Shown here piece after piece: positions 1 to 64,000 of a DNA stretch of 64,000 bases. The position numbers and the translations under genes were made by a program. Origin of the DNA: Candidatus Latescibacterota bacterium (lineage in GTDB: Bacteria; JAAXHH01); NCBI GenBank assembly GCA_022822725.1, contig JAJEAN010000001.1:1-64000 (forward strand). The letters are read 5' to 3'. Under the pieces are notes generated by a model. The model ran no database searches and was not told the DNA's origin. It worked only from the letters and a program-made list of their open reading frames with translations. The first letter of the stretch is position 1; every line of letters begins with the position of its first letter.

Positions 1-3000
1 ACAGCCTCGGTGCTTGATGCGAACGGTCAGGCTGTGGAAGACGCGGCCATAGCCTGGTCGAGCAGCGACGAGGGGGTGGCCACCGTCAGTGGTCAGGGCC
101 TGGTGACTGCGGTCACGAACGGTACGGCGACGATCACGGCGCGGTCCGGCAGCGCGTCTGCGACCGCCACCGTCACGGTGATGGAAAACAGCCGGGATCG
201 GGAGGCCTTGATCGCGCTGTACAACAGTACGGATGGGCCTAACTGGAGAGTTTCGACTAACTGGCTTAGCGACAGACCGCTGGGCGAGTGGTTTGGTGTA
301 TCCACTGACGCTGCAGGAAGGGTTACTCAACTTCGGCTAGCCATTCTTGATAGCAATACCAGACAATTAACCACCAATGGATTATCAGGAAGTATTCCAC
401 CTGAACTGGGCAACCTGAGCAACCTACAAAGGCTGGACATTATCGGCGCCGAGTTGACAGGTAGCATTCCATCTGAACTGGGCAACCTGAGCAACCTACA
501 AAGGCTGCGGATTTCTTATTCCGAGTTGTCAGGGAGCATCCCTCCGGAAATCGGACGACTGCATAACCTTACGAGTCTAGGATTGGTAGGCAACGAATTT
601 ACGGGTCCGATCATCTCGGAAATCGCAAATCTTCGGAACCTCAGATACCTGAGTCTTTCACATAATCGCTTGACGGGCACGATCCCTGTTGAACTCGCAC
701 AACTCAGAAACCTTAGAGATTTGAGGCTTGATTCCAACCAGTTGTCAGGTCCGATCCCTCCGGAAATCGCAAATCTTCAGAACCTCAGATACCTGGACAT
801 TGGAAACAACTTCGGCCTCACCGGACCCCTGCCCGCAGGATTTCTAAATCTCGGGCTTGATCACTTCTATTTGAGTCGTACAAGTCTGTGCGTGCCGTTT
901 ACCACTGTATTTCGGCAGTGGTTTGACAGTATACCAAACTCTACTACCAGTGGATTCTGCCCCGATCCGGAAAGAGATCCCCTGATCGCGCTATACAGAA
1001 GCACGGACGGTGCGAACTGGACCGTTTCGACAAACTGGTCGAGCGACGAACCCCTCGGCGCGTGGCATGGCGTCAAGACCGACACCGACGGGCGCGTGAG
1101 TGAGTTGAGTCTTGGCGAAAACAACCTGATTGGATTAATCCCCAGTCAGGTAGGTGATCTCGTTAGCCTTGTGTCACTGGATCTCTCAGGCAACGCAGCT
1201 CTATCCGGTATACTGCCTCGCTCGTTTATTAAACTTAGTCTGCAAAACCTCAATTTGAATGGAACGGGTGTGTGCATCCCGACCGACACTGAGTTTACGC
1301 AATGGCTCGAGCGGATCCGTTTCTTTACTGGGTCCGTCTGCACGGAGAATCGTCCGGACCACAACGGGCTGATCGAGTTGTACGCCAGTACGAACGGACC
1401 AGGTTGGAAATACAGCAATAACTGGTTGAGCGAGAGACCCTTGAGCGAGTGGTACGGCGTTTCCACAGATTCCAATGGACGCGTGGTCTCGCTTGATCTA
1501 ACCGATAACAACCTGCAGGGTTTGATGCCCTCAGGAATCGCACAATTACAAAACCTCAGAGTTCTGTACCTTGGCGGCAACGGTTTGACAGGTCCGATAC
1601 CCACTGAACTCGGACGACTACAGAAACTTACGAAGTTGGGGCTTGATAGGAATAGACTAACTGGATTGATTACCCCGGGAATCGCACAATTACAGAACCT
1701 CGATTTCCTTAACCTTGGTGGCAACGGTTTGACAGGTCCGATACCTGCCGAGTTTGGGCGACTACAGAACCTCAGAACCCTGGTACTGGAAGGCAACGAA
1801 TTGACGGGTGCGATTCCCGTTGAACTCGCACAACTCCGAAACCTCTTCTACCTGCACCTTGGCTACAACAATTGGTTGACGGGTGCGATTCCCGCTGAAC
1901 TCGCACAGTTGCAGAAACTCCAATCGCTGCATTTTAGTGGCAATAGCTTGACGGGTACGATTCCCGTTGAACTCGCACGACTACAGAATCTCAGGATCCT
2001 GCATCTTGGTATCAATAAGTTGACGGGTATAATCCCTGCGGAACTAGGACAATTACAGAACCTCGAGATACTGGTACTGGACAGCAACGAGTTGACAGGT
2101 TCGATCCCCGCCGAACTCGGGCGACTGCGGAATCTCTCGGGGTTGTGGTTGTACAGCAACGAGTTGACAGGTTCGATCCCCGCCGAACTCGGGCGACTGC
2201 AGAACCTCGATATCCTGCACTTTGGCGGCAACGGTTTGACAGGTTCGATACCTACTGAACTAGGACGATTGCAGAACCTCAGAATCCTGGTACTGGAAAA
2301 CAACGATTTGACGGGTACGATACCCGTAGAACTCGGACGGCTACAGAGTCTCGAAAATCTGAATCTGATTCACAACAAGTTGACGGGAAACGTCCCGAGC
2401 ACCTTTGGCGATCTTGCCAATCTCAAGGAACTGAACCTTACGGGAAACACGACCATGTCTGGAGCGTTGCCATTGGCGCTCGTTGGCCTGAACCTTGAAA
2501 GCCTGGGGCTCGGAACCACTGGACTGTGCGCACCAAAGGATCCTACGTTTCAGGCCTGGCTGAAGATGATACCCGCAAGCTTCGTGGAAAACTGCGTCTC
2601 CGTAGTCGGGCGATCGGCGGCGTACCTGACGCAGGCGGTGCAATCGCTTAAGCATCCGGTGCCCCTGGTGGCCGGCGAGGAAGCCCTCCTGCGCGTCTTC
2701 GTCACGACGCAGGCGGGCGAAGAAGTCCCAATGCCGGACGTAAAAGCCGTGTTCTACATGGACGGCGCCGAGGTTCAAACTGTGGATATTCCTGGCGGGG
2801 GAATCAGCGTGCCCCAACATTTAGACGAGGGAGACCTCTCGGCTTCGGCCACCGCAATGGTGCCCGGATCAATCGTCATGCCCGGTCTGGAGATTGTCGT
2901 AAATATAGACCCCGTAGGTGCGCTGGATCCTGCCTTGGGCGTCCGCAGCCGTATTCCACCAACAGGACGGTTGCCCGTGGAGGTGCGGTATTTGCCACCC

Positions 3001-4125
3001 TTTGACCTTACGTTGGTACCATTCCTCTACACAGACTTCCCCGATCGGTCCGTAGTGACGGAGACGGAACACCTGACCGCCGAATCAGATCTGTTTCGGC
3101 TTACCCGCAATATCCTACCTGTGCGCGAATTCCACCTTACCGTTCGCGAACCGGTGTGGACTTCTTTCGATCCTATTGGCGAAAACATGGGTCTATTGCT
3201 ACGGGAAACACAGATGGTTCGGACCATGGACGGAGCGACAGGAAACTATATGGGTATCCTGAGAGACGGAGGAGCAGGAAGGGCAAATCTACCCGGACCC
3301 GTGAGTGTATCAGGCCTGGGAGGAGGTCTTATGGCTCACGAACTCGGTCACAACATGAATCTGCGCCATGCTCCGTGCGGTGGTGCTGATGGCCCGGATC
3401 CGAACTATCCCAATCCGGACGGCTCAATCGGTGCATGGGGATATGATCTGCTCAAAGGAACGCTGGTCAGTCCAGACACACCGGATCTGATGAGTTATTG
3501 TGGTCCGCGGTGGATCAGCGACTATCATTTCACCAAGGCTCTGAACTACCGGGTGTTGCAGGCGCAGAATATGTCATCGGCTTCGTTATACACATCTTCA
3601 CCGTCTGCCCGGAACCTGCTGCTCTGGGGTGGCGTGAACGAGCGCGGTGAGCTCGTCCTTGAACCCGCCTTCGCGGTGGACGCACCGGCGGCGCTTCCTG
3701 ATCTTGACGGTCCATACCTGATAGAAGGAGAGGCCCGAGACGGTGGCGTCCTGTTCCGCCTCTCCTTCGGGATGCCCGAAATCTCGCACGGCGAGGGCGG
3801 GGTCTTCGCCTTCATCCTTCCGGCACGATCCGACTGGCCGGATCGACTGGCACGGATCACGCTTTCAGGTCCCGAAGGTGTCGCGACACTGGGCGGGGAG
3901 GAAGAACTGGATGACTGGGACGCACCAGCCGCAGCACTCCTGCTGGATCCCGTCACGGGGAGCGTGCGGGGCCTGTTGCGGGACTGGCCGGACCAGGGTG
4001 TTTCGGAACCGGGCGTTTCGGCGGCAGCGGTGAGGAGTGCGGCGGCGAGGTGGGCGGCGCCCGAGCCGGGTCTGGAGGTCTTGATCAGCAGGGGCATACC
4101 AGAGTTTGAAGACTGGGAACGGTAA
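1..4125 (+). CDS. Secreted LRR protein with metzincin-type protease domain (5' truncated)
   Basis: The reading frame is open at the window edge, so the N-terminus (probably including the signal peptide) is missing. Counting from the GTG at base 10, residues ~1-57 look like a bacterial Ig-like Big_2 domain. Three blocks follow, each opening with a cap of the type LIALYxSTDGxNW...W.GV at about residues 65, 323 and 452. Each cap is followed by plant-type LRRs (LxxNxLTGxIPxELgxLxNL), the last block being by far the longest. The C-terminal third carries HELGHNMNLRH (H1110, E1111, H1114, H1120), the extended metzincin zinc site, and a downstream LMSYC Met-turn (M1161). This implies an extracellular zinc protease with an LRR recognition arm. 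The substrate is unknown. I see no convincing type IX sorting domain at the C-terminus. The protease class rests on the motif, and LRR copies were counted only roughly. Confidence 0.85.
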   Translation, partial: TASVLDANGQAVEDAAIAWSSSDEGVATVSGQGLVTAVTNGTATITARSGSASATATVTVMENSRDREALIALYNSTDGPNWRVSTNWLSDRPLGEWFGVSTDAAGRVTQLRLAILDSNTRQLTTNGLSGSIPPELGNLSNLQRLDIIGAELTGSIPSELGNLSNLQRLRISYSELSGSIPPEIGRLHNLTSLGLVGNEFTGPIISEIANLRNLRYLSLSHNRLTGTIPVELAQLRNLRDLRLDSNQLSGPIPPEIANLQNLRYLDIGNNFGLTGPLPAGFLNLGLDHFYLSRTSLCVPFTTVFRQWFDSIPNSTTSGFCPDPERDPLIALYRSTDGANWTVSTNWSSDEPLGAWHGVKTDTDGRVSELSLGENNLIGLIPSQVGDLVSLVSLDLSGNAALSGILPRSFIKLSLQNLNLNGTGVCIPTDTEFTQWLERIRFFTGSVCTENRPDHNGLIELYASTNGPGWKYSNNWLSERPLSEWYGVSTDSNGRVVSLDLTDNNLQGLMPSGIAQLQNLRVLYLGGNGLTGPIPTELGRLQKLTKLGLDRNRLTGLITPGIAQLQNLDFLNLGGNGLTGPIPAEFGRLQNLRTLVLEGNELTGAIPVELAQLRNLFYLHLGYNNWLTGAIPAELAQLQKLQSLHFSGNSLTGTIPVELARLQNLRILHLGINKLTGIIPAELGQLQNLEILVLDSNELTGSIPAELGRLRNLSGLWLYSNELTGSIPAELGRLQNLDILHFGGNGLTGSIPTELGRLQNLRILVLENNDLTGTIPVELGRLQSLENLNLIHNKLTGNVPSTFGDLANLKELNLTGNTTMSGALPLALVGLNLESLGLGTTGLCAPKDPTFQAWLKMIPASFVENCVSVVGRSAAYLTQAVQSLKHPVPLVAGEEALLRVFVTTQAGEEVPMPDVKAVFYMDGAEVQTVDIPGGGISVPQHLDEGDLSASATAMVPGSIVMPGLEIVVNIDPVGALDPALGVRSRIPPTGRLPVEVRYLPPFDLTLVPFLYTDFPDRSVVTETEHLTAESDLFRLTRNILPVREFHLTVREPVWTSFDPIGENMGLLLRETQMVRTMDGATGNYMGILRDGGAGRANLPGPVSVSGLGGGLMAHELGHNMNLRHAPCGGADGPDPNYPNPDGSIGAWGYDLLKGTLVSPDTPDLMSYCGPRWISDYHFTKALNYRVLQAQNMSSASLYTSSPSARNLLLWGGVNERGELVLEPAFAVDAPAALPDLDGPYLIEGEARDGGVLFRLSFGMPEISHGEGGVFAFILPARSDWPDRLARITLSGPEGVATLGGEEELDDWDAPAAALLLDPVTGSVRGLLRDWPDQGVSEPGVSAAAVRSAAARWAAPEPGLEVLISRGIPEFEDWER

Positions 4126-4139
4126 TCGAGTCACGGTCT

Positions 4140-4322
4140 GTAACACCATCCGCGAATCAACTTAGAGGACCAATTCCGCCGACATTAGTCAACCTTGGCG
4201 AGTTGAGAAACTTGGGGCTAGACGGGAACACACTGTCGGGGCAAATCCCACACGAACTGGCTGACCTTTTTGCTGTTTACGAAAGCCCTGATTTTCATTG
4301 CGAATCCTATTTTCTGATATGA
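4140..4322 (+). pseudogene. LRR gene remnant
   Basis: In frame 3, just after the stop of the LRR/metzincin gene, the sequence reads ANQLRGPIPPTLVNLG, then LRNLGLDGNTLSGQIP, then a stop at 4320. This is a good plant-type LRR match but has no start codon or upstream domain. It is probably the degenerate tail of a second LRR gene or a displaced piece of the neighbour, which lies in a different frame. Confidence 0.7.
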
Positions 4323-4602
4323 ATCAACGCCAAGAGCCTGTCGAGCTGATCCATAGCCGGATTCCCCATATTCGTAATTGGAGCAGCGCATCGTGGCAGG
4401 TATCAACGCGCAGAGAATGCTAGGCGGCATGTGTGGCGTAGATACCTTCGATCCCACGACCCCGGTTGCCTGGAACAATGATCTGGCCGGTTCATAGTCC
4501 GCCGACTCATTCCCTTGACCCTCTCCCAGCCGCGCGCGTATAATCCGGGATGACGAGACGACCGGTCTTCCGGTCCGCTGATGGAAGAAAAATCGGCCAT
4601 CG

Positions 4603-4647
4603 GATCCATTGGTTTCATCGATTCCATCGGTTCCATCAGTTCCATCC
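4603..4647 (+). repeat. Five 9-nt tandem repeats (NTTCCATCN type)
   Basis: Five consecutive 9-base units: gatccattg, gtttcatcg, attccatcg, gttccatca, gttccatcc. They lie just upstream of the phosphatase ribosome-binding site. The rest of the 4323-4673 gap shows nothing I can assign. Confidence 0.75.
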
Positions 4648-4673
4648 GCCTATAAATCATCCCGGAGTCCGCC

Positions 4674-5381
4674 ATTTCCTCGCGTACCCTGTTCATTGGC
4701 GACATCCACGGCTGCGCCCGTGAATTCGAGCAACTGCTTACCAGACTGCCGTTCCGCGAAAGTTCGGATCTCCTGTACCTCACAGGCGACGCTTTCAGCC
4801 GGGGACCCGACCCCGCAGGCGTATGGAAGCTGATCCAGGACACGGGCGCGAGGATGGTCCTCGGCAACCACGACTACCGGCTGGCGGACCGGCTTCGACA
4901 GCTCCTTTCCGGTGCCGCGGTACCCACGCGTAGCCCCGGTACCCTTCAGACCCTGGAAGCCCTTGCACCGTGCGCCGACGCCCTGATCCCCTGGCTGGAA
5001 TCGCTGACCCTGTGGATCGACGAGCCCGATTTCCTCCTGGTCCACGCGGGCATCAACCCCGAAAAAGGCTTTCACGACACGACCACTGAAGAGTTCCTCG
5101 TCATCCGTACCTGGCCGCCCGTGGAAGGCATCGTAGGACCCCGATGGCACGACGCGTACGATCCATCCGGCAAGCTGATCATATTCGGCCACGACGCCCC
5201 CGGCGGCCTCGTCATCAAGCGCCGGGAAGACGGATCCCCCTATGTGATCGGCCTGGACTCGGGATGTATCTATGGCGGGCAGCTGAGCGGGTACGTGCTG
5301 GAGGAAGACCGGTTGGTGCAGGTTGAATCCAGCCACCCCCGGAGCGTGCGACCGGATGCAGGACCCTCAACGCTGTCTTGA
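4674..5381 (+). CDS. PPP-family metallophosphatase (ApaH-like), apparent ATT start
   Basis: This calcineurin-like phosphoesterase of about 235 residues belongs to the PPP/diadenosine-tetraphosphatase group. Motifs in order: GDIHGC near the N-terminus, GDAFSRGPD (the GDxxDRG block with Ser for Asp), GNHD, LVHAGINP and FGHDAPGG. All five metal or catalytic blocks are present, so the fold is complete. The first ATG in frame (4854) lies inside the GNHD block and would delete half the active site. An in-frame stop at 4653 limits the N-terminus, and the only plausible initiator in between is ATT at 4674. A GGAG (4664-4667) sits six bases before it. Substrates could be phosphoproteins or dinucleoside polyphosphates, and the sequence does not decide. 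Family call firm; start codon inferred. Confidence 0.85.
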   Translation: MSSRTLFIGDIHGCAREFEQLLTRLPFRESSDLLYLTGDAFSRGPDPAGVWKLIQDTGARMVLGNHDYRLADRLRQLLSGAAVPTRSPGTLQTLEALAPCADALIPWLESLTLWIDEPDFLLVHAGINPEKGFHDTTTEEFLVIRTWPPVEGIVGPRWHDAYDPSGKLIIFGHDAPGGLVIKRREDGSPYVIGLDSGCIYGGQLSGYVLEEDRLVQVESSHPRSVRPDAGPSTLS

Positions 5382-5450
5382 TCCGTGCCCGGATGACGCA
5401 CGGACCCCCTCCCCATATTGCCTCCAAAAATTTTTTTTCTACGAGATTAA

Positions 5451-5479
5451 GTGAAAGTTCCCTGTCTAACGTTTATACG
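5451..5479 (+). promoter_or_regulatory. Possible promoter for the small-protein genes
   Basis: GTGAAA (5451-5456), a 17-base spacer and TATACG (5474-5479) resemble a weak sigma-70-type promoter upstream of the gene at 5542. An A5T8 run lies just before it (5426-5438). Confidence 0.35.
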
Positions 5480-5511
5480 CACCAGGTTCGGGAATATGCA
5501 CCAGGTTCGGG
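5479..5511 (+). repeat. 14-nt perfect direct repeat in leader region
   Basis: GCACCAGGTTCGGG occurs at 5479-5492 and again at 5498-5511, separated by five bases. The second copy lies inside a possible 13-codon leader ORF (ATG 5496, stop 5535-5537) that ends four bases before the next gene's GTG. It could be an operator or part of a leader. No function is demonstrable. Confidence 0.6.
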
Positions 5512-5541
5512 GAGGAAATAATAAGGAGATAGGCTGAGGCC

Positions 5542-5694
5542 GTGTCGACCGAATACACAAACCACGAAGACCGGATCGGACGCCTGGAAGGCATCAATAA
5601 ACAGATATATAAAAGCTTATCCCGGATCGAGACGGTAGTCATCGGCCAGTTGGTCATGACCTTCGCGATCCTCTTAAAGTTGTTTACCCCGTGA
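5542..5694 (+). CDS. Small single-TM protein with short coiled coil (50 aa)
   Basis: A GTG start at 5542 follows AAGGAG (5523-5528), and an in-frame TAG at 5530 rules out a longer form. The product has an N-terminal charged helix with heptad character (DRIGRLEGINKQIYKSLSRI) and a C-terminal hydrophobic segment ending KLFTP. It resembles in layout the 71-residue protein at 13152, which has NRLARLEA... and a C-terminal TM ending IKLVFIP. I do not recognise a named family. It is the first of three consecutive small membrane/coiled-coil genes on this strand, with a 48-base gap to the next. Confidence 0.6.
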   Translation: MSTEYTNHEDRIGRLEGINKQIYKSLSRIETVVIGQLVMTFAILLKLFTP

Positions 5695-5742
5695 TCCAAT
5701 ACTCGGGTACACACCAAAAGAAATGCCCAAAAAGGAATAAAA

Positions 5743-5958
5743 ATGGAATCGATACCTTCGTGGCTGCCCGCGGTTGCTGCCGTACTGATGATCGCTATAG
5801 TCGGGGCTGTGGCAAAACTGTGCCTTTGGATGGGGAAGAGAGAGGGAATTGAAAGTGGCGTCATACCAACACTTGAAGACATCAAGCAAGACATCAGGAT
5901 GATCCGGATTGCAATTTCGGACCTTGTAACCGGCAACGATTCCAATGGCCGTCAATGA
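5743..5958 (+). CDS. Small membrane protein, N-terminal TM plus amphipathic helix (71 aa)
   Basis: ATG at 5743 follows AAAAAGGAAT. Residues ~5-30 are one hydrophobic segment (WLPAVAAVLMIAIVGAVAKL), then a charged turn, then a helical tail (LEDIKQDIRMIRIAI). The order is TM then coiled coil, the reverse of its upstream neighbour. No known family is recognised. Tandem placement with the flanking small genes suggests co-expression. Phage holin-like proteins have similar layouts, but no phage gene is nearby. Confidence 0.6.
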   Translation: MESIPSWLPAVAAVLMIAIVGAVAKLCLWMGKREGIESGVIPTLEDIKQDIRMIRIAISDLVTGNDSNGRQ

Positions 5959-6015
5959 GAATCAGGAACCAATGGCAACGTGGACAAATGGCGTAATGTA
6001 TGGGGAGGGAACGAA

Positions 6016-6471
6016 ATGTCCGAGTCAGGTTGGTGGCAGCGCCACGGCGCGGTCTTCACATCAATAATCACCCTTATTTCAGTATTAACGTATTTGCACG
6101 TTTCATTAAGTGCCTTAAGGGATGAAATGAGAACCGAATTGGGCAGCTTGAGAACCGAAATGGGTAGTCTGAGAGCTGAATTTGGGACTGAAACAGGTAG
6201 CTTGAGGACCGAACTGAGAAAAGATATGAGCAGCTTCAGGACCGAACTGAGAAACGAAATGGGTGGCTTGAGAACCGAACTGAAAAACGATATGAAAAGC
6301 TTGAGGACCGAACTGAGAAGCGAAATGGGTAGCTTCAGGACCGAAATCAAAGCGGAAATCAAAGTTCTGCGGGCATCGCTGGACCGGGTGGAGACAAAGG
6401 TCGATGAGGTCAGGGGATTCCTGAGACTGAACACTTCCGAACCACAGGACGGACCACGCCCAAAGGAGTAG
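6016..6471 (+). CDS. Membrane-anchored long coiled-coil protein (151 aa)
   Basis: I chose ATG 6016 because GGGAGGGAAC lies just before it. An upstream GTG at 5980 has no better site. The product has a short N-terminal cytoplasmic stretch, one TM (VFTSIITLISVLTYLHVSL), then about 100 residues of near-perfect coiled coil built from LRTEL/RNEMGS-type repeats that are also visible at DNA level. The C-terminus is acidic and Pro-containing. This resembles membrane-tethered coiled-coil proteins of unknown function (DUF1640-like in flavour, not demonstrated). With its two upstream neighbours it forms a small cassette. Its 3' end faces the oxidoreductase gene on the other strand. Confidence 0.65.
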   Translation: MSESGWWQRHGAVFTSIITLISVLTYLHVSLSALRDEMRTELGSLRTEMGSLRAEFGTETGSLRTELRKDMSSFRTELRNEMGGLRTELKNDMKSLRTELRSEMGSFRTEIKAEIKVLRASLDRVETKVDEVRGFLRLNTSEPQDGPRPKE

Positions 6472-6484
6472 ATTCAGACCATGC

Positions 6485-6524
6485 CGGCCGAAGCCAAAGC
6501 CTGACGGCCGAATCCAAAGCCTGC
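6485..6524 (+). repeat. 20-nt tandem duplication after stop codon
   Basis: Two adjacent 20-base copies (CGGCCGAAGCCAAAGCCTGA, then a copy with two changes) lie between the convergent genes ending at 6471 and 6549. Confidence 0.7.
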
Positions 6525-6548
6525 CGGCACCGTTCAAGCGTACAGGCA

Positions 6549-7643
6549 TCAAACGTGCCAGATGTACAGATCTCGGTTTGACAGCGGGAGATCCACCCAT
6601 GCGCCCCCGCGCCGGTGGCTTTCGGCGACGGCGATGCAGGCTTCCGTGATGTGGTGGGCGATCTCGACGTGCCCCAGGCTTTGGTCGCCTGTTTCGTACG
6701 CACGGACGAGGTCTTCCATGCAGGAAACGACCGTGCTCTCCGGCGTAACGAACTCGAACGGCACCTCCTCCCAGGCGCTTCGTCCTTTGCGATCGTCCCG
6801 CCCATCGATCGGCGCCCGACGCAACGACGCGCCGGCCCCGTTGTTCAGCGACCGGATGGTGCCCTCGGTCCCGATGATCTCGTACTCCCATCCCGCCGCG
6901 GGGATCGACCATGCGCGGACACCGTTCTCGAATTCGAGCTCGTACGTCGCGATCGGATCGTAGGGGATGTGGTCGCCTTCGATGACGTAATCCCGGGGGC
7001 CGATCTCGCCGCGCACGGAACGGATGACGGGATCGCCGATCAACCAGGAGAGCGTGTCGATGGAATGAATGTGACCGTGCATAAGGGATGAACGCGCGTA
7101 GTGGATGGCCGCCCTGGGTTCCCCCACGTCGCCCCGCAGGACCGCGTCCCGCACCACGCCGTACCGGTTGTCGAACCTGCGCAGCACGCCCGTGTTGAAC
7201 ACCGTTCCGTTCTTCAGGACGGCGTCGTGGATGTCGTCGGCCGCCGCCATGGAACTGGCCATGGCCTTCTCCACGTAAAGCATGGGCACGCCCAGTTCAG
7301 CCAGCGCGACGGCAAGTTCGGCATGGGAATCTCCGCGGAACGACGCGTCGGGCGCCTCCCGGGCCGGCTTCTGCAGGCCCGATGCGGTGGTGCATACGGC
7401 AACGATATCCGGGCGCTCCTTCTGCACCATTTCCCGGAAATCCTCGTACAGCGCGTGGACGCCCCAGCGCCTGGAAAAGTCCTCCCTGCGTTCGGAGCGC
7501 AGGTCGCAGCCGGCGGCGATCTCCAGCCGCTTGCTCGCTCGGCAGGCCGCCGCGACAGAATAGGGCAGAGGCGTATGTCCCTCGTCGTCGATCGTACTTC
7601 CCATGCGGCCCAGGCCGATGATCCCTACGCGATAGGTTTTCAT
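6549..7643 (-). CDS. Gfo/Idh/MocA family oxidoreductase
   Basis: This 364-residue NAD(P)-dependent oxidoreductase has a Rossmann start YRVGIIGLGRMGS (residues ~4-16). The usual EKP motif of the family is replaced by VEKAMASS. The C-terminal half is the GFO/IDH/MocA substrate-binding fold, with HGHIHSIDTLSWLIGD near the expected catalytic region. The family oxidises sugars, inositols or related polyols, and the substrate cannot be read from sequence. The cupin gene lies 52 bases upstream on the same strand, so the two are probably co-transcribed. Start ATG 7643 is directly upstream of the Rossmann glycine motif. Confidence 0.88.
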   Translation of the reverse strand: MKTYRVGIIGLGRMGSTIDDEGHTPLPYSVAAACRASKRLEIAAGCDLRSERREDFSRRWGVHALYEDFREMVQKERPDIVAVCTTASGLQKPAREAPDASFRGDSHAELAVALAELGVPMLYVEKAMASSMAAADDIHDAVLKNGTVFNTGVLRRFDNRYGVVRDAVLRGDVGEPRAAIHYARSSLMHGHIHSIDTLSWLIGDPVIRSVRGEIGPRDYVIEGDHIPYDPIATYELEFENGVRAWSIPAAGWEYEIIGTEGTIRSLNNGAGASLRRAPIDGRDDRKGRSAWEEVPFEFVTPESTVVSCMEDLVRAYETGDQSLGHVEIAHHITEACIAVAESHRRGGAWVDLPLSNRDLYIWHV

Positions 7644-7695
7644 GATTTCGGGCGGGTATTCTGGCGTTCGAAACCCGCTCGTTTCCTCCTGACTG

Positions 7696-8034
7696 TCAGC
7701 ACTTCATCTTATCGGCATGACTGTGTGGTTGAGAGATGACGAGGAATACGAGATCCTCCTCTTCCGGGTTTTCCAACCGGTGTGGTGTTTTGGGGGGCAC
7801 ATGAATGGCGCTACCTTCCGGCACCCTGTATGTCTCCTCCCCGAGTTGAACAGAGGCAACACCTTGCAACACATAGAATAACTGCTGCGCCTCGCTGTGA
7901 TAGTGCATCTCTTCCACGCCTCCTTTTGGAACCCTTTCTTGGATTACGCTCAAGGAAGCCGTATTCAGGAGGAGCCATCCATCACAGTGCTTGCCCCACT
8001 TATAATGTCCTGCATTAGCTGGATTGATAACCAT
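7696..8034 (-). CDS. Single-domain cupin protein
   Basis: This is a 112-residue cupin_2 protein. The first conserved motif reads HYHSEAQQLFYVLQGVASV and the second PEGSAIHVPPKTPHRLEN, giving the His/Glu-type metal ligands typical of small cupins. I chose ATG at 8034; a TTG at 8076 would add 14 residues without fold support. It is the first gene of a two-gene unit with the MocA oxidoreductase. Roles in this family range from sugar isomerisation to dioxygenation or ligand sensing, and here it is unknown. Confidence 0.82.
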   Translation of the reverse strand: MVINPANAGHYKWGKHCDGWLLLNTASLSVIQERVPKGGVEEMHYHSEAQQLFYVLQGVASVQLGEETYRVPEGSAIHVPPKTPHRLENPEEEDLVFLVISQPHSHADKMKC

Positions 8035-8418
8035 AATGATTCCGAAAGAACACCTATAGTGATACGATAGGTTCAAGCAGCCTGCGCCATCGCCTTCACC
8101 TGCGCCGGAAGTCTTTCAGTCGAACCCGCCGGACGCTCTGATTGAAGATAGAACGGGACCGGAGACAGGGCAAAAACAATCTCCGCCCTTCCGGACCATC
8201 ATGGCGCCGGCGAGGGCCGTCGTAAGCGACTGTCTGCGAGGACCGGCGCGGGACCGGCGGCGCGCCAGCGAAAGGTCGGCGAGGGACCGGCGAGGGCCGT
8301 TGAAGCGCCGGCGAATTGTATTGACAGGCCCGGCCCGGTGGTTTAGCATGGCCTTACCTCATTTCCCCCCAAAAAACGCGTGTCACAACCAAGGTTCAGA
8401 TACCCCAGGAGACGGATC
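8035..8418. other. Divergent intergenic region
   Basis: This 384-base region separates divergent genes (cupin leftward, aminotransferase rightward). It is rich in GGCGAGGGMCGG-type short repeats between about 8200 and 8315 and contains the rightward promoter listed separately. No further gene is seen. Confidence 0.7.
8321..8349 (+). promoter_or_regulatory. Sigma-70-type promoter of the aminotransferase gene
   Basis: A perfect TTGACA (8321-8326), a 17-base spacer and TAGCAT (8344-8349) lie 70 bases before the start codon. Confidence 0.75.
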
Positions 8419-9804
8419 ATGGCGTCGCTACCCACCACGAACAAGGGCTGGCTCGAACTCGGCAACCAGTACCTCTTGAGACATCCGATGCGGACCGCGC
8501 CGCTGGTGCCCGAACGCGGAGACGGGCTCTACATGTGGGACGTGGAGGGCCGGCGTTTCATCGATTTTCAATCGGGCCAACTGTGCGTTACGCTGGGCCA
8601 TTCCCACCCGGATTACGTGAAGGCCCTGTGCGACCAGGCAAAGAAGATCATCCAGGTAGGCACGACCTTCATCGCGCCGTCGGAGGTGCTGCTCGCCAAG
8701 AAGATGGCCGAGATCGCGCCGGACCCGCTGCAGAAGTCCTTCTTCGCCTGTACGGGATCCGAATCCAACGAGATGGCCCTGCGCCTCGTGCGGAAGTACA
8801 CGGACCGCTTCGAGGTAATCGCCCTCATGCGCGGCTATCACGGCCAGTCCTACGGCAGCGCGTCCATCACCGGCCGGGGCGGCATGCTCAGAGAAGGATA
8901 CGGCCCCATGCCCACGGGCGCCTCGTTCATCCCGACGCCTTACGAATATCGCTGCCAGTTCTGCCGGGACGAAGCCTGCTGCAACCTGGGATGTGCGGAC
9001 GCGGCGGAGAACGTGATCGATTCGTCGACCTCCGGACGGCCCGCGGCCTTCTTCTTCGAACCGCTCATGAGCGCGGCGGGGCAGATCGTGCCCTCCAAGG
9101 AGTGGATCCAGCGGATCGTGGAAATCTGCAAGGAACGGGACATCCTGACCGTGGCGGACGAGGCCCTGACCTGCTTCGGACGGACGGGCAAGTGGTTCGC
9201 CTTCGAGCACTTCGATTTCGTGCCCGATATCGTGACCTGCTCCAAGGGCCTCGGCGGTGCCGTGCCCCTGTGCGCGGTCATGACCAGCGCGGAGATCGCG
9301 GACGCCGCGGTGGCCAAGGGATTCATGCCCTTCTCGTCCCACGCCGGGGACCCGCTCCTCTGCGAGACGGGACTGGCCAATATTGAAATCGTCGATCGAG
9401 AGAACCTGGTGGAAAACGCCCGGGTCGTGGGCAACTACTTCATGGACCGGCTCAAGGTCATGGAGTCCGAGTACGAGATCGTGGGCGAGGCCCGCGGACT
9501 CGGCCTCTGCCTGGGACTCGAACTCGTGACGGACAAGCAGAGCCGGCAGCCCAACTTCGATGGCGCCGCCATGGTGACGGAGTATTGCTACGAGAACGGC
9601 CTCTGGCTGCCCATCGTGCCCAGGATGCGCGACAAAGATCCGCTCAGCCTGCGCTTCATGGAGCTGTCGGGCTCCCAGGTCCTGCGGTTCATGCCGCCGA
9701 TCACCATCACCGAGGCCCAGATCGACGAGTCCCTCGAGATCATCGAGGCCGGCGTACGCATCGCAGAAGAACGGACGGCGCGGGTGGCCCCGGCGGTGGT
9801 GTAG
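8419..9804 (+). CDS. Class III (acetylornithine/GABA-type) aminotransferase
   Basis: This is a 461-residue PLP enzyme of fold type I, class III. ATG 8419 has AGGAGA six bases upstream. Seen motifs: the pyridine-binding block VADEALTCFGRTG and the Schiff-base lysine in TCSKGLGG (K276). There is a substrate-side insertion YRCQFCRDEACCNLGC with five clustered cysteines, a segment class III enzymes usually have but rarely so Cys-rich. Closest in feel to 2,2-dialkylglycine decarboxylase or omega-amino-acid transaminases; the substrate is not resolved. It has its own strong promoter. The HAD gene follows 60 bases downstream. Confidence 0.88.
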   Translation: MASLPTTNKGWLELGNQYLLRHPMRTAPLVPERGDGLYMWDVEGRRFIDFQSGQLCVTLGHSHPDYVKALCDQAKKIIQVGTTFIAPSEVLLAKKMAEIAPDPLQKSFFACTGSESNEMALRLVRKYTDRFEVIALMRGYHGQSYGSASITGRGGMLREGYGPMPTGASFIPTPYEYRCQFCRDEACCNLGCADAAENVIDSSTSGRPAAFFFEPLMSAAGQIVPSKEWIQRIVEICKERDILTVADEALTCFGRTGKWFAFEHFDFVPDIVTCSKGLGGAVPLCAVMTSAEIADAAVAKGFMPFSSHAGDPLLCETGLANIEIVDRENLVENARVVGNYFMDRLKVMESEYEIVGEARGLGLCLGLELVTDKQSRQPNFDGAAMVTEYCYENGLWLPIVPRMRDKDPLSLRFMELSGSQVLRFMPPITITEAQIDESLEIIEAGVRIAEERTARVAPAVV

Positions 9805-9864
9805 GCGCCGCGCGCCGCCGATACGCCTTAAGAAACTTCGGTTCAGGCATCCTGATGGACCCTC

Positions 9865-10560
9865 ATGGACACTGCCGTACTCTTCGATCTCGATGACACG
9901 TTGGTGGACCTCCAGTACGCTCGCCGTCACGGACTGCGCGTGGTGCAGGAGATACTGCCGGAGTTGAAACCGGTTCCGCTGGAGGAACTGGAACTCGTCC
10001 ATGACAAGGTATTGCGGGCCAACTACCTGCGCATGTTCGATGATGGCCTGTCGGACGAGGAAGCAGGCCGTGAGCACATGCGCGGTATCTGCCGGTACTA
10101 CCAATTGGATACTAACGCGGCGGCAGAGGCGGCAGATGGCTACCTGCGAGCGCTACAGGCAAACTGGCGACTGGTTCCGGGTGTCGAGGCGTTGCTCGAG
10201 GCCCTGCGGGGACAGATGAAGATCGGCGTCGTCACCAATGGCCGCGCTCTGGAACAACGGGACAAGCTGGAATTCTTCGACCTCCTGCCGCTCGACGTCC
10301 TGGCCATATCGGAGGAAGTAGGCGCGTTAAAGCCGGATCCGGTGATTTTCCAATACGCTTTTGAAGGACTTGGCGTGCGGAAGGCCACGATGATCGGGGA
10401 TTCGTGGGAGAATGATATTCTGGGCGCCACCGGAATCGGGATGGATGCGATCTGGCTGAACCGCTACCGGCGTACTTGTCCCGATCCTTCTCTCGCCGTC
10501 GAGATCGGCGGGTTCGAACCCGTTGAAAACATCCTGCAGATGCTGAAATGCAGATGCTGA
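9865..10560 (+). CDS. HAD-superfamily hydrolase (subfamily IA)
   Basis: This is a 231-residue HAD phosphatase with motif I FDLDDTLVD at the N-terminus, motif II VVTNG, motif III lysine in LKPDPVIF, and motif IV IGDSWENDILGA. The helical cap between motifs I and II is the IA type, as in phosphoglycolate phosphatase or pyrimidine 5'-nucleotidase. The substrate is probably a small phosphorylated metabolite. The last residues (QMLKCRC) come from a 14-base tandem duplication. Without it the protein would end QMLK, four residues earlier. Confidence 0.88.
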   Translation: MDTAVLFDLDDTLVDLQYARRHGLRVVQEILPELKPVPLEELELVHDKVLRANYLRMFDDGLSDEEAGREHMRGICRYYQLDTNAAAEAADGYLRALQANWRLVPGVEALLEALRGQMKIGVVTNGRALEQRDKLEFFDLLPLDVLAISEEVGALKPDPVIFQYAFEGLGVRKATMIGDSWENDILGATGIGMDAIWLNRYRRTCPDPSLAVEIGGFEPVENILQMLKCRC

Positions 10561-10564
10561 AATG
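10537..10564 (+). repeat. 14-nt tandem duplication across a stop codon
   Basis: CAGATGCTGAAATG occurs twice in immediate succession. In a single-copy ancestor the HAD gene would have stopped at AAA-TGA. The duplication shifts that stop out of frame and adds CRC before a new TGA. Confidence 0.85.
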
Positions 10565-10607
10565 AACGCCATCGTAAAACCGGTAATATACAAGTCAAAA
10601 CGTTGTA

Positions 10608-11285
10608 ATGTCCTTCCTTCCCAGTGACTTCCACAACCTGCTCCGATATGACTCGCTGACTTTCGACAGCGGCCTGGCGGCCGCTTTCACGGTAGGATAC
10701 CGCCTCGAAGACCGACCCGAGGATGTATGGAGCGCCCGGTTCACGAAGTTCAAATTCGATCCCGACGATGCTACGACCGAGGGCGCGGCGCGGCTCATGG
10801 CTCACGCGGGCCGCATCCTTGTTCGCGGTCTTGGGCTGAATCCCGGCAAGACGGTCTTTGCTCCTGCTCTTCGCTCCGGGGAGCAAGTCGCTGATCCGGA
10901 TGGCGTGATCGCTTTGCTTGCACGTCGCTGCGCGGGAGCCTGTCGGTATCAGCCGGAGCTGCTGCAGAAAGAACCCCACCTGTCCACAGGAAGAGGGGGA
11001 TTGGATCCTGCATTTCGTGAATTGTTGCTGGAGGAGGCAGGCTACCGCTCCGCCTCTGCGGGTGACGCCGAGACGATCATTATCGTAGATGACTTCATAG
11101 CGACCGGAAAGACGCTTTCACTGGCCGCCACCGCGATCCTGGAACGCAACCCGGACACAACCGTGTATGGCTTCGCTTTGGCAAAACCGGAGTGGCACGC
11201 CATGATGCTCGATTGGTATGACGTGGACGTGGGCAACGGCCACATACCCCCGGACTGGTCGGCTATCTGGGCAAACTCCGCGTAA
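10608..11285 (+). CDS. Phosphoribosyltransferase-fold protein
   Basis: This 225-residue protein has a clear type I PRTase PRPP loop: IIIVDDFIATGKTLSLAA (two acidic residues after a hydrophobic strand, then T-G-K-T) near residues 155-172. The N-terminal part (FAPALRSGEQ) is compatible with the pyrophosphate-loop strand. It is not closely like Apt, Hpt, PyrE or ComF, so the substrate is unknown; it may be a double-stranded-DNA-uptake or salvage-type PRTase. The start has no obvious Shine-Dalgarno. Confidence 0.72.
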   Translation: MSFLPSDFHNLLRYDSLTFDSGLAAAFTVGYRLEDRPEDVWSARFTKFKFDPDDATTEGAARLMAHAGRILVRGLGLNPGKTVFAPALRSGEQVADPDGVIALLARRCAGACRYQPELLQKEPHLSTGRGGLDPAFRELLLEEAGYRSASAGDAETIIIVDDFIATGKTLSLAATAILERNPDTTVYGFALAKPEWHAMMLDWYDVDVGNGHIPPDWSAIWANSA

Positions 11286-11405
11286 CCGTCCGCCTGCGCG
11301 ACTGGTCCGGCTCGCTGGTTCCCGACGGTTCCTCAGCGATAGCCTATGGCCCGCCAGTTACCAACGGTTCCTCAGCGGCAGACGAACTCCAGCCGGTAGC
11401 TGTAA

Positions 11406-12887
11406 TCAACCGGACAGGCGCACGAAGATGTACCAGAGCCCGATGGAGATGTAGGTCGCGGTGATGGCGACCATGATGATCCGGGTCAGCGGATGGGGCT
11501 TTGTCCACGAGGGGAAGGCCCGGGGCACGAGCACGTAGTTCAGGTAGATCAGCCCGGGACAGAAGAGCCCCATGGCCAGGAAGGCGATGACGCCCCGTAT
11601 GATGAGCAGGTCCCCCGGCTGCGCCAGGGGCAGCGTGATGGTCGTCAGCAGCGTGAAGACCACGACGAATCCGTAGTACAGCGTGCGGAAGTGGTACCGC
11701 CGCGCCCGTTTCACGTTGGCGTAGATGAAGTCGGCCTGCATCCGGGCGAATCCGTCGGTGGACTGCAGCCAGGCATCGCACAGAAACGCCGCGGCGACGA
11801 TCAGGAAGAGGACCTTGCCGATGGCCCCCCAGCTGACCTCGAAGAAGGCGGACTGCACCACCGCGATTTCCCATCCCTCGGGAACAATGCCCTGCGGCAT
11901 CAGCAGGGCCCACGCCAGCCAGCACATGATGACGGTCGTAACCAGGTTCAACCCAACGCCGAGGCCCGACTCGAGCTTCAGGTACCGCATGAACTTGCCG
12001 TAGTTCTTCCGGTTGGCTTCGTTGTCCTCGAAGGCGTACCCCGTGGCCGAGATGGCCTCTGGCGCGGTGCGCAGGGGGCTGGTGATGCGCCCGATATAGG
12101 CCGACATGCCCACGCCCTTGTCCCGCATCCAGTAGGAGAGAAAGAGCTGGCCGAATCCGCCGGCGCCGGCGAAGACGATGGCCGTGAGCACCGTGGACAG
12201 GTCCGCCGGGTCCCAGTTTGCGGGCTTATGGTAGCCGGGCGTCAGCAGGACGCCGAAGAATTCGCCCGCCACGTCCAGTACCGGCCGCTGGAACACGGCG
12301 AAGGCGATCCCCACCATCGTGATGACGACCACCGCCATGGTGAGCCGCTCCACGATCAGGTAGACCACCCGGCCCATGAACAGGGCGACCAGGTAGATGC
12401 CGATGGTCAGGTAGGCCCAGAAGAGCGACTGGCCGCGGACTGTCCATCCGTAGGGGAACCCGGTGAGCTCGGCCAGGGCGCCGCCGCCCGCCGACGCGTA
12501 GGCGCCGAACCAGATATTTTCGAGAAACACCCCGACCCAGATGGCCGACACGTACCACTTCCCGACGCGGCTGAAGCCGGTCAGCGCCGTCTCGCCCGTC
12601 ATGATCGTATACCGGGCGATCTCCACGTTGACCCAGTACTGCATCAGGGCGGCCGGGATGAGCAGGCCGATGAAGGCCGCGCCGTACTTGGCGGTCAGGT
12701 AGGGCCACCAGATGAGCTCGCCGCTGCCCTGGGCCAGTCCGGCCCACACGATGCCGGGACCAACGTACTTCAGCATGCCGGCGAAGGTGGGCACGGCGGC
12801 CAGCTTCAGGGGCGAGAGGCGGCCGAGGGGGCGGGTGGCTTCGGTGGCGGTTTCAGCGGGCATGAAGTGGGATCCGAGATTGGGCAT
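11406..12887 (-). CDS. Nramp-like membrane transporter
   Basis: This 493-residue polytopic membrane protein has about 11 hydrophobic segments. TM1 reads GPGIVWAGLAQGSGELIWWP. In canonical Nramp Mn/Fe transporters this segment carries DPGN metal-ligand residues, here replaced by GSGE. The remainder (SYWMRDKG, ESGLGVGLNLV) fits Nramp-type APC-fold permeases. The metal-binding substitution suggests a different substrate, as in the divergent Nramp-related groups. I chose ATG 12887 over the weaker TTG at 12920; ATG 12863 is also possible. It faces the PRTase gene tail to tail. Confidence 0.75.
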   Translation of the reverse strand: MPNLGSHFMPAETATEATRPLGRLSPLKLAAVPTFAGMLKYVGPGIVWAGLAQGSGELIWWPYLTAKYGAAFIGLLIPAALMQYWVNVEIARYTIMTGETALTGFSRVGKWYVSAIWVGVFLENIWFGAYASAGGGALAELTGFPYGWTVRGQSLFWAYLTIGIYLVALFMGRVVYLIVERLTMAVVVITMVGIAFAVFQRPVLDVAGEFFGVLLTPGYHKPANWDPADLSTVLTAIVFAGAGGFGQLFLSYWMRDKGVGMSAYIGRITSPLRTAPEAISATGYAFEDNEANRKNYGKFMRYLKLESGLGVGLNLVTTVIMCWLAWALLMPQGIVPEGWEIAVVQSAFFEVSWGAIGKVLFLIVAAAFLCDAWLQSTDGFARMQADFIYANVKRARRYHFRTLYYGFVVVFTLLTTITLPLAQPGDLLIIRGVIAFLAMGLFCPGLIYLNYVLVPRAFPSWTKPHPLTRIIMVAITATYISIGLWYIFVRLSG

Positions 12888-13101
12888 TGCTATACCGACT
12901 ATGGCATATAGTCCGATCAACGCCGAAGACGAACGATCAGTCGAAAACAGGGAAAGTTGACGGATCCGGTCGAACCGGCATAGTACACGGGGGTGCGAGA
13001 TAGTTCAAGCACAAAAAGGAAATCATACTTGCCTGAATCTACAGGTTTCTCAAGGCCGGTTTCGCAGCCTGCCGCCAGACGAATGTTAAGCTGTAAATCC
13101 G

Positions 13102-13130
13102 TTGACTACCAGCCAGTGCCCTGATAGCTT
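13102..13130 (+). promoter_or_regulatory. Promoter for the small-protein pair
   Basis: TTGACT (13102-13107), a 17-base spacer and TAGCTT (13125-13130) lie just before the AAGGAG of the gene at 13152. Confidence 0.55.
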
Positions 13131-13151
13131 CCAGTTGAAGGAGATCATAAT

Positions 13152-13367
13152 ATGAACGAAAGAAAACCACATAGCTCCAACGATGAAGTAATGGTTGAAA
13201 TCTATTACAAAGACAACAGTATCAAGAACCGGTTGGCCAGACTTGAAGCGTCAGATGATCACATCAGATACCTGATCGAAAGTAACGCAACCTATTTTCG
13301 GTGGATCCTCGGCATTATTCTAGCTGCCTATATTTCAATAATGATCAAACTGGTTTTTATTCCATGA
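13152..13367 (+). CDS. Small coiled-coil/C-terminal TM protein (71 aa)
   Basis: ATG 13152 follows a strong AAGGAGATCATAAT. A charged N-terminal region leads into a short helix NRLARLEASDDHIRYLIE, then one TM (WILGIILAAYISIMIKLVF). The layout and the RLxRLE...KL-F pattern match the 50-residue protein at 5542, suggesting a local paralogous family. No known domain is recognised. A second small gene starts ten bases downstream, so the two are probably one transcript. Confidence 0.65.
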   Translation: MNERKPHSSNDEVMVEIYYKDNSIKNRLARLEASDDHIRYLIESNATYFRWILGIILAAYISIMIKLVFIP

Positions 13368-13377
13368 GGGATGGGTT

Positions 13378-13581
13378 ATGTCGAAGAAGAAAGGAAGGAT
13401 TCTTGACGTAGACGTCGGCGAGCGTCTCAAAAGTGCGTTAATGGATGTTTTAAGCGACGAAGAGATCGTCGCATTGCGTATGGAAGTTGACGTTGAAGTC
13501 AAGAGTGGATATACCGATAAAGCGTGGTACGCCTGGAAGAGCCCGGTCTGTAACCAAAGTGTCTCCTCCGGAAGCATGTAG
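13378..13581 (+). CDS. Small hypothetical protein (67 aa)
   Basis: It starts at ATG 13378 after GAGGGATGGGTT and encodes a basic, then acidic helical segment (GERLKSALMDVLSDEEIVAL) and a C-terminal region with no recognisable fold. It follows the small TM gene by ten bases and precedes the amidohydrolase genes by 47. No family recognised. Gene status is moderately supported by position and ribosome site. Confidence 0.45.
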   Translation: MSKKKGRILDVDVGERLKSALMDVLSDEEIVALRMEVDVEVKSGYTDKAWYAWKSPVCNQSVSSGSM

Positions 13582-13628
13582 CGAAACAACTTGCTCGCAA
13601 CGCGAAACGCCCTGAAAGAGACAATGCC

Positions 13629-14477
13629 ATGGTGGACTTCCCCATTGTCGACACCCACGTTCATCTCTGGGACCCGAATCATCTGAGGTACAGCTGGCTG
13701 GACGATATCCCCCTGCTGAACCAGCGGTACCTGCTGGAGGAATACCGGCAGGCCTGCGGAGCGGTTCAGGTGGAGCAGATGGTCTTCGTGCAGTGCGAAT
13801 GCGACGCCGGCCAGCACGTCCAGGAAGCGGAATGGGTTTCCGGACTTGCCCGGCAGGACGGCCGGATCCGCGGGATCGTGGCCAACGCGCCACTCGAGAG
13901 GGGCGGGGCAATCAACGCCGACCTCGAGGCGCTTGCCCGGATTCCCCTGGTCAAGGGCATCCGGCGCCTGCTGCAACCTGAATCCGTTGATTTCTGCCTG
14001 CAGCCCGGGTTCATCGAAGGCGTTCGCCTGCTGCCGTCCCACGGGCTGTCCTTCGATATCTGCATCTTCCACCCTCAGCTGGCGAACGTGATCGAGTTCG
14101 TCCGGCAGTGTCCCGACGTCTCCTTCGTCCTGGACCATATCGGCAAGCCCGACATCAAGAACCAGGTCTTCGACCCCTGGAAAGATGAACTGAGGACCCT
14201 GGCTGAAATGCCCAACGTATGCTGCAAGGTGTCGGGACTGGTCACCGAGGCGGACATGGAACGGTGGACGCCCGAAGACCTGAAGCCCTATATCGACCAC
14301 GTGACCGATTGTTTCGGCATCGACCGGGTCATGTACGGCGGGGACTGGCCGGTCGCCTTCCAGGCCACCGAGTATCCGCGCTGGGTGGAGACCCTGTCCT
14401 GGGCGACCGGCGGATTCTCGGACGCGGAACGGCGCAAGCTGTTTCACGACAACGCCATCTCCTTCTACCGGTTGTAA
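13629..14477 (+). CDS. Amidohydrolase, L-fuconolactonase-like (COG3618 type)
   Basis: This 282-residue TIM-barrel metal hydrolase of the amidohydrolase_2 group has an HxH metal pair in VDTHVHLWDP at residues ~7-16. The barrel strands continue through VLDHIGKPD and end with YGGDWPV, which carries the catalytic Asp. The pattern matches lactonases such as L-fuconolactonase and 2-pyrone-4,6-dicarboxylate lactonase. It is the first of three tandem amidohydrolases; its stop directly abuts the next ATG. Likely role: hydrolysis of a sugar- or aromatic-derived lactone. Confidence 0.85.
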   Translation: MVDFPIVDTHVHLWDPNHLRYSWLDDIPLLNQRYLLEEYRQACGAVQVEQMVFVQCECDAGQHVQEAEWVSGLARQDGRIRGIVANAPLERGGAINADLEALARIPLVKGIRRLLQPESVDFCLQPGFIEGVRLLPSHGLSFDICIFHPQLANVIEFVRQCPDVSFVLDHIGKPDIKNQVFDPWKDELRTLAEMPNVCCKVSGLVTEADMERWTPEDLKPYIDHVTDCFGIDRVMYGGDWPVAFQATEYPRWVETLSWATGGFSDAERRKLFHDNAISFYRL

Positions 14478-15296
14478 ATGACCCTCGCCTCCCTGCGTCA
14501 GAAACTCCTGCCCGGCGGACCGGCGCTGGACATCCACGTACATCCCCTGAACTGTTTCGGTTCCTATGGGGTTTCGTCGCCCGTGGAGGATGCGGAAAGG
14601 CTCGTCGCCACCGCCCGCCGTTCCGGCGTGACCCGGATGTGCGTGTTCTCCCTGTACGAGACCACCCCTTACGAACCCACGCCCGACCAGTGCCGGCAGG
14701 CCAACGACTACGTGCTGCGGATGCGCGACGCGCGACCCGATGCGATCCTGCCTTTCTGCTATGTCACGCCCGCGTTCCCGGACGAAGCGGTCGCTGAAAT
14801 CGAGCGTTGTGTGGGCAAGCACGCCATGGCCGGGGTAAAGCTCTGGGTGGCGCGGAAAGCGACCGACCCAGGCCTCGACCCGATCATGGAAGCGGCCGTC
14901 TCGAAGGACGCGCCGGTGCTGCAGCACGCCTGGCTGAAGACCACCGGCAACCTGCCCGGTGAATCGACGCCCTTCGACGTAGCCGACCTCGCCCGCCGCC
15001 ATCCCCGGGCGAGGATCATCATGGCCCATCTCAACGGCGTGGGATACCGCGGCATCGAGGCGGTCGCCGACGTGCCGAACGTCGTGGTAGATACCTCGGG
15101 CGGCGATCCGGAAAGCGGCCTGGTCGAAGCGGCCGTCCGGCGCCTGGGCCCGCACCGGGTCGTCTACGGTTCGGACGCGCCCATCCGGCACTTCGGCGTC
15201 ACGATGAACAAGGTCCTGGGGGCGGACATACCGGACGCCGACAGGCGCGCGATTCTATGGGATAACGCGTTGCGGATATTGAAGTTGAATGACTGA
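14478..15296 (+). CDS. Amidohydrolase_2 family TIM-barrel hydrolase
   Basis: This 272-residue protein starts on the base after the upstream stop, implying translational coupling. The metal pair is in LDIHVHPLN. Later blocks are VLQHAWLK, IIMAHLNGVG and YGSDAPIRHFG, the last carrying the conserved Asp. The active site therefore looks complete. It belongs to the ACMSD/uronate-like amidohydrolase_2 group and could be a decarboxylase or a hydrolase. The substrate probably relates to that of its two neighbours. Confidence 0.83.
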   Translation: MTLASLRQKLLPGGPALDIHVHPLNCFGSYGVSSPVEDAERLVATARRSGVTRMCVFSLYETTPYEPTPDQCRQANDYVLRMRDARPDAILPFCYVTPAFPDEAVAEIERCVGKHAMAGVKLWVARKATDPGLDPIMEAAVSKDAPVLQHAWLKTTGNLPGESTPFDVADLARRHPRARIIMAHLNGVGYRGIEAVADVPNVVVDTSGGDPESGLVEAAVRRLGPHRVVYGSDAPIRHFGVTMNKVLGADIPDADRRAILWDNALRILKLND

Positions 15297-15383
15297 AACG
15301 AGAATCGATGTGATGGAAAACGCAGATCATCGACGAAACCTGCCCGGATCGGCCCGACGATCCAGGCTGCCCGGAGATTCGCT

Positions 15384-16139
15384 GTGATCATCGACGTCAA
15401 CGCCTGGACCGGGCCGTGGCCCGCGCTGGTCAACGTGCCGCACGATGCGGCCTCGGTACGGGCCTCACTGCGCGAATACGGTGTCGAACGCATGTTCATG
15501 GCGCCGCTGGCTGCCGCGTGGAGTGCCAACCCGCATCTCTGCAACCGGATCGTCTATGAAGCAGCGGATGCGTATGGCGACATCAGCCCCGTACCGGTCA
15601 TCGACCCGACGCTGCCGACCTGGCCTGCAGAACTGGAGAAGGCGGCGGGACATCGTGCCGTCCGCATGATCAAGCTATTGCCGGGCTATGGAGGGTATGA
15701 CCTGGCCGCGGCGGATGAACTGTTCGAAGAAGCGGGCCGGGCGAACCTGGCCTCGATGGTCCAGATCCGCATCGATGACCCGCGTCGGCATCACCCGATG
15801 GCGATGGTGCCCGATGTACCGGCCGGGGATGTGGTGGAAGCGGCGAAGCGCCATCCCAATCTGAAACTGGTCATCGGCGGAACGAGCGCGGTTGCTTTGA
15901 GAGAATGCGCGGCGCACATCCGCGACCTGCCCGGTCTTTACGCGGATACTTCCCAGGTGGACGGGGTGGACGGCGTGGAGATGCTTGTGGAGGAAGGGCT
16001 CGGAAACAAGCTGCTATTCGGCTCTCACGCCCCGGTTTTCACACCGGCGGCTGCAATAGCGCGCGTGCTTATCGACCTACACGAAGACACGGCCGTGGGT
16101 ATTTTGAAAGAAAACGCGGCGGGATTGCTGGGTGTTTGA
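15384..16139 (+). CDS. Degenerate amidohydrolase_2 homologue lacking HxH
   Basis: This 251-residue protein starts with GTG at 15384. It follows the TIM-barrel pattern of the two preceding genes, with a C-terminal LLFGSHAPVFTP matching the GSDxP block. However, the N-terminal HxH is replaced (DVNAWTG) and the conserved Asp is His (GSHAP). It is therefore probably catalytically altered, either a regulatory or partner subunit or an enzyme using other ligands. It is the third of the tandem set, 87 bases after the second. Confidence 0.75.
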   Translation: MIIDVNAWTGPWPALVNVPHDAASVRASLREYGVERMFMAPLAAAWSANPHLCNRIVYEAADAYGDISPVPVIDPTLPTWPAELEKAAGHRAVRMIKLLPGYGGYDLAAADELFEEAGRANLASMVQIRIDDPRRHHPMAMVPDVPAGDVVEAAKRHPNLKLVIGGTSAVALRECAAHIRDLPGLYADTSQVDGVDGVEMLVEEGLGNKLLFGSHAPVFTPAAAIARVLIDLHEDTAVGILKENAAGLLGV

Positions 16140-16148
16140 TCGGGTGAA

Positions 16149-16186
16149 TTGTATCCAGAAGCTTCCATTGTATCCAGAGGCTTCCG
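16149..16186 (+). repeat. 19-nt tandem duplication downstream of stop
   Basis: TTGTATCCAGAAGCTTCCA is followed at once by a copy with two changes. It lies ten bases past the amidohydrolase stop, between convergent genes. Confidence 0.8.
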
Positions 16187-16212
16187 ATGTACCGCCCGGG
16201 TAATCAAACATC

Positions 16213-16881
16213 TCAGCTCCCCAGTACGGCCCGGATCCATTGGCCGATCTGGTCGATTTCCTGCGGACACACCTCGTGGCCCATGGGATACGCGTGGTAT
16301 TCGGGAACCATGCCCAATCGCCTGAGGGATTCGGCGGCGGCGCGTCCCAGGGATTCATTCAGCATCGGGTCCATCGATCCGTGGCAGACCAGTACGGGAA
16401 TCCCGGACTGAGCCGGATGCACGACGACGCTGTCGGCCGTGGGAAAGTAGGTGGACAGGGCGATGATGCCTCCGATCCGGCTTGAGTACGACAACCCGGC
16501 TTCGAAACCGACCGCGCCACCCTGGGAAAAGCCCGCCAGCAGGATCCGTTCGCTAGGAACGCCCCGATCGATCTCCCGTTGCAACAACGCCTGCACCTTG
16601 CCGGCGGAAGCGCGTAGCCCGGCCGCGTCGATACGACGGGCATCGCCCAACTCCATGATGTCGTACCATGCGGGCATAACCATCCCCTGGTTAATCGTCA
16701 CCGGGATGGATGGCGCCGACGGAAACACGAAGCGGACCGCGTAGGACGCCGGCAGCCCCAGGTGCGGAACAATCGGCACAAAATCGCCTCCGTCCGCCCC
16801 CAGTCCATGAAGCCAGATGATGGATGCGTTGACATCGGCCGAATTGTTGGATACGCGTTCAATAACGGGGAGATCGGTCAT
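16213..16881 (-). CDS. Carboxylesterase/phospholipase-type alpha/beta hydrolase
   Basis: This is a 222-residue alpha/beta hydrolase of the acyl-protein thioesterase/carboxylesterase family. It has the oxyanion region IIWLHGLGADGGDF, nucleophile elbow GFSQGGAVG, the Asp in CHGSMDP and the His in YPMGHEVCPQE. All triad members are present and the length is typical. I chose ATG 16881; a TTG at 16905 gives eight further residues with no fold support. It probably hydrolyses short- to medium-chain esters. It is convergent with the amidohydrolase genes. Confidence 0.9.
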   Translation of the reverse strand: MTDLPVIERVSNNSADVNASIIWLHGLGADGGDFVPIVPHLGLPASYAVRFVFPSAPSIPVTINQGMVMPAWYDIMELGDARRIDAAGLRASAGKVQALLQREIDRGVPSERILLAGFSQGGAVGFEAGLSYSSRIGGIIALSTYFPTADSVVVHPAQSGIPVLVCHGSMDPMLNESLGRAAAESLRRLGMVPEYHAYPMGHEVCPQEIDQIGQWIRAVLGS

Positions 16882-16981
16882 GCAGATATCGAGGTCCTGG
16901 TACAAACTTTTGCACTCGCTTTTTGGGGGATAGCAGGACGGCCGGAGCCGGGGACCAACCTTCTATGGATTCGACACCTCG

Positions 16982-17275
16982 TCAGACCGGTCGCGGTACG
17001 TATCGTTTTACCTTGATCTTATTCTCTCGGGCCTGTGCCTGCGCGATGTCGTAAGCCGCCTGCAGACGTATCCATGTCTCTGTGGTCGAGCCAAAAGCCT
17101 TTGCCAGTCGGACCGCCATGTCGCCGGAAATCCGCGAACGGCAATTCACCAGATTGGAAAGCGCTTGACGGCTGACGCCCAACACCTTCGCGCCTTCGGT
17201 CACACTGAGGTCGAGTGGTTCCAGGCATGAAACGCGCACTACCTTGCCGGGATGTGGTGGGTTCTTCATGGGCAT
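16982..17275 (-). CDS. higA: HigA-family XRE antitoxin
   Basis: This is a 97-residue HigA-type addiction-module antidote. The characteristic N-terminal HPGKVVRV..L is followed by the helix-turn-helix LSVTEGAKVLGVSRQALSNL, then the HigA tail ISGDMAVRLAKAFGSTTETW. AGGA lies six bases before the start. Its partner toxin gene is 17 bases upstream on the same strand and is internally deleted. An intact antitoxin next to a ruined toxin suggests it now acts only as a repressor, perhaps an anti-addiction remnant. The minus-strand promoter lies before higB. Confidence 0.9.
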   Translation of the reverse strand: MPMKNPPHPGKVVRVSCLEPLDLSVTEGAKVLGVSRQALSNLVNCRSRISGDMAVRLAKAFGSTTETWIRLQAAYDIAQAQARENKIKVKRYVPRPV

Positions 17276-17292
17276 TTGCTATCCTGCTTTCT

Positions 17293-17442
17293 TCAATGAT
17301 AATCGATCATATCTACGTCGTAGACATCATCGAGTAGTGCTAGCATCACTTCGACCCTTTCGCGCAGGTCGGTACGAATGAGGCTGGGATCGCCACGCTC
17401 GTAGAAGCGCTTGAGTCCACGATGTCGGAAGCTCCGAATCAT
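17293..17442 (-). pseudogene. higB: HigB toxin with in-frame internal deletion (49 aa)
   Basis: The ATG at 17442 gives MIRSFRHRGLKRFYERGD, the exact N-terminus of HigB/RelE-type toxins. The ORF runs on in frame through MLALLD and then jumps to DVYDVDMIDYH and a stop, which is the normal HigB C-terminal signature. About 40-45 central residues of the usual ~92 are missing, including the core strands of the RNase fold, so toxicity is very unlikely. The reading frame and the spacing to higA are preserved. Confidence 0.85.
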
Positions 17443-17446
17443 TTAG

Positions 17447-17475
17447 AATGTAAAGTGTCAATTGTCACTTGTCAA
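17447..17475 (-). promoter_or_regulatory. higBA promoter with TGACA repeats
   Basis: Read leftward: TTGACA (17475-17470), 17 bases, TACATT (17452-17447). TGACA occurs three times within about 20 bases across the -35 and spacer, a plausible HigA operator. The ATG lies only four bases past the -10 hexamer, so the transcript would be essentially leaderless. Confidence 0.7.
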
Positions 17476-17627
17476 TAGTTAGTAAGTGCAGACTCTTCAC
17501 CCAATAAGAACGCACAGTGAACGATCTCCTTGTAGCCTGAATGGCTACGTTGCTTCAGTCGGAATTGACATTCGCAGTCTAGCGCACATAGATCGATTAT
17601 CGGGCTTGATCTGTCAGAAATTTGGGT

Positions 17628-17828
17628 TTAATGGTGGGGACGCTTATGCGCTGATAGAGCTTCAGCTGCCAATTTTTCAAGCAGATCCTCTGACTCTGAA
17701 CTACTAAACAACTCAGCCCAGCGACGTTCCGAATCAAGTTCAGCCAACAGGAATCGCGCAAGTCTATCCTGTTCCTCTTGAGGAAGTGTGTTGGCTTTTT
17801 CGAACGCCTCTTGAAGCAGTTGGGTCAT
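17628..17828 (-). CDS. Orphan antitoxin-like acidic protein (66 aa)
   Basis: The sequence pattern LLQEAFEKANTLPQEEQDRL ... LLAELDSERRWAELF is typical of small antitoxin-like proteins that usually precede a RelE- or PIN-type toxin. Both strands of the next 185 bases downstream hold no toxin reading frame, only a 16-codon ORF (RSYWVKSLHLL) after an AAGGAG. It is therefore an orphan antitoxin. It lies between the HigBA remnant and another antitoxin/toxin-stub pair. Family assignment rests on pattern memory, not a search. Confidence 0.6.
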   Translation of the reverse strand: MTQLLQEAFEKANTLPQEEQDRLARFLLAELDSERRWAELFSSSESEDLLEKLAAEALSAHKRPHH

Positions 17829-17948
17829 GCCAAGATATTCCCCGTTTCTCGTTCAATCGACTACATCTGCGCGGTGGCGATAGTGTCACGTCAACCGGTA
17901 CTTGCAATTGTTGACTACAATGAAGGTAACGTGCCAAGCATCTTCAAA

Positions 17949-18020
17949 TTACCTTCCAGATATGACTCTGTCTACATGGACCCACGAAACCAAAATGTGC
18001 GAAATGAGAACGATCATCAT
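17949..18020 (-). pseudogene. PIN (VapC-like) toxin stub with lost active-site Asp
   Basis: The ATG overlaps the antitoxin stop (ATGATGATC...), the usual vapBC arrangement. The 23-codon ORF reads MIVLISHILVSWVHVD..IS then stop. PIN toxins of this type normally begin MIxLDTHxLxWWxxGD..LS. The alignment is clear, with the first catalytic Asp (LDTH) changed (LISH) and the frame closed at 17949. Downstream sequence holds no intact PIN core. It is a decayed toxin gene. Confidence 0.7.
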
Positions 18021-18229
18021 AGGACGTCCCAGTCTCCAGGCACCACAGGTTCGGTGGGATCAAGGTTTTTTACGGAAGTACCGCGCAACGGATATCGATC
18101 ATCCTCATTGTTTTTCGAAGCACATCTGAAAATGACGACTTCGACCGACTCACCAACATCGAAAGGCAGGTTTTTTAGAAGAACTGTTTTCTTCTGACCT
18201 ACAGTCGTCTTCACACGATGGGTCTTCAT
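18017..18229 (-). CDS. VapB-like antitoxin (70 aa) paired with a PIN stub
   Basis: ATG 18229 has GGAGG eight bases upstream. The protein begins MKTHRVKTTVGQKKTVLLKN with LPFDVGESVEVVI (a swapped-hairpin-like N-terminus). It ends YPLRGTSV...DPTEPVVPGDWDVL, the C-terminal pattern of antitoxins that precede PIN toxins. The gene is intact although its downstream PIN partner is a 23-codon stub. Translational coupling (ATGA-type overlap) is retained. The start was moved from a longer frame because of the strong ribosome site. Confidence 0.75.
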   Translation of the reverse strand: MKTHRVKTTVGQKKTVLLKNLPFDVGESVEVVIFRCASKNNEDDRYPLRGTSVKNLDPTEPVVPGDWDVL

Positions 18230-18364
18230 TAACAGTCCTCCGGATCGCTGCGTCATCGTCAGGCTATTCTTCAAAAAGATCGGAATGAGAACCCGTTCGG
18301 ACTAAATGCAGTTTGTCTCCTTATCATCCTTTTTAGACCGAGAAGAATGTACAGGAGTCAGCAT

Positions 18365-18502
18365 TTAGATGTCGAGGTCTCGGAATAAGTCCTCGGCATT
18401 GTCAAAACGCTTACCCTTACCTTCTTCCAACTCTTTCATTGCCTTGATGGTTGCAGGACGCGGTACCTGGATCGCGAAAGGCAATCGTTGCTCGTCTTCC
18501 AT
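18365..18502 (-). CDS. RelB/DinJ antitoxin C-terminal half (45 aa)
   Basis: This short ORF begins two bases after the stop of the PP-loop gene. It encodes LPFAIQVPRPATIKAMKELE then GKGKRFDNAEDLFRDLDI, the C-terminal toxin-binding half of RelB/DinJ antitoxins. The N-terminal ribbon-helix-helix DNA-binding half is missing, cut off exactly at the junction with the upstream gene. No YafQ/RelE toxin follows in the 135 bases before the next gene. It could be translated through coupling. Whether it still binds a toxin is unknown. Confidence 0.6.
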   Translation of the reverse strand: MEDEQRLPFAIQVPRPATIKAMKELEEGKGKRFDNAEDLFRDLDI

Positions 18503-18504
18503 GC

Positions 18505-19545
18505 TTAAATCCGCCACTCCTCCACCACGGATTCCTCGACCGGGGCCGGTTCGAGGATGCGCTCGGTTTCTTCGTAGCGGCAGGCCACCGGGGTGTCCGG
18601 GTCGGCCTTTGAGCCGGCGTACCGCACGGTCATGCCCGCGATCTGCCGAAGGTCGTCGTCGGTGGGGTGGCCCTCGACCAGGGTGGTCGGACCCGTGACG
18701 TCCTTCGTTTCCAGTCTCCACCGGCCCGGAGCGTAGCGCTCCAGGAACTTGTTCTCCCCTTCCTCCCGTCCCATGACAACCTTCACATCGGGCTTGACGC
18801 GGAAGTGACGGCCGATCTTGAGGAGCATCACGTCGTCCATGGTGAGGTTTTCCTTGCCCTCGTATTCGAAGAAGTCGAGGATGCGCCGGCCGAAGTTCGC
18901 ATCGGTCAGGTAGCAGCAGCCTCCCGCGGGCGAAGGATAGTCCTCGATGCCGTACTCTTCGGCCATTTCCATCTGCTTCTGGCGGGAGCGCCCCTGGATG
19001 TCACCGAGCTGCTCGCGGTCCACCCATCCCTTCTCTTCCGCCACGGTGGGCGGCAGGCGCTTGGCGGACAGCGGTCGCAGCAGCAGGCCGTCCAGTTCGG
19101 CATCTCTGTCGATGACGTTCATGGGCTGGCGGCGCTGAGACATGGGCCGCTGGCCGAGGACCTCGCCGGTGAACATGAACTGGGCGCCGATCTCGTCCAT
19201 GTACTGCCGGGCCCGCCGGAACATGAAGATGCGGCAGTCGATACATGGATTCACGGTCTTTCCGTAACCGTATTTCGGATCGGTCAGGACTTTCAGGTAG
19301 TCCGGACCGGAGATGTCGATCATCTCGACGGGCAGGTCCAGCTTGGCGCCGGCCTGGAGGGCCTCGTTGCGCACCGGCTTCTTGCGCTTCCGCGTCTTGG
19401 AACGGCGGTTGTGCTCCACCACGCAGAAACCGGTGTAGAAGGTGAGCCCCTGGATTTCGATGCCCTGCCGCATCAGCATGGCGGCCGCGATCGTGCTGTC
19501 CAGACCGCCGGACAGCAATCCGACTGCTTTCACGGGTTTGGACAT
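18505..19545 (-). CDS. PP-loop tRNA thiouridylase-like protein
   Basis: This 346-residue protein has an N-terminal ATP-binding PP-loop GLLSGGLDSTIAAA, a conserved NPCIDCRIFMF cysteine pair, GEVLGQRPMSQ, and PAGGCCYLTD with two adjacent cysteines. These features match the MnmA/ThiI-like PP-loop family that activates tRNA uridines with ATP and inserts persulfide sulfur. It sits at the end of a sulfur-relay gene run (desulfurase homologue, TusA, Mrp), which supports a thiolation role. Thirteen bases separate it from mrp. Which tRNA position it modifies is not clear, so no symbol is given. Confidence 0.8.
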   Translation of the reverse strand: MSKPVKAVGLLSGGLDSTIAAAMLMRQGIEIQGLTFYTGFCVVEHNRRSKTRKRKKPVRNEALQAGAKLDLPVEMIDISGPDYLKVLTDPKYGYGKTVNPCIDCRIFMFRRARQYMDEIGAQFMFTGEVLGQRPMSQRRQPMNVIDRDAELDGLLLRPLSAKRLPPTVAEEKGWVDREQLGDIQGRSRQKQMEMAEEYGIEDYPSPAGGCCYLTDANFGRRILDFFEYEGKENLTMDDVMLLKIGRHFRVKPDVKVVMGREEGENKFLERYAPGRWRLETKDVTGPTTLVEGHPTDDDLRQIAGMTVRYAGSKADPDTPVACRYEETERILEPAPVEESVVEEWRI

Positions 19546-19558
19546 GGTCGCTTCCCCC

Positions 19559-20635
19559 TTATACCCCGATCGATGTCCGCAGCGTTTCCGCCACCCGGCG
19601 GAAGGCCTCGGTCTGCTGCGATTCCGGATCCCTCCGGACGATGGGGGTGCCCTGGTCGCCCGCCAGGCATACCGCCGGATCCAGTGGCAGTTCGCCGACG
19701 AAGGGCACGCCCAGCGCCTCGCTGGCCCGCCTGCCTCCGCCCGTCGTGAAGATATCCGTGCGTTCGCCGCAGTGGGGACAGTTGAAATAGCTCATGTTTT
19801 CGATGATGCCGAGTATGGGCACGTTGACCTGCTGAAACATGGCCACGCCGCGCCGCGCGTCGATGAGGGCCACGTCCTGCGGCGTCGTCACCACCAGGCC
19901 GCCGGTCAGCGGCACGGACTGGGTCAGCGTCAGGTGCGCGTCCCCCGTGCCCGGCGGCATGTCGATGACCAGGCAGTCCAGTTCCCCCCACAGGACGTCG
20001 CGCAAGAGCTGCTGCACGGCCTGGTGGACCATGGGACCCCGCCAGGTGACCGACTGGTCCTCCGGGATCAGGAAGCCGAAGGACATCATCTTTATGTCGT
20101 GGGCGATCATGGGCAGGATCTTCTGCCCCACCACGCCCGGCTGGTCCTTGACGCCCATCATCGTCGGTATGCTGGGGCCGTAGATGTCGGCGTCGAGCAG
20201 GCCCACGCTTGCGCCAGCGTCGGCCAGGGCCGCGGACAGGTTCACCGAGACCGTGGATTTGCCCACGCCGCCCTTGCCGCTGGCCACCGCCACGATGGTC
20301 TTGACCCCGGGCAGTTCGATCTTGCCGGGCTGCCCGGCCTGCCCGTGCTGGCCCGCAGCGGGTCCCTGGGCCGTGGCCGACTGGCCCGGCGGCGGTCCGG
20401 TGATCTGCACGTCCTGCACCCCGGGCATGCGCTCCACCGCTTCCTTTGCCGTCATCGTGATCTGGCGCCGCGTGGATTCGTCCTGCGTGGAAAAGGCCAG
20501 GCTGAAGGCCACGTGACCATTGGAAGCCTGCACGTTCTTCACCAGGCCGAAGGAGACGATGTCGCGGTCGAATCCCGGGTACATGATCTGTTTCAAACAG
20601 TCCACCACGTCCCGCATGTTCACTTCTTGGGCCAT
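19559..20635 (-). CDS. mrp: Mrp/ApbC/NBP35-family Fe-S carrier ATPase
   Basis: This 358-residue protein has an N-terminal MIP18/DUF59 domain (residues ~5-85) and a Gly/Gln/Pro-rich linker. A deviant Walker A ParA-type P-loop follows, ASGKGGVGKSTVSVNLSAAL, then LLDADIYGPSIP, IDMPPGTGD and the Fe-S-binding CPHC near residue 280. Mrp proteins carry or assemble Fe-S clusters and are often linked to molybdoenzyme and thiolation pathways, which fits the neighbours. ATG 20635 is preferred over the GTG before it because GGAGG is five bases upstream. Confidence 0.92.
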   Translation of the reverse strand: MAQEVNMRDVVDCLKQIMYPGFDRDIVSFGLVKNVQASNGHVAFSLAFSTQDESTRRQITMTAKEAVERMPGVQDVQITGPPPGQSATAQGPAAGQHGQAGQPGKIELPGVKTIVAVASGKGGVGKSTVSVNLSAALADAGASVGLLDADIYGPSIPTMMGVKDQPGVVGQKILPMIAHDIKMMSFGFLIPEDQSVTWRGPMVHQAVQQLLRDVLWGELDCLVIDMPPGTGDAHLTLTQSVPLTGGLVVTTPQDVALIDARRGVAMFQQVNVPILGIIENMSYFNCPHCGERTDIFTTGGGRRASEALGVPFVGELPLDPAVCLAGDQGTPIVRRDPESQQTEAFRRVAETLRTSIGV

Positions 20636-20667
20636 CACTTCCTCCAGAACGGTAGCATCTCAGTATC

Positions 20668-20742
20668 GCGGCGTTTCGTTCCCTTCAGACCGTGCGCGCT
20701 GTTCCTGCGCGTCTGTCTCGAACGATTGCGGCGTTTCGTTCC
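20668..20742 (+). repeat. 15-nt direct repeat, 60-nt spacing
   Basis: GCGGCGTTTCGTTCC occurs at 20668 and 20728 in the gap between tusA and mrp, with further TGCGCGC echoes between the copies. Confidence 0.7.
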
Positions 20743-20810
20743 TGCGCGCCTTGCGCGCGCTGCGGTCCCACTTCGCTGCGCAATCTACATCCGGCGGCCT
20801 GTCAGGGCAA

Positions 20811-21044
20811 TCACTTTACCTTCTTAACGAACAGCTTGTATTCTTCTCCATCCTCTATGGTGTCGAGCAGCGCGTGCCCGTTACTCGCGCACCATGCCGG
20901 CATGTCCTCCAGGATCTGGGGATCGTCGGCCAGTACTTCCAGCACTTCCCCTACGGCGATCTCACGGATGGCCGACGCGGTCTTCATGATCGGAACGGGA
21001 CAAAGCAGACCGTATGTGTCGAGGGTCCTGGCCGCCTGGATCAC
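20811..21044 (-). CDS. tusA: TusA/SirA-family sulfur carrier
   Basis: This 77-residue protein has the signature YGLLCPVPIMKT, in which the Cys carries persulfide, and the C-terminal EEYKLFVKK strand. It starts with GTG after GGAGGCTCGACG. TusA accepts sulfur from a cysteine desulfurase and passes it to thiolation or molybdopterin pathways. Here it lies between a desulfurase homologue and mrp/PP-loop genes on the same strand, so a sulfur-relay role is strongly supported. Confidence 0.93.
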   Translation of the reverse strand: MIQAARTLDTYGLLCPVPIMKTASAIREIAVGEVLEVLADDPQILEDMPAWCASNGHALLDTIEDGEEYKLFVKKVK

Positions 21045-21071
21045 GTTTCGTCGAGCCTCCTGTTTCTAAAT

Positions 21072-21153
21072 GGCGGCAGTCGTCCGCGGTGGCGGCGATC
21101 GTCCGCACCGTGGCGGCAATCGTCCGCACGTCGGCGCCGATCTTCCGTACCGC
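21072..21153 (+). repeat. Four ~21-nt tandem repeats
   Basis: Copies start at 21072, 21091, 21112 and 21133 with core GGCGGCRATCGTCCGCAC. They lie directly after the stop of the desulfurase homologue (leftward gene), in the gap before tusA. Confidence 0.8.
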
Positions 21154-21165
21154 CGCACCCGCCAC

Positions 21166-22317
21166 CTATGCCGTCACGCCTGCGATGGCGCGCAGTTCTC
21201 CCACGACCTTGGCGAGCGCGTCCAGTGCCTCGGTGACCTCGAATTCCACGGTGTCCGGACCGGCGGTAACCAGCAGCGAGCACCGGGCTTCTGTCGCCGT
21301 CCGGCCCAGGGCCAGCAGCACGTGCGAGGGCTTGTCCGCGTGGGCGGCGCACGAAGAGCCGACGGAGACCGCGATGCCCCGGGCGTCGAGCATCAGGACC
21401 GCGGATTCGCCATCGGCCTCGGGTATCCACAGGTTGATGTGGCCCGGCAGGCGCAAAGCGGGATGTCCATTGACGGAGGCATCCGGCAGGCGGTCCCTCA
21501 GACCACCCAGCAGCGATGCGTCCAGCCGCTTCAGGCGTTCGATCCGGGCAGGCAGTTCATCCGCCGCCAACTCCGCCGCCCTTCCGAAACCCACGATCGC
21601 CGGGATGTTCTCGTGACCGCCGCGTCGGCCGTCCTCCTGAACGCCACCTTCCACCTGGGGACGCAGCCGGGTGCCGGCCTTCACATAGAGGGCGCCGGCG
21701 CCTGGCGGACCGTTCAGGGGTCGGGCGGAGAGGGACAGGGCATCCACGTTCAAATCGCGAACGTCAACGGGCAGGCGACCCACGGCAGCCACGGCATCGG
21801 TGTGCATGGCCGCGCCATTCCGGTGAGCGACCTCGGCGATTTCGCGCACGGGTTGGATCGTGCCGGTCTCATCGTTGGCGCGCATGACCGAAACGAGCAC
21901 GGTATCGTCCCGCATGGCCCGCGCGACCTGGCCGGGCTGCACGACGCCGTCCCCGTCGGCAGGGACCTCCGTGACGGTGAAACCCTGCCGTTCCAGGGCC
22001 TTCGCGGCGTACAGCACGGCGTGATGCTCGATACTTGAGACGACGATGTGACGGCCGCGATTCGTGCTCGCCTGCGCGATCCCCTTGACGGCCAGGTTGT
22101 CCGCCTCGGTGCCGCTCGCCGTGAATATGATCTCGCCGGGATCGGCGCCGATCAGCCCGGCGACCCGACCGCGTGCCTGGTCCAGCGCGCCGCGCGCCTC
22201 CACGCCGGCACGATGCAGGCTTGACGGATTGCCGGCGTTTTCCCTGATACAGGGCACCATCTCTTCGATTACGCGGGGGTCAACCGGTGGCGCCGCGCCG
22301 TGGTCGAGGTTTATCAT
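21166..22317 (-). CDS. Cysteine desulfurase (NifS/IscS) homologue lacking the PLP lysine
   Basis: This 383-residue class V aminotransferase-fold protein aligns along its full length with NifS/IscS: LDHGAAPPVDPRV, NPSSLH, SIEHHAVL, NDETGTIQP, HTDAVAAVGRLPVDV, GSSCAAHADKPSHVLLALG. The segment that should read SAHKxxGPKGxGALYV reads SARPLNGPPGAGALYV, so the Schiff-base lysine is proline (P200). The Gln of HTDAxQ is Ala, and a phosphate-contact Thr (GTENVP) is His (GGHENIP). The mobile-loop cysteine is kept (C323). It is probably not a PLP desulfurase in the normal sense; it may be a persulfide carrier or a scaffold. It lies between moaE and tusA on one strand. Confidence 0.85.
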   Translation of the reverse strand: MINLDHGAAPPVDPRVIEEMVPCIRENAGNPSSLHRAGVEARGALDQARGRVAGLIGADPGEIIFTASGTEADNLAVKGIAQASTNRGRHIVVSSIEHHAVLYAAKALERQGFTVTEVPADGDGVVQPGQVARAMRDDTVLVSVMRANDETGTIQPVREIAEVAHRNGAAMHTDAVAAVGRLPVDVRDLNVDALSLSARPLNGPPGAGALYVKAGTRLRPQVEGGVQEDGRRGGHENIPAIVGFGRAAELAADELPARIERLKRLDASLLGGLRDRLPDASVNGHPALRLPGHINLWIPEADGESAVLMLDARGIAVSVGSSCAAHADKPSHVLLALGRTATEARCSLLVTAGPDTVEFEVTEALDALAKVVGELRAIAGVTA

Positions 22318-22332
22318 GACAGGGACCGGATT

Positions 22333-22746
22333 TCAGGTATTGCGCTCCACCCATTCCCGCTCGCCGTCTGCCCGGATCTCCTTCTTCCAGACGGGCACGA
22401 TCTGCTTGACGCGGTCGATCGCGTAGGAACAGGCCTCGAATACGTTTTTTCGGTGGGGGGTCGCCACGGAAATGAGGATGCTGATCTCACCGATATCGAG
22501 CGTGCCGATGCGATGAATCATGGCGACGTCATCAATGCCCCATTTCGCGCGGATCTCCTCGCCCACCTCCCGCATCTTGGCTTCGGCCATCTCGGCGTAG
22601 GCCTCGTATTCCAGCCGCAGGGTCTGCCGGCCGTCCGAGTGGTTCCGCACGGTACCGGCGAAGGTGACCACCGCGCCGTGGTGGGGCTTGAGAGACCATT
22701 CGAAAAGGGCGTCCGGCTTTATGGGTTCGCTCGTAATCTTGTACAT
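22333..22746 (-). CDS. moaE: Molybdopterin synthase large subunit MoaE
   Basis: This 137-residue protein has the MoaE pattern HHGAVVTFAGTVRNHSDGR, then EYEAYAEMAEAKM, then HRKNVFEACSYAIDRVKQIV and PVWKKE with the catalytic lysine. I set the start at ATG 22746; the longer frame upstream is unsupported. It dimerises with MoaD to insert sulfur into precursor Z and make molybdopterin. It follows moaD by 16 bases, and a molybdopterin/tungstopterin enzyme begins at the right edge of this window. Confidence 0.93.
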   Translation of the reverse strand: MYKITSEPIKPDALFEWSLKPHHGAVVTFAGTVRNHSDGRQTLRLEYEAYAEMAEAKMREVGEEIRAKWGIDDVAMIHRIGTLDIGEISILISVATPHRKNVFEACSYAIDRVKQIVPVWKKEIRADGEREWVERNT

Positions 22747-22762
22747 GCGCTTGAACCTGACT

Positions 22763-23041
22763 CTATATGAAGGGACTGAGCCGCCGCTCAAATTTAGCAC
22801 CGCCGCTCACGGGCGGAATACACGCCAGTTCGTCTCCGTCCGCCAGCACGGACCGCCGGTCGGCGTATTCGCGGTTCACGGCCAGCATCACGCTCCGGTC
22901 ATAGCTTGCCAGGCCGGGGTAGGAATCGACAAGCCCCGCAAAGGCCTCGCCCACCGTGGTCCCCGCCGGGAAATCTACCTCGACCGATGCCGCGCCTACC
23001 GCGTCCTTGCATCCCGCGAAACATTTGACGATGATCCGCAT
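22763..23041 (-). CDS. moaD: Molybdopterin synthase small subunit MoaD with C-terminal extension
   Basis: This 92-residue ubiquitin-like sulfur carrier begins MRIIVKCFAGCKDAVG and reaches the MoaD C-terminal signature ACIPPVSGG. In MoaD the Gly-Gly is normally the very end, because the terminal carboxylate is adenylated and thiocarboxylated. Here the frame continues AKFERRLSPFI for 11 residues. Either a protease trims it, as JAMM proteases do for some ThiS/MoaD-like carriers, or a small frameshift removed the stop: GGT-GCT-AAA holds a TAA one base out of frame. Confidence 0.88.
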   Translation of the reverse strand: MRIIVKCFAGCKDAVGAASVEVDFPAGTTVGEAFAGLVDSYPGLASYDRSVMLAVNREYADRRSVLADGDELACIPPVSGGAKFERRLSPFI

Positions 23042-23299
23042 GGCGGTCCTTTGCAGGCGTCATCCATAGTTGGGAAAACCGTTACAGGATAAAGCAAAAA
23101 CGCCCGAAAGTCAAGCGGGGCGGGAGTTCAGGGACGATCGCCGACGGAACGGGAAGGGCATACGGGCGGCTGGCGGTATTTCGGGCTGACAGCTGACGGA
23201 TGGGCAGACGGGCAGCTGGAGGGCGGACGGGCTACTGGCGGACGGCTCGCAGGAAACCGGGCTGCTGGCGGGTATTCGGGCGGCCGGCGGGTATTCAGC

Positions 23300-23416
23300 C
23301 TATTTCATTTTTCTTACCCGGTAAAAGCAGGTGGCGGTCAGGCCCACGATCACGGTCCACGCGATGATGAGAAACATCCATCCACCCGTGGTCAACTCGG
23401 TGGCGTGTTGTTCCAT
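23300..23416 (-). CDS. 38-residue single-TM microprotein
   Basis: ATG at 23416 gives MEQHATELTTGGW, then one hydrophobic helix (MFLIIAWTVIVGLTATCF) and a basic end YRVRKMK. GGAG lies about ten bases upstream. The layout matches small accessory subunits of respiratory or symporter complexes, and I do not recognise the family with certainty. It stands alone between moaD and the SprA-like gene, divergent to the latter. Confidence 0.5.
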   Translation of the reverse strand: MEQHATELTTGGWMFLIIAWTVIVGLTATCFYRVRKMK

Positions 23417-23612
23417 GGGAAGCAATCTCCAGGTTTCGTTTTTGAGCGTCGGGGCCACGTTTTCAGCGTCGGGGCCGAAGGTGTTCGCGCGAACGCGGTG
23501 TGCAGGCTAACGCTAATCACGGCATCGGGTCATGTCAAGTCTTTTGCCGGCGGGCTTCCCGGCATGGAACGCAAGGTATCCGCCGGTCGTCCTTCTGACG
23601 TACCAACAGGTA

Positions 23613-23641
23613 TTGCGAGTGTCGCTTTCCAGGTTTATTTT
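23613..23641 (+). promoter_or_regulatory. Promoter of the SprA-like gene, near-leaderless
   Basis: TTGCGA (23613-23618), 17 bases, TATTTT (23636-23641). The ATG is nine bases past the -10 and lacks a Shine-Dalgarno, so transcription would begin almost at the start codon. Confidence 0.55.
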
Positions 23642-23650
23642 CGTTAATCT

Positions 23651-26600
23651 ATGAAACGCATTTTCACGATTTTCCTCAGCCACGTGCTGGCAGCCGCGTG
23701 GACCTTCTCCGCTCAGGCGCAGGTAGAAGGCCCGGCGATCCGGCTCGAAAGCGCGCGCCTGCACATGGTTACTTTCGAAGAGGTCGAGGAAATCGCCCGC
23801 GGGCAAAGCAAACCGCCGCTCCGTACGCTCTCCGACGCGCCGTGGACATTCGACGGCCGGATCGTCGTCTATCCCGGCCTCCAGCTACTGGCTTACATCG
23901 ACGAGGAACGCGGCCTCGGCCGGCGCGTACCGCTGGTCCTGTCCTTCGACCAGTACTACCGGCAGCGCAGCGCGGCGCAATTCAGGCAATTGTGGCGGAC
24001 GTCCGTGCTGTCCTACGTCTTCGACACCCAATTGCGGCTCAGCCAGGAAGGCCTTCTGACGCTGGATGTGCCGGTGAACCTGCCTACGTTCCTGGGCGGC
24101 GGCTCCCCGGTCATCCGTATTCTCGGAAACCAGCGCATAGAGATGGACATGGCCAGCGAATGGACCGAAGGCAGCGCGAGCACGGCGACGAACCGGTTTT
24201 CCCGCACGCCCAACGTGTCCATGAAGCAGAACCAGGAATTTACCGTGACGGGGAACATCGGCCAGAAGATCGAGGTGAACATCAAGCAGAACAGCGAAGC
24301 GTTCACCGATCTCGACAACAACCTCGCCATCCGGTACCAGGATGTCTTCGACGACGGACGGGAAGGAAACGGCATTTTGAAGAGTTTCGAGGCGGGCAAT
24401 GTTTCCCTCGAACTGAAGAACACGGAATTCACGGGCTACACGCAACAGCATACCGGACTGTTCGGGATCAAGGCGACGGGCCAACTCGGCGGCTTCCACC
24501 TGACCGCGATCGCCAGCCAGGAGAAGGGGGAAGGGGAATCCGCCACGTTCCAGGCGGGCTCGCAGGGGTCAAACCGGACGATCAGGGACCTCGACTTCAG
24601 GCGCAGGACCTACTACTTCATCGACGAGCAGTTTCGCCGGAACTTCTCGCGCAGGGACGCAAGCGGTTCCCGCATCGCGGCGGAGGACTCGGTCCGGTTG
24701 ATCCAGGTCTACGTGTCGGGCCAGGTCAACCCGAACAACGAGGCGAAGCTGGTCATTGCCAAGGCCTACCCCGAGCCGCCGGTATACGACTCGACGGACC
24801 GGCTCATCGAGGGCTCGGACGAAGGGGAATTCATCCAGGGGAAGTTCCGCTTCCTGGAATCCGACGAGTTCTACGTGAACGAGAGATTCGGTTACATCGT
24901 CCTTGACGCGCCACTGCAGAGCGACGACATCCTGGGAGTCTACTACGAGACCGTGAGCCTGGCCGGAGAAGTCAAAAAGTACGGACGCCTCGACGGCGAC
25001 GTCCCGCTGCTTCGCCTGCTCAAGCGGCAGCAGGAAAGGCCGCCCGAAGTGCCGGACGATCCCTCGCAGTGGGGTACCTGGCAGTACGAGTGGCGGAACG
25101 TGTATTACCTCGGCCAGACGGACATCGATCCGAACAATTTCGAACTGAGGATCTTCCGCCTCGAGCCCTCGGGCGAACACAGTGAGATCGACGAGAACGG
25201 AACACCCTACGTCCAGCTGCTCGGGCTCGACCGAAGGGGGGTAGACCCCGGATCCGAGCCCGACCGGCGTGTCGATATCGACTACTCGCTGATCAATTTC
25301 GAGCGGGGCGAACTGATCTTCCCCGACCAGTATCCCTTCGCGCCGATGCTGACCCGGAATTCCGCCGGACAGTTGGCCTATCCGGAAACCCAGGGCGAAG
25401 GCCTTCCCGACGAAACGCCCGCCGAAGCCCTTCCCGGCGAGTCGTCCGGGTTTTACGCCCTTTCGCACGAACAGATCATCCGGGAGCACAATCGGCTGCA
25501 CAAGTACTTCCTGGAGGTCGAATACCGGAACCAGTTGTCCCAGTATGCGCTCGGGCGGACCAACATCATCGAGGGGAGTGAAATCGTCCGGTTGAACGGA
25601 CAGCAGCTCCAACGGGGTACGGACTACATCATTCTGTACGAGGTCGGACAGATCCGCTTCACGAATGAGGAAGCCCTTACCCCGGATGCCGACGTGACCG
25701 TCCAGTTCCAGTTCGCCCCGTTCTTCAAGCCCGTGTCGAACACCCTGCTCGGGCTGCAGGGCGAATACCAGTTCAGCGAACGTTCCTGGATAAAGGGCAC
25801 CTTGCTGTACCGGTCCGACAAGTCCCTGGAACAGAAGTCCCGGATCGGCCGCGAAACCGGTCGCTACATGATGTGGGGGGTTGATACGCGCCTGGAATTC
25901 GAACCGGACTTTATGACTTCCTTCATGGATTTCATCTCCCCCGCGGACCTCGGGGCCGAGGCGTCCTCGCTGATCATCGAGGCCGAGCTGGCCCAGAGCG
26001 TGCCCAATCCCAACATACTGGGCGACGGGTTCATAGACGACTTCGAAGGAAGCAAGGAGGAAACCGACCTGGGCGTGCGCCGCAGCGGATGGCGGCCGGC
26101 CAGTCCGCCCGATCTGCACACGCACGGCCAGCGGGGCCGGTTGATCTGGTACAATCCCCTGGAGCAGGTCGATGTCCGCCAGATCTATCCGACCCGCGAG
26201 GTCACGGGCCGCGACCAGCTGCAGCACGTGCTGATCATGGATTACGATCCCACGGAACCCGACCTGCGCTGGGGCGGCATACACGCCGATTCCACCTTTA
26301 ACGCACCGGGGCAGCCAAGCGGTCCGGATGACGTGCTGAACCGTTGGGCCGGTTTGATGCATCCGCTGTCCGGAAGCTACGTCGACCAGACGCGCAGCCG
26401 GTTCATCGAGCTGTGGGTGAATGGAAACCGGGGAGAACTGCACATCGACCTCGGCGTGATCAGCGAGGACGTCAACGACGACGGGCGTCTGGATACGGAG
26501 GACGACCGAAGCGACGGTTTCGGAAACAACCTCCTGGAACCGGAAGAAGACATCGGCCTGGACGGCCTGCGTGACGAGGACGAGGCCGGTTTCGACCCGG

Positions 26601-29600
26601 TCGCCAATCCGGACCCGCACGGGGACAACTTCTCATTCGAAGGTACACAGGGCGGCAGCGTGCCGGTCGACCAGGTCGACTACAGCAAGATCAACGGGCC
26701 GGAAGACAATGCCAGCGATCCGGACCAGAACCGGCGTCCCGATACCGAAGATCTCGACTACTCCGGATTCCTCGATGTACGAAACGATTACTTCAAATTC
26801 GCCGTGAATCTGAGTCCGGACCACGAGGACACAATGTTCGTGGCCGGCGGCGACCGGCAGCGGGCCAACTGGGAGAACCCGGACAGCTGGCGCCTGTACC
26901 GCATTCCGCTGGATACCGGAGTTTTCGGCGTCGATCCGGCCAACGGCGATCCGGACGGCTCCGATCCCGCTGGCGCCGATCCGCTGGGGGATGGCGCGGG
27001 TGGGCAGGACAGCGCGGAATCGATGGCAGGGGGTTCCGCATCGGCAAACCGGGCGTTCGCCGGTGCGGTGGGCATGCCGGGATTCGACCGGATCGAAACG
27101 GTCCGGCTCTGGATCACTAAGGTGAACGAACCGGTGAAGATGCGCATCGCCTCCATCAACATCGTGGGCAACCAGTGGCAGGAAGACTTTCAAGGGGCCA
27201 TAACCGATTCCAGCGGTTTACCCGTACCGGCCGAAACGCTTGCTGATTTCGAGGAGACTTTCGAGGTCGCCGTGAAGAATACCTACGATAACCCGGGTGA
27301 GTATACTTCTCCACCCGGTGCGATCATCGAGTACGATCGGGTAACCGGCCTGCAGAACAAGGAGCAGTCGCTGATCATCACCTATACCAACCTGCAGCCT
27401 CACCACAGCGCCCAGGGCTACCGAACGCTGTTTTCCTTCCAGGACTATACGCTGTACAACACCCTGAGACTGTACATCCACGGATCGGACCATTTCGAAG
27501 GCGGACGGTCGCCCGACTTTTTTATACGATTCGGCAGCGGTGAATACGACTATTACGAATACAGGACCCGCGTGGTCCCGGGCTGGGACGACGCGAACCA
27601 TCTCAGGGTCGTTTTCGACGACCTGACGATCCTGAAAAGCGAAACGGAAGCCGCCCGGGCGACGGCGACGACGGCGGATACCACCTATACGGTCACGTTG
27701 AGCGACGGAAAGGAACGTCCCGTGCGTTTCATGGAAGGACCACCGGGTACGGGGAGCATACTGGCCGTTACCGAGCTGGAAGGGAACAAGCAGTACAGGG
27801 TACTCGGAGCGCCCGCGCTGGCGCGGGTACGGCACATCACCATCGGGATCTACAACCCTTACGACAGCGTACTCGCGGGAGGCGAGCTCTGGCTGGACGA
27901 ACTGCGGGCCGGTGACGTCAGGCGCGACCGGGGCCTGGCCGGCCGGTTGAAAATAGACGCCGATGTCGCCGACGTGCTGTCGCTGTACGGAACCGTCAGA
28001 AGCGTGGGCAGCCACTTCCGCCGGATTGGCGGTGCAGAAGCGGGGAGCAGGACCACCGTGATGAACTTTTCCACCCTGTTGAACCTGGGAAACATGCTGC
28101 CGGAAGACTGGGGGCTGTCCGTTCCGGTGCGCCTTCGCTGGCGGAACGATCGCAGGCTGCCCCGGTTGCAGGTCGGCTCCGATATCGTCCTCCTTAACAG
28201 CGCACAGCGCGAAGCACAGCGCACGGAGAACACCGACAGGTCCTTCTCGACTTCCATCTCCAAGCGAATCGGTTCCACGAATCCCTTCGTCGCCTGGACC
28301 CTGGAACGCATCCGGTTCGACTACACGTCGACCAACTATTTCCGGCACTCCGTTTCCAGGATCGATACCACCGGAGCATACCGGGCCCGGCTGCAATACA
28401 ACCTGACCCCGCGTGCGAGGATCCAGTGGCCGATTCTCGGCTGGATGCCGCTGCCGGATTTCATATCAGGACTGACGTTCAACCCGCTCCCCGTTCGACT
28501 GGAGCTGTTCTCCGAGATCAACCGCGACAGGCGGATCTATCTCAACAGGCCGGTGCAGATCGTACAGGCCGGAGATGCCGGTGAGGCCGGAGATGCCGGT
28601 GAGACCGCATCGGCCAATCCGGACCGGAGCGAACGCTTCACCCGGTACCTGAATCGGAATGTACGGGCGATCATGGAACCATTCCGGTCCCTCAGGATGA
28701 ACTACAACCTGGCCGTTTCCAACGACATGAAGGCCGATTCCACCGTATCCATCGCCAGCATGGAATTCGGACCGGAAACCAGCTTCCGCCAGAACCTGGG
28801 CATCGACTACCGACCTGAAATCACATCCTGGTTCAGGCCTTCCTACAACTTCACCACGTCGTACGCGGAGAACAGGAATCCACAGCTTCAGCTTGTCGGC
28901 GCTTCTCCGGAAGCGAGGACCATCACGTTCAACAACCAGCAGGGCGTGCGTACCAACATAAACATGGCCAGGATGGTCTCGAACGTTTTCGGTAGGGCTT
29001 CCAGTAGATCGGACCCGGAAGATTCCGGTTGGATCAGGCGTAACGTGGCAGACCGGTTTGTTACCGTCTTAAGCAATCTCTCGCCGGTCACCCTCAATTT
29101 GACGGTGAGCCGCAATCAGAACTTCTTCAACGCGGTCTCCCGCCCGACCCTGCGGGATCGCATGGGATTGTCGGACTATTTTTCCGTACCTTTCGATACC
29201 CTGGGGACCGGCGGCGGGACAACCGGCATCCAGCGCAACCAGGAGTCGGAAGCGAACCGGTCGGCCTTCAACGTCGGAACGGGGATCAGTTTTCTGGGAG
29301 CGTCCTTCTCCATCAGGCCCACGTGGGTATCGAGACATGACCGGTCAACGAACCTGAACCGGAAGCAGCGCAACACCACGTGGCCGGAAATGAACCTGCG
29401 CTGGAGTCCCAATCCTGTAAGCATGGGTGAATTCGGCCGGATGTTTCGTCGAATCGAGCTGTCCAGCGGCTTCTCGAGACGCAACGGCAAGAGCACCGAC
29501 CTGAAGCAACAGGCCCTGGCGGTCACGCAGGGCGCTGGAACTGAGGATGCGGACCCCGGCGAATCCGGCATCACCCGGACGACCACCACGACTCTGTCTC

Positions 29601-30034
29601 CACTGTTCGGTTTCGTTTTCGACCTGAATGCGGGCCTGGTGCTGAGAGGCAATTTCACTACATCGGACGGACTGACCGAGTTCGGTCGGAACGCGACCGA
29701 TCAGAAACTGCAGACCAGGTCACTTACCGTCGCCGTGGACTACCGGCTCAGGCCCGGTTTCCGGATCTTCGGGAAGAGAACGAGCGGGGACATCAACGCC
29801 CGGCTGCAATTCACCCGGAATTCCAACAGGACGCTGATTTCCCGGATAGGCGGTGAATTCCAGGCCAACAACGGTCAGAACCAGAACCGGTTCTCGGTTT
29901 CGACGGACTACCGGTTCAGCAGGTACGTCCGTGGTGGCGTGACGCTCGAACTGACGAATACGCTGAACGTAATCACCCAGCAGAAGCGGCTTCGTCGAGG
30001 CGGCGGGCTGTGGACCGAGTTCGTCTTCAACTAG
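23651..30034 (+). CDS. sprA: SprA-like outer-membrane protein (type IX secretion translocon family)
   Basis: This 2127-residue protein has an N-terminal signal peptide (MKRIFTIFLSHVLAAAWTFS, then AQA). It shows the alternating beta-strand and loop pattern of the giant SprA/Sov barrel, with characteristic blocks such as FIELWVNGNRGELHIDLG, DLDYSGFLDVRNDYF, a DYSKING segment and the repeated MNYNLAVSNDMKAD-type strands near the C-terminus. It ends in an outer-membrane-like aromatic strand (LWTEFVFN). SprA forms the type IX translocon pore in Bacteroidota; homologues occur in other FCB phyla. Two low-complexity inserts are seen: DPANGDPDGSDPAGADPLGD and GDAGEAGDAGE. No other gldKLMN-type gene is in this window. 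Confidence 0.82.
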   Translation: MKRIFTIFLSHVLAAAWTFSAQAQVEGPAIRLESARLHMVTFEEVEEIARGQSKPPLRTLSDAPWTFDGRIVVYPGLQLLAYIDEERGLGRRVPLVLSFDQYYRQRSAAQFRQLWRTSVLSYVFDTQLRLSQEGLLTLDVPVNLPTFLGGGSPVIRILGNQRIEMDMASEWTEGSASTATNRFSRTPNVSMKQNQEFTVTGNIGQKIEVNIKQNSEAFTDLDNNLAIRYQDVFDDGREGNGILKSFEAGNVSLELKNTEFTGYTQQHTGLFGIKATGQLGGFHLTAIASQEKGEGESATFQAGSQGSNRTIRDLDFRRRTYYFIDEQFRRNFSRRDASGSRIAAEDSVRLIQVYVSGQVNPNNEAKLVIAKAYPEPPVYDSTDRLIEGSDEGEFIQGKFRFLESDEFYVNERFGYIVLDAPLQSDDILGVYYETVSLAGEVKKYGRLDGDVPLLRLLKRQQERPPEVPDDPSQWGTWQYEWRNVYYLGQTDIDPNNFELRIFRLEPSGEHSEIDENGTPYVQLLGLDRRGVDPGSEPDRRVDIDYSLINFERGELIFPDQYPFAPMLTRNSAGQLAYPETQGEGLPDETPAEALPGESSGFYALSHEQIIREHNRLHKYFLEVEYRNQLSQYALGRTNIIEGSEIVRLNGQQLQRGTDYIILYEVGQIRFTNEEALTPDADVTVQFQFAPFFKPVSNTLLGLQGEYQFSERSWIKGTLLYRSDKSLEQKSRIGRETGRYMMWGVDTRLEFEPDFMTSFMDFISPADLGAEASSLIIEAELAQSVPNPNILGDGFIDDFEGSKEETDLGVRRSGWRPASPPDLHTHGQRGRLIWYNPLEQVDVRQIYPTREVTGRDQLQHVLIMDYDPTEPDLRWGGIHADSTFNAPGQPSGPDDVLNRWAGLMHPLSGSYVDQTRSRFIELWVNGNRGELHIDLGVISEDVNDDGRLDTEDDRSDGFGNNLLEPEEDIGLDGLRDEDEAGFDPVANPDPHGDNFSFEGTQGGSVPVDQVDYSKINGPEDNASDPDQNRRPDTEDLDYSGFLDVRNDYFKFAVNLSPDHEDTMFVAGGDRQRANWENPDSWRLYRIPLDTGVFGVDPANGDPDGSDPAGADPLGDGAGGQDSAESMAGGSASANRAFAGAVGMPGFDRIETVRLWITKVNEPVKMRIASINIVGNQWQEDFQGAITDSSGLPVPAETLADFEETFEVAVKNTYDNPGEYTSPPGAIIEYDRVTGLQNKEQSLIITYTNLQPHHSAQGYRTLFSFQDYTLYNTLRLYIHGSDHFEGGRSPDFFIRFGSGEYDYYEYRTRVVPGWDDANHLRVVFDDLTILKSETEAARATATTADTTYTVTLSDGKERPVRFMEGPPGTGSILAVTELEGNKQYRVLGAPALARVRHITIGIYNPYDSVLAGGELWLDELRAGDVRRDRGLAGRLKIDADVADVLSLYGTVRSVGSHFRRIGGAEAGSRTTVMNFSTLLNLGNMLPEDWGLSVPVRLRWRNDRRLPRLQVGSDIVLLNSAQREAQRTENTDRSFSTSISKRIGSTNPFVAWTLERIRFDYTSTNYFRHSVSRIDTTGAYRARLQYNLTPRARIQWPILGWMPLPDFISGLTFNPLPVRLELFSEINRDRRIYLNRPVQIVQAGDAGEAGDAGETASANPDRSERFTRYLNRNVRAIMEPFRSLRMNYNLAVSNDMKADSTVSIASMEFGPETSFRQNLGIDYRPEITSWFRPSYNFTTSYAENRNPQLQLVGASPEARTITFNNQQGVRTNINMARMVSNVFGRASSRSDPEDSGWIRRNVADRFVTVLSNLSPVTLNLTVSRNQNFFNAVSRPTLRDRMGLSDYFSVPFDTLGTGGGTTGIQRNQESEANRSAFNVGTGISFLGASFSIRPTWVSRHDRSTNLNRKQRNTTWPEMNLRWSPNPVSMGEFGRMFRRIELSSGFSRRNGKSTDLKQQALAVTQGAGTEDADPGESGITRTTTTTLSPLFGFVFDLNAGLVLRGNFTTSDGLTEFGRNATDQKLQTRSLTVAVDYRLRPGFRIFGKRTSGDINARLQFTRNSNRTLISRIGGEFQANNGQNQNRFSVSTDYRFSRYVRGGVTLELTNTLNVITQQKRLRRGGGLWTEFVFN

Positions 30035-30116
30035 TATACTCGAGCTTGTTCATGAAATCGGCATTTACGTACCCGTAACCAGATAGTATCGGTCTAACAC
30101 GGACATCGGTCCAATT

Positions 30117-30686
30117 ATGACAAAAGGGGAGATACAGGCCGTCATCTTCGTAGTGGTCAGCCTATTGGCCGGAGCCGTTATACTGCTGGTGAACCGGTAC
30201 GATTCGGATTTCCTGCCCGATCTGGAACCGGCTTCGGCCCACGGACGTTTGAACGCCGGCATTGAGACGGAATCCGCCACGACTGACGTGGACGATTCGA
30301 TCGCGCGCCTTCCGTCCACCAGGGCGAACTCGGGACACCCGGCTGCCAGGGCGAATTCGGGACGCCCGGACGCCAGGGCGAACTCGGGACGCCCGGCTGC
30401 CGGAACGGTCCCGGGACTTCCCGCTGGCACGCGGAATATGGAGCAGCCGGCAGCCGGGACCTCTTCGAATTCCGCTTCTGCCACCGGCAATCTGCTCGTG
30501 CCGGTAAACACCGCCCCTGCGTCCGAACTGCAGAAACTGCCGGGCATCGGTCCGAAACTTGCGGAGGCGATCATCGAACACCGGACACGGTCCGGAGATT
30601 TCGTACGGGTCGAGCAGCTGCTTGAAGTAAAGGGGATCGGTCCCGCAAAACTCGGCCGTATACGACCCCTGGTGAAGCTGAAGTGA
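30117..30686 (+). CDS. ComEA-like membrane-anchored helix-hairpin-helix protein
   Basis: This 189-residue protein has an N-terminal TM (AVIFVVVSLLAGAVILLV) and a long Ala/Gly/Pro/Ser-rich linker with three RANSGRPDA-type nonapeptide repeats. A C-terminal tandem helix-hairpin-helix follows: VNTAPASELQKLPGIGPKLA and LLEVKGIGPAKLGRIRPLV. This is the ComEA layout: a membrane-tethered double-stranded-DNA receptor of natural transformation. DprA, a second competence protein, is encoded at 38202. A rho-independent terminator follows the gene. Confidence 0.88.
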   Translation: MTKGEIQAVIFVVVSLLAGAVILLVNRYDSDFLPDLEPASAHGRLNAGIETESATTDVDDSIARLPSTRANSGHPAARANSGRPDARANSGRPAAGTVPGLPAGTRNMEQPAAGTSSNSASATGNLLVPVNTAPASELQKLPGIGPKLAEAIIEHRTRSGDFVRVEQLLEVKGIGPAKLGRIRPLVKLK

Positions 30687-30826
30687 ATGTGCGGCCGCGC
30701 CTGGTCGCGGCTGGATGCGCCCGGTCATGCCCGGACGCGCCTGGACGTCCCCGGGCAGACCCGGTGCCGACGTGCTGGACGGACCCGGTGCCAACGGCCC
30801 TGAAAACCCCGAAAACAGCGGGAAAA

Positions 30827-30851
30827 CCGGGTTTCCCCGGCGGCCTTTTTT
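30827..30851 (+). terminator. Probable rho-independent terminator
   Basis: CCGGG (30827-30831), loop TTTC, CCCGG (30836-30840), five bases, then a T6 run (30846-30851). It lies after the ComEA-like gene and directly before the next promoter. Confidence 0.6.
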
Positions 30852-30852
30852 G

Positions 30853-30881
30853 TTGACATGCACCCCCTGCAAATCTATTTT
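30853..30881 (+). promoter_or_regulatory. Promoter of rsmD-coaD
   Basis: A perfect TTGACA (30853-30858), a 17-base spacer and TATTTT (30876-30881) lie 38 bases before the rsmD start. Confidence 0.75.
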
Positions 30882-30919
30882 CGATGTGGTCCGAACGGTA
30901 ATGGCCGGAGGTGGGAATC

Positions 30920-31633
30920 ATGTTGCGAATCGGCACAGGAATCGCCAGGGGTCGTCGGCTGAAGTCCGTAACCGGCGCCGTTCGTCCCACCGGCAGCCGG
31001 GTACGCGGATCGCTGTTCGACATCCTGTCTGCAAGAATAGTCGACGAGACGGTGCTGGACCTTTGCGCCGGCACGGGAAGCCTGGGTATTGAAGCGCTGA
31101 GCCGCGGCGCGCGCTGCTGCCTGTTCGTCGACCGCGACCGGCGTGCCGTTCGCACGATAAAGGACAACCTGGACTGTTGTGGGTTTCGTGAAAGCAGCAA
31201 AGTCTGGATGACAGACGCCGTTCGGAGTCTTGATCATATCACCGACCATTCCTGCGCGGTGGACATCGTGCTGGCCGATCCGCCCTATGGCGATCCGGTC
31301 GCGCGGCAAATCGTCCGGACCGTCGGCGAACGTAACCTGCTGGCTCCAGGCGGCCTGCTCGTCCTGGAGCATCACAAAGACGATCATCCGGAATCCTGCG
31401 AAGGTCTCGACCTGGAACGCAGGCGAACGATCGGTGACACGACGCTTTCTTTCTTTCGGCCCGTTCCGGCGGCAGCCCAGTCCGACCGATCCGATCAGCC
31501 CGTCCGATCCGATCAGCCCGTCCGGTCAGCTCAGTCCGTCCGATCCGATCAGTCCGATCCGGCGGCATCCGTGAACAGAACGGAAGTCCTGCCCATCGAT
31601 ATTCCACCTCCTGCACCGAGAACCCGGCGATGA
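30920..31633 (+). CDS. rsmD: 16S rRNA (guanine966-N2)-methyltransferase RsmD
   Basis: This is a 237-residue SAM methyltransferase with motif I LDLCAGTGSLGIEAL, the acidic LFVDRDRRAV, and the catalytic N6/N2-type motif LADPPY. The N-terminal RIGTGIARGRRL and RPTGSRVRGSLFDIL are typical of RsmD. The start is ATG 30920 with GGAGG eight bases upstream. The last ~45 residues carry a 15-base-pair tandem repeat encoding SDQPV/RSDQ units, not part of the normal fold. It overlaps coaD by four bases (ATGA), implying coupling. Confidence 0.93.
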   Translation: MLRIGTGIARGRRLKSVTGAVRPTGSRVRGSLFDILSARIVDETVLDLCAGTGSLGIEALSRGARCCLFVDRDRRAVRTIKDNLDCCGFRESSKVWMTDAVRSLDHITDHSCAVDIVLADPPYGDPVARQIVRTVGERNLLAPGGLLVLEHHKDDHPESCEGLDLERRRTIGDTTLSFFRPVPAAAQSDRSDQPVRSDQPVRSAQSVRSDQSDPAASVNRTEVLPIDIPPPAPRTRR

Positions 31634-32115
31634 AAGTTGCGGTATATCCCGGTACTTTCGATCCTGTGACCAACGGTCATCTGGACGTGCTGAAACAGGC
31701 GCTGACCGTGTTCGACCGGGTGGTGGTGGCCGTAGCGACGAACATCGAAAAACGCCCGATGTTTTCGGTGGAGGATCGCGTGGACCTGTTCCGGCAGGCC
31801 GTGGACGGCTTGACGGGGGTCGAGGTGATGTCGTCCGACGGGCTGACGGTCGACCTCGCCGGAAGACTCGGCGCCCATGCCATCGTCCGCGGCGTACGTT
31901 CCGCCGGAGACCTGGAAACGGAATCCCAGATGGCGCTCATGAACCGGCGCCTGGCCCCGTCGGTGACCACCGTATCGTTCTTTCCCGGAGAGCCATCGGT
32001 TTACGTGAGTTCTTCACTCGTCAAAGAAGTCTTCCGTTTCGGTGGCGACGTAAGCCACCAGGTCCCGCCTCCCGTGCTGAAGGCGCTGTCGGAAAAGCGC
32101 GGCCCGATCAGCTAA
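31630..32115 (+). CDS. coaD: Phosphopantetheine adenylyltransferase CoaD
   Basis: This is a 161-residue nucleotidyltransferase with the (T/H)xGH-type motif YPGTFDPVTNGHLDVL, then IVRGVRSAGDLETESQMALMNR and SSSLVKEV. All are diagnostic of CoaD, which makes dephospho-CoA from phosphopantetheine and ATP. The length is standard. It is translationally coupled to rsmD, a pairing very common in bacteria. Confidence 0.97.
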   Translation: MKVAVYPGTFDPVTNGHLDVLKQALTVFDRVVVAVATNIEKRPMFSVEDRVDLFRQAVDGLTGVEVMSSDGLTVDLAGRLGAHAIVRGVRSAGDLETESQMALMNRRLAPSVTTVSFFPGEPSVYVSSSLVKEVFRFGGDVSHQVPPPVLKALSEKRGPIS

Positions 32116-32164
32116 TCCCGCGGTTATCCAAGGACTGCCCGACACCACCCTCCGCCCCTATCCC

Positions 32165-33376
32165 ATGCCCGCTATCCGTCCCCTTTCCCGAAAACTGGAC
32201 CGCATCGCACCCTCCGCGACTACCGTGCTCAACGAGCGGGCCATCGCGATGAAACGCGAAGGCGTCGAGGTTTTGAACTTCGCCGTGGGCGAACCGGACT
32301 TCCCCACGCCGGACCATATCAAGGAAGCCGGCATAGCGGCGATCCGGGACAACATCACCCGGTACACGCCCGCCACCGGCATCCTGGACCTCAAGGAAGC
32401 GATCTGCCGCAAGCTGGCCAGGGACAACGGGCTCGAATACGCACCGAACCAGATCGCGACGACCTCCGGCGGCAAGCACGCCCTGTACAACCTGCTATAC
32501 GTGATCTGCGACGAAGGCGACGAAGTCCTCGTACCGGCGCCCTACTGGGTCAGCTATCCGGAGATGGCTAAACTCGCGGGTGCCGTTCCGGTGGTGCTGA
32601 ACACGGGGCCGGACGCTTCTTTCAAGGTGACGGCCGGCCAGGTGCGTTCCGCGATTACGCCGAAGACCAAGGCGCTCATGCTCAACTCCCCATCCAATCC
32701 CACGGGCATGGTGTACACGCGGGACGAACTCGCCGCCATCGCCGAAGTGGTCCTGGATGCGGGCATTTACGTCATCACCGACGAACTGTACGAGAAGATC
32801 CTCTATGACGGGCATCGACACGTAAGCATCGCCGCCCTTCATCCGCGGATAAAGGAACAGGCGCTGGTGGTCAACGGGCTGTCCAAGGCCTACGCCATGA
32901 CCGGCTGGCGCCTGGGGTACGCTGCCGGTCCCGCCGAGGTGATGGATCTGGTCGTGAAGTTCCAGGGGCAGACCGTCCTGCACCCCAGCGCCATCACCCA
33001 GCACGCGGCCATTGCCGCGCTGACCGGTCCCGAAGACTTCCTGCCCCCCATGATCGGGGCATTCGACCGGCGGCGGAACTACATTCTGGGAAGACTGCAG
33101 CATATGGAAGGCGTAGTGTGCGCCAGGCCCGGCGGCGCGTTCTACGTGTTCCCCGACATGTCGGCGTATACGGGCCGCAGACGGCCTGACGGCAGCCTCA
33201 TCGAAGGATCGCTGGACCTCGCAGGATACCTGCTCGATGCGTTCGGGGTGGTTTCGGCGCCGGGTATCGCCTTCGGTTCCGAGGGATGCCTGAGGTTTTC
33301 CTATGCGACCACCCTGGATGTGATCGAACGGGGCATGGACCGGGTAGAGGAGGGATTGTCGTCTCTGGCGGGTTGA
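32165..33376 (+). CDS. Class I aspartate aminotransferase family protein
   Basis: This is a 403-residue PLP enzyme of class Ib aspartate aminotransferase type. N-terminal VGEPDFPTPDHIKEA, the cofactor block SNPTGMVY, DELYEKILYDG, and the Schiff-base lysine in NGLSKAYAMTGWRLGY are all present, with the substrate-carboxylate Arg in LRFSYAT. The length is normal. It probably interconverts aspartate or a related amino acid with its keto acid. It follows coaD by 49 bases and may share that transcript. Confidence 0.93.
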   Translation: MPAIRPLSRKLDRIAPSATTVLNERAIAMKREGVEVLNFAVGEPDFPTPDHIKEAGIAAIRDNITRYTPATGILDLKEAICRKLARDNGLEYAPNQIATTSGGKHALYNLLYVICDEGDEVLVPAPYWVSYPEMAKLAGAVPVVLNTGPDASFKVTAGQVRSAITPKTKALMLNSPSNPTGMVYTRDELAAIAEVVLDAGIYVITDELYEKILYDGHRHVSIAALHPRIKEQALVVNGLSKAYAMTGWRLGYAAGPAEVMDLVVKFQGQTVLHPSAITQHAAIAALTGPEDFLPPMIGAFDRRRNYILGRLQHMEGVVCARPGGAFYVFPDMSAYTGRRRPDGSLIEGSLDLAGYLLDAFGVVSAPGIAFGSEGCLRFSYATTLDVIERGMDRVEEGLSSLAG

Positions 33377-33423
33377 CCGACCGCGCAGCTAAAGCGGCAG
33401 CCTGCCTGACGCACGGCGGATAC

Positions 33424-34581
33424 ATGGAAAACTCGAACATTGCGCTTCCGGATTACCGGCATCTTTTCGGCAGGATCGACGAAAAGGGGCTCACCCGGGT
33501 CCTGGAACTCGCCCTCGACCGACAACTGATCGTCAAACTGCTGCACATCTGCGGACTGGTCCGGGATGGGCGCGACCTGGAGACTGCGGCAATGCATACG
33601 CTCGCCGCGCAGCTCGCCGGGGACTGCTTCGAGCGGGAAGTCACCGCCGCGCAGGTCATCCGGACCCTCGTTCATACCAGTTCAAGGGAGATCGAACAGA
33701 TCGGGAAAGCAACCCCGGAAGGCATCAATTCCCTGCTGAGCGACCGGACCGACGCCTATACGCGGGAGTGCGGCCGGATGACGTTCGCCATGTTGCTGGA
33801 TGAACGGGAGGCGGTTTACGCGCCGGCTATCGAACGCCTGAACCGGATCCCCGCCTTTCAACCCCGGACCGGCGTATCGGAGGAGACGGCGTCCCCCTAC
33901 CTGAGGGACGATCCCGTCCTGAACGGAGGACCGGAAGACGCCCGCCTGTTGGAGGATGCCGATCCGGCGTTGATCGAAGCCCGGCGGCACGGGGCGGACC
34001 TGGAGAAGCGGAACCGGATCCTGGAAGACCGCGTCAGGGAGATGCAGCGGCGAATCGAGAAGTTCCAGGAAGGCGCCGGCACAGAAACGGAAAGGGTCGC
34101 CCTTTTCATCGACGTGCAGAACATGTGGTATGCCGCCCGGCAACAGCACGGGTTTTCGGCGCGGGTGGATTTCGAGAAGCTCATGCAGGCCGCCGTGAGC
34201 GATCGCCGGCTCATACGGGCCTACGCCTACGTGATCCAGACCCCGGAGGTGGACCAGAGCGGATTCGTTACCATGCTGGAGCAGTTCAGCTACGAGGTGA
34301 AGCGGAAGGACCTCCGCAGACGAAGCGACGGTTCGGCGAAAGGCGACTGGGACATGGAGATGGCCATCGACATGATCAGAATGGCCGAAAAGGTCGACGT
34401 CGTCATCCTGGCCAGCGGCGATGGTGATTTCGTGTCGCTGATCCAGCTGCTCAAGGAACTGGGCCCGCGCGTGGAGGTGTTTTCCTTCCCGCACAACACG
34501 GCGCGGGACCTGATGGAGACCGCGGACCAATACCATACCATCGACGCATCGCTGCTCATCGATATGGACCCGGTCCGCTGA
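33424..34581 (+). CDS. NYN-domain (LabA/DUF88-like) protein
   Basis: This 385-residue protein has a mostly helical N-terminal half of no recognised family, containing a heptad region (DLEKRNRILEDRVREMQRRI). The C-terminal half is a PIN-like NYN nuclease domain: VALFIDVQNMWYAAR, KGDWDMEMAIDMI, ILASGDGDF. These supply the usual acidic metal ligands (D of FIDVQN, D of KGDWD, D's of SGDGDF). NYN proteins are probable RNases. Start ATG 33424 lies 48 bases after the aminotransferase stop. A 19-base tandem repeat begins in its last codons. Confidence 0.82.
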   Translation: MENSNIALPDYRHLFGRIDEKGLTRVLELALDRQLIVKLLHICGLVRDGRDLETAAMHTLAAQLAGDCFEREVTAAQVIRTLVHTSSREIEQIGKATPEGINSLLSDRTDAYTRECGRMTFAMLLDEREAVYAPAIERLNRIPAFQPRTGVSEETASPYLRDDPVLNGGPEDARLLEDADPALIEARRHGADLEKRNRILEDRVREMQRRIEKFQEGAGTETERVALFIDVQNMWYAARQQHGFSARVDFEKLMQAAVSDRRLIRAYAYVIQTPEVDQSGFVTMLEQFSYEVKRKDLRRRSDGSAKGDWDMEMAIDMIRMAEKVDVVILASGDGDFVSLIQLLKELGPRVEVFSFPHNTARDLMETADQYHTIDASLLIDMDPVR

Positions 34582-34622
34582 GTCGGACCCGGCCCGTTGA
34601 GTCGGACCCGACCCGCTGAGTC
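34566..34622 (+). repeat. Three 19-nt tandem repeats spanning a stop codon
   Basis: GGACCCGGTCCGCTGAGTC, then copies beginning at 34585 and 34604. The TGA of the NYN gene lies in the first copy, and each later copy carries a TGA at the same place. Confidence 0.85.
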
Positions 34623-34661
34623 GAAGGAAATCAGATACATCGTTCATACATGGAGGAACCA

Positions 34662-35585
34662 ATGGTAAAGATCGGCATTGTCGGTGCGGGAAACGTGGGG
34701 GCGACCGCCGCGTTGTACGCCGCGCAAAAGGAACTGGGCGATATCGCCCTGATCGACGTGGTGGACGGAATCCCGCAGGGCAAGGGACTGGACATGATGG
34801 AAGCCGGACCCGTTCTCGGCTATGATTCCGCGATAGAAGGCTCCAACGATTTCGCGGCCCTGGAAGGCGCGGCCATCGTGGTGGTCACCGCCGGCCTGGC
34901 CCGCAAGCCGGGCATGGACCGCCTCGACCTGCTGAAGAAGAATGCGGAGATCATCACGTCGGTGACCGAGAACATCGTGAAGTACGCGCCGGATGCCCAG
35001 GTCCTGATGGTCAGCAACCCGCTGGACGTCATGACCTATGTCGCCCTCAAGGTGTCGGGGTACGGGCGGAAGCGCGTCTACGGACAGGCCGGCGTGCTCG
35101 ACTGCGCGCGTTACCGGTCCTTCGTCGCCATGGAACTCGGCGTGTCCATGGAAGACACGCAGGCGATCATTCTCGGCGGGCACGGCGACACCATGGTCCC
35201 CATTCCGCGGTACACCACGGTTTCCGGCATTCCCATCACCGAACTGCTGTCCCGGGAAGCCATCGACCGCATCGTGCAGCGCACCCGCGACGGCGGCGCG
35301 GAGATCGTCAACTACCTGAAGACGGGCAGCGCCTACTACGCCCCGGCCGCCTCCGTCGTCCAGATGGTGGAATCCGTCCTGAAGGGCAAGAACCGCGTGC
35401 TGCCCGCCTCGGTGATGCTGGAAGGCGAGTACGGACTGCGGGACGTCTGCGTCGGGGTGCCCGTGAAACTGGGCAGCGAGGGCATCGAGGAAGTGATCGA
35501 GCTCGAACTTTCCGACGACGAGCGGGCGGCGCTGCGTGCTTCCGCCTCTGTGTACCAGGAGAGCCTGGACGAACTGGGCATATAG
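34662..35585 (+). CDS. mdh: Malate dehydrogenase (LDH-like type)
   Basis: This is a 307-residue NAD-dependent dehydrogenase with the Rossmann start KIGIVGAGNVGATAA, VTAGLARKPGMDRLDLL, VSNPLDV, and the catalytic HGD in ILGGHGDTMVP. The residue pattern RKPGMDR (substrate-specificity Arg) fits malate rather than lactate. I chose ATG 34662 because GGAGGA lies five bases upstream, inside the longer frame starting 34650. It acts in the TCA cycle, with isocitrate dehydrogenase immediately downstream on the same strand. Confidence 0.95.
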   Translation: MVKIGIVGAGNVGATAALYAAQKELGDIALIDVVDGIPQGKGLDMMEAGPVLGYDSAIEGSNDFAALEGAAIVVVTAGLARKPGMDRLDLLKKNAEIITSVTENIVKYAPDAQVLMVSNPLDVMTYVALKVSGYGRKRVYGQAGVLDCARYRSFVAMELGVSMEDTQAIILGGHGDTMVPIPRYTTVSGIPITELLSREAIDRIVQRTRDGGAEIVNYLKTGSAYYAPAASVVQMVESVLKGKNRVLPASVMLEGEYGLRDVCVGVPVKLGSEGIEEVIELELSDDERAALRASASVYQESLDELGI

Positions 35586-35713
35586 CACCCGTACAACAGC
35601 GCATGCGATAGCCACATCACATGGACAACGCCACATCACCTGTGTAACGTCATATTACTTGTGCGACAACCACATCACATGAAGGCATCCTGACCGAGGA
35701 GGAAGAAAGCGAC

Positions 35714-36943
35714 ATGGCCGCTAAACCACCCGCTGGTGGAAAGCACATTACCATCGATGCCCGGGGCGTGCTCAACGTCCCGGACCAACCGGTCATCCCT
35801 TTCATCGAAGGCGACGGCACGGGACCGGATATCTGGAGGACGGCCCAGCGCGTTTTTGACGCCGCCGTCGACAAGGCGTACGGCGGAGCCCGGCGGATCG
35901 CCTGGCACGAGGTGCTGGCAGGCGAAAAGGCCTTCAACATTACGGGCAACTGGCTTCCCGATGAAACGGTGGAGGATTTCCGGGAATACCTGGTGGGGAT
36001 CAAAGGGCCCCTGACCACCCCCGTGGGGGGCGGCATCCGCAGTCTGAACGTGGCGCTGCGCCAGATCCTCGACCTGTACGTATGCCTGCGGCCGGTACGC
36101 TGGTTCACCGGCGTGCCCAGTCCGGTGCGTCATCCCGAAAAAGTGGACATGGTCATCTTCCGCGAGAATACGGAGGACGTGTACGCCGGGAAGGAACAGG
36201 AGGCCTACAGCGACGAGGCCGCCAGGTTGATCGCCTTCTGCAAAGATGAGTTCGGATGGGAAATACGGTCCGATTCGGGCATCGCCGTCAAGCCGGTGAG
36301 CGAGACCGGCAGCAAGCGTTTGATCCGCGCGGCGGTCGAGTACGCCATCGCCCGGAACAGAAAGAGCGTCACCCTGGTCCACAAGGGCAACATCCAGAAG
36401 TTCACGGAAGGCGCCTTCCAGAAGTGGGGATACGAACTCGCGAAGGAGGAGTACCCGGACCGGCTGGTCAGCTGGGACGAATGCGGGGGCGACGTGCCGG
36501 AGGGCAAGATCCTGGTCAAGGACGCCATCGCCGACATCTTCCTGCAGCAGATCCTGACCCGTCCCGACGAGTTCGACGTCATTGCCACCATGAATCTGAA
36601 CGGCGATTACATTTCCGATGCGCTGGCCGCACAGGTGGGCGGTATCGGCATCGCGCCAGGTGGCAACATCAACTACAAGACCGGACACGCCGTGTTCGAA
36701 GCGACCCACGGCACGGCGCCGAAATACGCCGACCAGGACAAGGTCAACCCCGGCTCCGTCGTCCTTTCCGGCGAACTGATGCTGCGTTATCTCGGCTGGG
36801 ATGAAGCGGCCGACCTGATCATTCAGGGTATCGAAAAAGCCATCGGGGACGGGATCGTGACCTACGATTTCGCCCGTCTGATGGACGGCGCGCAAGAAGT
36901 CAAGTGCTCGGAATTCGGCACCGCCATCATCGAGCGGATGTAG
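35714..36943 (+). CDS. icd: NADP-dependent isocitrate dehydrogenase
   Basis: This is a 409-residue isocitrate/isopropylmalate dehydrogenase-family enzyme with [14 protein letters not shown] and the phosphorylation-loop-like [53 protein letters not shown] and [10 protein letters not shown] follow. The LNVALRQ...RENTEDVY combination matches Icd of the E. coli type. GAGGAGGAAG precedes the start. With mdh it makes a small TCA-cycle pair, separated by 128 bases containing CACATCAC/TGTG-type short repeats. Confidence 0.95.
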
Positions 36944-36960
36944 GCCACGGGCAACGCGGC

Positions 36961-37045
36961 CGCCCATTCGAGCGGACGTGGTGCCACCGGCGGCACGCCC
37001 ATTCGACCGGCTACTTATTCGAGCGGGCGCCCATTCGACCAGGCG
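36961..37045 (+). repeat. Degenerate CCCATTCGASCRG repeats after icd
   Basis: Four imperfect copies of a CCATTCGA/TTATTCGA core (near 36963, 36998, 37015 and 37030) occupy the 130-base gap between icd and obg. Confidence 0.7.
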
Positions 37046-37073
37046 TGGGTGACCGGATCTTCGGATATCCCTC

Positions 37074-38099
37074 ATGTTCGTCGACTTCGCGAGAATCCAC
37101 GTAAAGGCCGGTCGCGGCGGCAACGGCTGCTGCAGCTTCCGCCGCGAGAAGAACGTGCCGCGGGGCGGGCCGGACGGCGGTCACGGCGGCGACGGGGGCC
37201 ATGTCGTCCTGCAGGTCGACCCGGGCAAGCGGACGCTGCTCGACTTCCAGTACCAGCACCTGTACCGGGCCAGGAACGGCACGCACGGACAGGGCAAGGA
37301 CATGCACGGTCGGAACGCCCCGGACATGGTCATCGGCGTCCCCCCCGGGACCATCGTCAAGGACCGGGAGTCCGGCTCGGTGATTTCCGACATGGTCGGG
37401 GAGGACCAGACCCTGGTCATCGCCCGGGGAGGCCATGGCGGCCGCGGGAACTCGGCCTTCGCCACGTCCACCAACCGGGCGCCCCGGCGATGGGAGGAGG
37501 GCCAGCCGGGCGAGGAACGCCTGCTGGAACTCGAACTCAAGCTGATCGCCGACGTGGGGCTTGTCGGTCATCCGAACGCGGGCAAATCCACCCTGCTGTC
37601 GCGCCTGTCCGCCGTCAGGCCCAAGATCGCCGACTATCCCTTCACCACCCTCGAACCCAACCTGGGCATCGTCAAGCTGGGAGACTACGACCGCTTCGTC
37701 CTGGCGGACATCCCCGGCCTGATCGAGGGCGCCCACGAGGGCAAGGGACTCGGACACCAGTTCCTCCGCCACATCGAGCGGACCCGGATCCTCGTCTTCC
37801 TGCTCGACGCGAGCCAGCCCGATCCCGTGCAGGACTACGAAGTGCTCGTCAACGAACTCCGCCAGTTCAATCCCGTACTCCTCTCCCGCCCCGCCCTCGT
37901 CGTCTTCTCCAAGCTGGACCTGATCGTGGACCGGTCCGTCCTGGACGGCCTCGACGTGGACCCTGACCACGCGAAGCACACGGGCCAGCGAAACAACCCC
38001 GTGCTGGCGATCTCTTCGGCCACCGGAGAAGGCATCCCCGAACTCCTCGGGGAAATCGGCCAGATTCTTCGCGAGTTCGGCCCCGCCTCGTCCGACTAA
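37074..38099 (+). CDS. obg: Obg-family GTPase (CgtA/ObgE)
   Basis: This 341-residue protein has an N-terminal glycine-rich Obg fold (HVKAGRGGNGCCSFRREK, GGDGGHVVLQ). The GTPase domain has G1 GLVGHPNAGKSTLLS, G2 region YPFTTLEPNLG, G3 ADIPGLIEGA, G4 FSKLDL and G5 ISSATGEG. All are canonical. Obg couples GTP level to late 50S ribosome assembly. It lacks the extra C-terminal OCT domain of some Gram-positives, as most do. Confidence 0.97.
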   Translation: MFVDFARIHVKAGRGGNGCCSFRREKNVPRGGPDGGHGGDGGHVVLQVDPGKRTLLDFQYQHLYRARNGTHGQGKDMHGRNAPDMVIGVPPGTIVKDRESGSVISDMVGEDQTLVIARGGHGGRGNSAFATSTNRAPRRWEEGQPGEERLLELELKLIADVGLVGHPNAGKSTLLSRLSAVRPKIADYPFTTLEPNLGIVKLGDYDRFVLADIPGLIEGAHEGKGLGHQFLRHIERTRILVFLLDASQPDPVQDYEVLVNELRQFNPVLLSRPALVVFSKLDLIVDRSVLDGLDVDPDHAKHTGQRNNPVLAISSATGEGIPELLGEIGQILREFGPASSD

Positions 38100-38201
38100 A
38101 CTCATATGAAACGCGTCGGACGGTGTTACGCGCCGACGGATTCCCGGATCACTTCCGTAGCCTGCATCTGCACCGGATAGCCGTCCCTCGAGGACCGGTC
38201 T

Positions 38202-39317
38202 ATGGAGGACTTGCCTGTGACGGACCTGGCATCCTGGCTGACCCTTGCGCGCGTGCCCGGCATTGGCGCGTCGCGGTTCCACGCACTGTTGCGCCGGTTC
38301 GGGTCGCCCACCGCGGCCCTGTCCGCCACCGTGGACGAACTGGCCCGGACCGAAGGGGTGGGGCCACAGATCGCCCGGGCTGTGCGCGGCCACCGGGACC
38401 AGGCCTTCGTCGACCGGCAGTTGCGCCTGCTCGACCGGAACGACGCGCGCATCGTCACCTTCCGCGACCGGGACTATCCCGAGCGGCTTCGCGACATCTA
38501 CGATCCGCCGCCGCTGCTCTTCGTTACCGGCGGCTGGGAAGCGGAGGACGAACAGTCCATTGCCATCGTAGGGACGCGGTTTACCTCGGCCTATGGCCGT
38601 CGGATGGCCGAGGACTTCAGCGCCGAACTGTGTGCATACGGGTTCACCGTCGTGAGCGGCCTGGCGCGGGGTGTGGACACACTCGCCCACCGGACCGCAT
38701 TGCGCGGCAACGGCCGTACGGTGGCGGTCCTGGGCTCGGGTCTCGACAGGCCGTACCCCGCGGAGAACCGCAAGTTGATGGCAACCATCCGGGAATACGG
38801 CGCCGTGATGACGGAGCATCCTTTCGGGACCGGTCCGGACGCCGTCAACTTCCCCCAGCGCAACCGGATCATCAGCGGATCGACGCTGGGAACGATCGTC
38901 GTGGAGGCCGGCAAGCGCAGCGGAGCGCTGATCACCGCACGCTTCGCCCTGGACCAGGGCCGCGAGGTCTTCGCCGTGCCCGGACCGCTGGACGCGGCCG
39001 GCAGCGAGGGGGTGAACCGGCTGATCAAGGACGGTACGGCCAAGCTGATCCAGCGGGTGGAAGACGTGATCGACGAACTGGCGCCCAGGCTGGGCTACGA
39101 CCCGTCCAGGTCGAAACCGGAACCGGCCGGCGCGACATTCGATCTGCCGCCCGAGGAGGCATCCATGTACGGCCGGCTTTCCTCGGATCCCAGACACATC
39201 GACCACCTGGCGTCCTCTCTTTCCCTTACGTCCTCCCAGGCGCTTGGTATCCTGCTGGCGCTCGAACTGAAAGGCGCGGCGCGGCAACTGCCCGGCATGA
39301 TGTTCGTAAAATCCTGA
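38202..39317 (+). CDS. dprA: DNA-processing protein DprA
   Basis: This 371-residue protein has an N-terminal SAM/HhH-like region (VPGIGASRFHALLRRFGS) and the central Rossmann DprA fold. The latter includes IAIVGTRFTSAYGRRMAE, VVSGLARGVDTLAH, GSGLDRPYPAENR, FPQRNRIISG, EAGKRSGALITA and AVPG. A C-terminal winged helix (HIDHLASSLSLTSSQALGIL) follows. DprA loads RecA on incoming single-stranded DNA in transformation. ATG 38202 follows GAGGACC. A ComEA-like receptor is encoded at 30117. Confidence 0.95.
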   Translation: MEDLPVTDLASWLTLARVPGIGASRFHALLRRFGSPTAALSATVDELARTEGVGPQIARAVRGHRDQAFVDRQLRLLDRNDARIVTFRDRDYPERLRDIYDPPPLLFVTGGWEAEDEQSIAIVGTRFTSAYGRRMAEDFSAELCAYGFTVVSGLARGVDTLAHRTALRGNGRTVAVLGSGLDRPYPAENRKLMATIREYGAVMTEHPFGTGPDAVNFPQRNRIISGSTLGTIVVEAGKRSGALITARFALDQGREVFAVPGPLDAAGSEGVNRLIKDGTAKLIQRVEDVIDELAPRLGYDPSRSKPEPAGATFDLPPEEASMYGRLSSDPRHIDHLASSLSLTSSQALGILLALELKGAARQLPGMMFVKS

Positions 39318-39321
39318 ACCA

Positions 39322-39418
39322 GTCAGTCAGTCCGGCCGGCCGACGGTCCATCCATCCGTCCGGCCGTCAGTCCGTCCGTCCGACGGTCTGCCCCGTCCGT
39401 CCGACGGCCGACCCCCGG
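39322..39418 (+). repeat. TCCG/GTCA-rich simple repeat tract
   Basis: Reiterated CAGTCAGTCAGT, CCGTCCGTCCG and CGACGGTC units fill the space between dprA and the next promoter. Confidence 0.7.
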
Positions 39419-39427
39419 TTATTTCGG

Positions 39428-39457
39428 TTGACATGCCCCGCTCTCCCGATGTTACAT
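39428..39457 (+). promoter_or_regulatory. Promoter of the heptose adenylyltransferase gene
   Basis: TTGACA (39428-39433), an 18-base spacer and TTACAT (39452-39457), 47 bases before the start codon. Confidence 0.55.
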
Positions 39458-39503
39458 CAAGGACAACTCGCTCGAATCGCCAAAACGCACGCTATGGCCG
39501 GCT

Positions 39504-39995
39504 ATGCACGATCAGCAGACCCGCGGTAAACTCGTCGAACGCGATGAACTCGCAACGGCCGTGGAGCGCGCGCGCCGGCAGGGCGACACCGTCGTGTTCA
39601 CGAACGGTTGCTTCGACCTGCTTCATCCGGGCCATGTCCATCTCCTGCAGACCGCGCGAACTTTCGGCGACCTGCTCATCGTGGCCATAAACACCGACGC
39701 GTCCGTCCGGGCGATCAAGGACGAGGGCCGTCCGATATACGGAGAATGGGAACGGGCCTACATGCTCGGTGCCCTGGCCTGCGTGGACCATGTGGTCCTT
39801 TTCGGCGAACCAACGCCCATTCCGCTGCTCAACCTGCTCAAGCCGGACGTCCTGGTCAAAGGAGGTCACTACGGTCACGAGGAAGTGGTGGGCTGGGACG
39901 TGGTGGAAGCCTACGGCGGCCGTGTGGAAAGAGTGCCCGTACTGGACGGGATGTCCACGTCGGGCACGATAGCGCGCATCACCGGAACCGGGTGA
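39504..39995 (+). CDS. rfaE2: D-glycero-beta-D-manno-heptose-1-phosphate adenylyltransferase-like protein
   Basis: This is a 163-residue cytidylyltransferase-like nucleotidyltransferase with FTNGCFDLLHPGHVHLLQTA (the NGCFDxLHxGH motif), VAINTDASVRAIKDEGRP and the C-terminal STSGTIARI. It matches the stand-alone C-terminal half of HldE (RfaE domain II), which activates heptose phosphate for LPS core or glycoprotein heptose. It implies an outer membrane with heptose sugars. The kinase half is not in this window. Confidence 0.92.
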   Translation: MHDQQTRGKLVERDELATAVERARRQGDTVVFTNGCFDLLHPGHVHLLQTARTFGDLLIVAINTDASVRAIKDEGRPIYGEWERAYMLGALACVDHVVLFGEPTPIPLLNLLKPDVLVKGGHYGHEEVVGWDVVEAYGGRVERVPVLDGMSTSGTIARITGTG

Positions 39996-40009
39996 TGATG
40001 GCGGCCGGT

Positions 40010-40083
40010 GACGATCCGGCCGGGGAAGACGGTGTCGGACGGCAGTGACGATCCGGCCGACGACGATCCGGCCGGGGAAGACG
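40010..40083 (+). repeat. 22-nt direct repeat after the heptose gene
   Basis: GACGATCCGGCCGGGGAAGA (plus CG) occurs at 40010 and 40062, with a partial third copy at 40047. It begins 14 bases past the stop. Confidence 0.8.
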
Positions 40084-40122
40084 TTTCAGTACGGTAAGGC
40101 GCAAATCCGGAAAGGGAACTTC

Positions 40123-40428
40123 ATGCCTGAAACACGCCAGAAATTGCTGGTGCTTTATTTGCGGACCCCCGACCTGCACGCCAGTGTCGTGGCCTGGTCC
40201 GAATACGACGGGACCGCGCCCGCCGACGAACGCCATACATCGGGTGACGCCGCCGACTCGGGCGGCGAAACCACGCCGCCCTACGATTCCGTGGTGGACG
40301 CCATGCGGGACGGCTGGCGGGTCGTCCAGTTTCCCCAGCAATACCCGGCCTATCCGGGTACGGAATACCAGGTGTCCTATCTCAAGTACGAGTACATCCT
40401 CGAAAAAATGGAGGTGGTCGATGGCTGA
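40123..40428 (+). CDS. Hypothetical protein coupled to a PhyH dioxygenase (101 aa)
   Basis: ATG 40123 follows AAAGGGAAC. The protein has an N-terminal hydrophobic strand (QKLLVLYLRTPD), a polar low-complexity middle, and a C-terminal YPAYPGTEYQVSYLKYEYILEKME. No family recognised. Its 3' end overlaps the dioxygenase start by eight bases (GATGGCTGA), so the two are translationally coupled and likely functional partners. Confidence 0.6.
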   Translation: MPETRQKLLVLYLRTPDLHASVVAWSEYDGTAPADERHTSGDAADSGGETTPPYDSVVDAMRDGWRVVQFPQQYPAYPGTEYQVSYLKYEYILEKMEVVDG

Positions 40429-41224
40429 CAGGAAGCATCTATTGAATTCCAAACAGATGGCCCGGTTCGTCGCGGAAGGATACCTCCGCTTCGACGAGCT
40501 GGTACCCGACGACCTGAACCAGGCCGTGAAAGAGGAAATGGACAACCAGACCGTTCCCCGGGAAAAGGCGGGATTGCCGCTCAGCGCCATCTGGCCGGAC
40601 GCGGCCGTGGGACGCGTATTCCGCCTTCCGGAGATCGAGGGCATCATCCACAGCCTCGTCGGTCCGGATCCGCTCTACGATCACCACGCCGTGCACACCG
40701 TTGCGGCGGGCCATCACTTCGGACAGCACTGGCACGCGGACGCCATCATAGACACGCGCCAGCATTTCGACATCCAGTTCATGTATTTCGCCCACGACAC
40801 GCCCAGGGAGATGGGGGGAACGCTGATCCTGCCCGGCAGCCACTACCGCCGCATCAGCGAATCCGACATCGCCCGGTACCACAACTTCGTGGGCCAGGTG
40901 CCGATGGTGTGCAAAGCCGGCACGTTGATCGTGCTCCATCACGGCATGTGGCACTGCGCCCAGCCGAATCGCACCGACGAGATGCGATACATGTTCAAAC
41001 TGCGCCTCAACCCGACGGTCAGGCAGCTCCGGCTGTGGAATACCGATGACATCGACGACCCGGAAGTCAGCCATATCCTGAGCACGAACCAGCCGTGGCA
41101 TGGGAACGAAGAACGCATCGAGCACGTCAACCGGATCCACTTCTGGCGGTTCCTGACCGGCGACGACCAGTTCGACAACCACTACTGGCTGAGCCGGATC
41201 GAAAACGAGCCCGAACTGGTGTGA
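40421..41224 (+). CDS. Phytanoyl-CoA dioxygenase (PhyH) family protein
   Basis: This is a 267-residue Fe(II)/2-oxoglutarate dioxygenase. The metal motif HxD is in GQHWHAD and the distal His in HHGMWHCAQPNRTDEMR with the 2OG-binding Arg. GGTLILPGSHYRR is the usual beta-strand block. ATG 40421 is supported by GGAGG upstream and by overlap with the preceding gene; a longer frame from 40184 would run antiparallel to nothing useful. The substrate is unknown. PhyH-like enzymes in such bacteria often oxidise small organic or phosphonate compounds. An amino-acid-type permease follows. Confidence 0.88.
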   Translation: MADRKHLLNSKQMARFVAEGYLRFDELVPDDLNQAVKEEMDNQTVPREKAGLPLSAIWPDAAVGRVFRLPEIEGIIHSLVGPDPLYDHHAVHTVAAGHHFGQHWHADAIIDTRQHFDIQFMYFAHDTPREMGGTLILPGSHYRRISESDIARYHNFVGQVPMVCKAGTLIVLHHGMWHCAQPNRTDEMRYMFKLRLNPTVRQLRLWNTDDIDDPEVSHILSTNQPWHGNEERIEHVNRIHFWRFLTGDDQFDNHYWLSRIENEPELV

Positions 41225-41263
41225 CCGGCCGGTCCTGTTCTCCAACTCGACGAAAACGCGTTC

Positions 41264-42619
41264 ATGACCACGGGTAACCTGCGCCGACAACTGGGTATCT
41301 GGCCGACCACGGCCATGGTGATCAGCGGGATGATCGCCGTGGGGATATTCCTGGTGCCCGCCGGGATGGCCAAGTCGCTGGGATCGCCTCTGCTGCTGCT
41401 CGTCATCTGGCTGGCCATGGCGGGGATGGCCCTCTGCGGCTCGCTGTGCTTCGGAGAGCTGGCCTCCCGCTTTCCCCAAGCAGGCGGCGGATACATCTAT
41501 CTCCGCGAAGCCTACGGCACTCCGACGGCCTTCCTGTATGGCTGGATGTCCCTGATGGTGCTGGACCCCGGCATCACGGCGACCCTGGCGACCGGCCTTT
41601 CGAGCTACGCGGGCCATATCTTTCCGATGGAACCGGTCGCGATGAAGCTGCTGGCCATCGCCGTACTGGTCGTCCTCACGGGCGTGAATATCTACGGCGT
41701 GCGCATCGGCGCCTGGATCATCGTCCTGCTGACCGTGTTCAAGGTCGGCGTCCTCGCGGTCATCTCCCTGCTGGGGTTCGGCCTCGGTCTCGGCGACTGG
41801 TCGAACTTCACGCCTTTCGTGGAGCGGCCGGCGGATTCCGGTCCGCTGTTCGGCGCCCTCGCGGGTGGCATCGTGGGCGCCTTCTTCGCCTTCGCCGGAT
41901 GGTGGGACCTGAACAAGGTGGCCGGCGAAATCAGGGACCCGGCGCGCATCCTGCCCCGGGCGCTGCTACTGGCCGTTGGCATCGTTGCGTTAACCTACAT
42001 TTCCACCAGCGCCGTCTTCATGTATCTCGTCCCCATCTCGCAGGTCACGAGCGACGAGACCTTCGCGGCACAGGCGGGCGAGGTGCTCTTCGGACGCAGC
42101 GGCGGCATCCTGTTCTCCTCCGTGGTCATTCTGTCCATCGTCGGCAGCCTCACCGGGCTTTTGCTGATGGCCCCGCGCGTGTATTTCGCCATGGCCAGGG
42201 ACGGGGTCTTCCTCCGATTCGCCAGCGCGGTCCATCCCTCCTTCGGCACGCCTTACCGCGCGATCGCCATCCAGGGCGGACTGGCCTCGCTGCTGGTGTG
42301 GCTGGGGACCTTCAGCCAGATCCTGGACTATTTCATCTTCGTGGCCGTCCTGTTCATCGCATTGACCGTGGCGGGCCTGTTCGTGATCCGCCGCAAAACG
42401 GCCGATACGCCTCCATACAGGACCCCGTTCTACCCCGTCACGCCGGTCCTGTTCCTGCTCCTCGCCGCGGTCCTGCTCGTGCTGCTATTCGGCAACAGTC
42501 CCGTGCAGGCCCTGCTCGGTGTCGGCGTGACCGTACTGGGCATACCGGTGTACTTACTCGTGTTCAGAAAACAAACCACGCAGCAGAGACCGTCAGGAGA
42601 AGACCATGGCCTGGATTAA
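41264..42619 (+). CDS. APC-superfamily amino-acid permease
   Basis: This 451-residue protein has about 12 TM segments. The N-terminus MISGMIAVGIFLVPAGMA matches the APC TM1 substrate loop (GxG(I/V)F). GGGYIYLREAYG, FFAFAGWWDLNKVAGEIRDP and YRTPFYPVTP are typical of the LAT/APC group. It presumably imports an amino acid or amine, possibly the dioxygenase substrate. Its last 14 bases overlap the AhpD-like gene. Confidence 0.9.
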   Translation: MTTGNLRRQLGIWPTTAMVISGMIAVGIFLVPAGMAKSLGSPLLLLVIWLAMAGMALCGSLCFGELASRFPQAGGGYIYLREAYGTPTAFLYGWMSLMVLDPGITATLATGLSSYAGHIFPMEPVAMKLLAIAVLVVLTGVNIYGVRIGAWIIVLLTVFKVGVLAVISLLGFGLGLGDWSNFTPFVERPADSGPLFGALAGGIVGAFFAFAGWWDLNKVAGEIRDPARILPRALLLAVGIVALTYISTSAVFMYLVPISQVTSDETFAAQAGEVLFGRSGGILFSSVVILSIVGSLTGLLLMAPRVYFAMARDGVFLRFASAVHPSFGTPYRAIAIQGGLASLLVWLGTFSQILDYFIFVAVLFIALTVAGLFVIRRKTADTPPYRTPFYPVTPVLFLLLAAVLLVLLFGNSPVQALLGVGVTVLGIPVYLLVFRKQTTQQRPSGEDHGLD

Positions 42620-43184
42620 GACCGTCTCCGCGTCCGATGGGGACGAACGGCTGCTCGCCGCCCTCGAGGCGCAGCGCGCGCTCTATCCCGCGGAGTACGA
42701 CACGCCCGTGCACCCCACCGACGACGGCACTTCCGGCATCGTGGCGTCCCATTCGCTGATCCCGGAAGCGCTGCACCACGCCTTCGCCACCTTCGGGGTG
42801 TTGCTGTCGCCGGATCTGCCGCTGAGCCGCCGGCAGCACGAGATGATTTCGACCATCGTTTCGTCGAGAAACCGATGTGTTTACTGAATTGATTCGCACG
42901 CAGAGTTTCTGCGTCGGGTCACGTTGGACAGCGAACTGGTCGAAGCGATCAAGTACGACTACGACAGGGCGCCGCTGAGCGCGCAGGACCGGGCGATGCT
43001 GGATTTCGCCGTCCGGATTACCGAGGATGCCACGCAGATCCGGAAGGCCGATCTCGAAGGACTTCGGTCCGTGGGGTTCGACGACGTCGCCATCCTGCAG
43101 ATCACGCTGATCGCGTCGTGGTTCAATTACATCAACCGCGTCGCGGACGCCCTGGGGATCGGGCGGGACGAGGACGATTCCTGA
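42606..43184 (+). CDS. AhpD-like peroxidase-family selenoprotein (TGA = Sec94, CxxU)
   Basis: Read through the in-frame TGA at 42885-42887, this frame gives a 192-residue member of the AhpD/carboxymuconolactone-decarboxylase family of peroxidase-related enzymes. Homologues carry CxYCxxxH at the active site; here it reads NRCVYU then IDSH, so TGA replaces the second (peroxide-side) cysteine. Sequence on both sides fits one domain without gap: [15 protein letters not shown] before, [20 protein letters not shown] and [13 protein letters not shown] after. A hairpin with a GT-containing loop lies ten bases past the TGA. It probably reduces peroxides. Start ATG 42606 follows AGGAGAAGACC and overlaps the permease. 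The alternative is a nonsense mutation splitting the gene. Confidence 0.85.
42898..42914 (+). promoter_or_regulatory. Candidate bacterial SECIS hairpin
   Basis: ACGCAG (42898-42903), loop AGTTT, CTGCGT (42909-42914): a perfect six-base stem with a five-base loop containing GT, ten bases downstream of the in-frame TGA. Position and loop fit bacterial SECIS elements recognised by SelB. Only this short stem is certain. Confidence 0.7.
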
Positions 43185-43277
43185 GACGCCTCCTTGTCGA
43201 TAGCGGGTCGACAACAGCTTTCGGGCGCGGTTGACGGAACCGGACTGGCGTTGACTGACCTGCGGGAAAGGCCCGGC

Positions 43278-45455
43278 CTACGCGTCTTCCGTCAGCACGT
43301 ACCCATAGAGGTCGCGACTGAGACCGGGCACATCAGATTCCAGGTCACGTCGCTGGGCAGGTGTGAGCTTCATGGTTACGCAGGGCTCTTCCACTACGGC
43401 CCTGGAAGAGGGCCGGCGCAATTCGAACGCGGCCCTGGGCTCGATTATATTACCGGGACCGTACTGGCAAAGCCGCGCACCCATACCGTCGTAGACCGAA
43501 ACCCTGCCACTTACGACAAGCTGCATCCCGTCGTGTAGATTGCGCGGTCCGGCAAGCAAATCCCCCGCATCATATTCGCACTTTTCCAGCCAGGGCGTGA
43601 GTTGCTCGACCAGGAGCTCGAAGCGGATCTGCCGGTCGAGATGGTCTTCCATTTCATCGCCCACGAGACTCAGCAGATCGGTCGACTCGTCATCCGAAGA
43701 AACGTTCCGGTTCCCGCCCTCAGACGCGATGATTTCGTCTTCGCATCGTTCCAGCGCATGGTCCAGGTTTTTTTCGAACCAGACCCTGTGCCGTAACACG
43801 GCTGGAAGGTCATGAGCGAGACTGGACTCAAGCCGCGGGGGAGGGGCGGCGAATACGACCCGTACCCCGCTGGACCTGGAAGTATGGAGAAACATGCACA
43901 GCGTGTTGACCGCGGAGGCATCGAACCACTCGACCTGGGTGCAGTCGAGCACGATGAACGTCGGGGCAGGCGACTGTCCCATGATTTTCTTAAGTTGATT
44001 CATCAGCCGGTAATTGATGACGAAATACATGTAGCCGGTCAGCCGGACAATCTTGATCCGCTCCGCATGCACCAGAAGAATGCCCCGGTCGGGTATGGAC
44101 CGGACCTTGGCGCTGCGGTGATCTGTGCCGGACTCCACGGACATGACCGGTTCCAGCCGTACGAGATGGAAAGCCAGGGGACAGAGGCTGGCAAGCATCC
44201 CGATTCCTACGCCTTCGACAAAACCGAAGACGGCGATCGCCAGGGCCATGAGGATGATGACCCCATGTTCCATCCCGCTGACCTTCCGGCGGACTTGAAA
44301 CACCCAGTTGTTCAGCAGATCGACGCCAATGAAGAACAAAAGCCCGCCCGTCAACGATATGGGGATCAACTCCAGGACCGCGCTGCCGAAGATCAGGGTC
44401 ATCCCTAACCACAGGGAGGTCAGTACGCCCGTCCACGGCGTGTCGGCACCCAGCTTCTGCGATGTCGATGACAGTACTGGGAAGTGTATACCCGGGGGAC
44501 TGCCGGCCACCCCGGCAACGATGCCCGCCGCGCCGGCCACGCGGAATTCTCTGTCGAGGTCGATTTCCTTTCCGGAAGCCACCTCCATGATATTCGAATT
44601 CAAAAGCAGGCAAAGCACCATGAGCAATGCCACGACGATGACCGCCGGAATCTGTTCCCAGACCACGTTCCAGTCCACGAAGCTGAAGTCATCCAGGGCG
44701 AACGCGGGCCACAGACCGCTGGTTACCCCGCCTCCGGACCACAGGAGATCGGCCGATTTGGCCGTTTCTATCGAAATGTCGAAAGCGAACAGCACCAGGT
44801 GAAAAATGCCCGTAAGGACCAGAAAACTCATAATCAGTATGGGAATGGCATTGCCGCGTCGCGTAACGAGCAACAGTATGACCCCGAAGGCGATACCAGG
44901 TACCCATTTCCAGATTACATCGGCATCGAAAAGGCGGGGTAATGCCTGCCACTCAAGCGACGTCGAACTCATCATGGACAGGGAAGCCATGCAGAGAATC
45001 CAGCCGAACCCGGCGAAACACCCGGCCGCGACCGGATAGGGGACGAAACGCAGCATGTAGGACAGCCGGCTTATACCGATCCAGAAGAAGATCAGGCCTG
45101 TAATAACACCGGTGAGTATCATCAGGATGACCATGGTCATATAGGTCGCTTCGGCAGGCGCGCTCATCATGCTCGCTCCGACAGCGGCGCTCATGGTTGC
45201 GAACGCCACGGCGGCGATTTCGTGCGGACCGGCGAGCACGCCGCGGTTGCTGCCGGCCAGGGAGAACAACAGGCAGGAGATAAGCGAACTGAATATCAAC
45301 AGGCCGGTCCCGGGCAAGGCGAACGATTGAAGCGGACCGTGGAAGATGAGTTCCGAAAGCGCAAAACTATAGGGAATGAGGACCAGGGTCATGATCAGGC
45401 TGGCAAACGTCGCCTGCTTCCACTGGTTCGTTAACGAATGTACCAGATCAGTCAT
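43278..45455 (-). CDS. SulP-type anion transporter with STAS and cNMP-like domains
   Basis: This 725-residue protein has residues ~1-415 forming the SulP/SLC26 membrane domain (IPYSFALSELIFHGPLQSFALPG at TM1 region, VLAGPHEIAAVAF, VPYPVAAGCFAGFG, SPPGIHFPVLSST). Residues ~440-560 are a STAS domain (TFIVLDCTQVEWFDASAVNTL), and the C-terminus is a cyclic-nucleotide-binding-like fold (YDAGDLLAGPRNLHDGMQLV ... YGPGNIIE). It is probably a sulfate, bicarbonate or organic-anion transporter under cytoplasmic control. It is convergent with the AhpD-like gene. Confidence 0.9.
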   Translation of the reverse strand: MTDLVHSLTNQWKQATFASLIMTLVLIPYSFALSELIFHGPLQSFALPGTGLLIFSSLISCLLFSLAGSNRGVLAGPHEIAAVAFATMSAAVGASMMSAPAEATYMTMVILMILTGVITGLIFFWIGISRLSYMLRFVPYPVAAGCFAGFGWILCMASLSMMSSTSLEWQALPRLFDADVIWKWVPGIAFGVILLLVTRRGNAIPILIMSFLVLTGIFHLVLFAFDISIETAKSADLLWSGGGVTSGLWPAFALDDFSFVDWNVVWEQIPAVIVVALLMVLCLLLNSNIMEVASGKEIDLDREFRVAGAAGIVAGVAGSPPGIHFPVLSSTSQKLGADTPWTGVLTSLWLGMTLIFGSAVLELIPISLTGGLLFFIGVDLLNNWVFQVRRKVSGMEHGVIILMALAIAVFGFVEGVGIGMLASLCPLAFHLVRLEPVMSVESGTDHRSAKVRSIPDRGILLVHAERIKIVRLTGYMYFVINYRLMNQLKKIMGQSPAPTFIVLDCTQVEWFDASAVNTLCMFLHTSRSSGVRVVFAAPPPRLESSLAHDLPAVLRHRVWFEKNLDHALERCEDEIIASEGGNRNVSSDDESTDLLSLVGDEMEDHLDRQIRFELLVEQLTPWLEKCEYDAGDLLAGPRNLHDGMQLVVSGRVSVYDGMGARLCQYGPGNIIEPRAAFELRRPSSRAVVEEPCVTMKLTPAQRRDLESDVPGLSRDLYGYVLTEDA

Positions 45456-45919
45456 CCTGCGTTCCCGTTCGGCTTAAAAGCGCTCTTGGTCTGCCAACCC
45501 TGGCAACCGGGTGAGTACCGGCGAAACAGGCTCCGGTTCCGGCTTCTGCTTCGGTTACAGCTTCTGCTCCGGCGCCTGCGCGGACTGGTTCTTGCCAATA
45601 TAATGAAAGGTCCTTCGTGGCTACCTGGCATTTTATACCAAGTTGATCATATTGCCTGCCGGAATATCACCGTTTTATTATATTCAGGTATATGAGAACT
45701 ATAAAGAAATTTTATGACGATTCAGTTACGGACAGTACACAAGGCCGTGACAATGACGTATTTTACAATCCGCAGAAACACTCCTGTATCGCGTTCGAAG
45801 ACTGAAGGCGCCTGATAGACAACATGTTCACGGCGGCGGGTTGCCCGGATCAACTGCAGCAGGTTGCCCGGATCAACGCCGCCGACCCACTTTCTCGCAC
45901 TCATAAAGGAGCATCACCC
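45456..45919. other. Divergent intergenic region
   Basis: This 464-base region lies between the leftward SulP gene and the rightward oxidoreductase. It has a GC-rich part with CTTCTGCTNCGG-type repeats (45530-45590). An AT-rich stretch (45600-45780) follows, with several TATAAT-like hexamers where both promoters probably lie. No gene is seen. Confidence 0.6.
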
Positions 45920-46972
45920 GTGTCCAACCTGCGTGTCGGCATCATCGGACTGGGCGGTATCGCCCGTCCCCACTGCGAGGCCATTTCGAACCAGGACGGC
46001 GTGGAGATCGTGGCGGTCGCGGATCTTCTCGAGGAAAAGCGTCGCGAATACATGGACAAGTATGACATTCCCAGGGGCTACGCCACCCACACGGAGTTGC
46101 TGGCGGATGACGACGTCGAAGCGGTGGCCATCGTCCTGGGCCACCAGTTGCACCACCGCCTGACCGTGGACGCCTGCAATGCGGGCAAGCACGTCCTGGT
46201 TGAAAAGCCAATGGCCATCAGCCTGGACCAGTGCGACGACATGATCGCGGCCGCCGCGGCCAACGGCGTCAAGCTCATGGTGGGCCTGACGCAGCACTTC
46301 TACGGCACCAGCGTCAAGGCCAAGGAAATCCTGGACTCCGGCGAACTGGGACCGGCCATCACGGGGGTGTGCTACATGTCGAAGAACTGGGGGTACGGCA
46401 GCCGCAGGCCCCAGTACCGCAGCCGGTTCCACGGCGGCGGCATGTGGATGACCAACGGGGTCCACGTGGTGGACCGGCTTTCCTGGGTCATGGCCTCGCA
46501 GGCGGTCTCGGTCTCCGCCAACATCGGAAACCGGGCGCACTACCAGGCCGCGGACGATTCCGCCACGGCCTTCATCCGCTACAAGAACGGCACGTCGGGC
46601 GTGGCGGTGGCCGTGGGCTACGCCGACGGCGGCCCCAACCACGAGTGCCAGGTGATCTGCGCCAACGGTTCGCTGCGCTTCTGCGAGTCCGGCGAGAAGT
46701 ACGTCAGGGTGGGCAGGGACAACAAGTGGGAGGACGTGCCCTTCGACGACCCGCCTCATCCCATGTATAACGAGTGGAAGGGATTCGTCGAGTCGGTCCG
46801 CAAGGATATCGAACCACCGACGCCGGGGGAATGGGGCCGCCACGTCATGGAGATCCTGTTCGCCGCGGAGCAGTCTTCCATTTCCGGCCGCGAGGTGCCG
46901 CTGGCCAGCGGGGGACAGTGGACCCACCAGCAGTCCGGTTCACCGGTCAGCATCGATCACGGCTGGATCTGA
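45920..46972 (+). CDS. Gfo/Idh/MocA family oxidoreductase
   Basis: This 350-residue enzyme starts with GTG 45920 after AAAGGAG. It has the Rossmann motif RVGIIGLGGIARPH, the conserved catalytic-loop EKP in HVLVEKPMA, and the family C-terminal fold with HGGGMWMTNGVHVVDRL. It probably oxidises a sugar, inositol or similar polyol with NAD(P). It is more canonical than the paralogue at 6549, which lacks EKP. Confidence 0.92.
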   Translation: MSNLRVGIIGLGGIARPHCEAISNQDGVEIVAVADLLEEKRREYMDKYDIPRGYATHTELLADDDVEAVAIVLGHQLHHRLTVDACNAGKHVLVEKPMAISLDQCDDMIAAAAANGVKLMVGLTQHFYGTSVKAKEILDSGELGPAITGVCYMSKNWGYGSRRPQYRSRFHGGGMWMTNGVHVVDRLSWVMASQAVSVSANIGNRAHYQAADDSATAFIRYKNGTSGVAVAVGYADGGPNHECQVICANGSLRFCESGEKYVRVGRDNKWEDVPFDDPPHPMYNEWKGFVESVRKDIEPPTPGEWGRHVMEILFAAEQSSISGREVPLASGGQWTHQQSGSPVSIDHGWI

Positions 46973-47061
46973 CGGTACTGATGCCCCTTCCCGCGCACTG
47001 TCCGGTCGTCACCTCTTCAGGGGCGCACGGGCCCACCGTGCACGGGCCCACCGCGCGGGCG

Positions 47062-48726
47062 TTAAGCGCCGGTATGCTCCACCACGGCCAGGGTAACGTC
47101 GTCACATTGCCGGGACCCCGCGGAAAACTCGAACACCGCCGTCATGACGGTGTCCTTCAAAGCTCCCGCATCCTGGCGCCGGTGTTTCGTCAGCAGGCAC
47201 TCGAGCCTTTGCTCCTCATACAGCTCGCCGTCGGCGTTGGCCGCCTCGGTGACGCCGTCGGTGTACATGACCAGCCTGGTCCCGGGTCCGAACCGTACCG
47301 CTTCCATCTCAAAGGAAACGGCGGCGATCCCCAGCGGCGGCGTAACGGAATGCAGCTTCTGAACCGGCCCTTCCCCCGCCAGGAGCATGGGCGGATTGTG
47401 CCCGGCGTTGCAGTACCGGAGGGTATCCGCCCGGGTATCGATCTCGGCGTGGAAGAAGGTGATGAACTGACTCACCGAGGAATGTTGGAGCATGTACTCG
47501 TTCAACCTGCCGACACGTTCAACCAGCGGTACACCGATGTCGATGAGGGTGGTAAGCATGGTCTTGCAGGCGACCATGAGCAGTGCGCTGGACGGGCCGT
47601 GTCCGGTCACGTCCGCGATCGTCACCGTCAGGACGTCCTCCCCATAGGGAATGAAGTCGTAATAATCCCCGCCGATCTCCTCGCAGGACACATGGGTGCC
47701 CGCGCATGCGAGAAGGTTGAAGGTATAGCTTTCTCCCGGCAGCAGCCCGGCCTGGATCTCACCGGCCAGGGCCAGTTCCTTGTCCAGCGCGCTCTTGGCC
47801 ACGGCGGCGTCGAACAGGCGCAGGTTGTCGGTCTTGATGGCGGTCAGGTTGGCCACCGCGCTCGACAGGCCGAGATGGTCCACGGTGAACTGCACGGACG
47901 GATCCGCGGAATCGAGATACAGCAGGCCGAACACCCGGTCTTCATGCCACAGGGGCACGCACAGTATGGACACCAGACCGCGGACGATCACGCTCTGGCG
48001 GTCTCTGAACCGCTCGTCCCCCAGGGCATTCGAAGTGATCGAGGCCATGCGGTTCTCCAGCGCCTGCTTCACCGCCGTCGTGCTGATCGAAATCGACCGG
48101 TCCTCGTAACCGGGCCGGGAGGCCAGCGTCTGGATTTCGAATTCATAGCCATCCCCGGTTTCAACGGGTTGGACGATCGCGCAGCAGTCCGCCTCCAGCC
48201 ATTCCAGCAGGCTTCGCGTCACGAGTGCTCCCAACTCGGCTTCGCTGCGGGCCGTCATGACCTCCTTGCTCAGTTCCGTGAGTTTCAACAGCCGGCTATC
48301 GGTTTCCTCGGGCTTGACGGCGGGTGTGCCGCCCGCCCTGCCCGCCATCGTGTAGGGAAGCTGATCCGCCCGGAATAGGGAGGGTTGCGCCTGGGGGCCG
48401 TCCTCCTTTGCCGCGGGCGCCGCCCCCGAGGGTGCTCCCGCCTCGAAGACCAGGATCGTCTGGCCGATCCGGATGCGGTCACCGGGCAGCAACGGGGCGG
48501 GCTCGCCACCAACGGGATGATCGTTGACGTAGGTCCCGTTCCGGCTGCCCAGATCCGCGATCACGTAGCCCGACGCCTCCGTTTCGATACGCGCATGAAG
48601 TTTCGAAACGCCCCGGTCGCCGCGAATGGCGATGTCGGCCTCGCCGGAACGGCCCAGGACAGTGACATCCCGCGACAGGGCATGTACTTGCGGGGTTTTG
48701 GCGTGCAGTAACTTCAGGTAGGGCAC
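47062..48726 (-). CDS. FHA-GAF-SpoIIE (PP2C) regulatory phosphatase
   Basis: This 554-residue protein starts with GTG. The N-terminal FHA domain (residues ~15-95: TVLGRSGEADIAI, SKLHARI, DLGSRNGTYVND) should bind phosphothreonine. The middle GAF domain is about residues 150-320. The C-terminal SpoIIE/RsbU-type PP2C phosphatase has EEIGGDYYDFI, TIADVTGHGPSSALLM and LVMYTDGVTEAAN. Metal-binding aspartates are present. This layout matches partner-switching sigma or anti-sigma regulators. It stands alone, so its target is unknown. Confidence 0.92.
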   Translation of the reverse strand: MPYLKLLHAKTPQVHALSRDVTVLGRSGEADIAIRGDRGVSKLHARIETEASGYVIADLGSRNGTYVNDHPVGGEPAPLLPGDRIRIGQTILVFEAGAPSGAAPAAKEDGPQAQPSLFRADQLPYTMAGRAGGTPAVKPEETDSRLLKLTELSKEVMTARSEAELGALVTRSLLEWLEADCCAIVQPVETGDGYEFEIQTLASRPGYEDRSISISTTAVKQALENRMASITSNALGDERFRDRQSVIVRGLVSILCVPLWHEDRVFGLLYLDSADPSVQFTVDHLGLSSAVANLTAIKTDNLRLFDAAVAKSALDKELALAGEIQAGLLPGESYTFNLLACAGTHVSCEEIGGDYYDFIPYGEDVLTVTIADVTGHGPSSALLMVACKTMLTTLIDIGVPLVERVGRLNEYMLQHSSVSQFITFFHAEIDTRADTLRYCNAGHNPPMLLAGEGPVQKLHSVTPPLGIAAVSFEMEAVRFGPGTRLVMYTDGVTEAANADGELYEEQRLECLLTKHRRQDAGALKDTVMTAVFEFSAGSRQCDDVTLAVVEHTGA

Positions 48727-48787
48727 GGGCCTGCTCCGATTCGCACGATTTAAGCTGGATACCCGGCGGCGCCAGGAGTCATCGGGA

Positions 48788-48861
48788 CTATGGCCGCGGT
48801 TCGGGCGCCATCGGGCCTATGACCGCGGTTCAGGCACCATCAGACTATGACCGCGGTTCGT
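48788..48861 (+). repeat. Three ~29-nt tandem repeats reaching into a stop codon
   Basis: CTATGRCCGCGGTTCRGGC units begin at 48788, 48817 and 48845. The last covers the stop codon and final codons (EPRS) of the leftward alcohol dehydrogenase. Confidence 0.85.
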
Positions 48862-50080
48862 TCCTCAGGTCGAAGGCTACCTTGACGGCGCCTTGCCGGC
48901 CGGCCTCCATCGCCCGTCCGATGGCCTTCCGATAGTCCTTCAGGGGGAAGAGATCCGTCACGAGGGGTTCAAGGCCGACCGCCCCCGACGCGATCAGGTC
49001 CATGGCCAGGTCGAAGGTCCGCACGGATCGGCCTTCATGTTCCTCCGTCCCGTAGGCGTAGGCCCCCTGCACCTTCAATTCCTTGTACCACACCGCCGTC
49101 CAGTCGATCCCGGCGGGAATGCCCGGCATGCCCACCACACTGACGCCGCCGCCGGAGCCGGTCAACCGGAGCGCGTCGTCGATGGTGCGCGACGAGCCCA
49201 CGCAGTCGAAGGTCCGGTGCACGCCGCCGATGAATACGGGCCGCCCGATTTCGGGCCGGTGGATCTCCGCCCCGGTCACTTCGCTGACCGTATCGTAGAG
49301 GTTTTCGCCCCGGCCGATGACACGGTCGGCGCCGAGGGCGGACGCCAGGGCCTGCTGATGGGGATATCGCGCGGCGGCGAGGATGCGGCACTTCCCGCCC
49401 AGGGCGCGGATGGCCGCGATGGTGAGCAGTCCGATGGCGCCGCAACCGATCACCAGGATGGTCTCGTCGTCACCGGGGAAAGACTTCAGCACGGCGTGCA
49501 GACAGCAACTGAAGGGTTCGACCAGGACCGCTTCCTCGTCGGAAAGCCTGTCGGGCACCCGGTGGGCCTGGAAGGGGTGCGCCACCAGGGACGTACTCCA
49601 CCCACCGCCCGTGTCCCTGCAGTACCCGGTCTGTATCCCGGGGGAAATGTCGCCATGCATGACCATCTCGCACAGCCCGAAATCGCCTGCCCGGCACATA
49701 GGGCAGGGCGGGTGGATACCACGGACGGCACAGCAGAGGCCGGGTTCGATCACCACGCGGTCTCCCCGGGAAACGTCCCTGGGACCGGAACCGGTCTCCA
49801 CGACCTCGCCCACCACTTCGTGGCCCAGTACGAAAGGCGAGGAGATCAAGGGCGAGAAATAGGGGCTGCCCTTCGCCCGTATGGTGGAAAGATCCGATCC
49901 ACAGATTCCGCTAAGGAGCGGCCTGACGCGCATCCATTCAGGCGTCGGAAGCGCCGGGGGATCGACGTCCGCCATGCGTATGCACGACAGCGCGCCGGTG
50001 GCCGAACCGGGGCGCCGATGGCCGAGGGTGCGGACGAACAGGTACCGGGGTACGCTCTTGATGTATTGTACGGCTTTCAT
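48845..50080 (-). CDS. Zinc-binding alcohol dehydrogenase (MDR family)
   Basis: This is a 411-residue medium-chain dehydrogenase. Catalytic-zinc motif GICGSDLS, GHEVVGEVVE and the structural-zinc region CPMCRAGDFGLC are present, as is the Rossmann motif VIGCGAIGLLTIAAI. ATG 50080 overlaps the stop of the upstream reductase fusion by four bases (ATGA), so the two are translationally coupled. Pairing an alcohol dehydrogenase with a fatty-acyl reductase suggests aldehyde/alcohol interconversion of a lipid-like product. A TTG-like upstream extension was rejected. Confidence 0.9.
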   Translation of the reverse strand: MKAVQYIKSVPRYLFVRTLGHRRPGSATGALSCIRMADVDPPALPTPEWMRVRPLLSGICGSDLSTIRAKGSPYFSPLISSPFVLGHEVVGEVVETGSGPRDVSRGDRVVIEPGLCCAVRGIHPPCPMCRAGDFGLCEMVMHGDISPGIQTGYCRDTGGGWSTSLVAHPFQAHRVPDRLSDEEAVLVEPFSCCLHAVLKSFPGDDETILVIGCGAIGLLTIAAIRALGGKCRILAAARYPHQQALASALGADRVIGRGENLYDTVSEVTGAEIHRPEIGRPVFIGGVHRTFDCVGSSRTIDDALRLTGSGGGVSVVGMPGIPAGIDWTAVWYKELKVQGAYAYGTEEHEGRSVRTFDLAMDLIASGAVGLEPLVTDLFPLKDYRKAIGRAMEAGRQGAVKVAFDLRNEPRS

Positions 50081-53000
50081 GCATGGGTCCAGTGCACGAC
50101 TTCCCATCCACCGGCTTCCGCGGCTTTCTTCAGCTTCCCGCCCGGGTTCACGGCGACGGCGTGCCCTACCACGCTCAACATGGGCTCGTCCGAACCGCTG
50201 TCGGCATAGGCGTAGCTCCGGGACAGGTCGATACCGCGGCGTTCGGCGTAATCCCGGACGATACGGGCCTTTGCCTCGTCCCCGATGGGCGGGCCTTCCG
50301 TCTCGCCGGTCAGCCGGCCCTCGTCTTCCTTCATGGACAGGGCGATGAGGTCGTCCGCCTTGGTGTATTCCGCCAACGGCTCCATGACGAAATCCAGGGA
50401 CCCGGTGACCAGGACCACGCGCTCGCCCCGTTGCTGGTGCGCCCGTATGCGGTCTACGGCGCCGGCGAACATGCGCGGACGCATGACTTCCTCGAAAAGC
50501 CGCTCGCTCCGGGATACGCAGTCCCCGCGTTTGAAGCCCCGGTACTGCCGGTAGAACGACTGGATGAAACGGCTTCTGCTGATCTTGTCCAGGACGATGT
50601 AATAGAGGATTTTCGGCAGGAATCCGATGGTCCAGAGGAGGCGCCGCGGGGCGGAATAACCCCAGGTCCTGTAAAAAGCGTAATAGTGTACGATCGTAGC
50701 GTCCACGATGGTGCCGTCCACGTCGAAGAAGGCCGTCGCGGCGTGTTCCCGGCCGTTACCGGCGCGTCCCGTCCGCCGGCCGGCCGATCCTTCCGGCCTG
50801 CCTTGCGCGGACCCGCCCGGTCGGTCCGGCGCCGACCCGCCCAGTTGCGCGGTGCGGCCCAGGCGGACCGGGCGTTCGATGCGGTCCAGGCGGTCCGCGA
50901 TATACAGGTATCCGTCCCGGTCGATGCGCCCTATATCCCCGGTGTGAAGCCACCCGCCGCGAAGGCGGTTCTCCGTCGCCGCGGGGTTCCTGTAGTACCC
51001 CTGCATGACGTTTTTTCCGCGCACGACGATCTCGCCGTTGCCTTCGTTGTCGGGGGCCTGGATTTCAACATCCACCGCCGGCAGGGCCACGCCGACGGAG
51101 GAGGGCTTGCTTCGGTCCATGGGATTGACGGTCACGACCGGGGCCGCTTCCGTGAGCCCGTATCCCTCGTGTATCGTCAGGCCGATCTCCCGGTAGGCGT
51201 GGTACAGATCCGAATCGAGCGTGCCGCCTCCGCTGACCAGCAGCCGCATACGGGAAACGACGCCTTCGCCGTTCTTAGCGGCCGTTTGCCGCAGTGACCC
51301 GTGCAACAGCCCGAATATCCGGGGCGCCGCGATCAGGCAGTTGACCCCCGTTTCATCCATCAGGCCGACCAGGGACCGCGGCCGTACCGACGCGGTATAG
51401 GTAATGGTCGCCCCCGCGTAGAACGGCATGAGGAAGCCGCCCGTAAACTCGAGGGCCTGGCTCATAGGGAGCAGGGACAGGAAATGGTCGGTCCGGTAGG
51501 CGCGAAGGATCTCGGCGAGGGACAGCAGATTCGAAACGAAGTTCCGGTGGGTCAGCACCACGCCGTGAGATTCGGCCGCCATGCCCCGGGTAAACATGAT
51601 GGCGGCCGGCGTATCGGGTTCCACCGGCGCCCATGGGGGCGGCTCCTCATTGAGGGTGACGGGCGACGCGGACCGTTGCGGCGCGTCGAACGGAAGTCCG
51701 TAGTTTTCGATATTCCAGAACATGACGTCGCCGCCGGGCTCCGCCGGTTCGCCGCCGGGCTCCGCCGACGCCGTAAGCAACGCGTGACCGGTTTCCGTGC
51801 AGAGGATGGCTTTCGATTCGGTAAACCGGGCTATGCGCCATACTTCCTGGGGCGTCGAGCGGCGGTCTACGGGCACGAGCACCGCCCCGGCCACCAACCC
51901 GGCGAAACAGGTGATGCCCCATTCGGGCCTGTTCTCAGAGAAGAGCAAGATCCGGTCGCCCGGATGCAAACCGCTGGACCGCCACTGCCAGCCGATGTGC
52001 CCGGCCAGGGCGAACACGTCCTTGAAGGAATAGCGGATCCAGCCATCGTTACGCTGCATCTGCAGCGCAGTCTTGTCGCCGTACATGTCCGCACTCTTGG
52101 CCAGGATGTCCGTCAGCGTGTCGAGATGGGGCAGGGCGTCTTCCCCGGCCCGGGCGAACCCGGAACGCTCCGCCACCTCCTCTTCTTCCGTGACCACGGG
52201 CTTCGGCTCATCGGTCTTCAGCACGTGGCGTTTCAGGCCGGGGATATGGATTTCCTGGAAATACGTCTTCCAGTGGATCCTGGAAACGTCGCCGTTGAAG
52301 AGCAACCGGTCCTCCGGATCCAGACGCTCGTGCAACCGGACCGTGCGGTCCGTTTCGAAGGTGCATTCGAGGGACGTGTAGGGACTGTAGATCGCTGCGT
52401 AGTAGAGCATGCGCGAGATCGCCGACTTCATCACGGCGATTCTGCGCTTCAGGTTGTTCAGCAGGGTGATCCGGTTGAAGCGGTTCAACGTCCACAACGC
52501 GGCGTTCAGGGGATAGACATAGCGCATGTTGTACCGGCGCCGGAACTGGCCTAGCGTCGGGTAGGTCCACCGCTGGATCGGTATGGGTTCGTTGTTCCGG
52601 TTCAGGCGCGGGTGCTTTTGAAAGTACTCGTATGAGTGTTCGAAGGCCTGGTGGAAGAGGACGGGATTCCTGTCGCCCGTCGATACGTGGTACACGCCGA
52701 TCCCGCCTTCCCGGGCCGTGTGCGCCATGGCCGCCAGGGTCGTGTTGGCCACGATGTCCACCGGGATGATGTCCACGATCATGTCCTTCTGGCCGGGGAA
52801 GTCCGGCAGGCGTCCCTTGCTCACCGCGTCGATGAGCGGGTCGGCCACCTTGAGCCCTTCGATCCATCCCGGTTCGGGGTCGACCAGCGCGCTTTCCACG
52901 ATGGAAGGCCGAATGATGGCCGTGGGCAGGTCGCCCCGGTGCTTGACGATCAGCTGCTCGCCCATGGCCTTCGTCAGGGTATAGCTGTCGTGCCACCCCC

Positions 53001-53802
53001 AATGTTGCCCGCGGCGCATGCCCTCCTCGATGAGCCGTTCCTTGAGCCAGCGCTTGCGAAAAGTCTCCATCTGGGCGTCGAGCCAGCGCTGCGTGGGGCT
53101 CGGGTTCTGTTGCAGCGCCATCTTCCTGAAACGTTCCTGCTGGTCCGGCGACCGGGAGTCGTCGTGGATCTCATCCGCCCTGGCGAGTATGTCCCGTATT
53201 TCCCGTTCCAGGTCGAAGGGGGCGTCGCTCCGCCCCATTTCCTGGGCCATGGACCAGTCCGGGCGGGGCGGGGTTTCGGGAATCCGACCCCTGGTCTGGC
53301 CGTTGACGTAGGCCGTCGAGACGTGGATCAGCGTGGCGTCGCCGCAGGACATGGCGAAATCCAGCATGCGCCGCGCGCCGAGGGTATTGAGCTGGAGGGC
53401 GGCGTCGATTTCTTCGTCGAAAGTCACGGAAGCCGCGCAGGTGAGCACGACGTCGACTTCCGACGCGAGCCGGCGGTAGAGGTCCGGTTCCAGTCCGAGG
53501 TGGTTCAGGGTAAGGTCGCCCTCTACGGCATGGACCCTGGCGGCCATGATATCCGCGAAACGATCGCCGTGGGTCTCGCGCAGCCGGGCGAAGGCGGCGG
53601 ACTGGAGTATCTCTTCCTCCACCCGTTCCCGCGCCGTCAGCGTGGTGCCGTCCTTCCTCCTGCGGGCCCGGACGACCAGGTAGATGCGGCCGACATCCGG
53701 GGCGCACCGCAGGATCTTTTCCACGATCGCTTTCGCAAGGAAACCGGTGGCGCCGGTGATCAGCAGCGTCTTTCCCCGCAGATAGGTGACGATTTCGCTC
53801 AT
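50077..53802 (-). CDS. Fatty acyl-CoA reductase / adenylation-like / HAD triple fusion
   Basis: This 1241-residue protein has three parts. (1) Residues ~1-510 form a male-sterility-type fatty-acyl-CoA reductase with LLITGATGFLAKAIVEKIL and the catalytic Y274xxxK278. (2) Residues ~550-990 form an ANL adenylation-like domain (YGLTEAAPVV, GGWLHTGDIGRI). Its P-loop is degenerate (FTRGMAAESHGV near 736) and the usual C-terminal lobe with the catalytic lysine is missing, replaced by a Gly/Arg/Pro-rich linker. (3) Residues ~1024-1241 form a HAD-IB phosphatase (FFDVDGTIVDAT, D1027/D1029; VTGSLDFVMEP; ADSGSDEPML). It may make a fatty alcohol or remodel a lipid. Coupled to the downstream dehydrogenase. 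Confidence 0.88.
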   Translation of the reverse strand: MSEIVTYLRGKTLLITGATGFLAKAIVEKILRCAPDVGRIYLVVRARRRKDGTTLTARERVEEEILQSAAFARLRETHGDRFADIMAARVHAVEGDLTLNHLGLEPDLYRRLASEVDVVLTCAASVTFDEEIDAALQLNTLGARRMLDFAMSCGDATLIHVSTAYVNGQTRGRIPETPPRPDWSMAQEMGRSDAPFDLEREIRDILARADEIHDDSRSPDQQERFRKMALQQNPSPTQRWLDAQMETFRKRWLKERLIEEGMRRGQHWGWHDSYTLTKAMGEQLIVKHRGDLPTAIIRPSIVESALVDPEPGWIEGLKVADPLIDAVSKGRLPDFPGQKDMIVDIIPVDIVANTTLAAMAHTAREGGIGVYHVSTGDRNPVLFHQAFEHSYEYFQKHPRLNRNNEPIPIQRWTYPTLGQFRRRYNMRYVYPLNAALWTLNRFNRITLLNNLKRRIAVMKSAISRMLYYAAIYSPYTSLECTFETDRTVRLHERLDPEDRLLFNGDVSRIHWKTYFQEIHIPGLKRHVLKTDEPKPVVTEEEEVAERSGFARAGEDALPHLDTLTDILAKSADMYGDKTALQMQRNDGWIRYSFKDVFALAGHIGWQWRSSGLHPGDRILLFSENRPEWGITCFAGLVAGAVLVPVDRRSTPQEVWRIARFTESKAILCTETGHALLTASAEPGGEPAEPGGDVMFWNIENYGLPFDAPQRSASPVTLNEEPPPWAPVEPDTPAAIMFTRGMAAESHGVVLTHRNFVSNLLSLAEILRAYRTDHFLSLLPMSQALEFTGGFLMPFYAGATITYTASVRPRSLVGLMDETGVNCLIAAPRIFGLLHGSLRQTAAKNGEGVVSRMRLLVSGGGTLDSDLYHAYREIGLTIHEGYGLTEAAPVVTVNPMDRSKPSSVGVALPAVDVEIQAPDNEGNGEIVVRGKNVMQGYYRNPAATENRLRGGWLHTGDIGRIDRDGYLYIADRLDRIERPVRLGRTAQLGGSAPDRPGGSAQGRPEGSAGRRTGRAGNGREHAATAFFDVDGTIVDATIVHYYAFYRTWGYSAPRRLLWTIGFLPKILYYIVLDKISRSRFIQSFYRQYRGFKRGDCVSRSERLFEEVMRPRMFAGAVDRIRAHQQRGERVVLVTGSLDFVMEPLAEYTKADDLIALSMKEDEGRLTGETEGPPIGDEAKARIVRDYAERRGIDLSRSYAYADSGSDEPMLSVVGHAVAVNPGGKLKKAAEAGGWEVVHWTHA

Positions 53803-53848
53803 ATCCTGCTGTCCCTGAATGCGCGTGCCCTTTTTTGCGCCTGTGATG

Positions 53849-54943
53849 TCATTCGGTCATGCGCCGCTTGAACTGGTCGACCCACGGTATGGGTGAAGGA
53901 TCCACATCGTTCATGACCGCCTGGTAGAAACTGGCGTAGGTGCCGAACAAGAGCAGATCGCAGGCCTGTTCGAGGGCGGTTTCTCCCCGGGGCGCTATGA
54001 TCAAGGTCGCGATCCCCTGCTCCTCGAGCAACGTGCGGGTGATCTCCTGTCGACGACGGTTCCGCGGATCATACAGGCCGGACTGGATCAGCACGGCGGC
54101 GAGCCCGTCCCGATTCTCCGCAGGATGGGCCATCCCTTCGAGCAGATGGTGGTTCAATTCCGGTATGGCGAACCACGCGGCCAGGTTCTTGGCGTTCTCG
54201 TTCCACTGGTTGGCCATGATGTGGGCGTTGCCCGTGAGATGCTCGGAAGCCATGATCAGAATGGACTTTCCTCGTGTGGACCGGGCCAGCGCGTAGGCGG
54301 GGTTCTCCTCTTCGGGCGCCGCGTAGAGGGGGTTCGCCTCGCGAAGCAGCATGATGGCACGCGTAAGCTCGGATCCGGCGAGTTCCACGAAGCCCAGTTG
54401 CCGGAACATGGCCAGGAGGTACGTGACCGCGTAGCCCAGGCCGATCCGCGGCTGTCCGCAGGTGTTGAGCTCGCTGCCGAACACCACGGCCGGCAGCCCA
54501 TGGCGACCGGCGAACGCTTCCAGGTTGCCCCCCGTGGTCAGGGCGATCATCGGGATCCCTCTGGACAGGCCGTGTTCCGCCACGGCCATCACTTCCTCCG
54601 TGCCTCCGGAATAGCTGGACAGTACGATAAGGGTCCGTTCGTCGATCCACGAAGGCGCCGCATAATCGGATACGACGGTCACCGGCACGCGCAGCCGGTC
54701 TTGGAAGACGTCCTGAATCAGGTGGGCGCCCAGGGCCGATCCGCCCATGCCCGCCACGACCACGTGGTTGACGTTCCGGCAGGCGTCGGGGAAAGTGCGT
54801 TCCGCGATTTCCTCCCAGGCCGCCTCCATCTGGTCCGGTATCGATCCGATGGATCCGTGCATGTCGGACTGGTCCAGGCGCGCTATCTTAGTTTCTGCCG
54901 CCTGCTTTTCAAACTGGCCGCCGGAATGTAAGGAATAACTCAT
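53849..54943 (-). CDS. Bifunctional phosphoglucose/phosphomannose isomerase
   Basis: This 364-residue SIS-domain protein has VVAGMGGSALGAHLIQD (SIS phosphosugar loop), LSSYSGGTEEV and the C-terminal NQWNENAKNLAAWFAIPELNHH block with the catalytic Glu and His typical of PGI/PMI. The N-terminal RLDQSDMHGSI matches this family's start. It links fructose-6-P, glucose-6-P and mannose-6-P. The reductase-fusion gene follows after 46 bases. Confidence 0.92.
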   Translation of the reverse strand: MSYSLHSGGQFEKQAAETKIARLDQSDMHGSIGSIPDQMEAAWEEIAERTFPDACRNVNHVVVAGMGGSALGAHLIQDVFQDRLRVPVTVVSDYAAPSWIDERTLIVLSSYSGGTEEVMAVAEHGLSRGIPMIALTTGGNLEAFAGRHGLPAVVFGSELNTCGQPRIGLGYAVTYLLAMFRQLGFVELAGSELTRAIMLLREANPLYAAPEEENPAYALARSTRGKSILIMASEHLTGNAHIMANQWNENAKNLAAWFAIPELNHHLLEGMAHPAENRDGLAAVLIQSGLYDPRNRRRQEITRTLLEEQGIATLIIAPRGETALEQACDLLLFGTYASFYQAVMNDVDPSPIPWVDQFKRRMTE

Positions 54944-54960
54944 TAATCGACCCGCCTGGT

Positions 54961-54988
54961 TCAGGATGATTCAGGATGATTCAGGATG
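54961..54988 (+). repeat. 10-nt tandem repeats across a stop codon
   Basis: TCAGGATGAT is repeated twice, then TCAGGATG. The TGA stop of the leftward epimerase (54983-54981) lies inside the third copy, and each copy encodes the same TGA. Confidence 0.85.
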
Positions 54989-56036
54989 CGCCGGAGTCCG
55001 TCCGGACGGCCCCGATTTCATTCAGATAAGCGACGCTTTCTTCGAATTCCCGCGTCTCGTATGCCTTCAGGGCCTCGATGGATTCGTCCTTCTCCCGGGG
55101 CGTGCGCCAGTCTTCCCCGCCGGGGCGGACGTGAGACCAGTACAGCCGCAGAAACGGCAGCAGGTCCCTGATATCTCGATCGGGGTATTCCGCCCAGTAG
55201 TCCTCCATGAGCATGCGCACGTGCCGGGCGTAGATGGCGCCCAGTTCGATGGTTTTCGTGATCTCGCCGGTCCATCTGGATTGACCGGGCTGGCCGGACT
55301 GACCGGATTGATCCTCCGGATCGGATTGGCCGCGCGAGTCTGCCGGGCCGCGCCGGGCCCGGTATCCGTCGATCAACGCAAGCAGTCCGGGGTAGTCGAC
55401 CACGCCGCTGCCCAGTGAACACCGCGCGATGCGGTACCCCTCGTCGGAGGGATGAATCGTGTAGTCCTTGAGGTGGACATGATTCAGGTAAGGGAGGATT
55501 CGTTCCGTATATCCGAAGGGTTCCTCGCAGACCGCCAGCACGTTGCCCACGTCGAGCGTGATGCCGATGTACGGGCTGTCCAGTTCCTCGCAGAGCCAGC
55601 GCATGTCGTGGGAAGTGGCGTCCGAGTGGTTCTCCACGGCGATGGTCACCCCGTGTTCCTCGGCCAGGGGCAGCATCTCGCGCAAGATGTCCCTGCACGC
55701 CGCGAGATGGGCGTTCCACCGGCCCGACAGCGGCCGGCGGTCGCCGCCGAGTACACCGCTCATGACCACGCGCAACGTCGAGGCGCCGAGGCCCGAGGCC
55801 GCGGGAATCAGGCGCCGCAGCATTTCGCCCTCGACCTGGCCGCCGTCCGCCACGACGAACAGCCCGTTCTCCTCGGCGCGGGTACGGGCTCGTGCCAGCG
55901 AAGCCGGGGACAGATCGGGCAGGCAGTCGTCGGGTGGAAACTCCACGCCCGCGAGGCCGTGTTCGACGGCCATGTCCATAAGCTCAAAGGCGTCGTATCC
56001 CGTGTTGAACGAGTACGCGCAGACTCCTACCGGCAT
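54981..56036 (-). CDS. Sugar-phosphate isomerase/epimerase (AP-endonuclease-2 TIM barrel)
   Basis: This 351-residue TIM-barrel protein of the xylose-isomerase-like/IolE group has metal-site blocks IAVENHSDATSHD (Glu), ITLDVGNVLA (Asp), HVHLKDY (His/Asp). ATG 56036 has AAGGAG five bases upstream. A Ser/Gly/Gln-rich insert of about 20 residues (QSGQSGQPGQS) sits in the C-terminal third and comes from a 9-base-pair repeat. Likely substrates are keto-sugars or inositol derivatives. The PGI/PMI gene follows. Confidence 0.85.
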   Translation of the reverse strand: MPVGVCAYSFNTGYDAFELMDMAVEHGLAGVEFPPDDCLPDLSPASLARARTRAEENGLFVVADGGQVEGEMLRRLIPAASGLGASTLRVVMSGVLGGDRRPLSGRWNAHLAACRDILREMLPLAEEHGVTIAVENHSDATSHDMRWLCEELDSPYIGITLDVGNVLAVCEEPFGYTERILPYLNHVHLKDYTIHPSDEGYRIARCSLGSGVVDYPGLLALIDGYRARRGPADSRGQSDPEDQSGQSGQPGQSRWTGEITKTIELGAIYARHVRMLMEDYWAEYPDRDIRDLLPFLRLYWSHVRPGGEDWRTPREKDESIEALKAYETREFEESVAYLNEIGAVRTDSGAS

Positions 56037-56162
56037 ATGTTCTCCTTCATTTGTTATTTCGAATGTTCTTTATTTTGTGCAATTGCGCTGCTGATCCGCC
56101 CGGTGATCGCCCCTGGAAAAATTAGCCGGGCGGCATCCGACGAGGCGGACCGCTTCATTACG

Positions 56163-56945
56163 CTATTCCGTCGGCTGTCGCCCCTGGACCGCGTAGCCGC
56201 CGTCGCACCGGATGTCCGTCGCTGTGATGTCGCTGGATTCGTCGCTCGCAAGGAACACGAACACGTTGGCGACCTCTTCGATGGTGGCGATCCGTCCGAT
56301 GGGGTGCAGGCGGTCGAAAGCCCTGAGCGCCGCTTCCGGGTCTTCGGCGTTCTCCTTCACGAAGTTGTGCAGCATAGGCGAATCCACCGTGCCCGGCGAG
56401 ACCGTGTTGACCCTGATCCGGTCTTCGGCCAGTTCCATGGCCTGGCCCCGGGCCAGGGCGATCAGCCCGCCCTTCGTCGCCCCGTAGACGGCCACGCCCG
56501 GATGGCCGTTATGGCCCGTCACGCTGGCCATGTGGATGATTGATCCGCCGCCTGCCGCCCGCATGTGCGGAATGCAGTACTTGCTGAAGACGGCCGGCGC
56601 CAGGAGATTGACGGAGAGGATGCGGGACATGGTCTCCTCATCCTGGTCCTCGATGGAGCTCACCGGCATGATGGCGGCGTTGTTGACCAGGATGTCGATC
56701 CTGCCGAACCGGGACGCCGCGCCGTCCACGAAGGACCTGACCCGGCCGTGGTCGGTGATGTCCAGCGCTTCCGACAGGACGGGCCGGCCTGCCTCCGCGA
56801 TCTGACGGCCGGTCTCCGCAACGGTTTCGGCGTTTACGTCGCACACCGCCACCGAGGCGCCTTCACGGGCGAGCGCCAGGGCGATGCCTCGTCCTATCCC
56901 GTCCCCCGCGCCCGTCACGATGGCGGCTTTGTTCGCTAACCGCAT
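56163..56945 (-). CDS. Short-chain dehydrogenase/reductase
   Basis: This is a 260-residue classical SDR with the NAD(P) motif VTGAGDGIGRGIAL, NNAA in ILVNNAAIMP, catalytic Ser in ASVTGHNGH, YGATKGG (YxxxK) and the C-terminal DGGYAVQG. I chose ATG 56945; the GTG two codons earlier lies within the spacing from GGCGGA. An Asp after the second strand (CDVNAE) suggests NAD preference. The substrate is unknown, possibly a sugar or small alcohol. Confidence 0.93.
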   Translation of the reverse strand: MRLANKAAIVTGAGDGIGRGIALALAREGASVAVCDVNAETVAETGRQIAEAGRPVLSEALDITDHGRVRSFVDGAASRFGRIDILVNNAAIMPVSSIEDQDEETMSRILSVNLLAPAVFSKYCIPHMRAAGGGSIIHMASVTGHNGHPGVAVYGATKGGLIALARGQAMELAEDRIRVNTVSPGTVDSPMLHNFVKENAEDPEAALRAFDRLHPIGRIATIEEVANVFVFLASDESSDITATDIRCDGGYAVQGRQPTE

Positions 56946-57128
56946 GATCACTCCGCCGGCGTCACAGACTACACGCGGCCTTTAGTTGTACAATTGTACA
57001 AGTGATATACGCGCCCTCAGAAGTCATGAGAAGAAATGAACCCCATCCCCGCAGGTCGGCGCGTTCGCTACCGGCACCGTTCAATCCCGCGGCCGTCCCA
57101 GGCAGGTCTCGATCCACACAACCTCGGT

Positions 57129-58637
57129 TCAATCCTGCCGTCGCAACCGTTGCTCCAGCCAGTGCGACATGGGCGCCGGGGCGGGATCGCATACTTCCAC
57201 CATACGGCCGGGGAGGGGCTGGCCGATGACGCCCTCCACGTCGCTGCGACGTTCCGAAACGATGTCGGGATGCAGCGCGGCGACGTTCCGCCGCTCCTCC
57301 GGGTCGTTCGCCAGGTCGAAGAGTTCATCGCCCGCCTCGTCCTCGTAGCCCACCGACGTGCAGAAGTTCCATCGGTCGTCCCGCACGCTGGCCCGGCCCA
57401 CGGCGTTGCCCGTGATGAAGGATGCCCACCCGGTCACGATACGGTCCCGGACAGCGGCCTGCTCTCCCGTGACCAGCGGCCACAGGTCGGCCCCGTCCGT
57501 CCAGTCCGCCCGGACCCCGAGCCGCCCGAGCAGCGTGGGCATGAGATCGTGGTTCTGCACGAAGGCGTCCACGTCGATGTCCGCCGGTCCTCCCGGTGCC
57601 CGCATCATGAGGTTGAGTTGCGTATTGAAGGGATGCAGTTCGTTCGGTCCCTTGCCGAAACTCCCCTGGTCGAGCAACTGGGTTCCGTGGTCCGACAGGA
57701 TCACGATCATGGTCTCGTCGAGGAGGTTCAGGTCCGATACCGTGTTGAGCAGCCGGCCCACGTACTCGTCCACGAGGGTGACTTCCCCGAGATACAGCGC
57801 TTCGATACGCCGGAGTTCGGCTTCCGATGGTCCGCCTGAGATTCCTGGACCGCCGGGGCCGCCTGAGTCACCCGCCCTGCCAGACCTGCCTCCCCTGTCT
57901 CCCCCGGCACTCGCGTATGCGGGACCGGGCACGATGAAGTCGAGGCCGTCATGTTCGAAGTACCGGTCGGCGTATTCCGTCGGCGGATCCCAGGGCTCGT
58001 GGGGATCGAAGCTGTCGACCCACAGGAAGAAGGGCCCCGCCGTATGGTTGTCCGCGAGCCATTCGCAGGCCGAGTTAAACACCCGGGCGCACTGGTAGTC
58101 GTCCTTGCCCTTCCTGTGGCGCTGGTTCAGCAGGTAGTTCACCAGGCCTACGTGCCGGGACATGTCCACGGGCGCTCGAACGTGCCGGGCGAGTTGCGCC
58201 TCGACCAGCCTCGGGTCACCGCTCTTCCAGTTGTCCGACTCCTGCCCTCGCACGAAATCCAGGTGGGCGAACCCCCGGGAGAAGTTCATGGTGGGCTTGA
58301 ACATGTGGTACGTGTCGGCGATGAGCGCCGTCAGGTACCCCCGTTCCAGCAGCACCTCCGCGATCGTGTCCTGCTCCGGCGGGATCTTGTGCCAGCCCGG
58401 TGCGTGGTGCCAGTGTCCGCGCCGGTCGAAGTTGTACCGCCACGGGAAGCTGCGCATCCCCGTAAACAGCGCCCGTCGCACCTGCAACGTGGGCTGTCCC
58501 TCGCCGAAGGCACGGTTGAACCGGATGCTGCTGCCGTGGAAGGCGTCGAGATTGGGCGTGTGCGCGTGACTGTACTTCCTTCCCGGGCCGATGATGTCGG
58601 CGCGGAAGGTGTCCAGGCAGACGCAAATGACGTTCAC
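57129..58637 (-). CDS. Sulfatase-fold hydrolase with Thr at the nucleophile position
   Basis: This is a 502-residue alkaline-phosphatase-superfamily (sulfatase) enzyme. Metal motifs are CVCLDTFRAD and LSDHGTQLLDQG. The canonical (C/S)xPxR formylglycine motif reads T50-LQV-R54, so no formylglycine can form. Thr nucleophiles occur in phosphotransferase-type relatives, so it may act on phosphate esters. Start GTG 58637 has GGCGGAG seven bases upstream; a TTG 16 codons earlier is weaker. A Gly/Pro repeat insert lies mid-protein. Confidence 0.82.
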   Translation of the reverse strand: MNVICVCLDTFRADIIGPGRKYSHAHTPNLDAFHGSSIRFNRAFGEGQPTLQVRRALFTGMRSFPWRYNFDRRGHWHHAPGWHKIPPEQDTIAEVLLERGYLTALIADTYHMFKPTMNFSRGFAHLDFVRGQESDNWKSGDPRLVEAQLARHVRAPVDMSRHVGLVNYLLNQRHRKGKDDYQCARVFNSACEWLADNHTAGPFFLWVDSFDPHEPWDPPTEYADRYFEHDGLDFIVPGPAYASAGGDRGGRSGRAGDSGGPGGPGISGGPSEAELRRIEALYLGEVTLVDEYVGRLLNTVSDLNLLDETMIVILSDHGTQLLDQGSFGKGPNELHPFNTQLNLMMRAPGGPADIDVDAFVQNHDLMPTLLGRLGVRADWTDGADLWPLVTGEQAAVRDRIVTGWASFITGNAVGRASVRDDRWNFCTSVGYEDEAGDELFDLANDPEERRNVAALHPDIVSERRSDVEGVIGQPLPGRMVEVCDPAPAPMSHWLEQRLRRQD

Positions 58638-58799
58638 GCAAGGCTCCGCCGTGTAAGGGGGATGGTTCTTCGAGATGATCTTCAAGTTGCTTTGATCTTC
58701 AAGATTCGAAAAACAAAGGGAAACTTAAGGAGGGAAGGCCGTTGCGTCAACGGAATTGCGGGTTGGATCGCAGCACACGGGAGGAATTGTCAATGGAAC

Positions 58800-58827
58800 T
58801 TGAAACTCCTTTCTGCTTAGCTATTTT
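58800..58827 (+). promoter_or_regulatory. Promoter of the methyltransferase gene
   Basis: TTGAAA (58800-58805), 16 bases, TATTTT (58822-58827), about 65 bases before the start codon. Confidence 0.5.
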
Positions 58828-58892
58828 GTTAAATGTAGAGCGCATTAAAGCATGTCGCTATATGAGACGCCTTACCTGACCGGAGAATCCGA

Positions 58893-59639
58893 ATGACCCA
58901 TCCAGCCGAATCCGAATACGATGCCATCGCCGGGGCCTACAAAGACTCCAAGCAACTGTCCTTTCGCAATTATATTGAGGAATTCACCCTGTTCGAAACA
59001 CTCGGGGACATCAGCGGGGTGAAAGCGCTCGACCTTGCCTGCGGTGATGGATTCTATACGCGCAAGCTGAAACGCGCGGGCGCCAGGGAAGTGCTCGGCG
59101 TCGACGTCTCGGCTGAAATGATCCGGCTGGCCGAGGACGAGGAACGCGCGCGTCCTGCGGGTTGCCGGTATCTGCACCGGAACGCGGCGGCACTGGTCCT
59201 GGACGAGCCGGTCGATCTCGTCGTGGCCATGTACCTGCTGAACTACGCCCGTGACGTGGACGAACTCCTCCGTTTCGTCCAGGCGGCGTACGGCGCGTTG
59301 AAACCGGGTGGGCGGTTCGTGGGTTTCAACGACAACGTGCTGAACGCGCCCGGCGGCACGGTCTCATACGCCCGGTACGGATTCGAAAAGGAGTATACCG
59401 AGACGCCGTCCGACGGCGATCCGATTGTCTACCGGTTCACGAACGACGACGGCACGCGGTTCGAGTTCAACAACTACTTTTTCTCGCAGGGGAACTATCA
59501 CCGGGCCTTCGAGGAAGCCGGCTTTGCCGGTTTTCACTGGATTGATTCGCAGTTGCATCCATCCGAGCGGGACAACAGGTTCTGGGACGAATTCATGGCT
59601 GCCCCGCCCGTAATCGGATTCGCCGCGGTCAGGGAGTGA
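58893..59639 (+). CDS. SAM-dependent class I methyltransferase
   Basis: This is a 248-residue class I methyltransferase with motif I ALDLACGDGFYTRKL, an acidic second-strand end VDVSAEMI, and LVVAMYLLNYA (motif IV region). GGAGAATCCGA precedes the start. It resembles UbiE/Coq5-type and small-molecule methyltransferases. The C-terminal part (FEFNNYFFSQGNYHRAF) lacks a recognisable substrate signature. It stands alone, convergent with the PIN gene. Confidence 0.88.
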   Translation: MTHPAESEYDAIAGAYKDSKQLSFRNYIEEFTLFETLGDISGVKALDLACGDGFYTRKLKRAGAREVLGVDVSAEMIRLAEDEERARPAGCRYLHRNAAALVLDEPVDLVVAMYLLNYARDVDELLRFVQAAYGALKPGGRFVGFNDNVLNAPGGTVSYARYGFEKEYTETPSDGDPIVYRFTNDDGTRFEFNNYFFSQGNYHRAFEEAGFAGFHWIDSQLHPSERDNRFWDEFMAAPPVIGFAAVRE

Positions 59640-59742
59640 TTGGCGCGAGCAGGTGGTCAAGGGAAGAATCCGGGTCCTGGTATAACCGCGAAGGCCTCTC
59701 AACGGCATGTAACATCTATCCAGTGTTGAGCTTTGCCTGCAG

Positions 59743-59806
59743 TTAACACCTCAGATCTAAATCATCTACCTGCCATTCCTTTGATTGGTGTTAAAACAGA
59801 TCTAAA
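59743..59806. repeat. Paired inverted and direct repeats between convergent genes
   Basis: TTAACACC (59743-59750) is inverted by GGTGTTAA (59787-59794), and CAGATCTAAA occurs at 59752 and again at 59797. This sits at the edge of the AT-rich XRE/PIN island and could be a recombination or attachment-like scar, or a terminator-like structure. Confidence 0.6.
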
Positions 59807-59829
59807 CACTTTCTACAAAGTAAATTCTG

Positions 59830-60339
59830 TTACATGAATGGTTGAAAACTGCTATATTTAGACTTGAACCGATACTTCTCCTTCCACTCCACAAGAAACC
59901 TATTGGCTTCTTCAACCGTCAGTTTTCCGTTACGGATAAGCTTCAATACGATGTCCTCTGTTTGCCACAGGACCAGATCCATGCAGAGCCGTTTACCTTC
60001 CTTGATCGCCCGCTTATCCTGAAGCCCGGCAATCCAACGCCGGGTAACTGCCGTGGCTAGTACAGCACACTCTCCAGCACCAAGTCTTCCAGCAGACATT
60101 AAATGTACAAACAACGATAACTCATCAGGGTCGGAGACACTATGTAGTTCCAATGTGTCTCTCGCGATTGCTTCTTCGACCTGTGCTATCTGATCCGGTC
60201 GTATAACTTCTGCCATGACTTGATCGAGTAGGACTACGGTTGTACCAAGACAGGCAAGTAGACCGATGCGACCGATATTCACGAAATTCAGTAACACTGA
60301 AGTATCGATGACTATTGGTTTTTCGTCCTTGAACTCCAT
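59830..60339 (-). CDS. PIN-domain protein, toxin partner of the XRE-ImmA gene
   Basis: This 169-residue protein has PIN-like blocks: first acidic motif IVIDTSVLLNF, second LGAGECAVLATA (Glu/Cys), and a later acidic region. It resembles stand-alone PIN proteins of the DUF3368-type. Its gene begins 11 bases after the XRE-ImmA stop on the same strand, with GAGGTAAT upstream. Such pairs act as toxin-antitoxin or stress-response modules. AT content is higher than in neighbouring genes. Confidence 0.75.
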   Translation of the reverse strand: MEFKDEKPIVIDTSVLLNFVNIGRIGLLACLGTTVVLLDQVMAEVIRPDQIAQVEEAIARDTLELHSVSDPDELSLFVHLMSAGRLGAGECAVLATAVTRRWIAGLQDKRAIKEGKRLCMDLVLWQTEDIVLKLIRNGKLTVEEANRFLVEWKEKYRFKSKYSSFQPFM

Positions 60340-60350
60340 TTTGGATTACC

Positions 60351-61574
60351 TCATTCAGCCAAGTCCAGGATCGTTTCGTCGTCAATATCCAGCAGGCGAC
60401 CTACTTCAAGCAGTCGACTTTTCGAAATCTCCTCTCTCCACCACGCTTCCAAAGTCAATGACAGAATCTGCCATTTTAATTCAAGGTCCCACTGCTTATC
60501 GCCGTTGGAGTTGTTATCTTCTGAAGCCGCACTAACAGCACGCCGATATCGTAAAGCCTCTTCCGTCCGTGCAAGTAGGTCCTGGGCTTGTTCCTGGTTG
60601 ATATGATTCAACCCGCGTAGCCGCCATACCGCAGCCGCATAGCTGACTCCAAAATGCCAGGCCAATAATGAAACATCGGTATAGGTGACTTTCTGTGAGC
60701 CTGATGGACTACGTAGTTGACCTTGAATTCCCTCGTCAGTTACGGCATCTACTGCAGTTTCATCTCGTCGAACAATTCTGCCTTTCCCCATACTGTGCAT
60801 AAACTCACGCACACCCTCTTCCGGCATAAGAAACGCAGCAGCAAATGCGTTAGCTCGCTGCTCGGTCCTCATCTGGGCATTTCCAACATTGGTTATGGAG
60901 GCTGGCTTATCTCTGTCCATAAGTGCATGGCCGTGTTCATGGGCAAATGAGAAACGCCGACGGACGGGGGCCTGGGCACGATTCGCAAGGATCGCCATTC
61001 CAAACTCAGGACTGCTCAAAAAAAGACCGGAAACATCATCGGGCAACTTGATCGCCGCAGTCCAGATGTTCTGGTGGGAGAAGGTCTCGGGCACCTTAAC
61101 GGGAGCCTGGCCCAATTGTAGACGCCTACGCTCTTGTTCAGCTACGTACTGACCCTGTGAGATTGCGTGACCGGTCGATCGAGGAATTGGTAGCTCAAAA
61201 CGTGGCAGGGAAACTTCGGTACTCCCACCGGTCAGCCTTCTGAGTTTCGCTCCTTCTCGGAGTAACCGCAGACAACGATCAGCTTCCTTTTTTACAACAT
61301 CCTCCTGAAGTCCCGGTTCAGCTCGAAAAAGAGCGACGATCGGGTCGAGCGAGTCCTCTAAGGAAGTCGGACTAACGAACCACTCAATAGGACGATTGTA
61401 CAACTCCGCCAGCCGGGTCAGTTCCAATGTTGAAACTTGACGCTGACCAGTTTCCATACGACTGATCGCTGACGTTTGTACCCCTAGTACAATTGCAGCT
61501 TCTTCCTGCGTTATCTTTCGGTTTTCTCGTGCTAGCCGCAAACACTGGCCAAGCTGTTCTAGAGTGACAGTCAT
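60351..61574 (-). CDS. XRE helix-turn-helix / ImmA-IrrE metallopeptidase
   Basis: This 407-residue protein has an N-terminal XRE HTH (ITQEEAAIVLGVQTSAISRM). The C-terminal half has an ImmA/IrrE (COG2856) zinc-protease motif FSFAHEHGHALMD (HExxH) with a later Glu-containing helix (EQRANAFAAAFLMPE). This is the standard layout of regulators that repress their own operon and cleave a repressor or toxin. ATG 61574 has AAAGGAG six bases upstream; I reject the longer frame from 61679. It forms an operon with the downstream PIN gene. Confidence 0.9.
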   Translation of the reverse strand: MTVTLEQLGQCLRLARENRKITQEEAAIVLGVQTSAISRMETGQRQVSTLELTRLAELYNRPIEWFVSPTSLEDSLDPIVALFRAEPGLQEDVVKKEADRCLRLLREGAKLRRLTGGSTEVSLPRFELPIPRSTGHAISQGQYVAEQERRRLQLGQAPVKVPETFSHQNIWTAAIKLPDDVSGLFLSSPEFGMAILANRAQAPVRRRFSFAHEHGHALMDRDKPASITNVGNAQMRTEQRANAFAAAFLMPEEGVREFMHSMGKGRIVRRDETAVDAVTDEGIQGQLRSPSGSQKVTYTDVSLLAWHFGVSYAAAVWRLRGLNHINQEQAQDLLARTEEALRYRRAVSAASEDNNSNGDKQWDLELKWQILSLTLEAWWREEISKSRLLEVGRLLDIDDETILDLAE

Positions 61575-61946
61575 ATCCGACTCCTTTCGGTGGAATTGAG
61601 TCCCGTTCGTATACTTGATCAGATATAACAACGGTATCGAGAAACCACTCGATTTAAAATTTACCATAATGCATATCATATGTCAATATTATCCTATAAG
61701 TTTTACTTCATAGCAAATAGTCGACTACTATTTATGTTTTAAGTCAATCTTGCTGAGGGTTATCCTGGATTAGCTTAGCAAGTTGACGATATCAAATCAC
61801 TTATATACAGGTTTTGGGCGGAATCTCAGATAGGATAGGAAACAGTACTACATCACGACTAAGTTCGAAATGTTACTACTTCAATGACTACGAAGACTAC
61901 ATACTAAGGGGCAAATAACGCGGTTTGCGGACCAATAATTACTGAA
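61575..61946. other. AT-rich intergenic region upstream of the XRE-ImmA gene
   Basis: This 372-base region is markedly AT-richer than the rest of the window and has no gene. It holds the leftward promoter (listed separately) and a possible short hairpin CGAG-TGGTTT-CTCG (61637-61651) in the 5' leader. Confidence 0.7.
61658..61686 (-). promoter_or_regulatory. Promoter of the XRE-ImmA/PIN operon
   Basis: Read leftward: TTGACA (61686-61681), 17 bases containing ATGATATGCATTATGG, then TAAATT (61663-61658). The palindromic ATGCAT core in the spacer is a possible operator. Confidence 0.7.
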
Positions 61947-62870
61947 CTACTCCGCCTCTTCCCTTAGCTCATCCGCCGCCTTGCAGTTGCGGATCCAGAT
62001 CTTGTCCTGCGCGGGTTCGTAGCCCTTCCAGGCATAGGGGTCGGTGCCGGAGACCGGGACGATGACGCGCCGGTCGGCCGTGGCGGGGCGCTCGCCCTCT
62101 TCGATGCCCCAGGGCAGGAGGCTCCACGCGTTGCAGTAGTGGTTTACCAGCACGCGTCGGGTCTGGTCGCTGCGGTTCTTGTAGGACCGGTGCAGGAGGT
62201 AGCCGTTGAAGAAAACCAGGGCCCCGGCGCGGACCTCGACCGGCACTTCCACGGACTCGTCGAAACCGTAGCTCTCAGGCGCGAAATCGAATTCGTCGGG
62301 GTTCTCGTGCGCGTGCTGGGGGTACAGGTAGCCGTTGCGGTGGGAACCGGGAATGACGTAAAGGCAGCCGTTCTCGATCGTCGCGTCGTCCACGGCGATC
62401 CACGCGCCGATCAGGGACCGGTCCCGCGTGGGGATGAAGATCTCGTCCTGGTGCCAGGCCTGGCCCTGGAACCGGGGCGGCTTGATGAAGTACATGGATT
62501 GCATGCACTTGACGCTCCCGTCCCAGTAGGGCAGGTGGGCGGCGGTGATCTGGCTCAAAACGCCGCAGATCTTCGGATGGCGCACGTACTTCTCGATCAC
62601 CTCGCTGACGAAGTGGGGCTGGTGGATGCACAGGATACGTTGCAGCACGTCGTCGTCGGAATCTTCCGGGCCGGGCGGATCGAGCCCCCTGCAGGGATAC
62701 TTGCCCCGGGCCACGTTGACCAGGTCGTCCTTCAATTCCTGGAGTTCGTCGGCGCTCATCAGGTCGGGTATCACGAGATAACCGTTGTCCACGTAGAACT
62801 GGATCTGCTCATCGTCCACGATCCGGGGGACTTCGATCGCGGGTTCGGTCTGCTGGGAAAGGTCTGTCAT
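61947..62870 (-). CDS. Phytanoyl-CoA dioxygenase (PhyH) family protein
   Basis: This is a 307-residue Fe(II)/2-oxoglutarate dioxygenase. The metal motif is in QAWHQDEIFIP (HxD). IENGCLYVIPGSHRNGYL is the usual strand, and LLHRSYKNRSDQTRR supplies the distal His and 2OG Arg. ATG 62870 is preferred over the preceding TTG; GAGG lies six bases upstream. It is the second PhyH gene in the window (other at 40421). Substrate unknown. It is divergent to the aldehyde-oxidoreductase gene. Confidence 0.92.
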   Translation of the reverse strand: MTDLSQQTEPAIEVPRIVDDEQIQFYVDNGYLVIPDLMSADELQELKDDLVNVARGKYPCRGLDPPGPEDSDDDVLQRILCIHQPHFVSEVIEKYVRHPKICGVLSQITAAHLPYWDGSVKCMQSMYFIKPPRFQGQAWHQDEIFIPTRDRSLIGAWIAVDDATIENGCLYVIPGSHRNGYLYPQHAHENPDEFDFAPESYGFDESVEVPVEVRAGALVFFNGYLLHRSYKNRSDQTRRVLVNHYCNAWSLLPWGIEEGERPATADRRVIVPVSGTDPYAWKGYEPAQDKIWIRNCKAADELREEAE

Positions 62871-63237
62871 CAATGGCCTCGGCCCCTGGACTGCTCAGGT
62901 TCGCATAAAGGTTAATGGTGATGATTTCGCTGGATGAATTCGAGTTGTTCTGACGGTTATTCTACAAGAAGAGAGGGGGGAATGTCAACCGCGCATTGAA
63001 CGGTCGGGGTTATCCCTTGAACGTCCTGCCCGGATGATACCCGTTACTCCGTACGGATTATTGCTGTTTTTGCGCGTATATTCCTTTATATTATGACATT
63101 CCTGTATCACATACGACGCTGCGCGATGATACGGCGCGCGACGATACGACGCTGCGTGATGATACGGCGCGGTCCCGTTCAGATTCCAAAGCTATGACGA
63201 TGATAACAGATACCCGTGCAACAGCGAGGGGGATACT
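62871..63237. other. Divergent intergenic region
   Basis: This 367-base region separates the leftward PhyH gene from the rightward oxidoreductase. It contains a 28-base direct repeat (listed separately) and weak TTGCTG-N18-TTTATA promoter-like hexamers at 63061-63090. Nothing else is recognised. Confidence 0.6.
63111..63171 (+). repeat. 28-nt direct repeat upstream of the oxidoreductase
   Basis: ATACGACGCTGCG is followed by YGATGATACGGCGCG at 63111-63138 and 63144-63171, with one mismatch and a 33-base period. Confidence 0.85.
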
Positions 63238-64000
63238 GTGCTGAAACCCGTAAACGGCACGCCGGGAGACGTGACCGATTATTCCTGCACCCGCATTGAA
63301 TACGACCTGGCTGCCGGCCGCGAAGTCAGCGTCGAGGACCACCGCGTCCAGGACGACATGGACTTCCTGGGAGGCATCGGCCGGTCCTTCAAGATCCTCT
63401 CGGGCTATGACGTGAGCGATCCCTTCGCGCCGGATGCCCCGCTGGTCATCAATACGGGCTGCTTCACCGGCACGCAGTTCATGACCGGGCTGCGTGCGTA
63501 TTTCTCGGGCTACTCTCCGCTGAAACGCACCCGGGCGGGGATGCCTATGCCGGTCTGGTCGGCCATGAGCGGGAGTTTCGGCCGAAAGTTCTCCTATACC
63601 GGCATCGGCGACCTGATTCTCACCGGACGCGCCGCCGTACCCAGCTTCCTGGTGATCAGGCAGACCGACGACGGCCCGGATATTTCCGTGGTCGAAGCCC
63701 CGTCTCACCTGGTCGGCGCACGGGTCCGGGAAAAGATGTTCTACCTGGATGAGCGCTACAACGACGGCGACAAGAACTACCACGCCCATTTCGCCGTGCT
63801 CGGACCGGCCGGTGAAAACTGGGAAACGGTCTGGTACGCTGCCGTGGTGGGGTCGACCCAGGAACAGTTGATGAGCGGGGAAGACAAGTGGCGTTTCGCG
63901 GGCCGGCTCGGCATGGGATCGGTGCTCGGTTCCAAGAACATCCTCGGCATCGTGGCAAGGGCGGAGACGGACTATTACCGCAAGGGCGACGACCGGCTCA
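63238..64000 (+). CDS. Aldehyde:ferredoxin oxidoreductase-like protein (3' truncated)
   Basis: Frame +1 is open from GTG 63238 to the window end (about 254 residues). GAGGGGG lies six bases upstream. The segments DFLGGIGRSFKIL, PLVINTGCFTGTQ, FSYTGIGDLILTG and GRLGMGSVLGSKNILGIVAR match the N-terminal domain of aldehyde:ferredoxin oxidoreductases, which hold a tungsten- or molybdenum-bis-pterin and an Fe-S cluster. The Fe-S cysteines would lie beyond the window edge. Requires molybdopterin synthesis, to which moaE/moaD at 22333 contribute. Confidence 0.82.
   Translation, partial: MLKPVNGTPGDVTDYSCTRIEYDLAAGREVSVEDHRVQDDMDFLGGIGRSFKILSGYDVSDPFAPDAPLVINTGCFTGTQFMTGLRAYFSGYSPLKRTRAGMPMPVWSAMSGSFGRKFSYTGIGDLILTGRAAVPSFLVIRQTDDGPDISVVEAPSHLVGARVREKMFYLDERYNDGDKNYHAHFAVLGPAGENWETVWYAAVVGSTQEQLMSGEDKWRFAGRLGMGSVLGSKNILGIVARAETDYYRKGDDRL

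Follow-up and report, generated by a model that had tools for sequence, protein, structure and literature searches.

An AhpD-like gene with an in-frame TGA, predicted to encode a CxxU selenoprotein, in a Candidatus Latescibacterota genome

The locus and the family of its product

The window, a stretch of 64,000 nucleotides, comprised positions 1–64000 of contig C4 in a 3.8-Mb genome of nine contigs. An AhpD-like gene was found there directly after a permease gene on the same strand (Table 1). When translated, the frame of the AhpD-like gene was open throughout, and TGA occurred only at codon 94 and at the terminal codon (43182–43184). Under the standard code, the region was split into fragments of 93 and 86 amino acids. 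Gene callers that apply this code split such genes in two, and the protein is therefore missed or reported as fragments.

Table 1. Coordinates of the AhpD-like gene, its features and its upstream neighbor (positions within the window).
Feature	Position	Strand	Remarks
APC-type amino-acid permease (AA_permease_2)	41264..42619	+	Last 14 bases shared with the beginning of the AhpD-like gene
AhpD-like selenoprotein gene (predicted)	42606..43184	+	192 residues and a stop codon, codon 94 predicted as Sec; TIGR01926 / PF02627; all-helical model
Cys91, putative resolving Cys of the CxxU motif	42876..42878	+	Unchanged throughout the 32-row alignment
In-frame TGA (codon 94), predicted Sec codon	42885..42887	+	Counterpart of the catalytic Cys133 of M. 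tuberculosis AhpD
SECIS apical stem-loop	42897..42914	+	Stem ACGCAGA/TCTGCGT (42898–42904 / 42908–42914), loop GTT (42905–42907)

The protein obtained by reading through the TGA scored 116.6 bits against NCBIfam TIGR01926 ("peroxidase-related enzyme"), which was above the cut-off of 81.8. The match to PF02627 (carboxymuconolactone decarboxylase superfamily; 35.3 bits, gathering score 23) would by itself indicate superfamily membership only. Two other assignments were rejected based on the curated cut-offs: AhpD proper (TIGR00777; 20.7 vs. 191.95 bits) and the (seleno)protein family NF041238 AhpD_rel_CFYUT (57.8 vs. 175 bits). The latter is likewise AhpD-related and has a CxxU motif, but its model comprises 357 positions. 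The TIGR01926 proteins are mostly uncharacterized.

The sequence-only reading had described a continuous AhpD-type domain in which the TGA stands where homologs have the second Cys of CxxC. Both points were borne out by the solved homologs 2pfx, 3c1l, and 2oyo, which aligned without a gap through the TGA and carried Cys at the position of codon 94.

Active site, fold and likely reaction

The AlphaFold2 model of the read-through protein had a mean pLDDT of 92.6 and matched the AhpD-family structures 6k40, 2oyo, and 2prr with TM values of 0.81–0.82. The Cys-type TIGR01926 structures (2pfx, 3c1l, 2oyo, 6k40, and 2prr) shared the fold and the CxxC-type helix with the codon-94 protein, and those that were aligned had Cys in the Sec column. 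They differed in carrying Cys instead of Sec, and the structural-alignment identity to these peroxidase-related structures was 23–36%. Human Sestrin2 was found among the weaker fold matches of the model.

The relay of M. tuberculosis AhpD consists of Glu118, Cys130, His132, Cys133, and His137, and that of PA0269 of Glu36, Cys48, Tyr50, Cys51, and His55, with Tyr at the His132 position (PMC3141380). E79, C91, Y93, U94, and H98 of the codon-94 protein showed a spacing identical to both relays (Glu, Cys, His/Tyr, Cys/Sec, His); Sec94 corresponds to Cys133. All five residues were invariant in an alignment of 32 rows when Sec and Cys were counted as one. In contrast to this agreement, the active site of M. 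tuberculosis AhpD (1knc, 1gu9) is located near the C terminus, and its fold match was weak (TM about 0.5).

Judging from the identity and position of these residues, the protein is most likely an AhpD-like selenoperoxidase in which Sec94 attacks and Cys91 resolves. The attacking residue of AhpD is its second Cys. By analogy, the product would possess a C-V-Y-U redox center at the beginning of an AhpD-type helix, and Sec94, at the nucleophile position, would attack the hydroperoxide. Sec94 would then be resolved by Cys91, with Glu79 and His98 relaying protons and a dithiol donor recycling the enzyme. Peroxide reduction is a moderately likely reaction. Peroxide as the substrate and the nature of the reducing agent are inferred, as is any functional connection to the upstream permease.

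A Sec protein catalyzing another reaction is possible, though unlikely: it might perform a thiol/selenol reductive dehalogenation like that of Bmp8, or it might act as a redox switch together with the permease. The AhpD-fold debrominase Bmp8 (6ohi) was indeed among the fold matches (TM 0.73), but it was a more distant one with only 15% identity, compared with the 23–36% of the peroxidase-related structures, and the complete set of AhpD relay residues was present. A redox switch would fit the neighborhood of the gene, where the permease is a probable operon partner. Among the 80 named loci, 20 had a homologous permease (45–95% identity) directly upstream (gap −38 to +65), and the relatives concerned bore different phylum labels; in one further named locus, the permease was 1 kb upstream. 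However, many relatives lacked this linkage, and many from Terriglobia had another neighborhood. It is more doubtful still that the permease-linked, nearly all-Sec subfamily represents a distinct functional group, whose selenol chemistry would have a role beyond general peroxide defense (for instance, reductive dehalogenation or redox-controlled amino-acid uptake) and for which Sec would be the default and Cys derived.

Decoding of codon 94

After removal of duplicates, 89 distinct relatives were obtained, labeled as Latescibacterota, Gemmatimonadetes, Acidobacteria, and KSB1. Codon 94 was TGA in 88 of them and TGC in one; for the 80 named relatives (GTDB contigs), the corresponding count was 79 TGA and one TGC. 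The best match contained one internal TGA in all 16 genomes examined of the phylum group. The peptide seeds of the search avoided the TGA region, so that this count was not biased by the way the relatives were found. The closest named relatives were MAGs with Gemmatimonadetes or Candidatus Latescibacterota bacterium as their title.

Compared with relatives of its own family, the part of the gene downstream of the TGA showed dN/dS values of 0.11–0.43, and the downstream residues N177, R178, D181, and L183 were invariant in the 32-row alignment. An ordinary stop, which would leave a truncated protein of 93 residues or a decaying pseudogene, is thus very improbable. TGA does serve as a regular stop codon in this genome and also terminates the AhpD-like gene itself, but at codon 94 it was retained in 88 distinct sequences, the 98 codons behind it were under purifying selection with invariant residues among them, and a SECIS and the complete Sec machinery were present. 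The pseudogene or stop reading was rejected on the TGA conservation, the downstream selection and the invariant residues. A random stop followed by drifted codons, which the sequence-only reading had named as the finding that would speak against it, was contradicted by these data.

The single TGC was detected at L105:3001–3567 (SICM01000011.1), which belongs to a Latescibacterota MAG (isolate Baikal-deep-G205). This locus, L105, retained the SECIS sequence exactly despite the Cys codon, and a tRNA-Sec was still present in the genome (70.1 bits). A second copy of the codon-94 subfamily was searched for in the L105 genome, and none was seen. The simplest reading is a recent change from Sec to Cys that left an apparent fossil SECIS; the TGC might also be an error of the MAG.

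The six codons of the SECIS hairpin were CACGCAGAGTTTCTGCGT (CAC, GCA, GAG, TTT, CTG, and CGT). A perfect stem of six bases with a GT-containing loop, beginning ten bases past the TGA, had been noticed from the letters, and this stem was right (ACGCAG/CTGCGT, 42898–42903 / 42909–42914, loop AGTTT). It also folded in RNAfold, which added one A-U pair and thus gave 7 bp and a GUU loop (−17.8 kcal/mol, z = −3.5); 3 of 200 shuffled sequences folded as well as the SECIS region. The published bSECIS rules comprise a loop of 3–9 nt, a stem of 4–16 bp, a G within the first two loop positions, and a distance of 16–37 nt from the UGA with an MFE of at most −7.5 (PMC13188914). Because the loop starts 17 nt past the TGA, the hairpin (stem of 7 bp, GUU loop of 3 nt, −17.8 kcal/mol) was in agreement with all four published rules.

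In the 89 sequences, the mean synonymous entropy of the six SECIS codons was 0.10 bits, compared with a mean of 1.34 bits and a minimum of 0.57 bits for 52 other conserved-residue codons of the same gene. Three of the codon choices were rare in the neighboring genes (GCA 7%, TTT 10%, and CGT 6%). The upper stem (42898–42914) alone was conserved and was near-invariant in the 89 sequences, including its synonymous positions. The MFE fold extended into a flanking lower stem, which was unconserved in these sequences and was therefore dropped as a part of the SECIS. Since the stem varied little within the subfamily, there was almost no covariation, and the evidence for the SECIS was the synonymous constraint.

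Hairpins of different sequence were found at the corresponding place in distant Sec paralogs. Stem pairing across the paralogs was 70%, and the two controls for covariation disagreed: the shuffled sets (mean 65%, maximum 73%) gave no support for it, and the slid registers (at most 53%) did. L105 was the sole close Cys homolog, and the distant Cys homologs formed 2–4 of the 7 stem pairs. The Rfam gathering scan of the window gave no match, which is neutral with respect to the SECIS.

It had been noted earlier that selA, selB, selC, and selD were absent from the window, and a search of the parent genome for the Sec machinery had been proposed. All four genes were found elsewhere in the same genome, with matches above cut-off, and their location outside the window is thus no objection. 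The tRNA-Sec was located at C9:1353092–1353185 (70.6 bits), was identified by ARAGORN as SeC with anticodon tca, and was directly preceded by selB (344.7 bits in one frame). The match for selA was 487.1 bits. The selD gene (C9:294246–295187, 263.4 bits) was inside an open frame of 816 codons, which suggests that SelD is fused to a further domain, perhaps an oxidoreductase.

The region C6:55500–59200 contained a SelA-like gene that was diverged (155 bits against a cut-off of 268) and, near it, a gene that resembled AIR synthase and was related to SelD/ThiL/HypE (103 bits against a cut-off of 125). The two were separated by an aldolase-like ORF.

In the proposed mechanism, tRNA-Sec would decode UGA codon 94, delivered by SelB, which would bind the SECIS hairpin located 17 nt further on. 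Computation has shown the reading frame, the SECIS, the decoding machinery, the conservation, the fold and the spacing of the relay residues, and the insertion of Sec itself is very probable. The CxxU selenoprotein first proposed for this gene was supported by the machinery, the TGA conservation and the purifying selection downstream, and the TGA at codon 94 is almost certainly decoded as Sec. That a code change or suppression places another amino acid there, for example Trp or Cys, is hardly tenable: read-through by itself is silent on the identity of the residue, but the TGA column aligned with the catalytic Cys of homologs, a dedicated tRNA-Sec and SelB exist, the synonymous constraint was limited to the SECIS hairpin, and a global reassignment of TGA is ruled out because the gene itself terminates in TGA.

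Relation to known selenoproteins and wider distribution

A 2005 report on the Sargasso Sea contains AhpD-like CxxU selenoproteins (PMC1088965), and such proteins have also been described from GOS as "AhpD-like 1/2" (PMC2398784). A 2026 review included an "AhpD-like protein, TIGR01926, CxxU" that was predicted with high confidence and was experimentally unverified (PMC13188914). The published proteins resemble the codon-94 protein in the TIGR01926 family, in having Sec as the second residue of CxxU and in a SECIS just past the UGA (PMC1088965; PMC2398784; PMC13188914). The present case differs from them in that the genome with its machinery is known, Sec is the state of 88 of the 89 subfamily sequences, and some relatives are permease-linked. 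The previous statement that the family was known only from metagenomic surveys was roughly right, but the family and its motif had already been catalogued (PMC13188914), which lowers the novelty. Since TIGR01926 CxxU proteins are already published, the codon-94 protein does not represent a new family.

The use of Sec in Acidobacteriota is on record for Occallatibacter riparius (PMC12013277). Literature searches on selenocysteine in Latescibacterota and on AhpD selenoproteins in sponges yielded nothing on the gene by title or abstract.

The additions made here are modest and consist of the genome-resolved spread, the near-absence of Cys forms, the near-frozen SECIS, the permease link, the fossil SECIS and a second AhpD-like selenoprotein. 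Through them, a selenoprotein family that was catalogued but lacked experimental verification is placed in a genome that has the full decoding machinery. The near-absent Cys forms, the near-frozen 18-nt SECIS across several phyla and the change in L105 make the subfamily a good test case for the retention of Sec, and the linked permease offers a handle on function.

A sample of 60 genomes was evenly drawn from the phylum to which an Acidobacteriaceae MAG belongs. In this sample, the majority of the TIGR01926 matches above cut-off had one TGA, and CxxU was the motif wherever it was read in the TGA-bearing loci retrieved. A tRNA-Sec of at least 60 bits was found in 16 of the 19 genomes carrying the TGA form vs. 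23 of the 41 non-carriers (Fisher p = 0.03). The three carriers (3/19) without a strong tRNA-Sec match may be incomplete MAGs or may reflect a stricter filter.

The genome that contains the codon-94 gene also possessed a second AhpD-like selenoprotein gene of TIGR01926 (C9:1213426–1213866, 135.3 bits) with the motif NECEYU-VRHH. The match of this second paralog (L040:1501–1941) to the Pfam sestrin family PF04636 was sub-threshold (19.2 bits, cut-off 29.4). A GGGGA..CTCC hairpin was located 3′ of its TGA, and this TGA was present in nearly all searched genomes of its family.
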